A stretch of 64,000 nt of DNA from Christensenellaceae bacterium (lineage in GTDB: Bacteria; Bacillota; Clostridia; Christensenellales; CAG-138), in assembly GCA_022510765.1 (NCBI GenBank), contig JAFLSU010000008.1, positions 1-64,000 on the forward strand, in the 5' to 3' direction. A model generated the notes under the pieces. The model searched no databases. It was not told where the DNA came from and worked only from the letters and a program-made list of their open reading frames with translations. The position numbers and the translations under genes are program-made. Numbering within the stretch: position 1 is the first letter of the stretch; each line of letters opens with the position of its first letter. This document shows positions 1 to 64,000 of the stretch, piece by piece.

Positions 1-55
1 ACTTCCGGCCTCTTGAACCCCATTCAAGCACGCTACCAAACTGCGCCACACCCAG
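1..55 (-). tRNA. tRNA-Pro (GGG anticodon), 3' part cut by the window edge
   Basis: Reverse complement reads CTGGGTG-TG-GCGC-AGTTTGGTA-GCGT-G-CTTGA-ATGGGGT-TCAAG-AGGCC...: acceptor 5' strand, D arm, anticodon stem CTTGA/TCAAG and loop with GGG anticodon. The T arm is beyond the window. Confidence 0.85.
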
Positions 56-164
56 ATGCTCTCAAGAACGGTATGTATTTTAACACTATCGGACAGGCTT
101 GTCAAGCACTTTTTTGATATATTGCGCAGAACGCTTCCTCTGCCATGATAAGCTGCAAAGCAGT

Positions 165-1388
165 TTAAACTATCAACTCAAACAGTTTGAACAGCCAGTT
201 TGCAGCAACGCCCGCAAACAATCCGCCTATGGTGTGGCTTACTATAGCTTTGCCGGAAAGATCCGCACGACCGAGCGACTGCATCATAGAAACATGAGTG
301 CTGAGATAACCGCTCCAACACATGCACATTGCAGTGAAAACGGCAATATCGTGAACCGTAGCTTTCCCCGCAGCAAGCATGGATGGAACCAAACCCATAG
401 CCGCTCCCGCCGAGCCGAGAGCCGTTATCGGCACCGCGATCGCATCGAATGATGCAAAGCCAAACAACGGCTTAATGATGAAGCCCAATGCATTGGCAAT
501 CTTCGGTATAAACGCAACGCCCTCGTATGCAGCTCCGGTATATCCACCTTCCGAACCGCCGTTTGTAAGCATCATTACTATCGTGCAGATGATAAGCACT
601 CCCGGTATGATGCTGAGGCCTACCTGAACGCCGCTACTGCCTCCCTCAAGTATTGAGTTTATTATGCGCATACCGATATTTTTCTTTTGCTTTGTTGGGT
701 TGTCCACATTTGATGCGTCATCGGATTTAGCAGGCAGATCATCAGCCCATGCGTCCTTGCCGAATACCTTCTTGGTTTGGAACAGCATAAGTCTTGTGCT
801 TACTATGCTTCCGAGTACTGCGCCGATGTTGCCGATAAGCACAGCACCTGCAATGCTTCCACCGCTCGGTGCGCTCAAACCTATCATAAATGTAGAAACG
901 ATCAATCCCATTCCAAACGCTGTACCAAGGTTAGTTAGCGCATAAAGCTGATATTTTTTAAAGTATTTGCGGAAGCCGCGATCATCGGCAAGCGAAAGGA
1001 TCGCCGGGTTATCGGAAAGATATGTTGTTACGATCACGAGTGAAGACGCGCCTGGCAGGCCATAGATCGGCCTCATCAGCGGAGATAAGATTTTATTAAG
1101 AAGCGCAACCACCCCAAACTCGGAAAGCAGCGCAGATACCGAGCCCATGATCACGGCGAGTGCCATTATAAACAAAGTCGTATCGATAAGAAGCTGATAC
1201 GCCGTATTCATCATGGTGTTGAGCATATTGGACAGACCCATCGGGACTGCGAAAATTGCAAAAATGGCTATAAAAATGACGAGAAAGATGACGGCACTCA
1301 GCCAAGAGGGTAAGGAGATGTGCTTAACATCTTCAAAGCTGCGACTTTGCTTTTTCTTACGAGAAAAGAGCTTGCTTATGGTTTCCAT
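165..1388 (-). CDS. Multi-pass membrane protein with nucleoside-recognition (Gate)-like domain, YjiH / CD0519-CD1768-like family
   Basis: 407-aa ORF, many TM segments, motif region LSDNPAILSLADDRGFRKYFKKYQ; divergent from a LysR gene. Confidence 0.6.
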   Translation of the reverse strand: METISKLFSRKKKQSRSFEDVKHISLPSWLSAVIFLVIFIAIFAIFAVPMGLSNMLNTMMNTAYQLLIDTTLFIMALAVIMGSVSALLSEFGVVALLNKILSPLMRPIYGLPGASSLVIVTTYLSDNPAILSLADDRGFRKYFKKYQLYALTNLGTAFGMGLIVSTFMIGLSAPSGGSIAGAVLIGNIGAVLGSIVSTRLMLFQTKKVFGKDAWADDLPAKSDDASNVDNPTKQKKNIGMRIINSILEGGSSGVQVGLSIIPGVLIICTIVMMLTNGGSEGGYTGAAYEGVAFIPKIANALGFIIKPLFGFASFDAIAVPITALGSAGAAMGLVPSMLAAGKATVHDIAVFTAMCMCWSGYLSTHVSMMQSLGRADLSGKAIVSHTIGGLFAGVAANWLFKLFELIV

Positions 1389-1534
1389 AATTATGCATGT
1401 TCTTCCTTTATTCGCAATACTTTGAGCAAGAACGACATAATTCCCGCATCCGTACTACTATACAACCGAAACGCTTGCAATTAAATCAAATGTTTGTTAT
1501 AATATCCATAAAAAACAGTAATGGATGGTAGCCA

Positions 1535-2410
1535 ATGAATATAGATAACTACCGAGTGTTCCTGCGGGTCGCGAAAACCAAAAACATTACCGCCGCCGCC
1601 GAGCAGCTTGGTTACACGCAGTCGGGCGTCAGCCACATAATCGCACAGATGGAGAATGAATTCGGCTTTCCCCTTCTTATTCGCAGTAAGATGGGTGTGA
1701 GGCTGACCCATGACGGAGAACGTATGCTTCCATCGATGCGTGAATTGATCAACCGCGATGAACAGCTCCATCAGGTAGCCGACGAAATTAAGGGCATTCG
1801 GTCAGGCAAGCTGCGCGTCGGAGCGTTTTCAAGTGTTGCGACCCATTGGCTCCCGCAGATAATCAAGGAGTTCAACCTGTTTTATCCGAATATTGAGTTC
1901 GATATCTCAATTGGCACATATGAAACGATTGAAGATTTGATCGCCGACGAAGAAATCGACTGCGGCTTCATGTCCAGCGTATCCATCAAACACTTGGATT
2001 TTCATCCGCTAAAGGATGATAGGATGCTTGCTTTGCTCCCGGAGAACCACCCGCTTGCAAAACGAGATGCCCTGCCTTTGAAAGAGATCACGAATCTTGA
2101 TTTCATCATTCCGGGCGAAGGCTCGAAATACGACATTGGACATATCTTAGCGGACGCGGGCATCAGCCCTAGGGTGCGGTTCACCGTAAGCGACGACTAC
2201 GCAGCGATCGCCATGGTGAGAAACGGCCTTGGCATGACCATTGTCCCAGAGCTTATCCTGACGGGGCTTCATGATACTGGACATGTAATGGAGCTTCATC
2301 CGGCATGTGCGCGCACGATCGGGATAGCTACTTATCCAAACATCGCGATTTCCCCTGCTTGCAGGGCGTTTTTGGACTTCGTGCGGGTCTGGGCTAATGG
2401 GTTGGCATAA
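1535..2410 (+). CDS. LysR family transcriptional regulator
   Basis: N-terminal HTH MNIDNYRVFLRVAKTKNITAAAEQLGYTQSGVSHIIAQME followed by a LysR substrate-binding domain. Confidence 0.9.
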   Translation: MNIDNYRVFLRVAKTKNITAAAEQLGYTQSGVSHIIAQMENEFGFPLLIRSKMGVRLTHDGERMLPSMRELINRDEQLHQVADEIKGIRSGKLRVGAFSSVATHWLPQIIKEFNLFYPNIEFDISIGTYETIEDLIADEEIDCGFMSSVSIKHLDFHPLKDDRMLALLPENHPLAKRDALPLKEITNLDFIIPGEGSKYDIGHILADAGISPRVRFTVSDDYAAIAMVRNGLGMTIVPELILTGLHDTGHVMELHPACARTIGIATYPNIAISPACRAFLDFVRVWANGLA

Positions 2411-2531
2411 ATACGGTCTGCTGATCCTTGAATTTTAATTACTGCATTGACTTTGTTTTTTAATTATATAGGCAAGGCATTCATATCGAGGTGCAGTTAA
2501 ACTGTTTTTGATGGAGGTGTCATCGATTAAT

Positions 2532-3989
2532 ATGAATAGGACGGTAAAGGTTTTTGCGCTGATGCTCTGCATGATTTTGCTTTTAGGTTTCGGTGCAGTG
2601 CCCACATCCGCAAACTCGGTCCCGAAATTTTGGTCAGGTTCTACCGGCATGGGTGCAATTATTGCTGATGAGGATTGTCCCATCGTTGTGGAAAATGAGC
2701 TGCTGACCTTTGATATTCATGAGTTCCCTGAGCGTGATTATGAACAAACTCAGGACTTTTTAGAATATTCAGCATTCGTTACGGCGCAGTATACCTTTTA
2801 TAATCCGGCTGATTATACCATAATTGCTACGCTTGTTTTTCCGTTCGGGAAACTGCCCTCATACGGAAACGGTTACTCCTTTTGGGATTCGAAGCTTGGG
2901 ATGTATGTAAACGTCAATGATACCGATAAATACGATATAACCATCAACGGTAATGTGATTGAAAAGACCCTACGGCATACGCTGATGCCAACAGGAGCAA
3001 GCTTTGAGCTTGAAGAGGACCTTGGAAGGCTATGCGATGGGTATATTGACGATCCGTTTTTTAGATCCGATATGCCCGTCACAAAGTATACATATTCTAT
3101 CAGTGGTATCGATGATGAATATGATGCCGCAAACGCAGCATTCGATCTTGCAAAGTTTGACGGAAAAACGAAGCTTTTGTTTATGGAATTAAGAGGTACT
3201 CATGTGCAGAAGAATAAGTCCTGCCGCATCAGCGCATGGGTGAAAAACGGAAGCAACCTCACCCTGTATGCAATCGGCGAACCTTTGAATGGAGATCCGC
3301 AATGGAAGTTTTACGAGAACGGCGGAGTTAAAGATAAAGAGGAAATTGAGGGTTCTGCAACGCTCGTATCCACCGAAGAAATGACCTTTGAAGAGTTTGT
3401 GCTTAAAGCATATGTCGAAGAATCGGACATACTCGCATCGGACTGGTATAATGCGATGGTGATGGATCTAAACAGGAACGAAAGCAAATATGGCGTTGTT
3501 TCCCGCTCTGATAGCGGTTTTGATCTTTCCCACTCGCTTATGCGCTGGTACGAATATGAGATAACCCTTGCCCCGGGCGAAAGGCTCGTGAACGCTGTTA
3601 CTGCACCAATGTACCCTTCAATAGACGGATACTGGGACCCAAATGTTTATGATTACACATACCTGCTGTCCCCTGCGCAGAAATGGTCTGAATTCGGTTC
3701 GCTCGAAATAGTAATCAATACACCTTTCTTTGTTACCGAAAGCAGCTTGGGCGATTTTGAAAAGACCGACAGCGGATACAGGCTCGTGCGTGACGGTCTT
3801 CCCTCGGGAGAACTGAAATTTTCGCTTTGCTCCGTAGAAAACCCGAAAAAAGATTCTAATTGGAGCAGTATCCTCTTTTTGATCATCTTCATTGGTTCTC
3901 CCATCATTATCATTGTCGGTGTAATTTTCCTTATTGTCTTTGGAATCGTTTGCTTAATACGAGGTATTAAGAGCAAAAAACGAATCTAA
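2532..3989 (+). CDS. Secreted/membrane-anchored protein of unknown function (signal peptide, large ectodomain, C-terminal TM)
   Basis: ORF 2508-3989; GGAGG upstream favours the ATG at 2532. N-terminal hydrophobic signal and C-terminal hydrophobic helix ILFLIIFIGSPIIIIVGVIFLIVFGIV. Confidence 0.6.
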   Translation: MNRTVKVFALMLCMILLLGFGAVPTSANSVPKFWSGSTGMGAIIADEDCPIVVENELLTFDIHEFPERDYEQTQDFLEYSAFVTAQYTFYNPADYTIIATLVFPFGKLPSYGNGYSFWDSKLGMYVNVNDTDKYDITINGNVIEKTLRHTLMPTGASFELEEDLGRLCDGYIDDPFFRSDMPVTKYTYSISGIDDEYDAANAAFDLAKFDGKTKLLFMELRGTHVQKNKSCRISAWVKNGSNLTLYAIGEPLNGDPQWKFYENGGVKDKEEIEGSATLVSTEEMTFEEFVLKAYVEESDILASDWYNAMVMDLNRNESKYGVVSRSDSGFDLSHSLMRWYEYEITLAPGERLVNAVTAPMYPSIDGYWDPNVYDYTYLLSPAQKWSEFGSLEIVINTPFFVTESSLGDFEKTDSGYRLVRDGLPSGELKFSLCSVENPKKDSNWSSILFLIIFIGSPIIIIVGVIFLIVFGIVCLIRGIKSKKRI

Positions 3990-4185
3990 GGAATCGGCTG
4001 TACCCAAAACGAAGCGGGGTGCAGCTTCATTGTACGCATAGATTTTTTAACTGTCTGCATAATTCCGTTATTTGTGCATATCGTTTATCAGGTATCCGAA
4101 GATATGAAGAAACTGTCCTTTCACATTTTCGGATATTCTCCAAATCCATACGGTCTAATTTTCAGCCCGAAGAAAGGAGCTTTGC

Positions 4186-4593
4186 ATGGCAAAGCATGGT
4201 AACACGACAAATAACGGCACAAAAACAGCGGTTAATCCCATCATATCGATACTGAAAAGCGCGTTGATCGCGCTGCTGTGCAGCATGGTTTTGATCGTTA
4301 TATCCGCACTTTTGCTGCAAAAACAAATTTTGGAAATCGACAGCATTCGCATAATCAACCCTGTCATCAAAGCTGCAAGCTCCTTGATCGCCGCACTTAT
4401 CGGAGTAAGATGCTTTGAGAATAAAAGCTGGCTGTATGGAGCAATTAGCGGCATCGTTTATGTTGTCTTCTCGTTCGCAGTGTTTTCCATACTTACAAAC
4501 GATTTTTCTTTCAACACCGGCACCTTTATAGACCTTCTTATGTGCGGCTGCGCAGGTATGGTTGGCGGCATACTGCATCGTTTGTCGAAATAA
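4186..4593 (+). CDS. Small membrane protein, TIGR04086-like family
   Basis: 135 aa, four hydrophobic helices, directly upstream of the SCIFF precursor; RBS AAAGGAG. Confidence 0.6.
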   Translation: MAKHGNTTNNGTKTAVNPIISILKSALIALLCSMVLIVISALLLQKQILEIDSIRIINPVIKAASSLIAALIGVRCFENKSWLYGAISGIVYVVFSFAVFSILTNDFSFNTGTFIDLLMCGCAGMVGGILHRLSK

Positions 4594-4668
4594 CTCTTAA
4601 CTCGGTATTGAAATCAGGCATCATATGTAGTATAATCATTATATTATGAACAAATGGAGGAGCTATCC

Positions 4669-4812
4669 ATGAAACACATCACCAATATTAAACCCGCATG
4701 TATCAGGAACGATGCATCCACCGGATGCGGCGAATGCCAGGCTTCCTGCCAGTCCGCCTGCAAGACTTCCTGCACAGTTGCGAACCAGAAGTGCGCTAAA
4801 TCTTCAAAATAA
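4669..4812 (+). CDS. scfA: SCIFF-type ribosomal peptide precursor (six cysteines in forty-five residues), 47 aa
   Basis: Own translation of 4669-4812: MKHITNIKPACIRNDASTGCGECQASCQSACKTSCTVANQKCAKSSK*. GGAGG RBS upstream; stop overlaps the radical SAM start (TAATG). Absent from the ORF track because it is short. Confidence 0.93.
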   Translation: MKHITNIKPACIRNDASTGCGECQASCQSACKTSCTVANQKCAKSSK

Positions 4813-6146
4813 TGATACACGCATTCGCATACCGTGATGCTTTTCTCGTTCTTGATGTTGAAAGCGGTGCGATCCATAAGGTGGACGAGCCCACATACGA
4901 GATAATCAGGGCTATGGAATTGGGCAACGATATACATGCGTTGCCCTATTCAAATTCATTGATAAATGACGTGCTGGATGAGATAGATGAGCTTCGTAAG
5001 GCCGGACAGTTTGACTCCCTCACCCCTTCGGCTCCTAAGCGAACCGCCGAGTTTTCACCGATCAAATCTATGTGCTTGAATATTGCTCATGACTGCAATC
5101 TCCGATGCGCATATTGCTTTGCGGAAACCGGCGAATTCCATGGCGGCAGGATGCTTATGCCGCTTGAAACTGCTAAGGCCGCGCTGGATTTTTTGATTGC
5201 GCATTCGATGGGACGGCATAACCTTGAGGTCGACCTGTTCGGCGGAGAGCCGCTGATGAATTTTGATGTCGTTAAGTCTGTAGTCGCATACGGGCGTGAG
5301 CTTGAGAAAAAACACGATAAGTGCATTCACTTTACCATCACCACGAACGGTGTCGCACTTGATGATGAGATTATAGAGTTCATTAATAAAGAGATGTTCA
5401 ATCTCGTCATCAGCATCGATGGGCGAAAGCAGGTTCACGACGCGCTTCGAGTGACGCCGAACGGCAAAGGGTCATATGATATCATAGTTCCAAAGGCGCA
5501 GGAGCTCATTAGGCTTCGCGGCGACGGTGAGCATTATGTACGCGGAACCTTTACCGCAAAAAACCTTGACTTCACCGAGGATGTCCGTGCTCTCACCGAT
5601 CTTGGCTTTGAACAGATCTCCATCGAACCCGTGGTACTGCCCGCCGATGATCCATGTGCGATAACGGAAGAAAACATCGACCGTGCACTTACCGAGTATG
5701 ATAGGCTTTCAGACTTTGTACTTGAACGCCGCAGCGAGGGCAACCCCTTCAATTTCTTCCATTTCATGATCGATCTCGATGATTCGCCCTGTCTCTCCAA
5801 GCGCAGTCTCGGATGCGGCGCAGGCGTTGAATACGTTGCAGTCGCACCCAACGGCGATATATATCCCTGCCACCAGTTTGTAGGCAATAAGGATTTTCTG
5901 CTCGGCAACGTCCATAATGACGAACTTGACAACGAGATCCGAAACAGGTTTGCTGGCTGCAATATATTCACCAAGGAAAAATGCTCAAAATGCTGGGCTA
6001 AGTATTATTGCAGCGGGGGCTGTGCCGCGAACGCCAATAACCTTAACGGCAGCATCATGAACCCGCCTGAAATAAGCTGCAAACTGCTCAAAAAACGCAC
6101 CGAGCTTGCAATAGGCATGGAGCTGCTCGGGGACTGCTCGAATTGA
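4812..6146 (+). CDS. scfB: Radical SAM/SPASM SCIFF maturase (thioether-forming)
   Basis: CDHDCNLRCAYCFA-type CxxxCxxC motif (HDCNLRCAYCFAETG) and C-terminal SPASM cysteines (CGAGVEYVAVAPNGDIYPCHQF...CSKCWAKYYCSGGCAANA). Confidence 0.92.
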   Translation: MIHAFAYRDAFLVLDVESGAIHKVDEPTYEIIRAMELGNDIHALPYSNSLINDVLDEIDELRKAGQFDSLTPSAPKRTAEFSPIKSMCLNIAHDCNLRCAYCFAETGEFHGGRMLMPLETAKAALDFLIAHSMGRHNLEVDLFGGEPLMNFDVVKSVVAYGRELEKKHDKCIHFTITTNGVALDDEIIEFINKEMFNLVISIDGRKQVHDALRVTPNGKGSYDIIVPKAQELIRLRGDGEHYVRGTFTAKNLDFTEDVRALTDLGFEQISIEPVVLPADDPCAITEENIDRALTEYDRLSDFVLERRSEGNPFNFFHFMIDLDDSPCLSKRSLGCGAGVEYVAVAPNGDIYPCHQFVGNKDFLLGNVHNDELDNEIRNRFAGCNIFTKEKCSKCWAKYYCSGGCAANANNLNGSIMNPPEISCKLLKKRTELAIGMELLGDCSN

Positions 6147-6249
6147 TTTAACCGTCACAAAATTTGATGGAGCATTCGTCTCTTCATTGGCTGTCTCATA
6201 GTCGGGCTAGTAATCCATAGATTTAACGGCTATTGCGGAGGAAACGGAT

Positions 6250-8736
6250 TTGATTATTTATGAAAAATCAAAATATTTCTCTGCCGAAACGGATGGGGAC
6301 AACCGCTTGGGTCTATCCCCACTCCTAATTCGTGCGCTTCGCGCGAGGGGCGCAGTCACGGATGATGAGATCAACCGTTTTTTAAACCCCTCCCCCGCCT
6401 TTTTTCATGATCCGTATATGTTGCCGGATATGGAAAAGGCTGTTTCCCGCATACGTTCCGCTATTTCTATCGGAGAGAAGATATGCGTATTCGGAGATTA
6501 TGATGTCGATGGCATCTGCGCAACATCGATGCTTGTGGACTTTTTCCGTTCCATAGGTGCCGATGTATGCTATTACATACCTTCGCGTCGGGACGAAGGT
6601 TACGGAATGAGCCGCAGCGCCGTGGAAAGGCTGAAGCAATGTGGTGTGGAGCTTGTGATAACCGTCGATAACGGGATTTCCGCCTCTTGTGAGGTGCAGT
6701 ACTGCATTGAATGCGGCATTGATGTTATCGTAACAGACCACCATATCCCTCCCGAAACGCTGCCCGTCTGTACTGCCGTTGTCTGCCATACCGTCCCCGG
6801 CAGCAATTACCCGAATCGAATACTCTGTGGAGCCGGTGTCGCTTTTAAGCTGCTTCATGCACTTGCGGGTTTGGATACCGCTATGCGCTATGTAGCACTT
6901 GCAGGACTGGCCTCCGTTGCCGATGTTGTTCCTCTGCTCGATGAAAACCGTATCTTAGTTAAGCTTGGCCTCGAGGCAGTCAATGCGGGCGATTGCTGCG
7001 TCGGCTTAAGACGCCTTATTGCAAGCATTCCAACCGCAAAGATGCCTTATACCGTCTGTAATCTTGGCTTTTCCGTCGCGCCACGGCTCAATGCATCTGG
7101 CAGGATGAGTGATGCTTCGCTTGCCGTTGAGCTTTTCCTTTCAGCGGATATTGAACGGATCGATGAAATCATTGCGGAATTGAATAGATTGAACGAATGC
7201 AGGCAGCAGCAGGAGGCTGAAATACTGAATTCCGCCATCGAGATGGTTAGTCATATAAACCTCGCTGAGACACGCGCCATCATCCTTAAATCCGCAGATT
7301 GGAACTCGGGCGTAATAGGCATCGCAGCGTCACGCATATCCGAGATGTATCATCGCCCTGCAATACTCTTTTCGGAGAGCGACGGAGTTCTCAAAGGCTC
7401 TGCCCGTTCCATTGACGGAATCAACATTCATGATGCGCTTACCTTTACAAAAGAATTATTTCTTAGGTTTGGTGGACATGCTAAAGCAGCCGGTGTAACG
7501 ATCGAGTCGTCTCATTTCGAAGCGTTTGTGGAAGAGTTCAATCGTCATTTAGCCGATGTATACGATGACAAGCTCTTTGTCCCGCGCAAGAGCTACGAAT
7601 TCGACATTGCTCTCTCGGGTATCACTCATGAACTTGTCAAAGAAATATCCCTGCTTGCCCCCTTCGGTGAGGGCAATCCGTCCCCCATCTTCCACGCATC
7701 CGAAGTGCGCATATCCCATCTGCGCAGGTTTGGCTGCAATGCTCAGCACATGCGAATGGATGTGAGGGACGGTTTTCGATGCCTTGAGGCGGTGTGGTTC
7801 GCCTCTGCAAGCAGCTTTGACAGACTCATGAATGCGGACACCACCGAAATGCTGTTCACTCTCAGTATCAACAACTGGAATGGGCAGTCCAATCTTCAGC
7901 TCAGACTGCTTTCTGCCAAAGCGGAATTGCCTTCCGAGCCTTCTGAGTATGTAGAAAAAAGCATGGCGCGGTTCTGCAGCGCACTTATTGAGAATTGCGC
8001 ATTATCCGAATGCGTTTCGGAATACTCGTGTGATGAAAGCACCGCCTGCTCAGCTCCGCAGAGCATTGAAGTTTGCCTTGACGAAATAAGCAATCATTGT
8101 ATTTCGGGCATGATGATACTCGTTTTCACCATTGATGGAGCAAAGCGTATCATTGCCGATATGCGGGAACGCGATATAGGAAATATTGAGATTTGTTTTG
8201 GGCTCATTCCCGATTCACCGGTACACACAAATACGGTAGTTATCGCACCCATCATTTCCGCCCTGCCCGAAAATGGTTTCAATCAAATTCTATTCTATGA
8301 TCTGCCGCCAACGCCTGAGGTCTATTCACTCGTTGCACAACGTTTTTTGAATAAATCGAAGAGCCGTTCGAACGAGGAGCCGCGTATTTCAAACAAAACC
8401 CGTTTCTTTATCAATTTCGATGCTCGCGGCGAATTTGGCCAAGTCGCTTGCCTTTTTGATTGCAGAAGAGAATTCATGGTATGCTGCTATCGCAGAACCC
8501 TTTCCATGCTGTCGTTACGCTGCTATTCCTTTGAAGAACTGTCTGCAAGGCTGAGCGAGGAAATGCAGGTGCCGCTGTATCAGGTTGAATTCGCACTTCG
8601 AGTATTCTTTGAGCTGGATTTCATCGCGTTCAATCGAAACGGCTCGATCTCTACAGTGGAGAACGTGCGCTGCACTGCCCTAACCAACAGCGCACTGTAT
8701 CGAAGGATTTCAAAGCTACAAAACTATACAAAATAG
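6250..8736 (+). CDS. recJ: Single-stranded-DNA-specific exonuclease RecJ
   Basis: DHH motif region (VFGDYDVDGICATSMLVDFF, VTDHHIPPE) and DHHA1 region (LRFGGHAKAAGVTI). Confidence 0.95.
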   Translation: MIIYEKSKYFSAETDGDNRLGLSPLLIRALRARGAVTDDEINRFLNPSPAFFHDPYMLPDMEKAVSRIRSAISIGEKICVFGDYDVDGICATSMLVDFFRSIGADVCYYIPSRRDEGYGMSRSAVERLKQCGVELVITVDNGISASCEVQYCIECGIDVIVTDHHIPPETLPVCTAVVCHTVPGSNYPNRILCGAGVAFKLLHALAGLDTAMRYVALAGLASVADVVPLLDENRILVKLGLEAVNAGDCCVGLRRLIASIPTAKMPYTVCNLGFSVAPRLNASGRMSDASLAVELFLSADIERIDEIIAELNRLNECRQQQEAEILNSAIEMVSHINLAETRAIILKSADWNSGVIGIAASRISEMYHRPAILFSESDGVLKGSARSIDGINIHDALTFTKELFLRFGGHAKAAGVTIESSHFEAFVEEFNRHLADVYDDKLFVPRKSYEFDIALSGITHELVKEISLLAPFGEGNPSPIFHASEVRISHLRRFGCNAQHMRMDVRDGFRCLEAVWFASASSFDRLMNADTTEMLFTLSINNWNGQSNLQLRLLSAKAELPSEPSEYVEKSMARFCSALIENCALSECVSEYSCDESTACSAPQSIEVCLDEISNHCISGMMILVFTIDGAKRIIADMRERDIGNIEICFGLIPDSPVHTNTVVIAPIISALPENGFNQILFYDLPPTPEVYSLVAQRFLNKSKSRSNEEPRISNKTRFFINFDARGEFGQVACLFDCRREFMVCCYRRTLSMLSLRCYSFEELSARLSEEMQVPLYQVEFALRVFFELDFIAFNRNGSISTVENVRCTALTNSALYRRISKLQNYTK

Positions 8737-8756
8737 AACCGTGGAGGTTTACTGTC

Positions 8757-9281
8757 ATGATGAACGAAAAGGAACTTAAGGAAACCATACGCAGCATACC
8801 CGATTTTCCAAAGCCCGGAATACTTTTCCGAGATATTACCACCTTGCTTAAGGATAGGGTCGCCTACGAATCGCTCATACATTCTCTTGCGGACTCCCTG
8901 CGCGAACTGGATGTAGACATTGTAATCGGCCCCGAGGCGAGAGGATTCGTAATCGGCTCAGCGGTCGCCTACGCCATAAACGCCGGCTTTGTTGTAGCGA
9001 GAAAACCCGGGAAGTTGCCGTGCGAGACCTGCAAAATAAGCTATGGCCTTGAATACGGCGATGACTGCCTTGAAATACATGAGGATGCCATTGAACCCGG
9101 TCAGCGAATAGCAATCGTTGACGACCTTCTCGCGACCGGAGGAACCGCATTAGCGACCATAAAGCTTGCCGAGGACATGGGGGCGACGGTCGTTGCTGCC
9201 GCATTTGCGATCGAGCTTTCCGATCTGAACGGACGCGAACGGCTCGATGGACACAACGTTATCTCCGTAATCAAATACTGA
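8757..9281 (+). CDS. apt: Adenine phosphoribosyltransferase
   Basis: IPDFPKPGILFRDITTLLKD and PRPP loop IVDDLLATGGTA. Confidence 0.97.
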   Translation: MMNEKELKETIRSIPDFPKPGILFRDITTLLKDRVAYESLIHSLADSLRELDVDIVIGPEARGFVIGSAVAYAINAGFVVARKPGKLPCETCKISYGLEYGDDCLEIHEDAIEPGQRIAIVDDLLATGGTALATIKLAEDMGATVVAAAFAIELSDLNGRERLDGHNVISVIKY

Positions 9282-9343
9282 TAAAAGCATCAAAGAATAA
9301 TTAGTAGAAATAATTAGATAGAACGGTTTACCATGGAGCGTCT

Positions 9344-11518
9344 ATGGACAGACTCATAGCTGCATGTGAACGGAAGTTCACTCAGGATAAAATTGAATTG
9401 GTAAAAAAGGCCGTTGACTTCGCTAAAACGGTTCACGCTGAGCAAAAGCGTGAATCCGGCGAAGCATACTATATCCACCCCGAGGCCGTCGCACTTTTCC
9501 TGCTTGAAATGGATTTGGATGCCGATACGGTCATTGCGGGGCTGCTTCACGATACCGTCGAGGATGGTCACGGTATAACCGTTGAGCAAATATCAGCCAT
9601 GTTCGGCAAGGACATAGCGCGAATGGTTGACGGCGTTACAAAGCTTACTAAGAGCAACATTTCGCATATGCTTTCGCGTGAGGACAGGCAGGCTGAAAAT
9701 CTTCGCAAGATGTTCCTCGCTATCGCAAACGATGTGCGCGTGGTCGTGATTAAGCTCGCTGATCGCCTTCATAATATGCGTACCCTCGGCTATTGCAGCA
9801 AGGAAAAGCGCATACGCAAAGCACAGGAAACCATGGAGGTTTATGCGCCTTTAGCTGACAGATTCGGTATGGGTGCCATAAAAATCGAGCTTGAGGATCT
9901 TTCCTTCAGCTACCTCATGCCCGTGGAATGCCGCAGGCTCCAATCGCTTATCGAACCCAAGCAGGAGGAGCGCATGGCATTGCTCAAAACGTCAATGCGC
10001 CGCATCGAGACTGCCCTCAAGGAAGCCGGCATTAAGGCGGATGTCAGCGGAAGAAGAAAGCATATTTACAGCATCTATCGCAAGCTCAACATAAAAAAGG
10101 TCGGTCTCAACGAGATTTACGACTTGGTCGCCTTGCGTGTAATTGTCGATTCGATCAAGGATTGTTATGGTGCGCTCGGCATAATTCATTCAATTTGGAA
10201 GCCGTTTCCGGGCAGATTTAAGGATTATATCGCGATGCCCAAAACGAATATGTATCGTTCGCTCCATTCCACGCTTTTCAGCGAACACGGTATGCCGTTC
10301 GAGGTTCAGATAAGGACATGGGAAATGCACCGAACTGCCGAATACGGCATCGCCGCACACTGGATGTATAAGGAAGGGCGCACCGAACAGGATAATCTCG
10401 ACAGTAAGCTTGCATGGCTGCGCCAGCTTGTAGACTACGATTCCGATGCTGGCTCAACCAAGGAGTATGTCGATAATGTCCGCCAGGATTTCTTCACGGA
10501 CTATGTATTCGTACTCACTCCGAACGGCGAAATAATCGATATGCCGCTCGGCTCCACCCCAGTTGACTTTGCATACCGCATACACACCAATGTCGGCAAC
10601 CACACCCAGCACGCAAGGGTAAACGGCGCGTTGGTAAAGCTTGATTACAAGCTTAAAACCCATGATGTCGTTGAAATATTGACGAACCCTCAGGCCGCCC
10701 CGAACAGGGATTGGCTTAACTTTGTTAAAACTTCACAGGCAAAATCTAAGATCAAGCAGTGGTTTAAAAAGTCCAATCGTGAAGAGAACATCGAGCGCGG
10801 ACGCGAAATGCTTATAGAAGCAGCCCGCAGGCAGGGACAAAAGTTTGCCGATATTTCAAAACCCGAATTCTGTCAGGCCATGCTCAAGCGCATGGGGATG
10901 ACATACATGGACGATGTTTATGCGGCCATAGGTTATGGGGGCTTCACCACAGGACAGATCCTTCACAGGCTCATGGATGCCTATCGCAAGGCGCAAAAGG
11001 AGGAGGAGCTTGCACGCAAGCTCGAACAGAACGAGCAGGCTCCCGGTAAAAGCTTCGACGCAAGCGGTCGTGCCGTCATCGTGAAGGGTGAAGCCAATAT
11101 GGTCGTGCGCTTCGCGCAATGCTGCTCTCCCCTGCCCGGTGATGATATTTTCGGCTATATCACCAGAGGACGCGGCGTTTCCATCCACAGCAAGGATTGC
11201 GCCAATGCATCAGCACTGCTTAGCGACAGCGATCGCATTATTGACGTATCATGGGCGGATGAAGATAACGCCAGCTTCCCGGTCACGATTCACATCCTTG
11301 CCAAGGAGCGAGTAGGGCTTCTGATGGATTTGAGCCAAATGTTAATGAATATGAAGATAAATCTCCGCTGCATCAATGCGAGAGCCGTCGAATCAACCGA
11401 AGAAGTCGATGTTTCCATGAGTTTCGATGTACAGAATGCAGTTCATCTTCAGAACATCGTGCGCAACCTGATGAAGGTCGACTCAGTTGAAGAAGTATCG
11501 AGGGTAAAGTCAACATGA
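9344..11518 (+). CDS. relA: Bifunctional (p)ppGpp synthetase/hydrolase RelA/SpoT
   Basis: HD hydrolase (HDTVEDG), synthetase, TGS and ACT regions. Confidence 0.97.
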   Translation: MDRLIAACERKFTQDKIELVKKAVDFAKTVHAEQKRESGEAYYIHPEAVALFLLEMDLDADTVIAGLLHDTVEDGHGITVEQISAMFGKDIARMVDGVTKLTKSNISHMLSREDRQAENLRKMFLAIANDVRVVVIKLADRLHNMRTLGYCSKEKRIRKAQETMEVYAPLADRFGMGAIKIELEDLSFSYLMPVECRRLQSLIEPKQEERMALLKTSMRRIETALKEAGIKADVSGRRKHIYSIYRKLNIKKVGLNEIYDLVALRVIVDSIKDCYGALGIIHSIWKPFPGRFKDYIAMPKTNMYRSLHSTLFSEHGMPFEVQIRTWEMHRTAEYGIAAHWMYKEGRTEQDNLDSKLAWLRQLVDYDSDAGSTKEYVDNVRQDFFTDYVFVLTPNGEIIDMPLGSTPVDFAYRIHTNVGNHTQHARVNGALVKLDYKLKTHDVVEILTNPQAAPNRDWLNFVKTSQAKSKIKQWFKKSNREENIERGREMLIEAARRQGQKFADISKPEFCQAMLKRMGMTYMDDVYAAIGYGGFTTGQILHRLMDAYRKAQKEEELARKLEQNEQAPGKSFDASGRAVIVKGEANMVVRFAQCCSPLPGDDIFGYITRGRGVSIHSKDCANASALLSDSDRIIDVSWADEDNASFPVTIHILAKERVGLLMDLSQMLMNMKINLRCINARAVESTEEVDVSMSFDVQNAVHLQNIVRNLMKVDSVEEVSRVKST

Positions 11519-11961
11519 AGGCAATTGTTCAAAGGGTATCCGAATCCACCGTTGTCATCGAAGGGGATTGCGCCCGAAAAATCGGATCAGGACTCACGGT
11601 GCTTATCGGCATCGAACCGGACGACGGTGCTTCGGATGTCGATTATATCGTTAAAAAATGCTTAAATCTGCGCATATTCGAGGACGAGTTCGGCAAAATG
11701 AACCGCTCGGTGCTTGACTGTGACGGCGAGATCCTATTGGTATCCCAATTCACCCTGCTTGGCGATGCGCGGAAGGGCAACCGTCCAAGCTTCATCGGTG
11801 CGGCAAGACCCGAAACGGCGATCCCCCTTTATGAAAGCGTTATTGCAGCGTTGCAGAAGAGCGTGCATGTTGAAACGGGTGTTTTCGGAGCCGACATGCA
11901 GGTATACATTGTAAACAATGGCCCCGTTACTATACTTCTTGACAGCAAGAAGCTATACTGA
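11515..11961 (+). CDS. dtd: D-aminoacyl-tRNA deacylase
   Basis: MKAIVQRVSESTVVIEG..., VSQFTLLGDARKGNRPSF and NNGPVTILLDS motifs. Confidence 0.96.
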   Translation: MKAIVQRVSESTVVIEGDCARKIGSGLTVLIGIEPDDGASDVDYIVKKCLNLRIFEDEFGKMNRSVLDCDGEILLVSQFTLLGDARKGNRPSFIGAARPETAIPLYESVIAALQKSVHVETGVFGADMQVYIVNNGPVTILLDSKKLY

Positions 11962-12056
11962 GGCATAAAACTGATATTTTTGTATTTTTACCTTTCTTTC
12001 AATGTTGTAACACCGATTGGAAGAAACACGGCTATGGTGCTGAAAGGAAGCATTAA

Positions 12057-12710
12057 ATGAACATTCTCTCCGTCCCGACCGGGCCGCTCTCGGTCAATAC
12101 GTACATAGTTTTTACTGACGAGGCCGCCAAAAAAGGCGGTGACTGCGTTGTTATCGATCCCGCGAATTCAAAAAAAGTACTTGATGAGATGGCAAAGTAC
12201 AAATTGCATTGCTCTCACATATTGCTCACGCATGGACATTTTGACCATATCATTGGAGTTGCGGGATTAAAGGAGCATGAAAACGCAACCGTGATGATCC
12301 ATTCACTCGATGCGGCTGCTCTTTCGGACAGTTCTGTAAACCTTGCAATGATCTCCGGTGCGCTCGTAAGACCTTGCGAGGTTGATATTCCGCTAAAGGA
12401 TAACGACCGCTTTACGGCAGCCGGAATGGATTTTCGCGTTATACATACCCCCGGCCATACCCGTGGCTGCGTATGTTTTGTCATGGAGGATGAAAAGGTA
12501 ATATTCTCAGGCGATACGCTGTTTCGCCTGAGCGTTGGACGAACGGATTTTCCGGGCAGCAGCACCGAGCAACTCTATGAATCCATACTGTATCGTCTAT
12601 TCACGCTTCAAGGGGATTATCGGGTCTTACCGGGACACATGCGCGAAACGACGCTCGATTTTGAGCGCAAACACAATCCGTTCATGCGCAACGGCGGTTT
12701 GGACTATTAA
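12057..12710 (+). CDS. MBL-fold metallo-hydrolase (glyoxalase II-like)
   Basis: LTHGHFDHIIG and TPGHTRGCVCF motifs. Confidence 0.92.
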   Translation: MNILSVPTGPLSVNTYIVFTDEAAKKGGDCVVIDPANSKKVLDEMAKYKLHCSHILLTHGHFDHIIGVAGLKEHENATVMIHSLDAAALSDSSVNLAMISGALVRPCEVDIPLKDNDRFTAAGMDFRVIHTPGHTRGCVCFVMEDEKVIFSGDTLFRLSVGRTDFPGSSTEQLYESILYRLFTLQGDYRVLPGHMRETTLDFERKHNPFMRNGGLDY

Positions 12711-12743
12711 ACTCTGCATTCATTATGCAGCGGGGGGTGCGAC

Positions 12744-14216
12744 ATGCTTTTATATACAAACAGACAGAATTTTTTCAATGATATTTGCGAGATAATACGT
12801 CTGTTTCTTCCACAGGCCACCATTGAGCTTTGCGAAGATAACCCAGGCTTTAGTGGTGCTGATAGTTTGTATGTCACTCTTGTTGATCGCGATGAGCATT
12901 TTGTTGCCGAGGCGAGCCTTTGCTTTAATGGTATATCCTACAGTTATATCCATACCGCACCCTATCGTGATGAAAGCGCTCTCTTAGAAAAGCGCTATGG
13001 CAAGCGCTGCATCAAGGTTGCCGCATTCCGCGCGATGCGTAAAGCGTTCCCCGAAACGAGTCTTCCATGGGGATCGTTGACCGGAATACGTCCGACAAGG
13101 CTACTTCGTGAGTTAAAACTCACAGAAGGCGAACAAAATGCAAACCGGCTCATGCTCAATGAATTTGACGTAACCGAGGAAAAGCTGCGCCTTGCGGACA
13201 AAATAGTGACCGTACAGACCGAAGTACTAGGCTCTATCCGACATGACGAGGTAGATGTATATATAGGCATTCCGTTCTGCAAAACACGATGCCTGTACTG
13301 TTCCTTTGCGTCACAGCTTCGCACGCAAAAAACCGATATGAGCGCATACCTTTCCGCTCTTAAGCGTGATATTCTGAACGGAGTCAAGCTCGTTAAAGCT
13401 AATGGGCTGCATGTTCGCGCGTTGTACCTCGGAGGAGGAACGCCCACGATACTGACGGCGGATGAGCTGAGCGACCTAATTGATTTTGCGATCACCGAAT
13501 ACGATGTAAAGCCCAGAACCGAGTTCACGGTTGAAGCAGGCAGGCCCGATACCATTACCGCCGAGAAGCTCCGCGTAATCAAAAAATATGGTGCAACAAG
13601 AATATCCGTCAATCCGCAGACCATGTGCGATGCAACGCTTCGCGCGGTTGGCAGGGAGCATACGTCAGAGGACATTCGTAAATGCTTCATGCTGGCACGA
13701 GAGATCGGCTTCGATTCCATCAATATGGACTTGATCGCGGGTCTTCCCGGTGAGGATGCACATGGCATGCAGTGCACGATCGATGAGGTCATCAAGCTTG
13801 ATCCCGACTGTCTCACCGTCCATACCCTTGCAATAAAGCGTTCATCGCGCCTTAAGGAGCAGCTTGAACACATAGCGCTGCCTGCGATTTCGGAGGTCGA
13901 ACGCATGACTGCAATAGGATCTGCGGGTGCAGAGGCCATGGGAATGCTGCCATACTATATGTATAGGCAAAAGTACATGGCCGGCAATATGGAGAATGTT
14001 GGGTATTCCAAGGCCGATAAGGTTTGCATATATAATATCGACATGATGGAGGATGCTCTAAGCATCATCGCTCATGGCGCGGGTGCAATGACCAAACGTG
14101 TTTTTCTGGGAGAACAGCGCATTGAGCGCGTACCGAATCCTAAGGATATAGCTACCTACATTGAAAAACTTGACCGAGTTCACGCGGAGCGTATGGAGCT
14201 GTTTGAAATACGTTGA
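12744..14216 (+). CDS. hemZ: Coproporphyrinogen dehydrogenase HemZ (radical SAM)
   Basis: IGIPFCKTRCLYCSFAS radical SAM motif and HemN/HemZ-like layout. Confidence 0.9.
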   Translation: MLLYTNRQNFFNDICEIIRLFLPQATIELCEDNPGFSGADSLYVTLVDRDEHFVAEASLCFNGISYSYIHTAPYRDESALLEKRYGKRCIKVAAFRAMRKAFPETSLPWGSLTGIRPTRLLRELKLTEGEQNANRLMLNEFDVTEEKLRLADKIVTVQTEVLGSIRHDEVDVYIGIPFCKTRCLYCSFASQLRTQKTDMSAYLSALKRDILNGVKLVKANGLHVRALYLGGGTPTILTADELSDLIDFAITEYDVKPRTEFTVEAGRPDTITAEKLRVIKKYGATRISVNPQTMCDATLRAVGREHTSEDIRKCFMLAREIGFDSINMDLIAGLPGEDAHGMQCTIDEVIKLDPDCLTVHTLAIKRSSRLKEQLEHIALPAISEVERMTAIGSAGAEAMGMLPYYMYRQKYMAGNMENVGYSKADKVCIYNIDMMEDALSIIAHGAGAMTKRVFLGEQRIERVPNPKDIATYIEKLDRVHAERMELFEIR

Positions 14217-14496
14217 CGGAAGCCGTACTAAAATTCTGCGATAGTAGCATAGCCTAAACAGTATTTTCTGACAATTTAATGCTGTTTGATTCCATTTGAT
14301 TTACAAAAGTATTCTCTTCACTTTTATCTGCAAAAATTAATTTAACAGAAATTCCAAAATTGGCAGTACAAATTTGGTTCGATCTGTGTTATGATATAAT
14401 AGTGTGCGGGTATTCTGCATTTAATTGCATGAGTATTCTTTGCCGCGCGCGAGCATAGCGCCCGGTGTCCGGCGGCACGCGCATGGAGGTATTCGG

Positions 14497-15348
14497 ATGA
14501 AATTTAACGACATTATTAATGCGATACTCAGCGGTTTAGCCGAGTTTCGCTTTCAGGATCTGCTTGATATAATCATCATAGCATTTCTTATATATAAAAT
14601 CATCGAGGTTTCCGTCAACACTCGCGCCTATCAGCTTTTAAAGGGTTTGGCGGTACTCCTCATCATCATGCTGTTAAGCACCGTATTCAACCTATACACG
14701 GTGAACTACCTTCTGAATACCCTCTTAGTATCCGGTATCGTTATAGTATTCGTTCTCTTTCAGCCCGAGCTCCGCAGGGCTTTGGCTCACCTTGGCAGGT
14801 TTAAGTTTAATCTGGTTACCAGGGACAAGGAAAGCGATAATCAAATCGTCAAAGAACTTGTCAATGCGCTTGTGGAGCTTTCCAAACGCAAGGTCGGTGC
14901 GCTCATCGTTATCGAAAGGGAGACCAAGCTTGACGACTATCTTCCCACGGGAACATACCTTGATGCAAGCATAAGCAGTGCGCTTGTTCAGAATATATTT
15001 GAGCCGAAGACGCCGCTCCATGACGGTGCAGTTATCGTTCGAGACGGAAGGATTCACTATGCGGCTTGCGTGCTTCCGCTGTTCAGCGACCCTAATATTT
15101 CCAAGGAGCTTGGCACACGCCACCGCGCCGCACTCGGCGTATCCTCGGTTTCCGACAGTTTAACTCTCGTGGTATCAGAGGAGACTGGCGTTATATCCTA
15201 TGCGGAAAACGGTAAGCTCGTCCGATATGTTGACAGAATCGCGCTCACTGAGGTGCTTGAAACCATGTTCTCAGCACCTCAGGATGAACATCCGTTTACA
15301 TTTATCACCAAGAGGTTAGGTAAGGACAATGACAAGCAGCAAAGATAA
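14497..15348 (+). CDS. cdaA: Diadenylate cyclase CdaA
   Basis: DAC motifs DGAVIVRDGRI and RHRAALGVS after TM helices; ATG at 14497 has a GGAGG RBS (ORF track begins 14425). Confidence 0.95.
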   Translation: MKFNDIINAILSGLAEFRFQDLLDIIIIAFLIYKIIEVSVNTRAYQLLKGLAVLLIIMLLSTVFNLYTVNYLLNTLLVSGIVIVFVLFQPELRRALAHLGRFKFNLVTRDKESDNQIVKELVNALVELSKRKVGALIVIERETKLDDYLPTGTYLDASISSALVQNIFEPKTPLHDGAVIVRDGRIHYAACVLPLFSDPNISKELGTRHRAALGVSSVSDSLTLVVSEETGVISYAENGKLVRYVDRIALTEVLETMFSAPQDEHPFTFITKRLGKDNDKQQR

Positions 15349-16690
15349 CGATAGATTCATTAACCACACCGACGGGCATGCCCCCGCTGCGCCCGTCGGA
15401 AATTCAGAAAAAACGGACGAGACTCCCGTCCGTTGGTATAAGCGTTCCTTTATCCGCAAGCTTGGTTACATGCTCGTGTCGGCACTCATTGCCATGACCC
15501 TGTGGGGTTATGTCCTCATGAGCGAAAATCCCGCCCGCGAAAAGCGAATCGAAAACGTTCCGGTCAGCTTCAGCGGACTTGACTCAAACCTTGCCGTTTG
15601 CGGCAATTTAGACGAGCTTATTCCGAAGGTTACGGTTACCGTTCAAACCACGCTTAATGATCTTCCCCGCTTCAATCAGGAGAGTGTTGCAGGCAATATT
15701 GTCCGTGCATCCGTAAGCGCACAGGAAATAAACTCGGCCGGCGAACGCACGCTTTATATAACCGCAACGACAAGCATCGGTACGGTCATTTCCGTTACTC
15801 CCTCGGCGGTTACTTTAAAATTCGATAATGTTGTTGAACGCAGCATCCCTATCAGCCACAGCTTCATCGGCGAGCTTCCCGAAGGCTATTGGCATTCCGA
15901 TCCTCAGCTTGATTCAAGCAATGTTAGGATCAAGGGAGCGGAAAGCGAAATAAATAGCATAGTTAAGGCAAGCTTTGAAATTGATTTGACTGGTCGTACA
16001 AAGCCAATTAATGATTCCTTTACTCTCAATCTTTATGATAAAGAGGATAACATAATTGATTCCTCCTCGGTTGTCATAGGCACGCTGCCCTCCGCAACGG
16101 TTACCATGGATATTCTGCCATATTTGGAGATACCTATCCAACCCAATATCATCGGGCAGGATCGCCTTAAGGATATTTTTGAAATCTCAAGCATTAATAT
16201 CAGTCCTAATGCGCTCAGCATTGCTGCTGAGTCGGATGTGCTTGCTACTGTCAATGAGCTGATCTCGATTGAACCCATTGATATAAGTAATATATCGGAT
16301 GAAGGATTAGTTACTGCCACTATATCCGTGAGCGGACTTCCCGAGGGCATCAGACTGCTTTCCGAGAATCAATTCACGGTTACAATAGAGATCAGCGAGC
16401 GTAATGAGGAAATATCGTTCGAATCGATGCCGATCCTTATCATCAATCAGGATCCGGCCATGTACTACAGCTATGATACGACCGTTTGCAATATCAGTTT
16501 CAAGGGAAAGGCCAGTTTGATACGAAGTCTGTACTCATGGCAAATCAAATTGACGCTGAACATGTCAGGTTATGATGAAGGCAATTACACCCTCGTACCT
16601 GAGTTGGAGCTGCAGAATGGGGATCGTTTGCTTGAACTTGATTATAACATAACCCCTGTCATCTGCACGATTTCGCCGATAGAGAATTAA
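15329..16690 (+). CDS. cdaR: YbbR-domain protein, CdaA regulator CdaR
   Basis: N-terminal TM plus repeated YbbR-type beta domains; overlaps the end of cdaA. Confidence 0.9.
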   Translation: MTSSKDNDRFINHTDGHAPAAPVGNSEKTDETPVRWYKRSFIRKLGYMLVSALIAMTLWGYVLMSENPAREKRIENVPVSFSGLDSNLAVCGNLDELIPKVTVTVQTTLNDLPRFNQESVAGNIVRASVSAQEINSAGERTLYITATTSIGTVISVTPSAVTLKFDNVVERSIPISHSFIGELPEGYWHSDPQLDSSNVRIKGAESEINSIVKASFEIDLTGRTKPINDSFTLNLYDKEDNIIDSSSVVIGTLPSATVTMDILPYLEIPIQPNIIGQDRLKDIFEISSINISPNALSIAAESDVLATVNELISIEPIDISNISDEGLVTATISVSGLPEGIRLLSENQFTVTIEISERNEEISFESMPILIINQDPAMYYSYDTTVCNISFKGKASLIRSLYSWQIKLTLNMSGYDEGNYTLVPELELQNGDRLLELDYNITPVICTISPIEN

Positions 16691-16732
16691 AATGCCTGGC
16701 TTGCACCGGCTTAAAGCCTATTTCGCATAGAT

Positions 16733-18391
16733 TTGCGAAAAACAAAAGAAAGGATACAATTGCGGGATTCGTCCTGCGATAAATTAAACGAAATGCGTCT
16801 TGTCGCAACAAATCTTAATATGCCCTTCAATGCGGATGAAGCCGCACTTAAGCTGCTGCTTTCCTCCCATATTCGCCTTGCCCCAGATGCGATCTCGGAA
16901 ATGCGCATTATACGGCACTCCCTCGATGCAAGGGATAAGGCGGATATACGCAGCATATATTCCGTCAGTTTCGAGCTTTCAAACGAAAACGCACGGCGCG
17001 TCGCGCTGTTGGATCTGAAAAATGTAGGTAAACTGCCTGAACGGACGAAACGATGCCCCGAATGCGGCAATGAACCTCAAAATGCAACCATTGCTGTCAT
17101 AGGTCTCGGCCCTGCTGGACTGTTTGCCGCATATGAGCTTGCCAAACTCGGCTACCATGTGACAGTGATCGAAAGGGGCAAGCCCATTTCCGAGCGCAAA
17201 GCGGACGTTGATGCCTTTTTCGAGAAAGGACTGCTCAATGCCCACAGCAACATTATGTACGGCGAGGGCGGCGCGGGTACCTTTTCGGATGGAAAGCTCA
17301 CAACGCGCATCAAGGATCCTCGTGCTGAGGATGTACTTGAAACTCTAATTAAGTTCGGCGCTGACGAGAGCATCGGTATAGAGGCAAAACCCCATATCGG
17401 CACGGACGTGCTTTCGGAAGTTGTGCTCAATATGCGCAAGGCGCTTGAGGATATGGGTGTCGATATTCGGTTCAATTCGTGCATGACGGATTTCGATTCC
17501 GCTAACGGACGCATCACTTCCGTAACGATAAACGGTTCGGAAAAAATACCCTGCTGTGCGGTCATTCTTGCCATCGGTCAGGCCGCAAGGGATACCTATC
17601 GACTGCTAATTTCCAAGGGCATTGAATTGATTCAAAAACCCTTTGCCGTGGGAGTACGCATCGAACACCCTCAGGATTTCATCAATCGATCCCAGTACGG
17701 CAAATTTGCAGGACACCCTCGCCTTGGTGCTGCTGAATACAGGCTCACCGGCAAGAGCGGCGAAAGGGGCGTTTACACCTTCTGTATGTGTCCTGGCGGC
17801 GTGGTCGTTGCGTCATCCTCTGATGCGGGACAAGTCGTGACCAACGGCATGAGCTATCATGCGCGGAACGGAATAAACGCGAACTCCGCCATAATTGTTC
17901 AAGTAAACCCGGTCGATTTTGGAGATGACCCGCTTTCTGGCATTGTATTCCAGGAAAAGCTTGAAAACGCGGCCTTCCGGCTTGGAGGCGGAGATTATTC
18001 CGCGCCTGCCATGCGCGTTGGAGATTTCCTTGCGCATAAAAAACCCGAGCGTTTCGGCGGCATAACCCCCACCTATCGTCCCAATGTCGTGCCGCGCGAT
18101 ATACGCCGCTGTCTCCCTCCCGTGATCTCGAAGGGCATTGAAGATGGTATCCGTGCATTCTCACGTCAAATTAAGAATTTTGACATGTATGACGCGGTGC
18201 TCACCGCCGTTGAGAGTAGATCCAGTGCGCCCGTTCGTATCGTTCGCGACGAGGGCGGCGAAGCTACCCGCATGAAGGGGCTTTACCCGGTCGGTGAGGG
18301 TGCAGGCTATGCGGGCGGAATCGTTAGTGCAGCCGTTGATGGCATCCGTGCTGCGGAACGAATAATTGCAAGATTCAAGCCACAAAAATAA
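16733..18391 (+). CDS. NAD(P)/FAD-dependent oxidoreductase
   Basis: Dinucleotide-binding VIGLGPAGLFAAYELAKLGYHVTVIERG and C-terminal GEGAGYAGGIVSAAVDGIRAAE. Confidence 0.88.
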   Translation: MRKTKERIQLRDSSCDKLNEMRLVATNLNMPFNADEAALKLLLSSHIRLAPDAISEMRIIRHSLDARDKADIRSIYSVSFELSNENARRVALLDLKNVGKLPERTKRCPECGNEPQNATIAVIGLGPAGLFAAYELAKLGYHVTVIERGKPISERKADVDAFFEKGLLNAHSNIMYGEGGAGTFSDGKLTTRIKDPRAEDVLETLIKFGADESIGIEAKPHIGTDVLSEVVLNMRKALEDMGVDIRFNSCMTDFDSANGRITSVTINGSEKIPCCAVILAIGQAARDTYRLLISKGIELIQKPFAVGVRIEHPQDFINRSQYGKFAGHPRLGAAEYRLTGKSGERGVYTFCMCPGGVVVASSSDAGQVVTNGMSYHARNGINANSAIIVQVNPVDFGDDPLSGIVFQEKLENAAFRLGGGDYSAPAMRVGDFLAHKKPERFGGITPTYRPNVVPRDIRRCLPPVISKGIEDGIRAFSRQIKNFDMYDAVLTAVESRSSAPVRIVRDEGGEATRMKGLYPVGEGAGYAGGIVSAAVDGIRAAERIIARFKPQK

Positions 18392-18499
18392 CGTGTGGAT
18401 TTAATTAAAGCAATCGGAGACTAATGCGGAGATTTGCATAAATTAATTTGAGAATGATGCTATGATCCGCACAAAGCAAAACAAACGGATTTCTGTTCT

Positions 18500-19210
18500 A
18501 TGAAAAAATTTATTGTTATAATTGGTAACTTTGGTTCCGGCAAGACCGAGCTTTCACTCAATCTTGCATTCGAATACGCAAAAAATCAGAAGGTCACTCT
18601 CGTCGATCTCGACATAATTAACCCCTATTTCCGCTCAACCGAGCGCAAGGCGGAATTGGACGCTGCGGGCATTCGTCTGCTCTCCCCCACCTATGCCATG
18701 CTTGGCGTGGAGATCCCGAGTCTGCCTGCGGATATTTATTCTGTATTTTCGGACAGCAGCGACATCGTCATCTTTGATGTCGGAGGTGATCCGGCTGGCG
18801 CTATCGCTCTCGGACAGTACAAGCGTTTTTTCGACCAAGCTAAGGATGTGAAAGTATTATACGTCATCAACGCAAGACGTCCGTTCTCGTGTGAGCTCGA
18901 TATGAATCTTGACATGATCGCAAGGATCCGGGAAGCGGGCAGGATGGATATCGATGCCATCGTAAACAATACTAATCTTTCGCAGGAAACCTCGCTTGAG
19001 GAGCTCATCGACGGGTACAACCTTGTTCGCGATGTGGCTGTTGAGACCGGACTTCCCGTCAAATACACCGTCGGCGTTCCGAGCATCTTGGATGAATTCC
19101 GCCGCTACGCCGAAGATAACGGGCTTTTAAATGACTATATCGGTGAATACCACCCCATCGAACGCTATATGCACAGGGATTGGGAGCGTTATACCGAGAA
19201 GGGACTGTAA
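18500..19210 (+). CDS. P-loop ATP-binding protein (CobQ/ParA-like)
   Basis: Walker A IIGNFGSGKTELSLNLA. Confidence 0.75.
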   Translation: MKKFIVIIGNFGSGKTELSLNLAFEYAKNQKVTLVDLDIINPYFRSTERKAELDAAGIRLLSPTYAMLGVEIPSLPADIYSVFSDSSDIVIFDVGGDPAGAIALGQYKRFFDQAKDVKVLYVINARRPFSCELDMNLDMIARIREAGRMDIDAIVNNTNLSQETSLEELIDGYNLVRDVAVETGLPVKYTVGVPSILDEFRRYAEDNGLLNDYIGEYHPIERYMHRDWERYTEKGL

Positions 19211-19299
19211 TCATCGGTACGATCAGTGTAATTGTTTGGTCATCAAAGATAACGATAGCAACCGTATTAGGTTATTGATTTTGTTTACGGAGTTAAACG

Positions 19300-21222
<1,923 letters not shown>

Positions 21223-21403
21223 AGTTGAGTAGTGTCTAAAGTCGTCTGCTGGCGAATGCGCTTTCATGGCTAAATCAGGTGTCATAACGCACCCAAGTTG
21301 CAAGCATCGCTTACAATAGTTAATATATTGCGACTGCGATATATTGTTGCGACCCACGACGCAGGGTTTGGTAAATGCGTCATTTTGAAAGGAGAAGATA
21401 TAT

Positions 21404-23077
21404 TTGTCAAAAAAATCAGGTCAGCGTCTTAGGATAATTCCCTTAGGCGGCCTCGGAGAAATAGGAAAAAACATGACCGTACTCGAGTACGGTGGAAGCA
21501 TGATAGTAATCGATTGCGGACTTGCCTTTCCCGATGAGGATATGCTCGGCATAGACATGGTGATTCCCGATATGTCGTTCCTCGAGCTGAATCAGGATAA
21601 GCTCGCCGCATTCATAATCACCCATGGTCATGAGGATCATATCGGTGCCATCCCTTATGCGCTGCAAAAATTCCACGTCCCCGTCGTCGGGACAAAATTC
21701 ACTTTGGCGCTCATTGAGCATAAACTGCATGAACACAAGATAGAAGAAGCCGACCTTCGCTGCATAACCGCCGGCGATACGGTGCAATTCGGCTGTTTTG
21801 AGATAGAGTTCATCAAGGTCAGCCACTCAATCGCAGGTGCGGTCGCACTCGCGATCACCACCCCCCTCGGCGTTGTTATCCATACGGGTGATTTCAAGGT
21901 GGATTATACCCCCGTGGATAACGAACCTATAGATATAAACCGCTTTGCGTATTACGGTTCCAAAGGCGTGCTTGCTCTGCTTATGGACAGCACCAATGCG
22001 GAGCTTTCCGGGGTGACTCCGTCCGAAATGGAGATAGGAAAAACCTTTGAAAAGGTTTTCAACGATGCTGACGGCCGTATAATCGTAGCGTCCTTCGCAT
22101 CCAATGTATACAGAATACAGCAAGTCGTGAACATTGCTATAAGGCATAACAGGGTCGTATGTTTCCAAGGTCGGTCGATGGTAATGATAGCCAAAATTGC
22201 AAAGGAGCTTGGCTACCTTAATCTTCCCGAGGAAAGCGTTGTTGAGCTTGAAAAGCTTAAAAATTATGAGAATGATCGCATTTGCGTGCTAACCACGGGC
22301 AGTCAAGGAGAATCCATGAGCGGTCTTTTCCGCATGGCAAATGCAAACCATAAGCTGATCATCGGAAACGGAGATACCGTAATCATTTCCGCTTCCGCAA
22401 TACCCGGCAACGAAAAAAGCGTTGGCAGGGTCATCAACCAGCTTTTCAAACGAGGCGCAAACGTTGTTTATGATAGGCTTGCCGACGTGCATGTTTCCGG
22501 TCACGCGAGACGTGAGGAGCTGAAGCTCATGTTCCGTCTGCTCAAACCGCAATACTTCATGCCCGTACACGGTGAAGCACGGCATTTATATCACCATGCG
22601 AGACTTGCCGAAAAAATGGGCGTTTCCCCCGGAAATATTTTTGTGCTTGAGAATGGAAACATGCTTGAAATAACGGACAAGGGTGCAATGAAGCTTTCAA
22701 GCAGCGTTGCCTCAGGCGCGATCCTTATCGATGGGCTTGGCGTTGGCGATATTGGTGCAACGGTGCTGCGCGAACGCCGTCTGCTCTCTCAGGACGGTTT
22801 GTTCGCGATCATAATACCCGTACAAAAATCCACCGGAGAAATGCTCGGCCTGCCCGAAATCATCACGAGGGGTTTCATCTATGTAAAGGATTCCGATGAG
22901 CTTATGTCCGAAGCACGCGAATACGCATTCGACCTCGCAATGAAGCTTTCTATGGAATACAGGTATGATTGGAGCAACTTTAAGTCGAGCATGAAATCGG
23001 GCATGAAGGGCTTTCTGCTCAGCAAGACCAGGCGAACGCCTATAATCATGCCGATGATTGTTGAAATAGATTGCTGA
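21404..23077 (+). CDS. rnj: Ribonuclease J
   Basis: GGLGEIGKNM, HGHEDHIGAIPY, TGSQGE motifs; TTG start with GAAAGGAG RBS. Confidence 0.95.
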   Translation: MSKKSGQRLRIIPLGGLGEIGKNMTVLEYGGSMIVIDCGLAFPDEDMLGIDMVIPDMSFLELNQDKLAAFIITHGHEDHIGAIPYALQKFHVPVVGTKFTLALIEHKLHEHKIEEADLRCITAGDTVQFGCFEIEFIKVSHSIAGAVALAITTPLGVVIHTGDFKVDYTPVDNEPIDINRFAYYGSKGVLALLMDSTNAELSGVTPSEMEIGKTFEKVFNDADGRIIVASFASNVYRIQQVVNIAIRHNRVVCFQGRSMVMIAKIAKELGYLNLPEESVVELEKLKNYENDRICVLTTGSQGESMSGLFRMANANHKLIIGNGDTVIISASAIPGNEKSVGRVINQLFKRGANVVYDRLADVHVSGHARREELKLMFRLLKPQYFMPVHGEARHLYHHARLAEKMGVSPGNIFVLENGNMLEITDKGAMKLSSSVASGAILIDGLGVGDIGATVLRERRLLSQDGLFAIIIPVQKSTGEMLGLPEIITRGFIYVKDSDELMSEAREYAFDLAMKLSMEYRYDWSNFKSSMKSGMKGFLLSKTRRTPIIMPMIVEIDC

Positions 23078-23126
23078 GACGGGTTGGATGCGATTGTTCT
23101 CACACCATAAAGGATTTGACTATTGT

Positions 23127-23474
23127 ATGAATAATATTTACAATAAAGCGCAGGAACTGGCGTATATGCTGAAGAACAGTGATGAATTTACACGGTTCTG
23201 CGCCGCAAGGGACAGGATCACGGCTGATGAGTCCACAAGAGTACTGCTTAAGGATTATCGCACCCTTCAGTGCCGCGTACAGGCCGCCATGGTCACAGGG
23301 CAGCCCGATGAAGTCAGCCTTGCAAAGCTGCAAAAGATGGGAGAATTATTGCAGCTCAACCCCGACGCTTCCGAGTACCTTTTTGCCCAATACCGTCTCA
23401 GCAATCTGCTCGGCGATATATACAAACTGCTTGCCGATGCTGTTGATATCGATCTGAGCGTTTTGGACGAATGA
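23127..23474 (+). CDS. YlbF-family regulator
   Basis: Short all-helical YlbF/YmcA-like protein; ATG at 23127 (ORF track starts 23088). Confidence 0.75.
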   Translation: MNNIYNKAQELAYMLKNSDEFTRFCAARDRITADESTRVLLKDYRTLQCRVQAAMVTGQPDEVSLAKLQKMGELLQLNPDASEYLFAQYRLSNLLGDIYKLLADAVDIDLSVLDE

Positions 23475-23500
23475 TCCAAAAACATTTTAGGAGGAGTATC

Positions 23501-24886
23501 ATGCCCAATAGCCGATCTTCAAACACAGGCAGTCGAAATTCCAACATGTCAGATGGAAACGGACGCGGGCGCTCGCGCGAATACTTCGACGAAAGCGATA
23601 TTTTCTCGCCGATCAATAACAATATTCCGAGGCGCGTCTACGATTCAAATATCCCCGCCGATAAGGTATACGTCAATTTGGATGATGAATATGACGATGA
23701 TATGCCTGGTGGACTCGATGCGTATAACCGATGGCTCAAACGTAAGGAACGCAAGAAGCGCAACAAATCCAAGTTTGAAACCTTTTGGAAGGTTTGGAGT
23801 GTTCTACGTGCATTTATAGTGCCTGCGGCCTGTGTTGCTATTACTGTTCTCTTGCTTTATAAAGTGGGAAACAAGCTGTATAACGATTATTTCATGCCCG
23901 TTGACCCCAACGATGCCACGCCCATCGTTGTTGAAATTCCCTCGGGAAGCGGCGCATCCACCATCGCCAAAATACTCTATGAAGCCGGCGGCGAGGATGC
24001 CGAGGGACTTATCCCGCATAAAGCCGTATTCAAGGTCTATGTTGATTTTATCGGCAAATCAAGCAGACTGCAGGCGGGTACCTATGTGCTTTCACGCAAT
24101 ATGAGCATACCCGAGATCGTTGACGTAATCTGCAAGGGCAATCCTCCGAGGGAGACCATAAGCGTTACGATCCCCGAGGGCCTTACTGTCGAAGCTACGG
24201 CAAACAAGCTTGTCGAACTCGGCGTTTATGAGAGTCCCGACCGTTTTATAGAACTCTGTATTACAGGCGAGGCCTTTATAAAGGATCATCCGTTTATCAA
24301 TGATATTCCGGTGGATGAATCCGGCGAACGTAAGTATATGCTTGAGGGATTCCTGTTCCCGGATACATATGACATATATGCGGACGCGAATGAGGAGACC
24401 TTGATAGATAAGATGCTCACGCGCTTCGAGCAAATCTTTGGCCCGATTTATACCGCAAGGGCTAACGAACTGGGATTGAGCTTTTATGAGGTGACCACAC
24501 TTGCTTCATTGATCGAAAAGGAAGCAAAAACCTTTGATTTTGCACGAGTCTCCGCAGTATTCAGCAACCGCACGGAACTTAACATGCCATACGCTTCGGA
24601 TGCGTCGCTCGAATATGTACTGCAAACGGGTTCGCTCAATCTTACCATCGAGCAGCTTGAAACTCCGTCGCTGTACAACACGCACATTAACGTCGGTCTG
24701 CCCCTTGGCCCCGTCTCCAACCCGGGCGATGCCGCGCTCTCCGCCGCGCTCTACCCCGACGAGCAATACATTGCCGATGGGTATCTGTATTTCTGTCTCA
24801 TGGATCCCGAGACCGGCGCGCTCGTGTTTGCAAAAACTTTGGACGAGCATAACAGAAATGTTGCTAAATACAGCCCGCTCTGGTGA
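23501..24886 (+). CDS. mltG: Endolytic murein transglycosylase MltG
   Basis: Single TM followed by YceG-like domain (EGFLFPDTYDI, LASLIEKEAK, NVGLPLGPVSNPG). Confidence 0.93.
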   Translation: MPNSRSSNTGSRNSNMSDGNGRGRSREYFDESDIFSPINNNIPRRVYDSNIPADKVYVNLDDEYDDDMPGGLDAYNRWLKRKERKKRNKSKFETFWKVWSVLRAFIVPAACVAITVLLLYKVGNKLYNDYFMPVDPNDATPIVVEIPSGSGASTIAKILYEAGGEDAEGLIPHKAVFKVYVDFIGKSSRLQAGTYVLSRNMSIPEIVDVICKGNPPRETISVTIPEGLTVEATANKLVELGVYESPDRFIELCITGEAFIKDHPFINDIPVDESGERKYMLEGFLFPDTYDIYADANEETLIDKMLTRFEQIFGPIYTARANELGLSFYEVTTLASLIEKEAKTFDFARVSAVFSNRTELNMPYASDASLEYVLQTGSLNLTIEQLETPSLYNTHINVGLPLGPVSNPGDAALSAALYPDEQYIADGYLYFCLMDPETGALVFAKTLDEHNRNVAKYSPLW

Positions 24887-24952
24887 TGAAAGGAAATAAA
24901 AGAGTTTTTGCAGTTTTACTGCGGACACCTTTTCAGTGATGAAAGGAAAAAA

Positions 24953-25648
24953 ATGGGCTTCTCTGGTTTTACTGCGGACACCTTCAAGTTTCTGATGGAG
25001 ATCCGCTTCAATAACAATGTTGAATGGTTTGACGCAAACAGGGAGCGTTATAAAAAATCCGTACAGCTACCGCTCAAGCAGCTTGCAACGGAGCTTATGC
25101 CGACCGTGCTCTCCGTCGATCCCTATTTCAGCACCAACCTCAATACCACGGTGTCCAGAATAAGGCGGGATACGAGGTTTACAAAGGACAAGTCTCCCTA
25201 TCGCGACAATATGTGGTTAGGCTACCGCTATCCGGGCAGAAGCATCAGCGAGGGATTCACAATCTGGTTCGGCATCGATCCAAACGGATACGATTACGGC
25301 ATGGGGTTCTACTATGCAGAACCCAGCTTCATGGCGCATTACAGAAAACGAATCATCAGTGATCCGTCGGGATTCTTCTCCTTGGCTGAACCCTTGATGA
25401 AGCTCGGATTCATGTATTCCTGCGAATTATATAAGCGCGACCGCTTCCCCGACGCGCCTGCGGAGATCAAGCCGTATATCAATGTCAAGAACTTCTCTTG
25501 GATGCGTCATTTTGACGGTGTCGCCGATCTTCTTGAGCCGAGCGACATTGCAAACAGGCTTAATGATGAGTTCATCCGTATGAAACCGATGTATGACTAT
25601 GTTAGGAGCATCGCGCTCATCGATGATGCTTCAAAGCTGTCTCATTAG
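24953..25648 (+). CDS. DUF2461-like protein
   Basis: FLMEIRFNNNVEWFDANRERYKKSVQ and TRFTKDKSPYRDNMW motifs; ATG 24953 preceded by GAAAGGA. Confidence 0.8.
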   Translation: MGFSGFTADTFKFLMEIRFNNNVEWFDANRERYKKSVQLPLKQLATELMPTVLSVDPYFSTNLNTTVSRIRRDTRFTKDKSPYRDNMWLGYRYPGRSISEGFTIWFGIDPNGYDYGMGFYYAEPSFMAHYRKRIISDPSGFFSLAEPLMKLGFMYSCELYKRDRFPDAPAEIKPYINVKNFSWMRHFDGVADLLEPSDIANRLNDEFIRMKPMYDYVRSIALIDDASKLSH

Positions 25649-25653
25649 GCGCT

Positions 25654-26034
25654 ATGGCTTGTGAGGGTGCTCAAAAGTTGAAATACGGCGTAAGGATCAA
25701 ACTTTTGGATGTAATTATTATAATTACTATTGCTATACTTTCGCTTTCGATATGGTTGTTTATGCCTACGGGCGGCGAAACCGTACTCGTATCATGGCAC
25801 GGTGAGCAGATCTACTGCGGAAGCATTAACGCCAATATTGAAATTGTTACGCCCGATGGACTCAATACCATCTCCGTCAGCCATGGATATGTGTATATGA
25901 GCCACGCTGAATGTGCCGATAAAACCTGCGTCCATATGGGTAGTGCGTCATCGGGAAGACCTGTCGTGTGCCTTCCGAACCGAGTAATAATCACTGTAAC
26001 AGGCGAATCGGGGGTTGATTCAATCACATGGTGA
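25654..26034 (+). CDS. NusG domain II-like membrane-anchored protein
   Basis: TM helix, then NusG_II-like domain ending ADKTCVHMGSASSGRPVVCLPNRVIITV. Confidence 0.8.
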   Translation: MACEGAQKLKYGVRIKLLDVIIIITIAILSLSIWLFMPTGGETVLVSWHGEQIYCGSINANIEIVTPDGLNTISVSHGYVYMSHAECADKTCVHMGSASSGRPVVCLPNRVIITVTGESGVDSITW

Positions 26035-26567
26035 GACATTTATCCGGCACAAAGCATACGCTAACTGAGACCTCTTTCATTGCTCAAGCCTCCTTGCTTG
26101 CCGCACTCGCGGTGATCATGCACAGCGTTGAAGCGTTGCTGCCGCCGCTCATAGCAGGTGTTCCCGTTAAACTTGGGCTTGCAAATATATTTACCCTGCT
26201 TGCCGTGATGCGGCTTGGAAACGGTTATGCCGCCTCGATAGTTGTAGTACGTTGTTTACTCGGCACACTCATTTCTGGCTCGGTTTCATCCCTCCCCTAT
26301 AGCCTTGTGGGTGCGCTTTTGTCGCTTCTTATCATGGTGCTATTGGAGCCTGTACGCAGGCTGGACAAGTTATCCCCCATCGGCATTAGCACTGCTAGCG
26401 CATTTATGTTCAATATTGGACAGCTTGCCGTCGGCTGTATCGCCGTTGGCAAAGCGATGCTGTATTATTTCCCTTTGATGAGCCTGTTTTCCATCCCAAC
26501 CGGGGTGTTCACCGGGCTTATTGCCTACTATATCGACAAAGGAATCAAGAATAAAAACCATGCCTAA
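26028..26567 (+). CDS. Gx transporter family / heptaprenyl diphosphate synthase component I-like membrane protein
   Basis: Hydrophobic; PPLIAGVPVKLGLANIFTLLAV signature. Confidence 0.8.
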   Translation: MVRHLSGTKHTLTETSFIAQASLLAALAVIMHSVEALLPPLIAGVPVKLGLANIFTLLAVMRLGNGYAASIVVVRCLLGTLISGSVSSLPYSLVGALLSLLIMVLLEPVRRLDKLSPIGISTASAFMFNIGQLAVGCIAVGKAMLYYFPLMSLFSIPTGVFTGLIAYYIDKGIKNKNHA

Positions 26568-27786
26568 ATCTATGCGAAAAAAAGTTGAACTTCTCGCCCC
26601 TGCTGGCAACATGGAGAGGTTAATGACTGCAATCCATTTCGGCGCGGATGCCGTCTACCTCGGTACGACCGCATTTTCGTTGCGCAATCTTGCGGATAAT
26701 TTTACGCTTGACGAAGTTGCCGAGGCCGTTCGCTACTCCCACGAACGCAACGTGAAGGTCTATGTAACCGTTAATTCGTTCATGCGCGATGATGACCTTG
26801 TAGATCTTCCCGATACTATTCGCGCCCTCCATGAAGCGGGCGTGGATGCACTGATAATAAACGACCCTTCCGTGATACGTATCGCTAAGCGTGTCGCTCC
26901 CGAACTCCACCTCCACCTCAGCACGCAGGCGAATACGCTTAATTCGGAGGCTGCGCTTTTCTGGCACGAACAGGGCATTGAACGCATAGTACTTGCCCGC
27001 GAATTAACCTTGAAGCAGATCGCCGAAATGCGCAGGAAACTGCCCGAAACCTTGGAGCTTGAGGCCTTCGTGCATGGTGCAATGTGCGTAAGCTATTCCG
27101 GGCGTTGTCTTCTCAGCAATTATATCGACGGTCGCGACAGCAACCGAGGCGAATGCGTCCAGCCCTGCCGCTGGTCGTATGAGGTTCGGGAACGCGGAAA
27201 GAATGGGGAGTATTTCACCATCGTATCCGAACGGGATGGCAGCTTCATCCTCAATTCACGAGACATGAATATGGTCTCGCATTTGAACGAGATAATTGAT
27301 TCTGGCATCGTGAGCCTTAAGATCGAAGGCCGCATGAAGTCCATCCTCTATGTGGCAACGGTCGTAAACGCTTACCGCATGGCACTTGACGGCTGTGATA
27401 TGCAGGTCGTTCGTAACGAGCTTAATCATGTGAGCCACCGCCCCTACACCACGGGGTTCATGCTCGATAATGATGCGATGGGTTCGACCGATGAACTTAT
27501 GGCACCCGAATCGGGCGGATATATTCAGAATTTTCAGATTTCCGCAGTAGTGCTTGGTTATGACGAGGAGACCAAGACCGCTCACATTGAACAGCGCAAT
27601 CGCTTCTTCGATGGGGATGAGCTGATGATACTCTCGCCCAAGGATGTGCTTCGGAAGTTCACCGTTCACGGTATCCGCACCGAGGACGACGTTGTTCAGG
27701 ACAATGCTCCGCACCCCTGTCAACGGCTTTTCATCGGATGCGATGAACCCGTTAAACCCGGGGACATTCTTAGAAAAAAGGTGTGA
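26560..27786 (+). CDS. U32 family peptidase
   Basis: ELLAPAGNMERLMTAIHFGADAVYLG, EAFVHGAMCVSYSGRCLLSNY. Confidence 0.93.
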   Translation: MPKSMRKKVELLAPAGNMERLMTAIHFGADAVYLGTTAFSLRNLADNFTLDEVAEAVRYSHERNVKVYVTVNSFMRDDDLVDLPDTIRALHEAGVDALIINDPSVIRIAKRVAPELHLHLSTQANTLNSEAALFWHEQGIERIVLARELTLKQIAEMRRKLPETLELEAFVHGAMCVSYSGRCLLSNYIDGRDSNRGECVQPCRWSYEVRERGKNGEYFTIVSERDGSFILNSRDMNMVSHLNEIIDSGIVSLKIEGRMKSILYVATVVNAYRMALDGCDMQVVRNELNHVSHRPYTTGFMLDNDAMGSTDELMAPESGGYIQNFQISAVVLGYDEETKTAHIEQRNRFFDGDELMILSPKDVLRKFTVHGIRTEDDVVQDNAPHPCQRLFIGCDEPVKPGDILRKKV

Positions 27787-28715
27787 TTACCATGGAAAAT
27801 ACTTTAGGTGAATTGCTGAAATCCTATTGTGCGCTCTCCGATGAAGCGCATGTGCTTATCGTTACTGATGCCTCGCAGCGGCATATTTCCGATATGATAA
27901 GCTCAAGCCTGCCCAACGAATGCAGCACGGTCGAGTTTTCAAAGGATAGCGAAATACTTAATAGGATGCGTGGACTGTTGCCCCACGACCTGCTGCTTGT
28001 GATCCTTGGATTTGATACCTACGTTAACGAAGGAGCCAGTAGATTCTTTTCTCCTTTTGGAAAACCCGACGGCGTTACCGCAAAGTATGCGTTCGTTCGT
28101 CTTGGGATTTCCGCTGAATCACTCCAACAGGGACTATCAACCCCGATAGATACCGTTACTAATAAGATTCGCGAAATGGAACGGTTTGATCCCGAGCATG
28201 AGATTCACATTCGTAGTGCCGCTGGAACCGACATTAGGCTGCGCGCAAATAAGTTTATAACCTGCTCGCATTTCATAACGGAGGACGGTGGGTATGCCTT
28301 CCTGCCGCCATCCGAGACATCTTCCGATGTTGTCCTGGGCAGCGCAAACGGTCGCATCGTCGTGGATGTTACCGTTGGACAGCTCTATCATTACGGAAAG
28401 CTCCTCGGTGAATTTGGGTTGGTTCCATCCCCCGTTACCATCACGGTGCAAAACGGAATAGTGACCGATATCTTTGGTTGTTCCATGGCGGATGAACTGA
28501 AAAGCAAACTCTTTGCGCTTCCTTCGGAATGCAGAGAGCTTGTCGAGCTTGGACAAGGGCTGTCTCTGATGAAACCTACGGGACTTATAGGCGTTGATGA
28601 AAGCATCATCACCACCTGTCATTTCGGTATCGGAGACGGCGCAAAATGCGGACTGCATCTCGATGTCGTAATAAACAGTCCGATAATAAGCGTACTAAAT
28701 GAAGAGATCGGATGA
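27783..28715 (+). CDS. Aminopeptidase M29-like (leucyl aminopeptidase-like) protein
   Basis: C-terminal E...H..FGIGDGAKCGLHLDVVI resembles M29 metal-site regions. Confidence 0.6.
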   Translation: MITMENTLGELLKSYCALSDEAHVLIVTDASQRHISDMISSSLPNECSTVEFSKDSEILNRMRGLLPHDLLLVILGFDTYVNEGASRFFSPFGKPDGVTAKYAFVRLGISAESLQQGLSTPIDTVTNKIREMERFDPEHEIHIRSAAGTDIRLRANKFITCSHFITEDGGYAFLPPSETSSDVVLGSANGRIVVDVTVGQLYHYGKLLGEFGLVPSPVTITVQNGIVTDIFGCSMADELKSKLFALPSECRELVELGQGLSLMKPTGLIGVDESIITTCHFGIGDGAKCGLHLDVVINSPIISVLNEEIG

Positions 28716-28761
28716 TGGCTAATTCATTGCGTCATCACCCATTGTTATTTTTCGCAATGCA

Positions 28762-28790
28762 AATCGAGTGCCCGGTTCGAGCACTCGATT
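28762..28790. terminator. Hairpin between convergent genes
   Basis: AATCGAGTGC-N9-GCACTCGATT, 10-bp perfect stem. Confidence 0.6.
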
Positions 28791-28806
28791 AAAGCTATTT
28801 GCAAAT

Positions 28807-30036
28807 TCATTTTCCAAAGCTGATTCTTTCACGAAGCATTGGCATACTCATGCAGCGTGGGCCTCCCCTGCCACGGCTGAGTTCGCCGCCCGGGATCGGA
28901 TTCACCTTGACTCCCGCCTTGTCTATCAGTTCATTGGTGATAACGTTGCGGTCATAGGTTATGATGCTGCCTGGAGCCATGGCAAGCGAGTTTGCGCCCA
29001 TGTTCCAGTGTTCGCGCCGATACTGTATCGGGTCTCCCCCTCCCATTTCAACAAAGGTCACCTTATCAAGTCCCAAAGCACGTTCAAGAACATGCTCGGT
29101 TGAATCGGTCGTAAGGGACACGTTAAGCTCACCATTGCCCGAAGGAGTGATCTCGTAGATGTCGAACCATTTGTGCGCAATGCAGGGATGGGCAAGAAAT
29201 TTGTCGTAATCGATATGGGTCATAAGCACATCAAGGTGCATATAGGTTCTGGAGCTTGGATTTTTGAAGAGAAGGACACGCTCATAGCCGCGCTCAAACA
29301 AGGTTAGCGCAAGGCGTTCCACCGCAGCAACCGTTGTGCGCTCACCGCTACCTATGGCAACGCATTTATCCGATAGGGAGAGCACGTCGCCGCCCTCAAT
29401 GCCGCAGCCGCAGTTGTAATCATAAAGCAAATCCACACCGCCCTTGCCGAAATACTCACTATACTTATGAATGTAACGAACGAATAGCGTTTCCCTCATG
29501 CGTGCGGGCATGCTCATTGCGGAAATTGCTATGCCCGTACCCAAGCAGAAGCTGATATCCCTTGTGAAATACAGATTGGGAAGCGGGTCGGTAAGGAACG
29601 GATAATCGTCCTTTATCAAGGATTGAATAGGTTTTTTCTGAACATCCTTCAGATCTGCAACGGTTATGCCCTTTGCTACCGCGTCGAACAGCTTATCATA
29701 AGGAACGGTGTTCAGGTATTCTTTAACCGCCGCAGAAAGGCTGATACCTTTAACACCTATATCCACAAAATCATCTATGAAAGCCTTGCGAATATCATCA
29801 TCCTTTACGACTTGTGCGAACATGTCCTCAATATAGACCACATCAACGTCGTTCGAACGCAGGATATTAGCAAAAACATCATGCTCCTCTCCGGCACGGC
29901 GCACATCGGGCGTATCCTCGGCGAGCATTCTTTCAAGATAATCAGGCATAAGGTTTGATAACTCAACACCCGGGCGGTGCAGCATTACCCTCTGCAATCT
30001 GCCGATCTCGGACTTTACATTGATAAGCTCGTTCAT
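28807..30036 (-). CDS. arcA: Arginine deiminase
   Basis: MGANSLAMAPGSIITYDRN, C-terminal GRGGPRCMSMPMLRE; GGAGG precedes the ATG at 30036. Confidence 0.95.
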   Translation of the reverse strand: MNELINVKSEIGRLQRVMLHRPGVELSNLMPDYLERMLAEDTPDVRRAGEEHDVFANILRSNDVDVVYIEDMFAQVVKDDDIRKAFIDDFVDIGVKGISLSAAVKEYLNTVPYDKLFDAVAKGITVADLKDVQKKPIQSLIKDDYPFLTDPLPNLYFTRDISFCLGTGIAISAMSMPARMRETLFVRYIHKYSEYFGKGGVDLLYDYNCGCGIEGGDVLSLSDKCVAIGSGERTTVAAVERLALTLFERGYERVLLFKNPSSRTYMHLDVLMTHIDYDKFLAHPCIAHKWFDIYEITPSGNGELNVSLTTDSTEHVLERALGLDKVTFVEMGGGDPIQYRREHWNMGANSLAMAPGSIITYDRNVITNELIDKAGVKVNPIPGGELSRGRGGPRCMSMPMLRERISFGK

Positions 30037-30172
30037 TAACTCCTCCAAACCGGGTCACACAATCAACCCCATAATTTGTGCATCGGTATTATAACACATT
30101 TTCCAATTAGTGCAAATACTTAGGAAAGGGTTGTTGTTACCAACCATTGACGCTGTAACACCGAACAAGCTG

Positions 30173-30222
30173 CAAAAAAGGTCAAGGCGCTCGACCATGA
30201 ACGGTCAAGGCACCTTTACTTT
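30173..30222 (-). terminator. Rho-independent-like terminator downstream of the Mn-catalase-like gene
   Basis: Minus strand AAAGGTGCC...GACCGTTCATGGTC...ACCTTTTTT; contains GGTCAAGGC twice on the + strand. Confidence 0.55.
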
Positions 30223-30273
30223 ACTGCATTATTAATTTGGTCAAGATTTTATACTAATGCACTGCTGTATACA

Positions 30274-30942
30274 TCAGTTAAATGACGGTGGAGTAACATT
30301 AACATCGGTGAACCGACTGTCTGCGGGCGAAGGTTCTGACATGCTGAAGTACATTTTTGCGGCCCTTGTCGTTCCGAAATCGCGATTCGAGCCGGTATCT
30401 TGCACCTTATTGAACGCCTCTCTGAACATTGCGTTGTGCGCTTCCTCGCGGTTCAAAAGGAAATCGATAGTTTCCCTGACTTTCTTGTCATCTATCTGCC
30501 GATACAGGTATTCATAAACCACTTTAGCTCTTTGCTCAGATGCGATGTTTGAAAGAAGATCCGCACAAAGATCGCCTGTAACCGTCACATAGTCACCGGT
30601 CCAAGAATAGCCGGAAGCGTTAATAAGACCTGGATTCAATCCTAAAAGCACATGGGATTGGATCTCTCCTGCGGGGACGGACATTGCGCCAATATCGTGA
30701 CCGTTCAGCAGATTAATGGTCTGCGCGACCATTTCCATATGGCCAAGTTCTTCCGCCGCAATATCCAAAAACAGATCCTTGATTTCCGGATCTTTGATAC
30801 GGAAACTCTGTGACATATACTGCATTGCAGCCTTTAATTCACCGTTTGCACCTCCAAGCTGTTCTTGAAGGAGTGCGGCATACTGAGGGTTAGATTTTTC
30901 AACGGCAACCGGGTGAAATAGCGTTTTTTCATGTTTAAACAT
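30274..30942 (-). CDS. Manganese catalase-family protein (ferritin-like)
   Basis: QEQLGGANGELKAAMQYMSQSF and DIAAEELGHMEMVAQTINLLNG. Confidence 0.9.
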   Translation of the reverse strand: MFKHEKTLFHPVAVEKSNPQYAALLQEQLGGANGELKAAMQYMSQSFRIKDPEIKDLFLDIAAEELGHMEMVAQTINLLNGHDIGAMSVPAGEIQSHVLLGLNPGLINASGYSWTGDYVTVTGDLCADLLSNIASEQRAKVVYEYLYRQIDDKKVRETIDFLLNREEAHNAMFREAFNKVQDTGSNRDFGTTRAAKMYFSMSEPSPADSRFTDVNVTPPSFN

Positions 30943-31037
30943 ATAATTTACCTCACTTTCTTACATTAGCATCTGTGCATTTGAAAATTGTATTCATTTC
31001 AGCACGACATATTAAATATGAAGAAAGTGAAGCAGCC

Positions 31038-31598
31038 TTATTTATCAAGACTTGAAAAGTATTGCTCTTTGGTTATCGTAAATCTTGAAAAGCCATTTTT
31101 ATCTCTATGCTGTGTAAACCCTGCGAAAAGGTGAGTTTTAACGGCGGCATAGCGAGTATCCTCGAATTCGTTGTGTACGGCATCGGCATTTAAGTTTTCA
31201 AAAGCATGCTTTAATAATAAGTTCAAGGCTTCTTCGGCATAGCCATTGCCACGATGCTTATGCTCCAAAACGATGCCCATTTCATACCAATCCTGATTCT
31301 GTACTTTATGAAGATTCACTTCACCGATAAAAGCTTCGTCCTCGCTTCTCACAATATAGGCATAAAAGCGCATTGGTTCGCCACAAACGAAGTATTGATA
31401 CCAAGCCTGCCAATCCTCTTTAGGAAAATCCAGGCAGCCCGTATCCTTGTGATAACCTTCAATGTCCAAATCATAATTTCGATTATAACTCATCGTATCG
31501 AGATCGTTTAAAAGCTGCTGCCGATACCACAATTCATCGATTGAAGGAACATGTAAATATAATTTCTTTGCCATATAACCTCCTCTTGGATAAGTCAT
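31038..31598 (-). CDS. GNAT family N-acetyltransferase
   Basis: GIVLEHKHRGNGYAEEALNLLLKHAF acetyl-CoA motif. Confidence 0.88.
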   Translation of the reverse strand: MTYPRGGYMAKKLYLHVPSIDELWYRQQLLNDLDTMSYNRNYDLDIEGYHKDTGCLDFPKEDWQAWYQYFVCGEPMRFYAYIVRSEDEAFIGEVNLHKVQNQDWYEMGIVLEHKHRGNGYAEEALNLLLKHAFENLNADAVHNEFEDTRYAAVKTHLFAGFTQHRDKNGFSRFTITKEQYFSSLDK

Positions 31599-32347
31599 AC
31601 ATATGCGTCTACGTGAATCACAAGCCGTCCTTTGCGCGTTTCGCGAACGGTTTCACGATATATGAATCGACCATAGCCGCGCATGGATACGACATCGCCG
31701 CTTCGAAGGGTCTTGCTGCCGTCCATGCAGCACCTGCCATTTATGAACAGCTTCCCAGATGCAATAAGCTCGTTCACCGCGCTGCGAGAAAGCTTAAGAA
31801 ACTGCGAGGCGATGCCGTCCAGCCGCTCGCTTGCTGAATTGAGCTGCATGGTCTGTGTTTTAAATAGCTCACCGGCAGGCAGTTCCGTGGCAATGGAGCA
31901 GCTCAGATCGGTATGCTTTGCACGCACAAGACCATCACAGATATATTGCGAAATCTGCTCCGTGCAAAATATGTATGCAACATTTTCGCGTATCACAATA
32001 TCACCCGTTCGACTGCGATCTATACCAAGGTTCATGACCGCTCCAAGAATATCGCGATGCGAAAGCCTATCGGCAAATTTTTGCGAAAGCGGTTCAGCTT
32101 TTACGCATGAAATGGGGAATGGCATATCGTATCCGCAAAGGGACTCGCTACCAAAACGAACCATCACTCGTTCGCAGCCATCCGCGCCGCCATACAGTGA
32201 ATGCGGAACATATGAAATTGCCTTTTCCGCTCGGTGCAGAACATCCTGCTCTGCAAGCCCAAGGAAGGAGGTGAAGCAATATTGCCCGGTGTGATAAGCC
32301 TTTTCGGCAAGTTCCAGTATTCGCTTTTTTAACAGTTCTTCATCCAT
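31595..32347 (-). CDS. YlmH-type S4-domain RNA-binding protein
   Basis: C-terminal S4: LDGIASQFLKLSRSAVNELIASGKLFINGR. Confidence 0.88.
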   Translation of the reverse strand: MDEELLKKRILELAEKAYHTGQYCFTSFLGLAEQDVLHRAEKAISYVPHSLYGGADGCERVMVRFGSESLCGYDMPFPISCVKAEPLSQKFADRLSHRDILGAVMNLGIDRSRTGDIVIRENVAYIFCTEQISQYICDGLVRAKHTDLSCSIATELPAGELFKTQTMQLNSASERLDGIASQFLKLSRSAVNELIASGKLFINGRCCMDGSKTLRSGDVVSMRGYGRFIYRETVRETRKGRLVIHVDAYV

Positions 32348-32355
32348 AATATTAT

Positions 32356-33465
32356 TTAGCCAAGGTCAAATTCTGCAGAAACTTCATAGATACCGCCACC
32401 GGAATAATCATAAAATACAACTTGATTATTCTCCCTGTCAAGCTCATAAAAATCACCAAAACACACACCGGTATATATGTCCGAAAAGCGCGTATCGCTG
32501 ATATCGAAAACGCCTTCTATTGGATAGTCGGCTCCTGCAAAATACCGGGTATTTACAACATAGTAGCCATAGCTTGTCCGCGCATTTGAAGTAAAACCGA
32601 AAAAGGTGAGGCTTTCCGATTTATCCCATGTCGGATCAGCATAGTACCATTTGCCTCCAAGCTTGAACAGCGTCCATTCGTGATGTCCAACGCCGCCGTC
32701 GGCACTAACCGTAAGTGCTTCAACTCCGATTTGATTAAGTAGGAACGCATATCCTCGGCCGTAGCACCAGCATACGCCTTTTTCATTCAATATCGAGTCA
32801 AAGCAATGATCGTACAATTCGCCGTCATAGTCGGGATCGGTGCCATCGTAATAATCGGAGGTAGGCGTATCATACTTCACTCGGCTTGTAAAAGCATTGT
32901 AGATCACAAGGCAGCGCATAGCCATGCTGTCGTCGTTCGTGAGGAGGGCAATGTAATCAAGCGCCTTGGATTCAAACTGCGAAATCAGTTCAGCATGTTC
33001 TTTTTCGGTAGTCGTGTACTTCCATGAGACGGTATTGCTGCCGTATTCGATGGAAGTTTCATCAACATCACTGTAGAATATGGGAAAGCATAGCTCTATC
33101 AAATACTCTAAACTAACTATCTCATCATCAGCAGAAAACTCTATCGAAGTCTCGTATCCAAGATACGCGGGTATGATCTTCTCATATGCATCAATATCCG
33201 CAGCAGTAAGCTTATCCCTGATTGCATCGGGTATCGCAAAATAGTCCAGCTCTTGCGTGATCGGCTTTGGCGATGGTTCGTCGAAAGGACACTGCGTTGG
33301 ATCTGCCGAATGAAATTCCGTTGGGGAAAGCGTCGGAATCGTGGTCAAAACCTGAGTTGGTTCCGGCGTTTCGGGCGTTTTATCACTGTGAGACGGCGCG
33401 CAGCCAAAAATCGCGCCTGCACAGATAAGAATAGCAATTATCAGAAACCAGATTCGTTTAATCAT
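32356..33465 (-). CDS. Transglutaminase-like domain lipoprotein
   Basis: Lipobox-like LICAGAIFGCAPS; KGVCWCYGRGYAFLLNQIG...HHEWTLFKLGGKWYYADPTWD (Cys-His-Asp triad layout). Confidence 0.85.
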   Translation of the reverse strand: MIKRIWFLIIAILICAGAIFGCAPSHSDKTPETPEPTQVLTTIPTLSPTEFHSADPTQCPFDEPSPKPITQELDYFAIPDAIRDKLTAADIDAYEKIIPAYLGYETSIEFSADDEIVSLEYLIELCFPIFYSDVDETSIEYGSNTVSWKYTTTEKEHAELISQFESKALDYIALLTNDDSMAMRCLVIYNAFTSRVKYDTPTSDYYDGTDPDYDGELYDHCFDSILNEKGVCWCYGRGYAFLLNQIGVEALTVSADGGVGHHEWTLFKLGGKWYYADPTWDKSESLTFFGFTSNARTSYGYYVVNTRYFAGADYPIEGVFDISDTRFSDIYTGVCFGDFYELDRENNQVVFYDYSGGGIYEVSAEFDLG

Positions 33466-33518
33466 GAAATTCTTCCACTCCTTAAATTAAATTTTAAAGC
33501 ACAATTTCACTTATTGTC

Positions 33519-34289
33519 TCAGCCGTCCTCGTTGTCGAAAGTCCACCAAATATTATCGGAACTGACTGTCAGATCAAGCTTTCCCTGCAATCTAAGCGAA
33601 GCATCATTGCTGGTATACACCTGCCCATAGGGGATCCAACCTCGCTCAATGTGCAGATTATGCATGAAGCATTCAAGCTCCACTCCTATGCCGCGCCGTC
33701 TGTACTCTGGGAAAACCTCAAGCATACCTGCGCTCCCGTCGGAATGCCAGCCGATAAATCCGACAAGCTCTCCTTCAATCTCGGCACCATACATTAACTT
33801 CTTCTCTATGAGGTCATGGGCTTCATCAATATCTGACAACATATGATAATGTTCGATTACGGCGGCTGCGTCCTTAGCTGTAAGCGGTCTGATGTCGCAT
33901 ATTCCGCGCAGAGGAATAATCTCCTTTGAATATCTGCAATACTGTAAGCACGCTTCACCGATGAAAAAATCGGTTGCGGAGGAAACGGCATCCAAGGCCG
34001 GTTTCCCATGAGCTATGCAGCAGTGCATTAAGTTTTCAGCGTTACCGGAATCAGCGGTGCTGTCGTTTGAAATAGCTTTATCGGTAGTAACGCACGAAAG
34101 CGCACGGATACCCTCGGCAGTATCGTCGCACCAAAGCATATGCATGCCCGCTTTGTGCTTAATCAGGATTGCATTATCGGACATAAAAAGAATTTTATCC
34201 AAATTGCCCCTGTTAAAGGTTTCAACCATATCGACCGTAAGCGCACCCAACTCTCTGAGTTTACTGAGCGCAAGTTCCATCTTATTCAT
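33519..34289 (-). CDS. GNAT family N-acetyltransferase
   Basis: C-terminal MLEVFPEYRRRGIGVELECFM. Confidence 0.8.
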   Translation of the reverse strand: MNKMELALSKLRELGALTVDMVETFNRGNLDKILFMSDNAILIKHKAGMHMLWCDDTAEGIRALSCVTTDKAISNDSTADSGNAENLMHCCIAHGKPALDAVSSATDFFIGEACLQYCRYSKEIIPLRGICDIRPLTAKDAAAVIEHYHMLSDIDEAHDLIEKKLMYGAEIEGELVGFIGWHSDGSAGMLEVFPEYRRRGIGVELECFMHNLHIERGWIPYGQVYTSNDASLRLQGKLDLTVSSDNIWWTFDNEDG

Positions 34290-34373
34290 ATCACACTCCG
34301 CTTGTTTATATTTGTTTAGAGATGCGAAACTCGTACTGCACGATGCAGGGGGCGATTCACCGCTTCGATTAAC

Positions 34374-34751
34374 CTATTCGATTACGGGTCTGCGCTTTGC
34401 ATGGCGGCATATCGCCTCAAAGGTCTCAGCACTGATGTCATGCTCTATTTTACATGCATCCTCGCGTGCAGTAGCCTCATTTACGCCTATATGTATGAGG
34501 AAAGCGGTAAGCATCTTATGCCGTTCGTACATCCTTTCGGCAATCTCAAGTCCCGAAGGAGTGAGGCTGATAAGACCATCGCTGTCCATGGTGATATAGC
34601 CGTTTTCACGCAGACGCTTGGTTGCATAGCTTACGCTTGGTTTGGTAACGCCTAAATGCTCCGCCACATCGACCGATCGGATGAAACCGTTGCGTTCCTG
34701 CATCATCAGCATGGTCTCAAGGTAATCTTCGGAAGACTTTTGTATTTTCAT
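34374..34751 (-). CDS. DtxR/MntR family metal-dependent regulator
   Basis: MKIQKSSEDYLETMLMM...VRSVDVAEHLGVTKPSVSYATKRL; internal ATG at 34751 is the likely start. Confidence 0.9.
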   Translation of the reverse strand: MKIQKSSEDYLETMLMMQERNGFIRSVDVAEHLGVTKPSVSYATKRLRENGYITMDSDGLISLTPSGLEIAERMYERHKMLTAFLIHIGVNEATAREDACKIEHDISAETFEAICRHAKRRPVIE

Positions 34752-35063
34752 AATCGTAATCAACCTTTCGTCAAATAAGGAATCCGTATCCCAAAATAGA
34801 TTAGCACAATAAAAAAAGATTTGCAAATTTTTTGTTGTGTGACGAGCCATTTTTGAAAAAATTCATGTGCTGCGGTAGAATTAGTTTATAACACCTTGTA
34901 AGACAGTTAATTAAAAACTTCGGGCAAACAAAAACGTTAAAATATATTTATTTTTTTGATTGTTTTAATGTGCATTTAATGATAGACTTATTAATTCGTG
35001 ATATTAAGTATCACAATAGTCAACAAAAACCGCATTACCGTTTTCATGCAGGAGGTATGGTGA

Positions 35064-35984
35064 ATGAAAAAAAGCATTGACAAAAAGCAGATGACATCAA
35101 AGTCAAAGAATAGAGTTTTTACAGCTGCGCGCATAAAAACCCTTGCCGCAGACGTCCTCTACGATATTCTCGGCAGCATTCTTTACGGCGCCGGCATGTA
35201 CACCTTTGCCGTCGCAGCAAACTTTGCACCCGGCGGTGTATCGGGTATCGCAATCCTTATCAATCACCTGACCAACGGACTGGTTCCGATTGGTTTTTGC
35301 ACTATCATCATTAACATTCCCATAATCATTATTTGCCTGCGCACGCTTGGGAAGGGCTTTTTCCTTCGCTCCGTCAAGACTATCATAATCTCCGCAGTTA
35401 TTGTGGACTACCTTATGCCCATGCTCCCCGTCTACACCGGCGAGCCAATCCTTGCTGCTATCTTTGGCGGAATATTTGCCGGCGCGGGTCTTGCTTTCAT
35501 CTACATGCGCGAATCCTCCACGGGCGGTTCTGATTTCGTTATCCTCGCGATTCGCAAGAAGAACCCCCAGCTTTCAATAGGCAATATTTCCCTGGCGGTG
35601 GACGGCGTAATTATACTGCTCGGTTGGATGGTTTACGGTCGAATCGACGCGGTGCTATACGGTATCATCATGACGATTGGCTACAGCCTAATCGTTGACA
35701 AACTCATGTACGGTATCGACATGAGGAAGCTCGCCATAATCATCACCACAAAGGGTGAGGATATTGCGAGGGAGATCGGTCACGAGGTTGAACGTGGCGT
35801 TACGGTTGCAAAGGGCGTTGGCGCATACACCGGCAACGAAAAGCAGATTCTGCTCTGTACCTGCTCAAAGGCGGAGGTATTCAAAATAAAGCGCATTGCC
35901 TATTCGCACGACAGCAAATCCTTTATCATGGTCAGTTCTCTGGATGCGGCATACGGCGAGGGCTTCAAGCCGCATATGGATTAA
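35064..35984 (+). CDS. YitT family membrane protein
   Basis: FAPGGVSGIAILIN and C-terminal DUF2179-like domain. Confidence 0.92.
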   Translation: MKKSIDKKQMTSKSKNRVFTAARIKTLAADVLYDILGSILYGAGMYTFAVAANFAPGGVSGIAILINHLTNGLVPIGFCTIIINIPIIIICLRTLGKGFFLRSVKTIIISAVIVDYLMPMLPVYTGEPILAAIFGGIFAGAGLAFIYMRESSTGGSDFVILAIRKKNPQLSIGNISLAVDGVIILLGWMVYGRIDAVLYGIIMTIGYSLIVDKLMYGIDMRKLAIIITTKGEDIAREIGHEVERGVTVAKGVGAYTGNEKQILLCTCSKAEVFKIKRIAYSHDSKSFIMVSSLDAAYGEGFKPHMD

Positions 35985-36132
35985 ACGGATTTGCATTATT
36001 CTTAATAGCCATTTTCAATGCTTATGCATGGTTGCAATATCTCCATAAAGGCACTATAATAAGGTTTACTTCAATAGAACGATGCGGTGTTTTAAACGCC
36101 GTATTGTGCTGTATTTGCGTAGGAGGCATGAG

Positions 36133-36702
36133 ATGGAATTCACCATTCAGGATATCAAGGATCAAACCATGGCGGTCATGGATGAGCTGTTTTTAAACTG
36201 CGACGATGGACACTACAAGCTCAACCGCGGTGACATTCTCGTAATTGGGTGCAGCACCAGCCGGGTCATGGGCTTCCATATGGGTTCGCACTCCACCGAG
36301 GACGTGGCCAAGGCGATCATGGAAACCGTGCTTCCCTATGTTAAGGAACGCCGGCTATATCTTGCGTGCCAATGCTGTGAACACCTTAACCGTGCGCTCG
36401 TCGTTGAGCGGGAATGCATGGAGAGGTACGATTTTACACAGGTCTCAGTCATCCCCGCTCTTCACGCAGGCGGAGCATGGAGTGTACAGGCGATGGGAGA
36501 ATTTACCGATCCCGTTGTAGTTGAGGATATATGTGCTCGCGCAAGAGCCGGAATCGACATCGGAGGTGTGTTCATCGGTATGCATATGCGTCACGTTTGC
36601 GTTCCGATACATAATGAAAACAATCATATCGGCTGCGCGTATATCGGCATGGCTCGCAGCCGTCCTAAGTTGATCGGCGGCGAACGCGCTCAGTATAAAT
36701 AA
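36133..36702 (+). CDS. TIGR01440 / UPF0340 (DUF436) family protein
   Basis: LVIGCSTSRVMGFHMGSHSTEDVAKAIME, ACQCCEHLNRALVVERE. Confidence 0.9.
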   Translation: MEFTIQDIKDQTMAVMDELFLNCDDGHYKLNRGDILVIGCSTSRVMGFHMGSHSTEDVAKAIMETVLPYVKERRLYLACQCCEHLNRALVVERECMERYDFTQVSVIPALHAGGAWSVQAMGEFTDPVVVEDICARARAGIDIGGVFIGMHMRHVCVPIHNENNHIGCAYIGMARSRPKLIGGERAQYK

Positions 36703-36725
36703 CCGCTGTAATAATTTTTAGTCTT

Positions 36726-38102
36726 ATGAGCAAAAATCGCGATAAAGCAAATAATTCCATAGGATTTAAGCAAAAGACGAGGTTAAGCCAGACCCAGGTC
36801 ATTTCCCTCGGCTTTTTTATAATCATCATTGTTGGAGCGCTTCTTTTGATGCTCCCCATTTCATCCCGCACGGGCGAGTTCACTCCTTTTGCTGACGCGC
36901 TGTTCACCGCAACCTCCGCAAGCTGTGTGACGGGACTTGTCACAGTGGACACATACACGCATTGGTCGGTATTTGGTCAGTGTGTGATACTTATTATGAT
37001 TCAAATCGGCGGATTGGGCTTCATGACGCTTGCGACCTTCTTTTTCCTTCTTATCAATCGTAAGCTTGGGCTTCGAGAGAGGGAGATCCTGTCGGAAAGC
37101 ATAAACACACTTCAAATCGGAGGAATTCTGCGCCTCGCAAAGCGCATCATCACAGTAACCGCAATAGTCGAAGGAACTGGCGCTATTTTGCTTATGCTGC
37201 GCTTCTGCCCACAGTACGGTCTGTTAAAAGGCGCATATATGGGCATTTTCCACTCTGTGTCCGCATTCTGCAATGCGGGATTCGACCTGCTGGGCGGAAT
37301 CTCTCAGTTCGGCTCCTTCGTTCCGTATTATAATGATGTTCTTGTAAATGTTGTGCTTATGCTTCTCGTCGTCATAGGCGGGCTCGGCTTTCTCGTTTGG
37401 GACGATATGTTGAACTTCGGATTCAGGCTTAAAAAATATCGCCTACACAGCAAAATCGTTTTGCTGATGACAGGAGTGCTGATCTTCTTCGGGGCGTTAG
37501 TCCTGGGGGTTACCGAATGGAACGCCTCGTGTTCAGGCATGAGCGTTGGAGATAAGATACTTACCGCGCTTTTCGGTTCGGTATCCGCAAGAACGGCGGG
37601 CTTTAACACCGTTGACCTTGCCGCGCTTTCCGATGGCGGACTTTTTACGACTATAATGCTCATGTTCGTTGGCGGCAGTCCCGGTTCCACTGCAGGCGGA
37701 ATAAAGACCACCACGCTCATCACGCTTCTTCTCTATGCGTTTTCATATGTTCGCAAGGAACGGAGCTTCGGTATCTTTGGACGCAGATTCGAGGAAAGCG
37801 CGCTGCATAAGGCAACGGCCGTATTCTTTACCAATCTCATGCTCATGCTCGTTGCAACGGTGATAATAACCGCCGCAGACGGACTCCCCCTCGCGGGTGT
37901 TATGTTTGAGACTACTTCCGCCGTTGCTACCGTTGGCTTAACTACGGGCATCACACGCAGCCTGTCCTCCGTTTCAAGGGTGGTCATCATCTTCCTCATG
38001 TACTGCGGCAGAGTTGGCAGTTTGAGCTTTGCCGGCGCTCTAACCGAAAAAAAAGCGCCGCCGCCCGTAATGGCTCCAGTTGAACAGATAACCATTGGAT
38101 AG
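36726..38102 (+). CDS. trkH: TrkH family potassium uptake protein
   Basis: ATSASCVTGLVTVDT, NAGFDLLGG, GGSPGSTAGGIKTTT selectivity-filter repeats. Confidence 0.95.
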   Translation: MSKNRDKANNSIGFKQKTRLSQTQVISLGFFIIIIVGALLLMLPISSRTGEFTPFADALFTATSASCVTGLVTVDTYTHWSVFGQCVILIMIQIGGLGFMTLATFFFLLINRKLGLREREILSESINTLQIGGILRLAKRIITVTAIVEGTGAILLMLRFCPQYGLLKGAYMGIFHSVSAFCNAGFDLLGGISQFGSFVPYYNDVLVNVVLMLLVVIGGLGFLVWDDMLNFGFRLKKYRLHSKIVLLMTGVLIFFGALVLGVTEWNASCSGMSVGDKILTALFGSVSARTAGFNTVDLAALSDGGLFTTIMLMFVGGSPGSTAGGIKTTTLITLLLYAFSYVRKERSFGIFGRRFEESALHKATAVFFTNLMLMLVATVIITAADGLPLAGVMFETTSAVATVGLTTGITRSLSSVSRVVIIFLMYCGRVGSLSFAGALTEKKAPPPVMAPVEQITIG

Positions 38103-38169
38103 GACTTCGGGCAAAGCTTTGTTTAATTCTTAATAGTTTTAGGTTTTATCGAAAGGAAATAGTGCAATT

Positions 38170-38811
38170 ATGAAATCGTTTTTGGTGATCGGAGCAGGAA
38201 AGTTCGGACATTTTGTGTGTCAAGGATTGAATGCCGCAGGCTGTGATGTAATGATAGTCGATGAGGATGAAAGCAAGCTTTCGGATATGCTTTCGTATGT
38301 CTCAAGTGCAAAGATTGGTGACTGCACGCGCAAATCCGTGCTCATGACCTTTGGCGTGGAGGACTTCGATGCCGCTATCGTCTGCATTCCCGAGGATTTT
38401 CAGGATAGCCTTCAAACGGTGGACTTGCTTAAAGAGCTTGGGGCGCAGTATGTCGTCGCCGTTGCGTCCACCGAGGTACAGGCAAAGTTCCTGCGTAAGA
38501 ACGGAGCCGACGAAATCATATTCCCCGATAGGGATATAGCAAAGCGTCTTGCCGTCAGCATAAGCAACGATAGCGTATTTGACTTTATCAACCTTTCGGA
38601 CGAGTATGCCATTTACGAAATCTCCGCGCCCAAGCGGTGGCTTAAGCGCAGCATTATCGAAATTAATGTGCAAAAAAATTACAAAGTAAATATCGTCGTC
38701 GTCAAGTCGCCCAAAGGAACTATGGCCATGCCCGACGCAAAGTATGTATTTAATGAGCGGGATCATCTGATGGTGCTCGGCAGGAAGGGTGATATTGAAA
38801 AACTGATATGA
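38170..38811 (+). CDS. trkA: TrkA family potassium uptake regulator
   Basis: RCK_N nucleotide fold KSFLVIGAGKFGHFVCQGLNAAGCDVMIVDED plus RCK_C. Confidence 0.95.
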   Translation: MKSFLVIGAGKFGHFVCQGLNAAGCDVMIVDEDESKLSDMLSYVSSAKIGDCTRKSVLMTFGVEDFDAAIVCIPEDFQDSLQTVDLLKELGAQYVVAVASTEVQAKFLRKNGADEIIFPDRDIAKRLAVSISNDSVFDFINLSDEYAIYEISAPKRWLKRSIIEINVQKNYKVNIVVVKSPKGTMAMPDAKYVFNERDHLMVLGRKGDIEKLI

Positions 38812-38842
38812 CATGATATCCTACTCATGCTAACCATTTTGC

Positions 38843-39457
38843 TCATTTAGCGAGTTCGTTAATAATAGTCTCTATGCATACCGTAAGACCTCGAATGCAG
38901 GTCTCAACCTCCATTCCGGGATACTCTCCACCATGCGCTGCTGCCTGCTCCATCGATAATGGGATATGCACAAATCCGGTCGGCATGCTTGGGTGATTCA
39001 TAGCCGAATAATGCAGCGCATGAAACATTAAGTTATTGCATACATACGTTCCTGCGGTATAACTCAGTTTCGCGGGAATTCCGTTCTCCGTCATACGCCT
39101 GACCATGGCACGCACCGGAAGTGTCGAAAAGTATGCATCCGGCGCTTCCGGAGTTATTCTGCACCCTCTGTACTCCACTCCCGCATTGTCCTTTACGCCG
39201 TCCCGTTGGTTGATGGCAACAAACTCCGGCGTTATACAGTTTCGCTTCATTGCCTGACCAACGAGCAGCACGGCATCGGGCAGTTCCCGCTCTATGGCAC
39301 CAATCAGCAGTTCTCCACAGGTATCGTACACCACGGGAAGCTCGAGCTTGGCTATCTGCGCCCCTAACACGAAGCTTGGAAGCGCATTTACCGCCTGCCA
39401 CGATGGATTTACCTGTTCATTTCCGAATGGCTCAAAGCCGGTCACAAGTATCTTCAT
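38843..39457 (-). CDS. pcp: Pyroglutamyl-peptidase I
   Basis: MKILVTGFEPFGNEQVNPSWQAV, AGTYVCNNLMFHALHY. Confidence 0.95.
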   Translation of the reverse strand: MKILVTGFEPFGNEQVNPSWQAVNALPSFVLGAQIAKLELPVVYDTCGELLIGAIERELPDAVLLVGQAMKRNCITPEFVAINQRDGVKDNAGVEYRGCRITPEAPDAYFSTLPVRAMVRRMTENGIPAKLSYTAGTYVCNNLMFHALHYSAMNHPSMPTGFVHIPLSMEQAAAHGGEYPGMEVETCIRGLTVCIETIINELAK

Positions 39458-39570
39458 AACGAATTATTTTGCCTTTCATTAACTAAGAAATATTAAAACG
39501 ATACAGGGACGAATCGGAGCAAGCAACTCCGATCCGCCCCAAAACATTTTACATATAGTCCCCAATCGGA

Positions 39571-42003
39571 TTAAGCTATGTTCATTGCCCTGCGAAGGAT
39601 GATCAGCGCATCGGTACCATCTACGATGCCGCTATTGTCAACATCCGCAAGTGCGAGCTGATCGCTCGTAAGCGCAGTTATCTGCATCGCACAGCGCAGC
39701 GCCAGCAGTGCGTCGGAGACAGTAATGCTTCCATCCATGTCAACATCACCAAGTTCATAATCCGAACCGCCGCCAACGTAACCGGGAACGAACACATTAT
39801 CCACCCAACCGCAGTCGCTTCCTCTGTCAACGCTGCCGTCCTTTGAATAGCTCCACCTGAAGGTGAAGGATCCGGTGGTCGTCGCCGTATAGCTTACGGT
39901 TGCCCAACTCGTTTCGCCCGATATGCCCTGAACATACGCATCGTTTACATAGAACTCGAGCTTGTCGTAGTTCTGTTCGCTGCTCGTGCGCCAATCGAAG
40001 CTCATCGCATCCCCGGCGTTCATGTTTACGGTAAGCGTAAAGTAGCTTTCGGAGTTATGCACGCCCGCATTGGTGCTTCTTACGCTTGCCCTGCCCTCGT
40101 CGGACGTAGTATCGACCTCGAACGGAAAGTTGCTTGCTGAGCCGTTGAATTCGAGTGTTCCGTTTTCAACATTGAGCGCCTCGTTGAGCGACGGCGTGTG
40201 TTTAACGAACACCTGAGCGGATGCAGAATAATCACGATTATTGATGTTGTCGTGGGCATTGACGGTAATGATCGCCGTTCCCGGTTCAACGCCCGTAATG
40301 GTCGCATTGCGGTTATTGCCGTTTACCGCTGCTACGGAGGGGTTGGAACTCGTCCATGTCAGCTCAAAATTGTTCGCATTTTGCGGTTCACGCACTGCAT
40401 TGATGCGTGCCGATCCGCCTTCATATATCTCGATGGATCCGGGATTGAGCGAGATACTCGTTAGCGCAACGGGCTCGGGAGGTTCAGAATTCAGAGTAAT
40501 GCCATAGTACTCCAAACTGCTTGACGCACCCTGCGGAGGGTAATATACACCGTCCACGGGCTTAACCGTTATCGCACCGCCGCCTGCTATCGAACAGCTG
40601 TTGCCGGTGAATACGAGCGGTGCAAGCCAGTTATATAAATTCTCAACGCCGTAGTATTGCTCGGGATCATATCCCTCCTGCATACGGAAGCCGTAAATCC
40701 CATCGTATTGATCGGGCGTATTTGCGGTCAATGCAATCCTGAAATTTCTCGTAAACTCGGACGCATTCTGCCCCGTTACCGTTTGGAATGCGGACGTAAA
40801 GCCCTGCCCCGCTGCCATTCTCTCAAGTAAAGCGCGGAAGGTGGGATTGCCGTACTGGGTATAGATATACTGAGCATAAAGCGAAACCTGCGCATACAGA
40901 GCCAGCCTATCGCTCATGTCCAGCCAGTCGCTCCAGTCATACATTGAAAAGCCGTTATGCAATTCCCAGTAAGGGTTGTACTCATGTTCTGCCGGCGGAT
41001 TAAGCCAATCCTCGTTTTCACTGAATTTATAGTTGAGCCATGACTGGATTCTCGGCGCAACGCTGCTGCCCGGATAGCATATCTCTTCAGCCGCTGCGCT
41101 CATGCACTCGTTTATCCACGAATCGCTATAGCCGCATACGGAATAGTTGATGAGGTGCTGATACTCATGAACCATTGTGTTGTATGTACTGGTAACATCG
41201 ATGATTTCTTCTCCCTGAGTGTTCACATAATATACACCCGGATAGGTATCGATGTTGAGACAGGGCATACCGTTTGATGAAATATCGGCTCCGGTAAAGA
41301 AGCCTGCAACATAACCATCGCCCGGCTGCCAGCCGCAGTCGATATTATAGTAAAGGATGTTCAGTCTTCCGTCGCCCTGCGAACCGTTGGTATGGTCGCC
41401 GAAGGAAGATTGCATGAGGTCGAACTTGGAATCGAACTCAGCTGCGCAGATATCAGCGAAGCTTTCATCTATCTCGTCAAGCGGATATACGTTGCTCGCC
41501 GTTGAGGTTGGGGTCCAGATATAGCAGTGTTCGCCCTTTGCAAGCACTTCAAATTCAACGCGAGTGTTGGGCAAAGGACAATAGCTGGCATAAAGATTGA
41601 AGTAATGGGTGTCCCCCACTTCGAAGGACAGCGTCTTTTCGCTGGAACCTTCCGCCGTGATGCCGTTTCTCTCGGCTTCTTCAGCAAGAACCGAATCAAT
41701 ATCTATGGTATAGGGTCGATCCGAATGCTTGTTTGCACCCTCGGACGCGGTAAAATCAAAATCGATTTCGGTTTCGATAAGCCCGCTCATATTGCCAGTG
41801 CTTGCCGAACCGCTGTACGCGCTTGTGCCCGGGTTATAAATGACGACGTAATCGCCAGAATAGCCGTCGCTGCCGTCATCATCGATCTCAAGAGCGCCCG
41901 TATTGATGAGCTTTGATGATGTGTCCATGCTGCCCGATGCTGCAACCGGCATAATAACCATGATGAAGCAAATGCATAGCACAATGCTGATTATTTTTTT
42001 CAT
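39571..42003 (-). CDS. Secreted HEYQH metallopeptidase-like protein with BIG2-like domain and C-terminal dockerin type I
   Basis: Signal peptide; TMVHEYQHLINYSVCG; BIG2-like LTWTSSNPSVAAVNGNNRNATITGVEPGTAIITV; dockerin DVDMDGSITVSDALLALR / DVDNSGIVDGTDALIILRR. Confidence 0.85.
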   Translation of the reverse strand: MKKIISIVLCICFIMVIMPVAASGSMDTSSKLINTGALEIDDDGSDGYSGDYVVIYNPGTSAYSGSASTGNMSGLIETEIDFDFTASEGANKHSDRPYTIDIDSVLAEEAERNGITAEGSSEKTLSFEVGDTHYFNLYASYCPLPNTRVEFEVLAKGEHCYIWTPTSTASNVYPLDEIDESFADICAAEFDSKFDLMQSSFGDHTNGSQGDGRLNILYYNIDCGWQPGDGYVAGFFTGADISSNGMPCLNIDTYPGVYYVNTQGEEIIDVTSTYNTMVHEYQHLINYSVCGYSDSWINECMSAAAEEICYPGSSVAPRIQSWLNYKFSENEDWLNPPAEHEYNPYWELHNGFSMYDWSDWLDMSDRLALYAQVSLYAQYIYTQYGNPTFRALLERMAAGQGFTSAFQTVTGQNASEFTRNFRIALTANTPDQYDGIYGFRMQEGYDPEQYYGVENLYNWLAPLVFTGNSCSIAGGGAITVKPVDGVYYPPQGASSSLEYYGITLNSEPPEPVALTSISLNPGSIEIYEGGSARINAVREPQNANNFELTWTSSNPSVAAVNGNNRNATITGVEPGTAIITVNAHDNINNRDYSASAQVFVKHTPSLNEALNVENGTLEFNGSASNFPFEVDTTSDEGRASVRSTNAGVHNSESYFTLTVNMNAGDAMSFDWRTSSEQNYDKLEFYVNDAYVQGISGETSWATVSYTATTTGSFTFRWSYSKDGSVDRGSDCGWVDNVFVPGYVGGGSDYELGDVDMDGSITVSDALLALRCAMQITALTSDQLALADVDNSGIVDGTDALIILRRAMNIA

Positions 42004-42192
42004 TTCGTTCCCCTCCTGGAATAGTCTGCCGGAACTGCGATCACACAGATCCGATAGCTGATTAATACATATATATTACCATCTTTTAAAGCAAACCGAT
42101 AGCCTTTTTGTCAATATATTATCTTTTCCGCAAAAATGGAGAAACGCACAGTTTTAATGCTCTGAAATGCGCCTGATTGCGGCTTTCGCGTC

Positions 42193-42249
42193 GATGATTA
42201 TGCAATTATTCGATGATCATGCTGTTGTTAGATGATTGTGCAATTTTCT
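42193..42249. repeat. Three degenerate 19-nt tandem repeats
   Basis: GATGATTATGCAATTATTC / GATGATCATGCTGTTGTTA / GATGATTGTGCAATTTTCT, exact 19-nt period. Confidence 0.75.
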
Positions 42250-42420
42250 ACTTTCTGCATATTTATACATAGAATCCAAATATATATCTCCTTTTGACGT
42301 GTTTTCGGTTGCACCTTCATAGCTAAAATGATAGAATTAATCCGTCTGTCGGAACAGCGGAATGCAATATGCGCTTTGTCTGTTTCGCAGAAAATATTTC
42401 TATTTTGTTTGGAGGCATCC

Positions 42421-43614
42421 ATGAAAATCTCGCAGAAGGCTATGGCTTGCAACCTTTCACCCATGCGTAAATTCCATCCGTTTGCCGTTGCTGCCACAAA
42501 GCAGGGCAAAAAAATATATCATCTGAACATCGGTCAGCCGGACATCGAGACCCCGCCCGCATATTTCGATGCGGTAAAGAATTTCGAGCTTCCCGTACTC
42601 GAGTACGCAGCCTCACCGGGTATGCCCGTTCTTATCAAGGCAATTCAGGATTATTATGATAAACTTGGAATTCATTACGATGAAAATGAGATACTGATCA
42701 CGACCGGCGGAAGCGAGGCACTCCAGATGCTCATGCTCAGCATCCTTGATCCCGGCAGTGAAGTCATCATTCCGGAACCCTTTTATCCCAATTATAATAC
42801 ATTCGTTAAAAGCGCAGGCGGCGTTATCCGTCCCCTCACCACCACTCCTGAAGGCGGCTATCGCTATGCGTTCCGCGACAAGCTGGAAGCCCTTGTAAAC
42901 GAGAATACCCGCGCAATCATGTTCACAAACCCTGGAAACCCGACCGGCGTTGTGCTTACTCCCGATGAGCTTCGCACCATTGCCGACGTTGCAAAGGAGC
43001 ATGACTTATTCGTCATCGGCGACGAAGTATATCGCGAATTCGTATACGGCGGCGAGTCGCTTGCAACCATAGGTCAATTCGATGACATCAGCGAAAACGC
43101 CGTAATCATCGACTCCGTATCCAAGCGTTTCTCCGCATGCGGCGCCCGCATTGGCACTATTATTACACGGAACAAGGAGTTGCAGCAGCAGCTTCTCAAG
43201 TTCTGTCAGGCAAGGCTCTCCGTTGCAACACTTGATCAGATTGCCTCTGCCGCCCTCTACAGCGTCGACCCCGATTATTTCGATGCCGTACGCAAGGAGT
43301 ACAAACTCCGCAGGGACACCTGTTATAATAAGCTGCTTGAGATTCCCGGCGTTATCGTTAAGGAACCGCAGGGCGCATTCTATATGATGGCTGCCCTGCC
43401 TGTTGACAATGCCGACACCTTCCAAAAATGGCTGCTCACCGATTTTGACGACAATGGCGATACCGTCATGTTCGCACCCGGTGAGGGATTCTATGCAACC
43501 CCTGGCAAAGGTCTGAACGAGATTCGCATTGCCTATGTTCTCAAGCAAAAGGATCTCGAGCGGGCAATGGATCTGCTTGCGCTTGGCATCAAGAAGTATA
43601 ACGAGACACATTGA
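42421..43614 (+). CDS. Pyridoxal phosphate-dependent aminotransferase class I/II
   Basis: NPGNPTGVVLT, SVSKRFSACGARIG; ATG at 42421 with GGAGG. Confidence 0.93.
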   Translation: MKISQKAMACNLSPMRKFHPFAVAATKQGKKIYHLNIGQPDIETPPAYFDAVKNFELPVLEYAASPGMPVLIKAIQDYYDKLGIHYDENEILITTGGSEALQMLMLSILDPGSEVIIPEPFYPNYNTFVKSAGGVIRPLTTTPEGGYRYAFRDKLEALVNENTRAIMFTNPGNPTGVVLTPDELRTIADVAKEHDLFVIGDEVYREFVYGGESLATIGQFDDISENAVIIDSVSKRFSACGARIGTIITRNKELQQQLLKFCQARLSVATLDQIASAALYSVDPDYFDAVRKEYKLRRDTCYNKLLEIPGVIVKEPQGAFYMMAALPVDNADTFQKWLLTDFDDNGDTVMFAPGEGFYATPGKGLNEIRIAYVLKQKDLERAMDLLALGIKKYNETH

Positions 43615-43633
43615 TAATCTCTGTTTCAACAAG

Positions 43634-43665
43634 AACTGCCACCGTTCTATCGAGCGGTGGCAGTT
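43634..43665. terminator. Bidirectional terminator hairpin
   Basis: AACTGCCACCG-N10-CGGTGGCAGTT, 11-bp perfect stem between convergent genes. Confidence 0.8.
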
Positions 43666-43714
43666 TGAGATTCAAACCCAACTATTTACGCTGAGACATT
43701 AGTTCATTGAGTTG

Positions 43715-45008
43715 CTATTCCTCACAGAAGTACCTAAGCACAAGTTCATTTATTGATGCCTGATCCCTTGCACCCATGGTTTCACGGCTCGAATGCATAG
43801 CAAGCATCGGTACGCCTATGTCCGCTGTACTCATGCCGAGCTGAGATGCCGCATAGGAGCCGAGCGTTCCGCCGCCGCGCATATCGGGACGGTTCATATA
43901 GCGCTGATATGGAATTTCATATTTTTTGCACAACCCCTCAATGATTCCTATGCCGACCGCTTCGGTCGCATAACGCTGCTCATAATTCATCTTTAGCGCA
44001 ACACCTTTGTTCATGACCGCATTGCATGAGTTATCCGCAAGCTCCCCATGATTTGGATGCTTTGAATGAGCGACGTCGCAGGAAAGCATAAAACCGGATG
44101 TGAGTGAATCGATGAATTCAGCACGGCTTGATCCGAGTGCAATGGCAATCTTTTCAAGCATCATGCCCAGGGTCGCACTATCCGCGCCCTGCTTCGTACC
44201 GGAGCCGACCTCCTCATTGTCAAAGAGTATCGCAGCAGTTATGCCATGCTTGCGTTCACACTTTGCAATGCCCGCAAGGATAGCAAAGGTCGAAGTAAGG
44301 TTATCAAGGCGCGGCGAAGTCAAAATGCTCTCGTCAAATCCGCAGAGAATCGGCTTCTCGGCATTGTAAAGGCATAGATCATAGCTCAATATGCTCTCCG
44401 GTTCTACGCCCATAAGTTCAGCAAGCTTTCTCACAAAGAAACCGTCCTTATTAAACTCACCCTCTATAGTAGCAGCTATCGGAAGCATATCCTTGTTAGG
44501 ATTTAGTTCAACTCCTTTGTTTACATTGCGGTTCATATGTATTGCGAGATTGGGTATCGTAAGTATCGGTTTTACAAAATTTACAAGCCTGCGCTCGGGC
44601 TCAAGTACGTTCTCAGTCTTGACGGTGACTACGCCCGCTGCGGAAAGGGGTCTATCGAGCCATGTATTATGAATCATTCCTCCATAGGGTTCGATGCTTA
44701 TCTTTAAGCAATCGCCCGCGACCTGCTCGGGATTGGGTTTGATATAATAGCATGGCCAGTCGGTATGGCTGGCAGCAAGGCGGAATCCTTCGCCGGGCGT
44801 ATATTCAGAGCCCACGTGGAACGCAAGCAGCATGGTTCCAAAGCATTTAACATAGTAATTGCGCCCGCGCTCCAAGCTCCAAGCTTTGCTCTGCTCCAAG
44901 AAAGTAAACCCTTCCGCATCAAGAAGGCGCATCGCCTCCTCCGCCGCATGATAGGGCGAAACGGATTTTTCAAGAAGCGAGATAAGACCATTGATATCGT
45001 TCTTCATA
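43715..45008 (-). CDS. M18 family aminopeptidase
   Basis: AASHTDWPCYYIKPNP, LFDNEEVGSGTKQGADS; ATG at 45008 with GGAGG. Confidence 0.93.
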
Positions 45009-45080
45009 ATTTCCTCCGAAGGTATTATTAGCATAACAATTATAGTGTGTGTCAAGACCATTGTCAAACATGGACGCACC

Positions 45081-45223
45081 CGATAAGTGCGACCACTTAA
45101 AACTCAAATCTTTATTTTTGGGGCCGGATATGTTATCATTTTAGACATTATTGAACAAGGAACGGAATCGAAATGAACATTAAGCGTTTTTTCGGTGATA
45201 AGAACTTCTACAAGGCGGTGCTT
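45081..45223 (+). repeat. Left copy of an imperfect direct repeat (MATE promoter plus first codons)
   Basis: Gapless match to 47459-47601 (offset 2378 nt). Hand count: 10 mismatches in 45105-45223 and about 9 more in 45081-45104. Confidence 0.9.
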
Positions 45224-45259
45224 ATGACCATTGCGAAATGCCAAAAGCCCGAATCCTGA
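45173..45259 (+). pseudogene. Truncated 5' remnant of a MATE transporter gene
   Basis: MNIKRFFGDKNFYKAVLMTIAKCQKPES* compared with intact MNIKRFFGDKNFYKTVLAIAVPVMIQSG at 47551. Confidence 0.88.
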
Positions 45260-45353
45260 CTTAATTTGCCGGGACTTCATATTCCTACAAATACGTCAAA
45301 AATCGTTGTTGCCACATATTTAACCACAACAGCGCCAAAATTAAATATTTGTC

Positions 45354-45429
45354 AGAGGTGTTGCTCCGTTGGTACAGCGCCGCATTTGGGATGCAGGGGT
45401 CGCAAGTTCTAACCTTGTCGCTCCAACCA
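45354..45429 (+). pseudogene. Decayed tRNA-Pro (TGG)-like sequence
   Basis: Anticodon arm CCGCA-TTTGGGA-TGCAG, 5-nt variable loop, T arm GCAAG-TTCTAAC-CTTGT and encoded ACCA are present. Acceptor stem AGAGGTG/CGCTCCA pairs poorly, D stem GCTC/CAGC has a mismatch, and A14 is replaced by C. Confidence 0.7.
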
Positions 45430-45462
45430 AACTCTTTGAAATCAATTGATTTCAGAGAGTTT
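45429..45462. terminator. Long near-perfect hairpin after the tRNA-like sequence and the RT gene
   Basis: AAACTCTT-TGAAATCAATTGATTTCA-GAGAGTTT with one mismatched pair; T-rich on the + strand side. Confidence 0.6.
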
Positions 45463-45498
45463 TCTATACCTATTTTTTGTTTACTATAGCATGATTTT

Positions 45499-47196
45499 TT
45501 ACTCTTTGCTGTTAGAGTAGTTAGTAATAACCCTAACGATATTGTCTAACATCGGTTTAAAGTTGTCAAAGTTAATATTTCTATAATTTGACTGAATGAA
45601 GTTAGCGAAAATTTCTTTTCCGTAATGCTTTTCTTTATCAGCCTTATCATCTTTCGAAAATGTCTTTCCGGCAATAATGTGATTCCTTATAGATTCATCA
45701 AACAAATCTTCTATTTCACATTCTTTTTTTTCTTGCACCAATTGATGTGTTATAAGGTATAAATTGCCACCATTAATTACTCTTATCCAGCGGTACGTTT
45801 CGAAATCTTTCCTGTCAGATGGGGATGTTTTAATGTGAGAGATAAACGAACCCAAAGGTTTATCCTTGTTCGACAATTCATTATCAAATACAAAAATCAC
45901 AGGATTATAAGCTTTGTTTTTACAATCATTGCTAAATACCTTGAAATAATTTGTTAACCTCGGATTTTTATCTACAAAAAAACTATACAAATTCTTCATC
46001 GCATCAGCACCATCTTGGCTCATGCCAAAAAAATATTTAAACCTTTTCGATCTCTTTAAAAATGCCACCTTAAACTCAAAGTGTCCTTCCGGTGTCTTTT
46101 CGATGAGTTCCGGGTATTCTAAATAAAGGTTTTTCAAAGCAGATTTTATGTACTTAACATCTGTTTTGCCCTCCGTCACAATCACCGGTTTCTCATGTGC
46201 AAAAAAGTATCGATAAAATAAAAATTTTTGATATTGTTTTTCTCGACCATTTAGATTAAACACGGAATGCTGTTGTTCAGAATCCTTGATGTTATTGAAT
46301 TTATCCAATTGATCGATAAAGGAAAACTTTCCTTCTAATTGCCTGATAGTTCCCTCGACCCCATTATTATTAAAACTTTCTTCTTTATATAGCGAATCCG
46401 CCATTGCCCTTACTTGTTTGTAATACCTATGATCAACGCTGAGTTTTTTGTTTACAACCAGTCCCGTTACCGTTTGCCTTGAATCCCTATACTGAACACT
46501 CGTTTTATTAGTGTTGATTTTAAATCCTGCTCGTTCAACCTCATGGGAAAGTTCGCTGTAGAAATATTCCCATTGTTCAACAAGTCGCTTGTCATTTGTT
46601 GAAAAACTTAGGTCATCGGCATATCTCGTATAGTCCAAATGATATTTTTTAGCAAGGGCTAAAACCCTCATATCGAAGATTTGGCAAATAAAATTTGTAA
46701 TGATAGGCGAAGTTGGTGCACCTTGCGGCAACTTTCCCTGATAGCATGTTAACTGAGCCATAACAATCGCCAGGTCGTGAGGTAGTGCGAAATCGCGGTT
46801 TTTTTCAAAGAATCCATACACTCTGCCAAAATGGAAACTATTGAAAAAATCTTGCAGATCAATATTAGCTATGACACGTTTGTTCCTGTGTATCTCGCCA
46901 TTCGTAATAATACTTTTTTCTTTTTCGAAGGCCTGTGCAATATTCGTGTGTATATTGTTTTTCTTGCGCAAAAATTGTTGGTACTGTAAAAGAACATCAT
47001 AAAGTTTTTCCTGTATCTGTTTGAGGTCTCCTGTTGGAGCGCAAATCGTTCTTATTCCCCCAGACTTTTTAGGAATATCAAATGTTTTATAGAAACTATC
47101 GACTTTAGCTGCATACAAAACATAAGTTAACTTGCTGTGAGGAATCTCTAATAAATCAGCTAAATCATTTCTCGTTAATATATGTTTGAAAGTCAT
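45499..47196 (-). CDS. Retron reverse transcriptase fused to a C-terminal TOPRIM-like domain (Ec67/Eco2-like architecture)
   Basis: RT motifs: NGEIH (NAxxH-like), DLQDFF, QGAPTSPIITN, YTRYADDLSFS, TVTGLVVNKK. C-terminal KPVIVTEGKTDVKYIKSAL and VIFVFDNEL resemble TOPRIM E and DxD motifs. TAGGAG SD at 47205-47210. Confidence 0.93.
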   Translation of the reverse strand: MTFKHILTRNDLADLLEIPHSKLTYVLYAAKVDSFYKTFDIPKKSGGIRTICAPTGDLKQIQEKLYDVLLQYQQFLRKKNNIHTNIAQAFEKEKSIITNGEIHRNKRVIANIDLQDFFNSFHFGRVYGFFEKNRDFALPHDLAIVMAQLTCYQGKLPQGAPTSPIITNFICQIFDMRVLALAKKYHLDYTRYADDLSFSTNDKRLVEQWEYFYSELSHEVERAGFKINTNKTSVQYRDSRQTVTGLVVNKKLSVDHRYYKQVRAMADSLYKEESFNNNGVEGTIRQLEGKFSFIDQLDKFNNIKDSEQQHSVFNLNGREKQYQKFLFYRYFFAHEKPVIVTEGKTDVKYIKSALKNLYLEYPELIEKTPEGHFEFKVAFLKRSKRFKYFFGMSQDGADAMKNLYSFFVDKNPRLTNYFKVFSNDCKNKAYNPVIFVFDNELSNKDKPLGSFISHIKTSPSDRKDFETYRWIRVINGGNLYLITHQLVQEKKECEIEDLFDESIRNHIIAGKTFSKDDKADKEKHYGKEIFANFIQSNYRNINFDNFKPMLDNIVRVITNYSNSKE

Positions 47197-47214
47197 AGAA
47201 TACGCTCCTACAGG

Positions 47215-47348
47215 ATAACAGCGTATGGCAACTCTTTACGCGGAAATTACAGCGATCTAAGAGACAAGCAATGATGGATGGACGCAAATGCCGCTACCAT
47301 TTTAGTCAACGCTTGCGAAACACAAGCCCAAAATCTTGCCATACGCTT
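47215..47348 (-). ncRNA. Candidate retron msr-msd ncRNA
   Basis: a1 AGCGTATGGCAA (47347-47336) and a2 TTGCCATACGCT (47231-47220) form a perfect 12-bp inverted repeat enclosing 104 nt. Next to a1: G-ATTTTGG, then 7-bp hairpin GCTTGTG-TTT-CGCAAGC. Next to a2: CTCTT...AAGAG msd-type stem. Confidence 0.9.
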
Positions 47349-47354
47349 GTCGAC

Positions 47355-47383
47355 ATTATAACACATTTTTCTTTATTATTCAA
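47355..47383 (-). promoter_or_regulatory. Sigma-A-type promoter of the retron ncRNA-RT operon
   Basis: Minus strand TTGAAT-N17-TATAAT with extended -10 TGT; predicted +1 falls at or next to a1. Confidence 0.85.
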
Positions 47384-47458
47384 TCGCCTGTTAAACAACG
47401 ATTTATCAAATTTTCCTTTGGAATAATCTACCAATAAATATTTTATACTTGCAACCAT

Positions 47459-47601
47459 CAATAAGCGCAATTACGCGAAACGCAAATCTTTATTTTTTTT
47501 GACAAATATGTTATCATCTTAGACATTATTGAACAAGGAACGGGATCGAAATGAACATTAAGCGTTTTTTCGGCGATAAGAACTTCTACAAGACGGTGCT
47601 T
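47459..47601 (+). repeat. Right copy of the imperfect direct repeat (promoter and 5' end of intact MATE gene)
   Basis: See 45081-45223. Confidence 0.9.
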
Positions 47602-48936
47602 GCCATCGCAGTACCCGTCATGATACAGAGCGGCATAACGCAATTTGTCAGCGTGCTCGACAACCTCATGGTGGGCAGGATCGGTACCGAACAGATGAGC
47701 GGCGTTGCAATATCGAACCAGCTTATTTTCGTATTCAACCTGTGCATCTTCGGCGGTCTTTCGGGCGCGGGAATATTTGGAGCGCAGTTTGCGGGCAAGG
47801 GTGATTCGGACGGGATCCGCCATGTATTCCGTTTTAAGCTCATAGTTTGTATTCTAATATGTGCGTTAGGGCTTTTGGTGCTTGGGTTTGCGAATGAACC
47901 CCTTATCAACCTTTTCCTTCACGAGGGCAGCGCGGAGGGCAATCTTGTTGCAACGCTGAACTACGGCAAGGATTATCTTCTCATAATGCTTATAGGGCTT
48001 GCGCCATATGCATTGGCTCAGTGTTATGCCTCGACCCTGCGTGAATCCGGGGAAACCGTCATACCCATGATCGGCAGCGGCTCGGCGGTGCTTATAAACC
48101 TCGTGTTTAATTATTTGCTCATCTTCGGTAAACTTGGTTTTCCGGAGCTTGGTGTCAACGGCGCTGCCATAGCGACGGTCATCTCCCGCTTTGCGGAGCT
48201 TGCGATAATGGGCATCTGGGCGCATGTGCGTAGGGATCGTTTTCCATTCTTTTCTGACGCATACCGCTCACTCCGACTGCCCCGTTCGCTTGCGCGCGAT
48301 ATTATCATCAAGGGGATGCCCCTGCTTGCAAACGAAACGCTTTGGTCGGCTGGCATGTCGATGCTTACACAGTGCTACTCCACCAGGGGGCTTGCTGCCA
48401 TTGCCGCTATCAACATAACCGGCACGGTTTCAAACCTTTTCAACGTGGTATACATGTCGATCGGCTCCAGCATAGGCATAATCGTTGGAAACCTCCTCGG
48501 AGCGAACAAGCTGGATGAAGCGCGAGAGACCGACACTAAGATTATTTCCATGAGCGTACTTGGGTGTTTCATATTTGGCGGATTGCTTGCCATTAGCTCG
48601 GGACTCATCCCCCAGCTTTACAATACGACTGACGAAGTCAAGGGACTTGCTACCTCCTTCCTTCTCATTTGTGCGGTTATGATGCCCTTCCATGCGTTCA
48701 CTCACGCCTGCTACTTTACCCTGCGTTCGGGCGGACAGACACGCATAACCATGCTTTTCGACAGTTGTTATGTATGGATCATCTGCATACCCGTTGCGTA
48801 TGTACTCAGCAGGTTTACGTCTATCGACATTGTATCCATGTACTTCATCTGCACAGCACTGGAGTTAATTAAATGCGTGATCGGATTCTTCTTTATAAAG
48901 AGCGGAAAATGGATGAAAAATATTGTTAAAACGTAA
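47551..48936 (+). CDS. MATE family efflux transporter
   Basis: VPVMIQSGITQFVSVLDNLMVGRIGTEQMSGVAISNQLIFV; 12-TM pattern. Confidence 0.94.
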   Translation: MNIKRFFGDKNFYKTVLAIAVPVMIQSGITQFVSVLDNLMVGRIGTEQMSGVAISNQLIFVFNLCIFGGLSGAGIFGAQFAGKGDSDGIRHVFRFKLIVCILICALGLLVLGFANEPLINLFLHEGSAEGNLVATLNYGKDYLLIMLIGLAPYALAQCYASTLRESGETVIPMIGSGSAVLINLVFNYLLIFGKLGFPELGVNGAAIATVISRFAELAIMGIWAHVRRDRFPFFSDAYRSLRLPRSLARDIIIKGMPLLANETLWSAGMSMLTQCYSTRGLAAIAAINITGTVSNLFNVVYMSIGSSIGIIVGNLLGANKLDEARETDTKIISMSVLGCFIFGGLLAISSGLIPQLYNTTDEVKGLATSFLLICAVMMPFHAFTHACYFTLRSGGQTRITMLFDSCYVWIICIPVAYVLSRFTSIDIVSMYFICTALELIKCVIGFFFIKSGKWMKNIVKT

Positions 48937-48982
48937 TCAGTTCATTGATTCATGCGTTTTGGAATGATCCCCAAATAACATT

Positions 48983-49027
48983 TTGAGCGCTTTAGGGGAC
49001 CTATTCGAAATCCCCAAAAGCGCTCAA
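48983..49027. terminator. Strong bidirectional terminator hairpin
   Basis: TTGAGCGCTTT-A-GGGGA...TCCCC-A-AAAGCGCTCAA followed by TTAAATTTTT. Confidence 0.85.
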
Positions 49028-49053
49028 TTAAATTTTTAAGAACTTTAAACAAC

Positions 49054-50061
49054 CTACTCTCCAAATTCTTCAGCGGCTCTCTTGAGCATTTCCCTGATCG
49101 GAAGCCCGTACGGACAGCGCGGTTCACATTTTCCGCAGCCGATGCACGCGCTCGCCTTCACAGGCAGGCTCGAATATCTATCCTTTGCCCAGTCAGAAAG
49201 ACCGTAGCGTTCAAGATAGCCCGCAAAAAGAAATACGCTTGGTATGCCGATTCCAACAGTACATGGTGCGCAATAGTTGCACCTGCGGCAGAAATTGCCT
49301 GTAAGCGTCTCTCGAATCCTTACAATACGCTCGTTTTCTGCATCAGTAAGCGGTGAAAGATCGGAGCCTGCAACGGTGTTTATGCGCACTTCCTCCGGGC
49401 GATACATTCCCGGAATCACGACCGTAACATTCGGATTCGTAACGAGATAGCGCATTGCCGCCTCGCCGTCCTCTATCGCTCCCCCTGCCATTGGTTTCAT
49501 AGCAATGAACCCGATATTGCGTTCCCGACATTTATCAAGCAGGTACTCGCACTGACTTTCAACAATGTTATACGGGAACATTATCGTTTCGACCCAGTCA
49601 AGTTCTAGCGCACGTTCGAACACGGATAATGCATGAGCTGTAATGCCGATATGCCCTATTCTTCCATCCGCCTTGGCGGCAAGCAGTGCTTCAAGCGCAC
49701 CGCTCTCACCGGTGACGGTGTTCAGGTTCTCCATGCTTGGGTTATGAACCTGATACAGGTCGATATAGTCGGTCTTTAGATTGCGAAGGCTCGTTTCGAT
49801 ATCGTTTGCCATCGCTTCGGCCGTCCGCGCCATGCTCTTGGTTGCAAGAATGAACTTATCCCGCCTGTCTGCAATGGCGTTTCCTATAAGCTCCTCGCTT
49901 ATCGTGTAACCCCTCGCCGTATCGATGTAGTTTACGCCATATTCGATGAGCGTATCTATGAGTTCGTTCGCCCCCTGTTGATCGATTCGCTGGATCGGAA
50001 TTCCTCCAAAGCCAACACGCGAGACATGAAGCCCCGTTTTGCCTAAAGTTACATACTGCAT
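49054..50061 (-). CDS. Aldo/keto reductase with C-terminal 4Fe-4S domain
   Basis: AKR N-terminus and C-terminal CRRCNYCAPC / CIGCGKCEPRCPYGLP. Confidence 0.93.
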   Translation of the reverse strand: MQYVTLGKTGLHVSRVGFGGIPIQRIDQQGANELIDTLIEYGVNYIDTARGYTISEELIGNAIADRRDKFILATKSMARTAEAMANDIETSLRNLKTDYIDLYQVHNPSMENLNTVTGESGALEALLAAKADGRIGHIGITAHALSVFERALELDWVETIMFPYNIVESQCEYLLDKCRERNIGFIAMKPMAGGAIEDGEAAMRYLVTNPNVTVVIPGMYRPEEVRINTVAGSDLSPLTDAENERIVRIRETLTGNFCRRCNYCAPCTVGIGIPSVFLFAGYLERYGLSDWAKDRYSSLPVKASACIGCGKCEPRCPYGLPIREMLKRAAEEFGE

Positions 50062-50199
50062 AATATGTCCCCCATGTTTAAGTTAATTATTACCTTTTTG
50101 TTGCTCCATTCCGCAGCTGCATATCGAGCACAAATCCATTTTAGCATAACTTAGTCATGATTTAAAGACCCGAAAATGCTCGAATACAATTGAAACCAT

Positions 50200-50529
50200 T
50201 CAACCAAGTTTGTCTCCGTTCTTTACGGTTTTGTCCGTGGTTATCAGCACTACTCCGCCTTCGCTGTAGGTCCCTAGAACCAGTACTTCGGACATGAAAT
50301 TTGCTATCTGTCTTGGCGGAAAATTGACAACGGCAAGCACCTGTTTCCCGATCAACTCCTCAGGCGTGTATTTCTCTGTGATCTGTGCGGATGATCTCTT
50401 TATGCCAATCTCATCGCCAAAATCTATTTGAAGCTGATAAGCAGGCTTTCTCGCTCGCCCAAACACCTTTGCATCCAAAATGGTGCCCACTCGGATATCC
50501 AACTTCATAAAACCATCAATTGTCGCCAT
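50200..50529 (-). CDS. csaA: tRNA-binding (EMAP/CsaA-like) domain protein
   Basis: MKLDIRVGTILDAKVF...QIDFGDEIGIKRSSAQIT...VNFPPRQIANFMSEVLVLG. Confidence 0.9.
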   Translation of the reverse strand: MATIDGFMKLDIRVGTILDAKVFGRARKPAYQLQIDFGDEIGIKRSSAQITEKYTPEELIGKQVLAVVNFPPRQIANFMSEVLVLGTYSEGGVVLITTDKTVKNGDKLG

Positions 50530-50574
50530 CGTATATCCATCCTTTCAATTTAGGTACGCAGAACTTATCGTCCG

Positions 50575-51435
50575 TCACAGGCTCCGTTTACAAACCAAGC
50601 GGCCATAACCGCCGACAAATACGGAATCTATCACATCGTCATGGTATTCAATATTCACCTCAATTCGTGAAACTTCTCCGAGGTTATGGCCTTGTTCAAA
50701 CACATACTGTGTTTTCTTCTTATAATATTTAAAAAGATAGCAGGCTAAAGCGCAATTCGATGTTCCGGTTGCCGATTCTTCATCAATTCCATAGAGTGGA
50801 GCAAAATTCCTGCATATTGCCGTTACATTAGAATCCTTCGTTAAAGTAAAGGCATGCACTCCGACAACATCTTTCTCCATGCTTAAATCCGTCATGACTT
50901 CAAAATCCGGAGTCAATCCTTCCAAATGCTCCATTGTGTCAATAGGGAGCATAATATCCTTTAATCCCGTAGAAATTATCTGTATTGGCAAAGAATTATC
51001 AATAAATAGATCTTCTAAGCAGCCCGCAAACATATCGGGTTTTAAAACCTCAAAGCATTCCGGGCAATTCTGTTCCATGAATATCATGCCATTTTCTTTA
51101 ACATGGATTCTAAGTATCCCGGCCTTGGTCTCTATCTTATAATCCTGCTTTTCAAGCATATTTAATAGCTTAAGAATATAAAACGCAGCTATCGTAGCAT
51201 GGCCGCATAGCGGAACCTCATCCGTTGGGGTATAGTACTCCAGTTTATAATCCGCTGCGCTTGAATTCAACACAAAAGCAGTCTCGGAGTAGCCCAGTTC
51301 CCTCGCTATGCTTAGCTTTTGCGCAGCGGTTAAATCCGCCTCATTAATGACTACTCCGGCTTTATTTCCGCCACTACCATTCTTGCTAAAGGCGCTTGCA
51401 ACATATATATCCATCATCCTCTTCTCTGCTTTCAA
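50575..51435 (-). CDS. PhzF family isomerase/epimerase
   Basis: GNKAGVVI, YTPTDEVPLCGHATIAAF, DEESATGTSNCALACYL. Confidence 0.9.
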   Translation of the reverse strand: MKAEKRMMDIYVASAFSKNGSGGNKAGVVINEADLTAAQKLSIARELGYSETAFVLNSSAADYKLEYYTPTDEVPLCGHATIAAFYILKLLNMLEKQDYKIETKAGILRIHVKENGMIFMEQNCPECFEVLKPDMFAGCLEDLFIDNSLPIQIISTGLKDIMLPIDTMEHLEGLTPDFEVMTDLSMEKDVVGVHAFTLTKDSNVTAICRNFAPLYGIDEESATGTSNCALACYLFKYYKKKTQYVFEQGHNLGEVSRIEVNIEYHDDVIDSVFVGGYGRLVCKRSL

Positions 51436-51449
51436 TCTGCAAATATTGC

Positions 51450-52277
51450 TTAATATGAAAGCATTTCTTCATCGAACATCTTTTGTGCATTCATCGTTGT
51501 TATCCTGCACTTTTCCAAGGTCTTATCAAAAAGCTTGTCCGTGATCTTGGGTAAATGCTCCCGTATCACTTTAACGCCCTCTTCCGTAATTCCACCCTTT
51601 GTAGCAACTCTTAAAACTACATCCTCAAACGAATAATCATCCGCAAGCATCAGTTCGCCTGTTCCAACCATTGTCTTAAGGAGCATTTGAATGATCTCCT
51701 TATTAGAAATTCGGGTGCGTTTTTTTGCTGATGCAAAAAATTCGTTGAATATGGCAGCAATAAAGCCCGGCATGCAGCTTACCAAATCCGCACCAATATC
51801 AATTTCATTCTCCGGAAGTTCTATTACATCGCCCATGCAGCGAAGCAATTTGGCAAGATAAGCTTTGTCCGTTTCGCTTACCGCTTCATTGAAGCAAACC
51901 AATGTTTGCGATTTATTCACCTCCGCAGTTACCGCCGGAATTACCTTTGCGATTTTATTCCTGCAAACGGATTCCAGCTGTTCAAACGTGATGCTTCCGT
52001 TCAATGAAATAAGGAGCGTATCTTCACTTATCGCCTGCCTGATCTCCGAGAAAACCTCTCTCATTTCGGTGGGTTCGACGCAGATAAATATAATATCCGC
52101 TAACGAAGCCAGTTCTGCATTGCCCTCGCATACATTATATGTACCCTTCAAATGAGCGATTTTTTCCTTTGTTCTGTTTGAAACAAACAGTTCGATTTCG
52201 GATAATTCCTGAGCACGGGCTATTTTTTCCAAGATCATTTTACCCATACTGCCATAACCAATGATTCCTATTTTCAT
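51450..52277 (-). CDS. Pyrroline-5-carboxylate reductase-like (ProC/ComER-like) protein
   Basis: MKIGIIGYGSMGKMILEKI; ADIIFICVEPTEMREV; SLNGSITFEQLE. Confidence 0.82.
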   Translation of the reverse strand: MKIGIIGYGSMGKMILEKIARAQELSEIELFVSNRTKEKIAHLKGTYNVCEGNAELASLADIIFICVEPTEMREVFSEIRQAISEDTLLISLNGSITFEQLESVCRNKIAKVIPAVTAEVNKSQTLVCFNEAVSETDKAYLAKLLRCMGDVIELPENEIDIGADLVSCMPGFIAAIFNEFFASAKKRTRISNKEIIQMLLKTMVGTGELMLADDYSFEDVVLRVATKGGITEEGVKVIREHLPKITDKLFDKTLEKCRITTMNAQKMFDEEMLSY

Positions 52278-52507
52278 TTTTTCATCTCCTTGCTATCAAA
52301 AATATGTCCACATTGTTTTTCGATTCAGTTTTCTTCTCTCCGCTCCGCTAGATATGCGATTCTTTTTCATAATTATTTCTCCTTTACACCTATCCTACAC
52401 ACTAGACATGCGTTTTGTGCTAATAGAGTTATTCGGCATGTTATTGTTAATCTAAAATGATTTCTAAAACACCTCTAAGTCACTTGTCGTGTTGAAAATA
52501 TATTTTG

Positions 52508-53323
52508 TCATTGATTGTCAAATTTTTGCACATATTTACATTTAGGAAAATTAGAACATCCATAGAATTGATTACCCGCATTTGCTCCTCTTTTCGCCGT
52601 TTTAAGAATAAGCTGACCCCCGCATTTTGGACACAAAACTATATCCTGTGATTTATTCGTCTCAGGTTTTGATTCATCCGTAATGCTTGGCGCGGGTATG
52701 GTTTTTTTATATTTTATATTAATGTTTGCAATATGGGCTTCTCTAGTTGCTGCATCAACATTAGTCAGGATTTTAAGCCTGTTATAGATTTCGTCTACCC
52801 TTTCATTCGATAGCACGTCCTCCGCATTTTCCCATATACTGCAAACCGTGGCATAAAGTCCGTCCCTCTTTATCACACGAGCATCCGCGCTATCCAAAGA
52901 TATCTTTTTCAATTCACAGCGTTCAGAAAATACAATTAACGAAAAGAGCGGAATCTCATCTTGCAGATACAAGCCCAACCATTTCATGTGCGTCCTGTTC
53001 TGTTTGATTGGATTATAAAATTGATTCTTTTCCTTGTTTGGTAACATTGCCGTCCAATAGGATGATTTCTCATTTCCAAAAATCCAACCTGAATAATTTT
53101 TGCTTTCGATAACAAAAATACCTTTTTGAGTGATGAATACAACATCAATTTCCGATGTCTCACCATTGTCTTTAGGAACATAAATATTCCTTAAGATTTT
53201 CCCCTTGCGGCCAAACAACCTGACGAAATTAAGTTCTCTCTCTGTAAGCTTCTCACCTCTACGACCTACCCAATTAGCGTCAAAAATTCTATCCAGTATG
53301 ATATCAATTAACCCTTTTGCCAT
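52508..53323 (-). CDS. NERD-domain nuclease-related protein with C-terminal topoisomerase-type C4 zinc finger
   Basis: NVYVPKDNGETSEIDVVFITQKGIFVIESKNYSGWIFG-like NERD core; CPKCGGQLILKTAKRGANAGNQFYGCSNFPKCKY. Confidence 0.9.
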   Translation of the reverse strand: MAKGLIDIILDRIFDANWVGRRGEKLTERELNFVRLFGRKGKILRNIYVPKDNGETSEIDVVFITQKGIFVIESKNYSGWIFGNEKSSYWTAMLPNKEKNQFYNPIKQNRTHMKWLGLYLQDEIPLFSLIVFSERCELKKISLDSADARVIKRDGLYATVCSIWENAEDVLSNERVDEIYNRLKILTNVDAATREAHIANINIKYKKTIPAPSITDESKPETNKSQDIVLCPKCGGQLILKTAKRGANAGNQFYGCSNFPKCKYVQKFDNQ

Positions 53324-53507
53324 ATCTTCACCTTCTTTGTATTTCTATCATCGGTTTTTAAACGTAATTTTTCTGCAAATTCAACTTTTTTCTCTTATTG
53401 ATTACTCACATAATAATATCACAATAAGAAGTTTCTTTTTCGTGTTGGCAACAATCACAAATACTATTTGCCCCACATATAATAAAATCCAATACTCACT
53501 CCCCTAA

Positions 53508-53546
53508 AAAATTCTGTTGCTCTGTTTGCACAGAACAGGCTCTATC
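53508..53546 (-). terminator. Terminator downstream of the rlmD-like gene
   Basis: Minus strand CTGTTCTGTGCAAACAGAGCAACAGAATTTTTT. Confidence 0.55.
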
Positions 53547-53674
53547 GAATGATTTCACGGGAGTGTTCCCGTAAACTCCTCAAATCATAAGCCTTTCCTT
53601 TCATCCCATTCACCTTTCTGCTCACCATATTCTTTCATTATGTCCCTTGCAGAGCGATTCATAAAGCATTCACC

Positions 53675-55054
53675 CTATTTTTCCCATACAGTCCTTTCCC
53701 TTAACATCAATACTACCGTCTCAACATGATGCGTCATCGGAAACATGTCCACAGGCTGCACGGATTCTATACCATATCCGCCGTCAGCCAGTATCCGGCA
53801 ATCACGAGCAAGCGTTGCGGGATTGCAAGAAATATATGCAATGCGTGGAATATTGCTTGCGATTATTGCATCAAGTGCCGGCTTGTCCGCACCCTTTCGG
53901 GGAGGATCGAGCACCAAAGCATCGGCGTGTTTACCGTCTTCTATAAGTCTTGGAAGCAATGATTCCGCTTTTCCGCAGATAAACGATGCATTTGTGATGC
54001 CGTTTAACACCGCATTGCGCTTTGCATCCGAAACCGCGGATTCAACGCATTCTATACCAAGCACGGAGTTAACACGACCTGCCATCAGCAGTGAGATTGT
54101 GCCGATTCCGCAGTATAAATCGATTATATCATCGTTTGATGATAAATTCAATTGTTCAATAGCCTGCATATAAAGCCTAAGTGTCTGAATCGGGTTTACC
54201 TGTAAAAAGCTCTGTACGCTGACCTCAAACTTTAGCCCGGAAATTTTCTCAATTATGGTATCCACGCCAAAAATCGTTTTGTTATTGCGACCCAAAATGA
54301 GATTCGTATTGGATGGATTTACATTATGAATAATAGAGCGTATTTCCGGGACAGCGTTCGTAAGCATTTCTATGAGTTCCGTTGAATGCGGCAGCTTCCC
54401 CGTTGTTACGATGACTACCATCGCACCTCCTGCTGTTGTTCGCGCGACAACATGGCGAAGAATTCCCTCACGCGTACGCTCGTCATATGGTTGAATATGG
54501 AACCTGTTTGCCCATTCAGTTACGATACGAAGCACTTTCATCGAGATCTCATGCTGAATCATACATTCGGTTACGGGTATGATTCGATGACTCTTTTTCG
54601 CAAAATAGCCCGAAACGACTACATTCTCTTTCTCGGCGAACGGAAAACTTGCCTTATTGCGATATCGACAAGGCACTTCCATCCCAAGCGTTTGTTTTAC
54701 TTCGATTCCTTTAAAGCCGCCTATGCGCTCCATAGCGTCGCGAACCCGAGTTCGCTTGAATTCAAGCTGCGCATCGTAATTCATATGGAGCAGATCGCAG
54801 CCGCCGCACTCAGGATATGCGGCGCACTTGGTGAGCACCCGTTCCACGGCTTCCTCGTTTATCGAAAGCAGCTTTCCCTCGGCATAGGAATTCGTTACTC
54901 TTTCGATACGAACCTTCACCTTTTCGCCAACGAGAGCGAGAGGCACGAAAACAGCCATGCCGCAGTATCTTCCTATGCCCTGTCCTTCCGAGCCAAGCGC
55001 ATCGATGGTCAGTTCTATTTCGTCATTGCGCGAAAGTATTCTTGGACCGCTCAT
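53675..55054 (-). CDS. rlmD: 23S rRNA (uracil-5-)-methyltransferase, RlmD/TrmA family
   Basis: TRAM domain, CAAYPECGGCDLLHMNYDAQLEFKR, DLYCGIGTISL, LDPPRKGAD, YISCNPATLARD. Confidence 0.92.
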   Translation of the reverse strand: MSGPRILSRNDEIELTIDALGSEGQGIGRYCGMAVFVPLALVGEKVKVRIERVTNSYAEGKLLSINEEAVERVLTKCAAYPECGGCDLLHMNYDAQLEFKRTRVRDAMERIGGFKGIEVKQTLGMEVPCRYRNKASFPFAEKENVVVSGYFAKKSHRIIPVTECMIQHEISMKVLRIVTEWANRFHIQPYDERTREGILRHVVARTTAGGAMVVIVTTGKLPHSTELIEMLTNAVPEIRSIIHNVNPSNTNLILGRNNKTIFGVDTIIEKISGLKFEVSVQSFLQVNPIQTLRLYMQAIEQLNLSSNDDIIDLYCGIGTISLLMAGRVNSVLGIECVESAVSDAKRNAVLNGITNASFICGKAESLLPRLIEDGKHADALVLDPPRKGADKPALDAIIASNIPRIAYISCNPATLARDCRILADGGYGIESVQPVDMFPMTHHVETVVLMLRERTVWEK

Positions 55055-55078
55055 ATGTTTTAATTTATCCTAATTCAA

Positions 55079-56062
55079 TCAAAATTTCGCCATGATCGTA
55101 TTAAGATCATAGAGCTTATCATCAAAGCGATCCTTCGTTTCGACCGCCTCGGTGAGCGATACATCAATAATGCTGTTTTTAGAGATGCCTACAGCCCTGC
55201 CGCCATTGTTGTCCGCAAGCAGTTCTACCGCGCGCTGACCGAACTTTGCCGCAAGCACCCTGTCGAATGCCGAAGGATTTCCGCCGCGTTGGATATAGCC
55301 AAGCACGGTAGCCTTAATTTCCACATCGGTATTCTCGCGAACGAATTTACAAAAGTCCTCCGCCTTTCCCGCGCCCTCAGCTATCATTACTATGCTCGTT
55401 AGCTGACCGCGAAGCTTGTTTGCGGCAAGCATATCGGCCGCCTCAGCCCATGGCATCGGACGCTCCGGTACGAGTATCAAATCTGCCGCTCCGCTTATTC
55501 CTGCCCATAACGCAATATCGCCGCATCTGTGACCCATGACCTCGATTACACCTACTCTGTCATGCGCCCGCATGGTATCGCGAATCTTATATATCTCATT
55601 CATGACATTGTTTACGGCGGTGTCAAAGCCGATCGTAAAATCGGTGTAGCCCATGTCATTATCTATCGTGCCTGGTATGCCTACCACAGGTATGCCGTAA
55701 CCGCTAAGAACATCCGCGCCTCGGAAGCTGCCGTCTCCACCGATGACGATAAGTCCTTCAATGCCATAGGCACGCAACACGTTTAGAGCTCTTTTCTGCC
55801 CTTCCTTGGTCTTAAATTCCTCGCTTCTGGCTGTTCGAAGTATGGTGCCACCCTTATGCATCTTGCTCTCGACATCAGCATGCCCGAGATAGTCGACCCT
55901 TCCTTCTATAAGACCCTTATAGCCATGATAGATGCCCATCACCTGCATATCCATATCCACTCCGGTCTTAAAGACCGAGCGGATCGCTGCGTTCATGCCC
56001 GGCGTATCCCCGCCGCTTGTTAAAACTCCGATTCGTTTCATTCTTATTGTCCTATCTTTCAC
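55079..56062 (-). CDS. pfkA: 6-phosphofructokinase
   Basis: GVLTSGGDTPGMNAAIR, IGGDGSFRGA, PGTIDNDMGYTDFTIGFDTA. Confidence 0.96.
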   Translation of the reverse strand: MKDRTIRMKRIGVLTSGGDTPGMNAAIRSVFKTGVDMDMQVMGIYHGYKGLIEGRVDYLGHADVESKMHKGGTILRTARSEEFKTKEGQKRALNVLRAYGIEGLIVIGGDGSFRGADVLSGYGIPVVGIPGTIDNDMGYTDFTIGFDTAVNNVMNEIYKIRDTMRAHDRVGVIEVMGHRCGDIALWAGISGAADLILVPERPMPWAEAADMLAANKLRGQLTSIVMIAEGAGKAEDFCKFVRENTDVEIKATVLGYIQRGGNPSAFDRVLAAKFGQRAVELLADNNGGRAVGISKNSIIDVSLTEAVETKDRFDDKLYDLNTIMAKF

Positions 56063-56126
56063 CCAAGTAAAAGCTTCCTTTCTTGGGTACCAAGCTACTT
56101 TCTCGATACTTACTTAAAGCTCGTTA

Positions 56127-59100
56127 TTAGTTTTGCCCCTTCGCATAGAGCTTTACGTTATCCGCACCGAGCAGACCGCAAAGCATATTTATTAACGCCG
56201 GCTGGGAATTTACCCAAAGTTCCTTGGGCGCAAGCATGGGCTTAGGTTTCGAGTGATAAACAAATACCACCTCGGTATTTCCCGGGTATCGACGCAAGGT
56301 TTCGACAACTCGATCATTGAGAAGCTCCGTATCCTCGGTAAACCTAATTGCAAGACGGTATTTTTGACCCTTCATAAGCGGAACCACCTCGTCCACAAGG
56401 ATTGAATTCGCCCTATCCTCGCGCATGGAGAGCCGACCCGAAACAATGACCGCCTTATCATTTATGAGCAGCGGGGCATATCTTGAGTATATGCTTGGGA
56501 ACACGGCAAGCTCCACATTCCCCGTCATATCCTCCAGCATGCCGTATCCCATCATGCCCGAGCCTGATTTTACGGGTCTTGTTCTCATGCCCGTAACGAT
56601 CCCTCCAACGCGCACCACCGCATTATCCTTTATTCTGCCCGTTCCATCGGCATCCGAAAGCTCTGCGCAGGTACAGCCGAGATTGACAAGCTCCTGCTCG
56701 TACTCCATCAGAGGATGCCCACTGACATAGATGCCCATGACTTCACGCTCAAGCGTAAGAAGCTGTTCAAGCGGGAATTCATTATGCGTCTCGTCCGCAT
56801 CAACAGGAACGCTCGTCTCGATGGATTCGTTACCAAAATCAAAAAACGACATCTGACCCGATTCGAGCCGCTTGCGCTCAGCGTTGGCGGAGGCAAGTTC
56901 ATGCTCGTAATGTGACATCAGGTATTGGCGTGAAACCTGCATTGCATCAAAGCAGCCGGCCTTGATAAGTCCTTCGATAAGGCGTTTGTTCAGTCCCTCG
57001 TTTCGGCGCAGGAAGCTCGAAAAATCCGAAAACCGACCGTTTAATTTACGCTCATTTAGCACATCGAGCATGACGCTCTCACCCACATTGCGTATCGCGG
57101 CAAGGCCAAACCTTATTGAGCCGTTTTCCACCGAAAACCTTGCTTCACTCTTATTAATGTCGGGAGGAAGTATGCTTATGCCAAGCTTTCTGCAATAGTA
57201 AATATAGCTCGCGATCTTCTCCGGCGTAGTCATGAAGCTGTTGATGAGCGCAGTCATAAACTCGACCGGATATAGGCATTTTAGAAGTGCTGTTCGATAT
57301 GTGGTAACGGCATAACAGGCCGCATGAGCTTTATTGAACGCATAGGAAGCAAAGTCCATCATTTCGTTAAAAATTTCCTCAGCGGCAGCTCGTGAAACGC
57401 CGCGCCTTAGCGCACCATCGACCTTGACGACCCCATCCTCCACGATACCGTTTATGAAGTTTTCCCGCTCCTTCGCCATCACATCGTGCTTTTTCTTGCT
57501 CATCGCACGGCGCACAAGATCGCTCCTGCCGAGCGAATAGCCCGCAAGATCCCTGACTATCTGCATTACCTGCTCCTGATACACCATGCAGCCATAGGTC
57601 GTATCCAGTATTGGGCGCAGCAGCTCCGTTTCGTAATGCACATTTGCACGGTTCTGCTTGCCCTCGATGTACCTTGGTATCTGATCCATGGGGCCTGGGC
57701 GGAACAGGGAAATTCCTGCGATTATGTCCTCAAGGCTGTCCGGCTTCATCTGCATCATAAACTGCGTCATACCCGCCGATTCAAGCTGGAACACTCCGAC
57801 GGTATCGCCCGAGCGTATGAGGTCATAAACGCGTTCGTCATCATAGGCACTGTTATCAAAATCGGGAAGTTCTCCTCCGGCCGCACGAACATATTCGCAG
57901 CAGTCCCGTATCACCGTTAACGTGCGAAGCCCGAGAAAGTCCATCTTAAGCATTCCAAGCTCCTCAAGCTCGGTCATGGTGAACTGTGTCGTTATAGCCT
58001 CATCGTTGCGCTGCAAGGGAACAAGCTCCATCGTGGGAAGTGATGAAATTACCACGCCAGCCGCATGGGTGGATGTATTTCTTGGCAAGCCCTCTACCTT
58101 CAGCGCGAGATCCAGCATACGCTTGGTATTTTCATCGGTATCATACAGAGTTTTAAGCTCCGGTACCATTTCAAGCGCGGTCGTCAGGTTCATATCCTTC
58201 ATCTGGGGTATAAGCTTCGCTATCCTGTCAACATCCTGATATGGGATGCGCAATACCCTTCCGACATCGCGCACCGCACCCCTTGCCGCCATGGTGCCGA
58301 AGGTGACGATCTGCGCCACATGATCGCTTCCGTATTTATTCTTTACATAATCGATTACTTCCTGACGGCGTTCGTAGCAGAAGTCCACATCAAAATCGGG
58401 CATACTTATGCGCTCGGGGTTCAGGAAACGTTCAAAAAGGAGATTGTATTTTATTGGGTCAATATCAGTAATTCCCATCACGTAGGCGGCTATGGAGGCC
58501 GCACCGCTGCCGCGCCCGGGGCCAACGACTATGCCGTTACTTTTGGCAAAATGTATAAAATCCCACACTATGAGATAATAATCGACAAACCCCATCGTGG
58601 TGATGACGTTAAGCTCGAATTCAAGACGCTCTATTTGTTCCTTCGTAGGTTCACCGTAGCGCCTTCTAAGACCCTCGCCGCACAGCTTGCGAAGGAATGT
58701 CTCGTTATCCGTTCCATCGGGATTGGCGAATCCCGGCAGGTGACGCTTCCCAAATTCTATTGTCAGGCTGCATTTCGAGGCTATCTCGGCGGTATTGGAG
58801 ACAGCCTCCTCGTATCCATACATGTGCTGACGCATTTCCTCCTCGGACTTGAGGTAGAATTCCTCCGTCTCCATGCGCATACGGTTGGTCTCATCTACGA
58901 AGCGTCCTGTCTGTATGCACATCAGCACATCCTGCGCCTCGGCATCGCTGCGCTTTACATAATGAATGTCATTCGTTGCAACGGTCTTTATTCCAAGTTC
59001 CTTTGCAAGCTCGTTTAAGCGCGGAAGCACCACAAGTTGGTCCGGAATGCCGTGGTTCTGCAGCTCAATATAAAAATCATCCCCGAATACACGCTTTAAC

Positions 59101-59573
59101 CGTATGGCGAGCGCTCTTGCTTCATCATACCGGTTCATAAGCAGGTACTGGGGAATATCGCCTGCCAAACACGCAGATAAGCAGATTAGACCTTCGCTGT
59201 GCTTTTCAAGGAGGTCATAATCTATCCTCGGGCGATAATAAAAGCCGTCCACAAAAGCAATCGACGAAAGCTTTATCAGGTTTTTATAGCCTTGCTCGTT
59301 CTTGCACAGTAATATTAGATGGGCATTTTCGCGCATGCCCGTTTTATCGTATATGGATTTCGGAGCGACATAAGCCTCCATTCCGATTATCGGCTTAATG
59401 CCTTCCTTGGTACATTTTTTATAGAATTCAATTACGCCGTACATGTTGCCATGGTCGGTTATCGCAAGCGATTCCATTCCGAGCTCCTTTGCCCGCTCGA
59501 CAAGCTCCTTGATCCGTGCTGCTCCGTCAAGCAGACTGTATTCGGTGTGCACATGCAAATGCGTGAAGCTCAT
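56127..59573 (-). CDS. dnaE: DNA polymerase III subunit alpha
   Basis: PHP domain FTHLHVHTEYSLLDGAARI; catalytic PDFDVDFCYERR; start MSFTHLHVH at 59573. Confidence 0.97.
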   Translation of the reverse strand: MSFTHLHVHTEYSLLDGAARIKELVERAKELGMESLAITDHGNMYGVIEFYKKCTKEGIKPIIGMEAYVAPKSIYDKTGMRENAHLILLCKNEQGYKNLIKLSSIAFVDGFYYRPRIDYDLLEKHSEGLICLSACLAGDIPQYLLMNRYDEARALAIRLKRVFGDDFYIELQNHGIPDQLVVLPRLNELAKELGIKTVATNDIHYVKRSDAEAQDVLMCIQTGRFVDETNRMRMETEEFYLKSEEEMRQHMYGYEEAVSNTAEIASKCSLTIEFGKRHLPGFANPDGTDNETFLRKLCGEGLRRRYGEPTKEQIERLEFELNVITTMGFVDYYLIVWDFIHFAKSNGIVVGPGRGSGAASIAAYVMGITDIDPIKYNLLFERFLNPERISMPDFDVDFCYERRQEVIDYVKNKYGSDHVAQIVTFGTMAARGAVRDVGRVLRIPYQDVDRIAKLIPQMKDMNLTTALEMVPELKTLYDTDENTKRMLDLALKVEGLPRNTSTHAAGVVISSLPTMELVPLQRNDEAITTQFTMTELEELGMLKMDFLGLRTLTVIRDCCEYVRAAGGELPDFDNSAYDDERVYDLIRSGDTVGVFQLESAGMTQFMMQMKPDSLEDIIAGISLFRPGPMDQIPRYIEGKQNRANVHYETELLRPILDTTYGCMVYQEQVMQIVRDLAGYSLGRSDLVRRAMSKKKHDVMAKERENFINGIVEDGVVKVDGALRRGVSRAAAEEIFNEMMDFASYAFNKAHAACYAVTTYRTALLKCLYPVEFMTALINSFMTTPEKIASYIYYCRKLGISILPPDINKSEARFSVENGSIRFGLAAIRNVGESVMLDVLNERKLNGRFSDFSSFLRRNEGLNKRLIEGLIKAGCFDAMQVSRQYLMSHYEHELASANAERKRLESGQMSFFDFGNESIETSVPVDADETHNEFPLEQLLTLEREVMGIYVSGHPLMEYEQELVNLGCTCAELSDADGTGRIKDNAVVRVGGIVTGMRTRPVKSGSGMMGYGMLEDMTGNVELAVFPSIYSRYAPLLINDKAVIVSGRLSMREDRANSILVDEVVPLMKGQKYRLAIRFTEDTELLNDRVVETLRRYPGNTEVVFVYHSKPKPMLAPKELWVNSQPALINMLCGLLGADNVKLYAKGQN

Positions 59574-59661
59574 CCCTTCACCTCCCTTGGCCTTAATTCG
59601 GCTGACATTATTCAGCATTCGTTTTAGATTTTATCTTTTATTATAGTTATTTCTTTAATCT

Positions 59662-60621
59662 TTAAACTATCTTAGGCGTTACGCCAATGCGGATATCCTC
59701 CGCCATTTCGCTTAACCTTTTTAATCTATAGTTTACCGCGGATTTCCCGATGCCCAGCTCCTCCGCAAGCTCTAATAGAGACATTTCGTAATTGTTTAGT
59801 CTGGCCTCCGCAACCATCCTAAGCTGCTCCGGAAGATTATCATACCCAATCGTATCGATAACGAGACGTATATCCCCCGCTTGACGCAAAGCTGTCTTAG
59901 AGACCCTTTCAAGGTTCGCGTTGATGCAGTTTACGCTTCGATTCGCTTCATTGGATGCCTGCTTGATTATCCTTGTTTCCGTAACTGCCATCATTGCTGA
60001 GGATGCCCCCATCAGCGCAAGAAGGTTTTCAAGCTGTTCACCATCCTTAATGTAGACAAGCTCCGAAGCCTTCCGCCGTGTGCGTTTAGCGTTTATTCCG
60101 AACTGCATAAGCAGATCGTTGGCACAATCCGCTATCTCTGCGTTTTTAAACACGAACTCTGCGTGATATGCCTTTTGCGGCTCTGTGACCGTGCCGCAGG
60201 CGAGGAAAAGACCGCGTAAAAAAGCACGGCTCTTCGTTTCGGTATCGGCAATATCATTCGGAAGCCTTGGGGAAAAAGTCTTATCACCATCATTATCGAT
60301 GCTCATTATCCCGGTATCCAGCATGAATCTTTCGACACTTTCGCCGTAAAGAAGCAGCTCGTTGTAGACGGCGTTAAGCCGCTCGTGACTCACCTTAGAA
60401 ATGCTGCATTCAAGGCCGTAATACTGCGCCGAAAGCTTCGCTATAAGCGTCACCGCAGCCTCGTTTTCGCTTACAAAATGCACTCCCCATTGCCGCAGGT
60501 TCGGTATGAGCTTCAATGAACCTATGCTCAATGTGAACGCACTTAGAAGCGCCAAAGCGTCGCTTTCTCGTTTTATGCGCAGGCCCGTCAGTTCCCGTTT
60601 TATATCCGATGAAAACGACAT
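59662..60621 (-). CDS. whiA: DNA-binding protein WhiA
   Basis: Laglidadg-like domain and C-terminal HTH LLELAEELGIGKSAVNYRLKRLSEMAEDI. Confidence 0.95.
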   Translation of the reverse strand: MSFSSDIKRELTGLRIKRESDALALLSAFTLSIGSLKLIPNLRQWGVHFVSENEAAVTLIAKLSAQYYGLECSISKVSHERLNAVYNELLLYGESVERFMLDTGIMSIDNDGDKTFSPRLPNDIADTETKSRAFLRGLFLACGTVTEPQKAYHAEFVFKNAEIADCANDLLMQFGINAKRTRRKASELVYIKDGEQLENLLALMGASSAMMAVTETRIIKQASNEANRSVNCINANLERVSKTALRQAGDIRLVIDTIGYDNLPEQLRMVAEARLNNYEMSLLELAEELGIGKSAVNYRLKRLSEMAEDIRIGVTPKIV

Positions 60622-61517
60622 TATCTTGCGTTGAACCTCTCCTTTATATCGTCTGCCTCTGTAACGAGATCGCGATGCTCCAGCATCACCTGGTATTCTC
60701 CGGCCATCCTGTCGTGCAGCGCCTCAGCCATCGCAACCGAGCGATGCCTTCCTCCGGTGCAGCCGAACGAAATCATGAGCCTGCGCTTTCCCTGTTTTTT
60801 AAATTCCGGAATCACGAGTTTAAGCATGTCCACTATCATGTCAAGCTGCCTGCATACCGCAGGATCGGAGAACACAAACTCTTTGACCTCATCGTCCCTG
60901 CCCGATAGGAGCCTCAGTTCCTCCACATAGAACGGATTGGGCGTGTAGCGCATATCGAAGATATAATCCGCGTTGTACGGAATCCCACGCTTGTATCCGA
61001 AGCTTGAGATTATAAGCCTCAGCGGAACATTCTCGCCCCTCATAAGTATGCCCTCTATGGTTCTAGAAAGCTCGATGGGTGTCATATTGGTCGTTTCGAT
61101 GATGTAATTCGCCTTTTCCTTAAGAGGTGCCAGCATAGCTCGCTCCATCGCTATACCGATGCTGACATCGTTGTTCATCGGGTGGGGTCTGCGTGTTTCG
61201 CTGTAGCGATGCTTGAGAACCGCATCCTCGCACTCCAAAAACATTATATCATATGGATAAGTTATCGATTTCAGCTCATTATATGTACTCAACGGATTGT
61301 AACCAAAGACCGACTCCCTGCTGTCAAGCACTAGCGCCACCCGTGTAATCTCATTTTCACAGTTTGCGCAAAGATCCAGATACTCGTTCACGAGTTGACA
61401 GGGCAGGTTGTCCGCGCAAACAAAGCCCATGTCCTCCAATGCGCTGAGCGCGTTGGACTTTCCTGTCCCCGACAACCCAGTAACGATCAGAATATACATG
61501 TTGTTTTTCTGATTCAT
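60621..61517 (-). CDS. rapZ: RNase adapter RapZ
   Basis: VTGLSGTGKSNALSALEDMGFVCADNLPCQLV; ISFGCTGGRHRSVAMAEAL. Confidence 0.96.
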   Translation of the reverse strand: MNQKNNMYILIVTGLSGTGKSNALSALEDMGFVCADNLPCQLVNEYLDLCANCENEITRVALVLDSRESVFGYNPLSTYNELKSITYPYDIMFLECEDAVLKHRYSETRRPHPMNNDVSIGIAMERAMLAPLKEKANYIIETTNMTPIELSRTIEGILMRGENVPLRLIISSFGYKRGIPYNADYIFDMRYTPNPFYVEELRLLSGRDDEVKEFVFSDPAVCRQLDMIVDMLKLVIPEFKKQGKRRLMISFGCTGGRHRSVAMAEALHDRMAGEYQVMLEHRDLVTEADDIKERFNAR

Positions 61518-61673
61518 TCAAATTTCCGCCTTTTCTATGACCGATTTTTTAATGATCTTCATTTCCCAATGATCTTCATCCTTCGTCGATCTACATATCT
61601 CCATCTTCTCGTTCTTAAATAGCTCTTGTCCACAAGCAGACTTTTGCAAAATAAATTTTATCTTATGTAATGT

Positions 61674-62588
61674 TCATCTGATTATTTTTACCTCAGGTTC
61701 CAGATTCACTTTGAATTTGCGCATGACCGTCGTGCGCACGAGCTCAATAAGCCCCATGACATCGTTGAAAGTCGCGCCGCCGCAATTTATGATGAAACCC
61801 GCATGCTTGACGCTAACCATCGCGTTTCCGACCCTTGCGCCCTTCAATCCCGCATCCTCTATCAGCTTTCCGGCAAAATAACCTTTCGGACGCTTGAACG
61901 TGCTTCCCGCCGACGGATATTCTAGCGGTTGTTTCTGCCTGCGCCTTTGGCCGTATTCATCCATCAGCGCCTTTGCGCAGCCGTCATCATTGTTAAGCTC
62001 CATCGTCGCACTAACAACTATTGAATCGGGATATGCAAATGATGAGTATCGATAGCCAAGGTCCCCATCCGAAACCCGCTTTTCGACTATCATGCCGTTT
62101 TTGATAATGCGTACCGACTTAAGAACCTGCTTTATCTCTCCGTCGTATGCTCCGGCATTCATCGCAACGCCGCCTCCGACAGTGCCGGGTATCCCTGCGG
62201 CCCATTCAAGCCCGCGCAACCCTCTGCACACGCTTGCCTTTGCTACGCTGCAAAGCAATGCACCGGCATCCGCAGTTACGCTTGTGCCATGGAAAGAACA
62301 TGATGACATTTTCTCGCATATTCGAATGAACAGCGCGTCCACCCCATCATCGGAAACGAGCAAATTACTGCCGTTGCCGATCACATAGACCGGATAACCG
62401 CATCGACCCGCCGCGCATAGGAATTTGCACAGCTCGTCCACGCTGCGCGGCTCGGCGAAGAATGCCATCGGCCCTCCTATGCGGAAGCTGGTATACGACC
62501 TCGCCAAGACATCAGTCCTGTATTCCAAATCGCCAAGCTCGGCGATGAGTCCATTCTTCCTGTCCATGAATCCCCTTTTAGATTCCAT
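61674..62588 (-). CDS. murB: UDP-N-acetylmuramate dehydrogenase
   Basis: YTSFRIGGPMAFFAEPRS, GIPGTVGGGVAMNAGAY, YPSAGSTFKRP. Confidence 0.95.
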   Translation of the reverse strand: MESKRGFMDRKNGLIAELGDLEYRTDVLARSYTSFRIGGPMAFFAEPRSVDELCKFLCAAGRCGYPVYVIGNGSNLLVSDDGVDALFIRICEKMSSCSFHGTSVTADAGALLCSVAKASVCRGLRGLEWAAGIPGTVGGGVAMNAGAYDGEIKQVLKSVRIIKNGMIVEKRVSDGDLGYRYSSFAYPDSIVVSATMELNNDDGCAKALMDEYGQRRRQKQPLEYPSAGSTFKRPKGYFAGKLIEDAGLKGARVGNAMVSVKHAGFIINCGGATFNDVMGLIELVRTTVMRKFKVNLEPEVKIIR

Positions 62589-62743
62589 TGTCGAACCCTT
62601 CCGAATAACTTCATACAAGTTCGAAATCATTAAGAGTACCTTCTTAGGCAAAACGCCGCACAACTCCGTACGCGCGGAACACAAGCAGACACTCTCCCAT
62701 TATGCATATTATACAATAAACGTGCCTTTGCTGCAAACTCGAT

Positions 62744-63652
62744 TTAACCGCAGTTTCTATGCCATTCATCAAATGTATTAGGAAATTTATACATGCTCTG
62801 GTCTATCAGCCCATATGCCTCCCCAAGAAATGCCTGTTCATACTTCCGCTCTACCCGCTCGTTCAATGGCATAAGCCCAATCGAACAGAGCTGGGACTGC
62901 GCTTTTTCGGACAAAGCTGCATTGAACAGCTCATTAATGTATGGCAGTTTTGCAGGCTCGCAATCCGCGCTTGTGCCAAGATACTGCACAAGATCGGTCT
63001 CATTAAGAAACGGCAGCACCTCAAAATACTCGGCCTTACCCGCGATAAGTGCGCGCTGCAAATCCCCCGAATCCCTCGCGTCCGCCAAACAGCAGGAGAC
63101 CTTGCCCTTTTTAAAATCCTCCAATGAATTGTCCTGTGCCATACCGGGATCCTCCGATAACTCGGAAGCCGTGATCTTCGACGGATAATAAAGGATAACG
63201 CTGCATGAAGCGCAATAAGGAACCGCACGCAGAACCGCCATATCCATGCCGCTTGACACATCAACATCATATTCGCCCTCCAGCACAGCAAGCTCTCCCC
63301 CGCTGCACCAACCACTTGGAAAGCTCAAAGCATCAGGAAATTTACCGTTTGATATACGGGCCGCCGCCTCGTCAACCGTGATCGAATCCACCTCAAAGTA
63401 CACGCCAAAATGCTTCTTTTCAACGGAGCGCGCACGCTCCGAAAGCCACGAACCCAAACTGCCCAGATAGGGTTTGAATCCCACCACATGCCATACCGTT
63501 ATCACTCCTTCGAAATCCTCCGATTTAGGCTCCATCCACTCCCGATAGTAGTCACGTCCAAGCATTGCATCGGTAAACTTCGGCAGATACACGAGCAAAA
63601 GTAAAATCGCAGGTATGAGTGCAAATGAAATTATTCGCTGAAACCTTGTCAT
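62744..63652 (-). CDS. Extracellular solute-binding-like protein
   Basis: N-terminal hydrophobic anchor; EDFEGVITVWHVVGFKPYLGSLGSWLSERARSVEKKHFGVYFEVDS. Confidence 0.6.
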   Translation of the reverse strand: MTRFQRIISFALIPAILLLLVYLPKFTDAMLGRDYYREWMEPKSEDFEGVITVWHVVGFKPYLGSLGSWLSERARSVEKKHFGVYFEVDSITVDEAAARISNGKFPDALSFPSGWCSGGELAVLEGEYDVDVSSGMDMAVLRAVPYCASCSVILYYPSKITASELSEDPGMAQDNSLEDFKKGKVSCCLADARDSGDLQRALIAGKAEYFEVLPFLNETDLVQYLGTSADCEPAKLPYINELFNAALSEKAQSQLCSIGLMPLNERVERKYEQAFLGEAYGLIDQSMYKFPNTFDEWHRNCG

Positions 63653-63765
63653 GATGCATTGTATGCAGAATTATGCACGGTAATGCTTTACATGAGTGCA
63701 TAAACCAATAGAAGGCACATACATATGCCTTCGTGCGATATTAAATATCTGAAACAAAAACCTCT

Positions 63766-64000
63766 TTACTCAAAAAAATTGTTAAATTCCGGCGTATATC
63801 CCTCGTTCGCCGATGACAGCTTTTGAGTATAAATATTGGTAAAGCCAAGCGATAAAGCATAATCCACCGCTCTCATATACTCCCGGCGCAGAAGCCGTCT
63901 GTTGAGTGGCGGCTTAAGCTCAAACATCGGCGTATACTGGCTCATCAGCGAAACGCATGTGTCTATTGGGAAATTGTCATGAATAAAATCCAGCACTCCC
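63766..64000 (-). CDS. C-terminal part of a radical SAM protein (PflA-like), cut by the window edge
   Basis: SLMSQYTPMFELKPPLNRRLLRREYMRAVDYALSLGFTNIYTQ resembles the C-terminus of PflA-like radical SAM proteins. Confidence 0.65.
   Translation of the reverse strand, partial: GVLDFIHDNFPIDTCVSLMSQYTPMFELKPPLNRRLLRREYMRAVDYALSLGFTNIYTQKLSSANEGYTPEFNNFFE

What the first reader, a model, noticed from the sequence alone, without database searches (positions are those of the whole stretch)
45499..47348. Complete candidate retron: RT-TOPRIM fusion with upstream msr-msd ncRNA
Seen: a single 565-aa protein has RT motifs (DLQDFF, QGAPTSP, YADD), the retron-specific VTG and an NAxxH-like NGEIH, followed by a TOPRIM-like domain (VTEGKTD...VFDNE). 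The upstream leader carries a classical msr-msd layout. Known: retron RTs fused to TOPRIM effectors, exemplified by Ec67/Eco2, are anti-phage systems. Inference: this is a self-contained RT-TOPRIM defence retron in a Clostridia-type genome, with no separate effector gene needed.
Basis: partly seen in the sequence, partly recalled or inferred. Interest (0 to 1): 0.92.

Follow-up and report, generated by a model that had tools for sequence, protein, structure and literature searches.

The report
Clostridial Ec67-family RT-Toprim retron
This is a complete bacterial anti-virus "retron" of a well-known type (the E. coli Ec67/Eco2 family), in which one protein both copies a small RNA into DNA and carries an RNA-cutting suicide domain; it adds one more member, in a Clostridia-type genome, but is not a new kind of system.

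Summary
On the minus strand, 45499-47196 encodes a 565-aa fusion of a retron reverse transcriptase and a Toprim nuclease. It passes NCBI's curated Ec67-fusion model (633 bits, cutoff 450) and PADLOC's RT-Toprim_I-C model (809 bits). Its AlphaFold model (pLDDT 91) matches the solved Eco2/Ec67 structures over the full length; the C-terminal 248 aa alone match Eco2 at E=2e-26. The upstream ncRNA is real: a covariance model built from 14 relatives, without this locus, finds it at 47218-47349(-) (101.5 bits, E=6e-22) and finds the same element at 79 of 80 further family loci, with heavy compensatory pairing changes. Predicted branch G is 47335; predicted msDNA is 66 nt (47233-47298). The RT groups inside the type I-C clade. 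It is an ordinary new member of a known defence family whose mechanism has been published for Eco2. Two differences from Eco2 are shared by Bacillota members (D-N-E instead of D-N-D in the Toprim site; usually a shorter trimer loop); NGEIH instead of NAxxH is unique to this copy among 82. msDNA synthesis, trigger and phage defence were not testable here.

The parts
47355..47383 (-). predicted sigma-70 promoter of the retron, TTGAAT-17 nt-TATAAT with extended TG
   Evidence: consensus scan, 10 of 12; the number of promoter-like sites in the region is near chance, so its main support is its position just upstream of a1
47218..47349 (-). retron ncRNA (msr-msd)
   Evidence: held-out covariance model 101.5 bits, E=6.4e-22
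47336..47347 (-). a1 arm AGCGTATGGCAA
   Evidence: 12/12 complementary to a2; the arm helix has 12 of 13 pairs with double changes across 79 distinct sequences
47335..47335 (-). predicted branch guanosine (rG15 equivalent)
   Evidence: first base after a1; G invariant in the family alignment and shown as the branch point in Eco2 (PMC12405507)
47311..47327 (-). msr stem-loop GCTTGTG-TTT-CGCAAGC
   Evidence: 7-bp helix, 99.6% of cells paired across relatives, 5 pairs with double changes
47233..47298 (-). msd template, predicted 66-nt msDNA (family median 71)
   Evidence: position equivalence with Eco2 rG52 and dT1
47220..47231 (-). a2 arm TTGCCATACGCT
45499..47196 (-). RT-Toprim fusion gene, 565 aa (Ec67 family, type I-C)
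   Evidence: NF038237 632.6 bits over cutoff 450; PDLC02964 809 bits; 9i2f E=1.5e-110; Foldseek 9lm3 E=4e-49
46270..47196 (-). RT domain (about residues 1-309): NGEIH 99-103, YADD 192-195, VTG 243-245
   Evidence: Pfam RVT_1 at 41-246, E=6.6e-20; tree; boundary approximate, from the AlphaFold model and Eco2 alignment
45499..46245 (-). Toprim effector domain (about residues 318-565): E342 G343 D346 D438 E440 E496 K527
   Evidence: 248 aa alone hit Eco2 9i2f 350-578 at 2.1e-26; residue conservation in 82 members

Best explanation
A complete type I-C (Ec67/Eco2-family) retron. Transcription starting near 47348 makes an ncRNA followed by the RT-Toprim mRNA. The RT starts cDNA synthesis from the 2'-OH of the branch G (47335) next to the a1/a2 duplex and copies about 66 nt of msd, leaving a branched RNA-DNA (msDNA). 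The msDNA stays bound to the RT domain and holds the Toprim domain in an inhibited state. When an infecting phage attacks the msDNA (in Eco2, escaper mutations point to the phage nuclease DenB), the Toprim domain is freed and cuts RNA, which stops protein synthesis and the infection at the cost of the cell. Shown here: gene, domains, ncRNA conservation and family membership. Inferred from Eco2: msDNA synthesis, inhibition, trigger, RNase activity and defence.
For: NCBIfam retron_Ec67_fus 632.6 bits over a cutoff of 450. PADLOC RT-Toprim_I-C 809 bits, 553 of 554 profile positions. Solved Eco2 chain E=1.5e-110 over residues 7-558, C-terminus alone 2.1e-26. AlphaFold pLDDT 91.3, pTM 0.85, with five Eco2 chains as the top Foldseek hits, TM about 0.8. 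RT tree: window among 43 I-C rows that form one side of a branch (support 94). Held-out ncRNA model E=6.4e-22; 79 of 80 other loci carry the ncRNA; 409 doubly changed pair cells against 119 in shuffles, covariation score 0.66 against at most 0.23 when one strand is slid. Eco2 mechanism from PMC12405507.
Against: No expression or phage data. The predicted 66-nt msDNA has no strong DNA hairpin (z -0.2 for a 71-nt stretch; +0.4 for the 66 nt), unlike the long hairpin described for Eco2, although the family as a whole is also weak (mean z -0.35). NGEIH has G where 72 of 82 members have A and 9 have S.
Confidence: 0.93

Rival explanations
1. It is a decayed retron: intact to the eye, but no longer making msDNA or cutting RNA, because of the NGEIH change or its rearranged surroundings.
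For: G100 is unique among 82 members; the locus lies between a truncated and an intact copy of the MATE 5' end.
Against: The reading frame is full length, every catalytic residue of RT and Toprim is kept, a1/a2 pair perfectly, and the ncRNA scores like that of other members.
Confidence: 0.05
2. It is a retron of another type, or another kind of RT (group II intron, DGR, DRT), that merely looks like Ec67.
For: Retron RT models of types XII and XI also match; a group II RT model gives a weak hit below its cutoff.
Against: The best I-C model scores 500 bits above the next type and covers the Toprim domain; the RT tree and the Foldseek ranking put it with I-C and Eco2.
Confidence: 0.01
3. Same family, but the Bacillota branch works differently from Eco2: a different oligomer and possibly a specific RNA target such as one tRNA.
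For: D-N-E in all 55 Bacillota members with that position against D-N-D in all 23 Pseudomonadota; the loop that carries the Eco2 trimer contacts is usually 14-16 aa here against mostly 26-33 there; another Toprim nuclease, AriB of PARIS, cleaves tRNA (PMC12409363, abstract).
Against: In Eco2 the loop is not sufficient for the trimer and msDNA mediates it (PMC12405507); msr structure and catalytic residues are conserved; E for D is a mild change.
Confidence: 0.12

Closest known systems
Retron-Eco2 (Ec67), E. coli; PDB 9i2f, 9lm3, 9s1f
   Same: Single RT-Toprim protein; ncRNA with a1/a2 arms, branch G directly after a1, one msr hairpin with a 3-nt loop, msd of 66-67 nt; Toprim E/D/D/E residues; F39 equivalent to F46
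   Different: 37% identity (structure alignment); D-N-E for D-N-D; E494 at the S513 position; stretch with the trimer loop about 13 aa shorter; NGEIH for NAYKH
PADLOC RT-Toprim_I-C subgroup PDLC02964 and Bacillota relatives (Listeria, Enterococcus pVEF3, Bacillus cereus, Pseudoflavonifractor, MAG G046)
   Same: About 51-56% protein identity over full length for the closest members; same ncRNA plan
   Different: Nearest RT domain is 62% identical, so this is a distinct member, not a copy of a known one
RT-TIR (type XII) and RT-Protease (type XI) fused retrons
   Same: Related RT domain and single-gene fusion layout
   Different: Different effector; about 300 against 809 bits

Membership tests
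Retron type I-C / Ec67 (Eco2) family | Retron-clade RT with YADD, VTG and NAxxH | tested here: met
   NAxxH is present as NGEIH
Retron type I-C / Ec67 (Eco2) family | C-terminal Toprim domain fused to the RT | tested here: met
   Pfam's own Toprim model does not reach significance for this protein
Retron type I-C / Ec67 (Eco2) family | Upstream msr-msd ncRNA with a1/a2 arms and a branch G | tested here: met
Retron type I-C / Ec67 (Eco2) family | Passes the curated family cutoff | tested here: met
   NF038237 632.6 against 450
Retron type I-C / Ec67 (Eco2) family | Makes 2',5'-branched msDNA | not testable with these tools
   needs expression and debranching
Retron type I-C / Ec67 (Eco2) family | Toprim RNase activity and phage defence | not testable with these tools
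   taken from Eco2 (PMC12405507)
Retron type I-C / Ec67 (Eco2) family | Self-inhibitory 3:3 trimer as in Eco2 | not testable with these tools
   loop with trimer contacts is shortened in most Bacillota members
Group II intron or DGR reverse transcriptase | RT closest to group II intron or DGR RTs | tested here: not met
   group_II_RT_mat 44 bits against cutoff 300; tree; Foldseek ranking, with DGR and group II far below Eco2

The most novel reading that the evidence does not exclude
The Bacillota branch of RT-Toprim retrons, including this one, assembles differently from Eco2 (no loop-mediated trimer contacts, weakly structured msDNA) and has a retuned Toprim active site (D-N-E) with its own RNA target.
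Probability: 0.12. Interest if true: 0.4.

Novelty: new member of a known kind. Interest (0 to 1): 0.2.

Why it matters
It is a clean, complete member of the Ec67 family from a Clostridia-type lineage, with ncRNA boundaries supported by covariation. The covariance model and the clade-specific differences (D-N-E, short trimer loop) let one ask whether what was learned from one E. coli retron holds across the Bacillota branch of the family.

Tried and rejected
Rfam scans gave no retron family hit for the leader, so the ncRNA was tested with a model built here. A search with the single protein found no relatives in genome or viral contigs; the alignment query then found 80. A single-sequence AlphaFold model was useless (pLDDT 32) and was replaced by the 34-sequence one. 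The empty insertion site could not be shown: in congeners apeB and the MATE gene are not neighbours within 1.5 kb. The neighbouring tRNA-like sequence was considered as a part of the system and rejected: none of ten relatives has a tRNA hit downstream of the retron.

Full report
What is there. The minus strand carries one 565-aa ORF at 45499-47196 behind an AGGAG ribosome-binding site and a leader of about 150 nt. The curated NCBIfam model for the Ec67 RT/endonuclease fusion scores 632.6 bits (cutoff 450) and PADLOC's RT-Toprim_I-C model 809 bits end to end. Pfam sees only the RT; Pfam's Toprim model is too weak for this family (3 of 34 members reach E<0.1). The Toprim claim was therefore tested separately: the last 248 residues alone match the solved Eco2 protein at E=2.1e-26. 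The AlphaFold model (34 sequences, pLDDT 91.3) has five Eco2 chains as its best matches in the PDB, TM about 0.8 over the whole length, ahead of all other retron RTs.

The ncRNA. The arms a1 (47336-47347) and a2 (47220-47231) are 12/12 complementary. Leaders of 14 relatives (proteins 37-55% identical to this one) align to a common plan: a1, branch G, ATTTTG, a 7-bp hairpin with a 3-nt loop, TTGAC..AAAAYGG, a variable msd, TAATGAG, a2. A covariance model made from these 14, with this locus left out, finds the leader at 101.5 bits (E=6.4e-22) and the same element upstream of 79 of 80 further family genes (a few of the 80 genome loci may repeat a training sequence, for example L062 is the same contig as G046). 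On that set 93.9% of pair cells are standard pairs (73.5% in shuffles), with 409 doubly changed cells (119 in shuffles); sliding one strand collapses the score. That alignment was fitted to the model, which leans towards the structure, but the unfitted 14-sequence alignment also gave 17 of 22 pairs with compensatory changes. The structure is thus under selection. Mapping Eco2's published positions (rG15, rG20-rU42, rG52, dT1; PMC12405507) onto it puts the branch at G47335 and a 66-nt msDNA at 47233-47298; the family median is 71 nt. The letter-by-letter mapping of the msd start rests on my recollection of the Eco2 ncRNA sequence, which agrees with the numbering in the paper.

Placement. In an RT tree of 69 rows the window sits with I-C members of Clostridia (nearest: MAG G046, Avoscillospira, Pseudoflavonifractor). 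The I-C rows form one side of a branch (support 94); two fused-RT rows come next and group II-like rows lie far away (quick method, several open forks). The I-C copy in a congener (G399) is not its closest relative, and only one of ten congeners carries one, which points to horizontal gain.

How it likely works. From Eco2 (PMC12405507): msDNA and RT-Toprim form a self-inhibited complex; phage interference with the msDNA (escapers map to denB) is proposed to release a Toprim RNase that halts phage late expression. The catalytic residues are kept here: YADD, F39 (F46 in Eco2), E342, D346, D438, E496; K527 is conserved in all members that have the position and is the likely catalytic lysine. Everything from msDNA synthesis onward is inference.

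Differences from Eco2. All 55 Bacillota members with the position have D-N-E, all 23 Pseudomonadota D-N-D. The stretch that holds the Eco2 trimer contacts is usually 14-16 aa in Bacillota and mostly 26-33 in Pseudomonadota. NGEIH is unique to this copy. The msd, as DNA, is no more structured than shuffles here and only slightly so in the family. These are traits of a family branch or small changes and do not alter membership.

Surroundings. No other retron part is needed or seen nearby; neighbours look like housekeeping genes (five of them were scanned against PADLOC). The element lies between a truncated copy of the MATE gene's start (45083-45223) and the intact gene (47461-47601), 87% identical, and next to a degenerate tRNA-Pro-like sequence.

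Verdict: observation and assignment confirmed; a new member of a known kind whose type member has a solved structure.

Noticed in passing
45083-45223 and 47461-47601: 141-nt direct repeat, 87% identical: the promoter region and first ~17 codons of the MATE gene at 47551 occur a second time, broken, on the other side of the retron. The retron block may have arrived with or through a duplication; congeners do not show apeB and MATE as neighbours within 1.5 kb.
   Followed up: partly
45354-45426 (+): Degenerate tRNA-Pro(TGG)-like sequence with encoded CCA (26.4 bits, below the Rfam cutoff of 29), followed by a strong hairpin at 45429-45462. Two of the nearest I-C relatives (L066, L095) lie about 265 nt downstream of an intact tRNA-Pro(TGG), so tRNA genes may mark arrival sites.
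   Followed up: partly
L069, L071, L075, L091: Other Bacillota members of this retron family also sit close to a tRNA or tmRNA gene.
   Followed up: no
52508-53323 (-): Protein with a NERD-like nuclease region (weak PglW hit) and a zinc-finger-like C-terminus; no link to the retron seen.
   Followed up: no
L065:1471-1509: abiF RNA-like hit (33.6 bits, cutoff 37) close to the I-C retron of Claveliimonas bilis: a possible second defence RNA next door.
   Followed up: no
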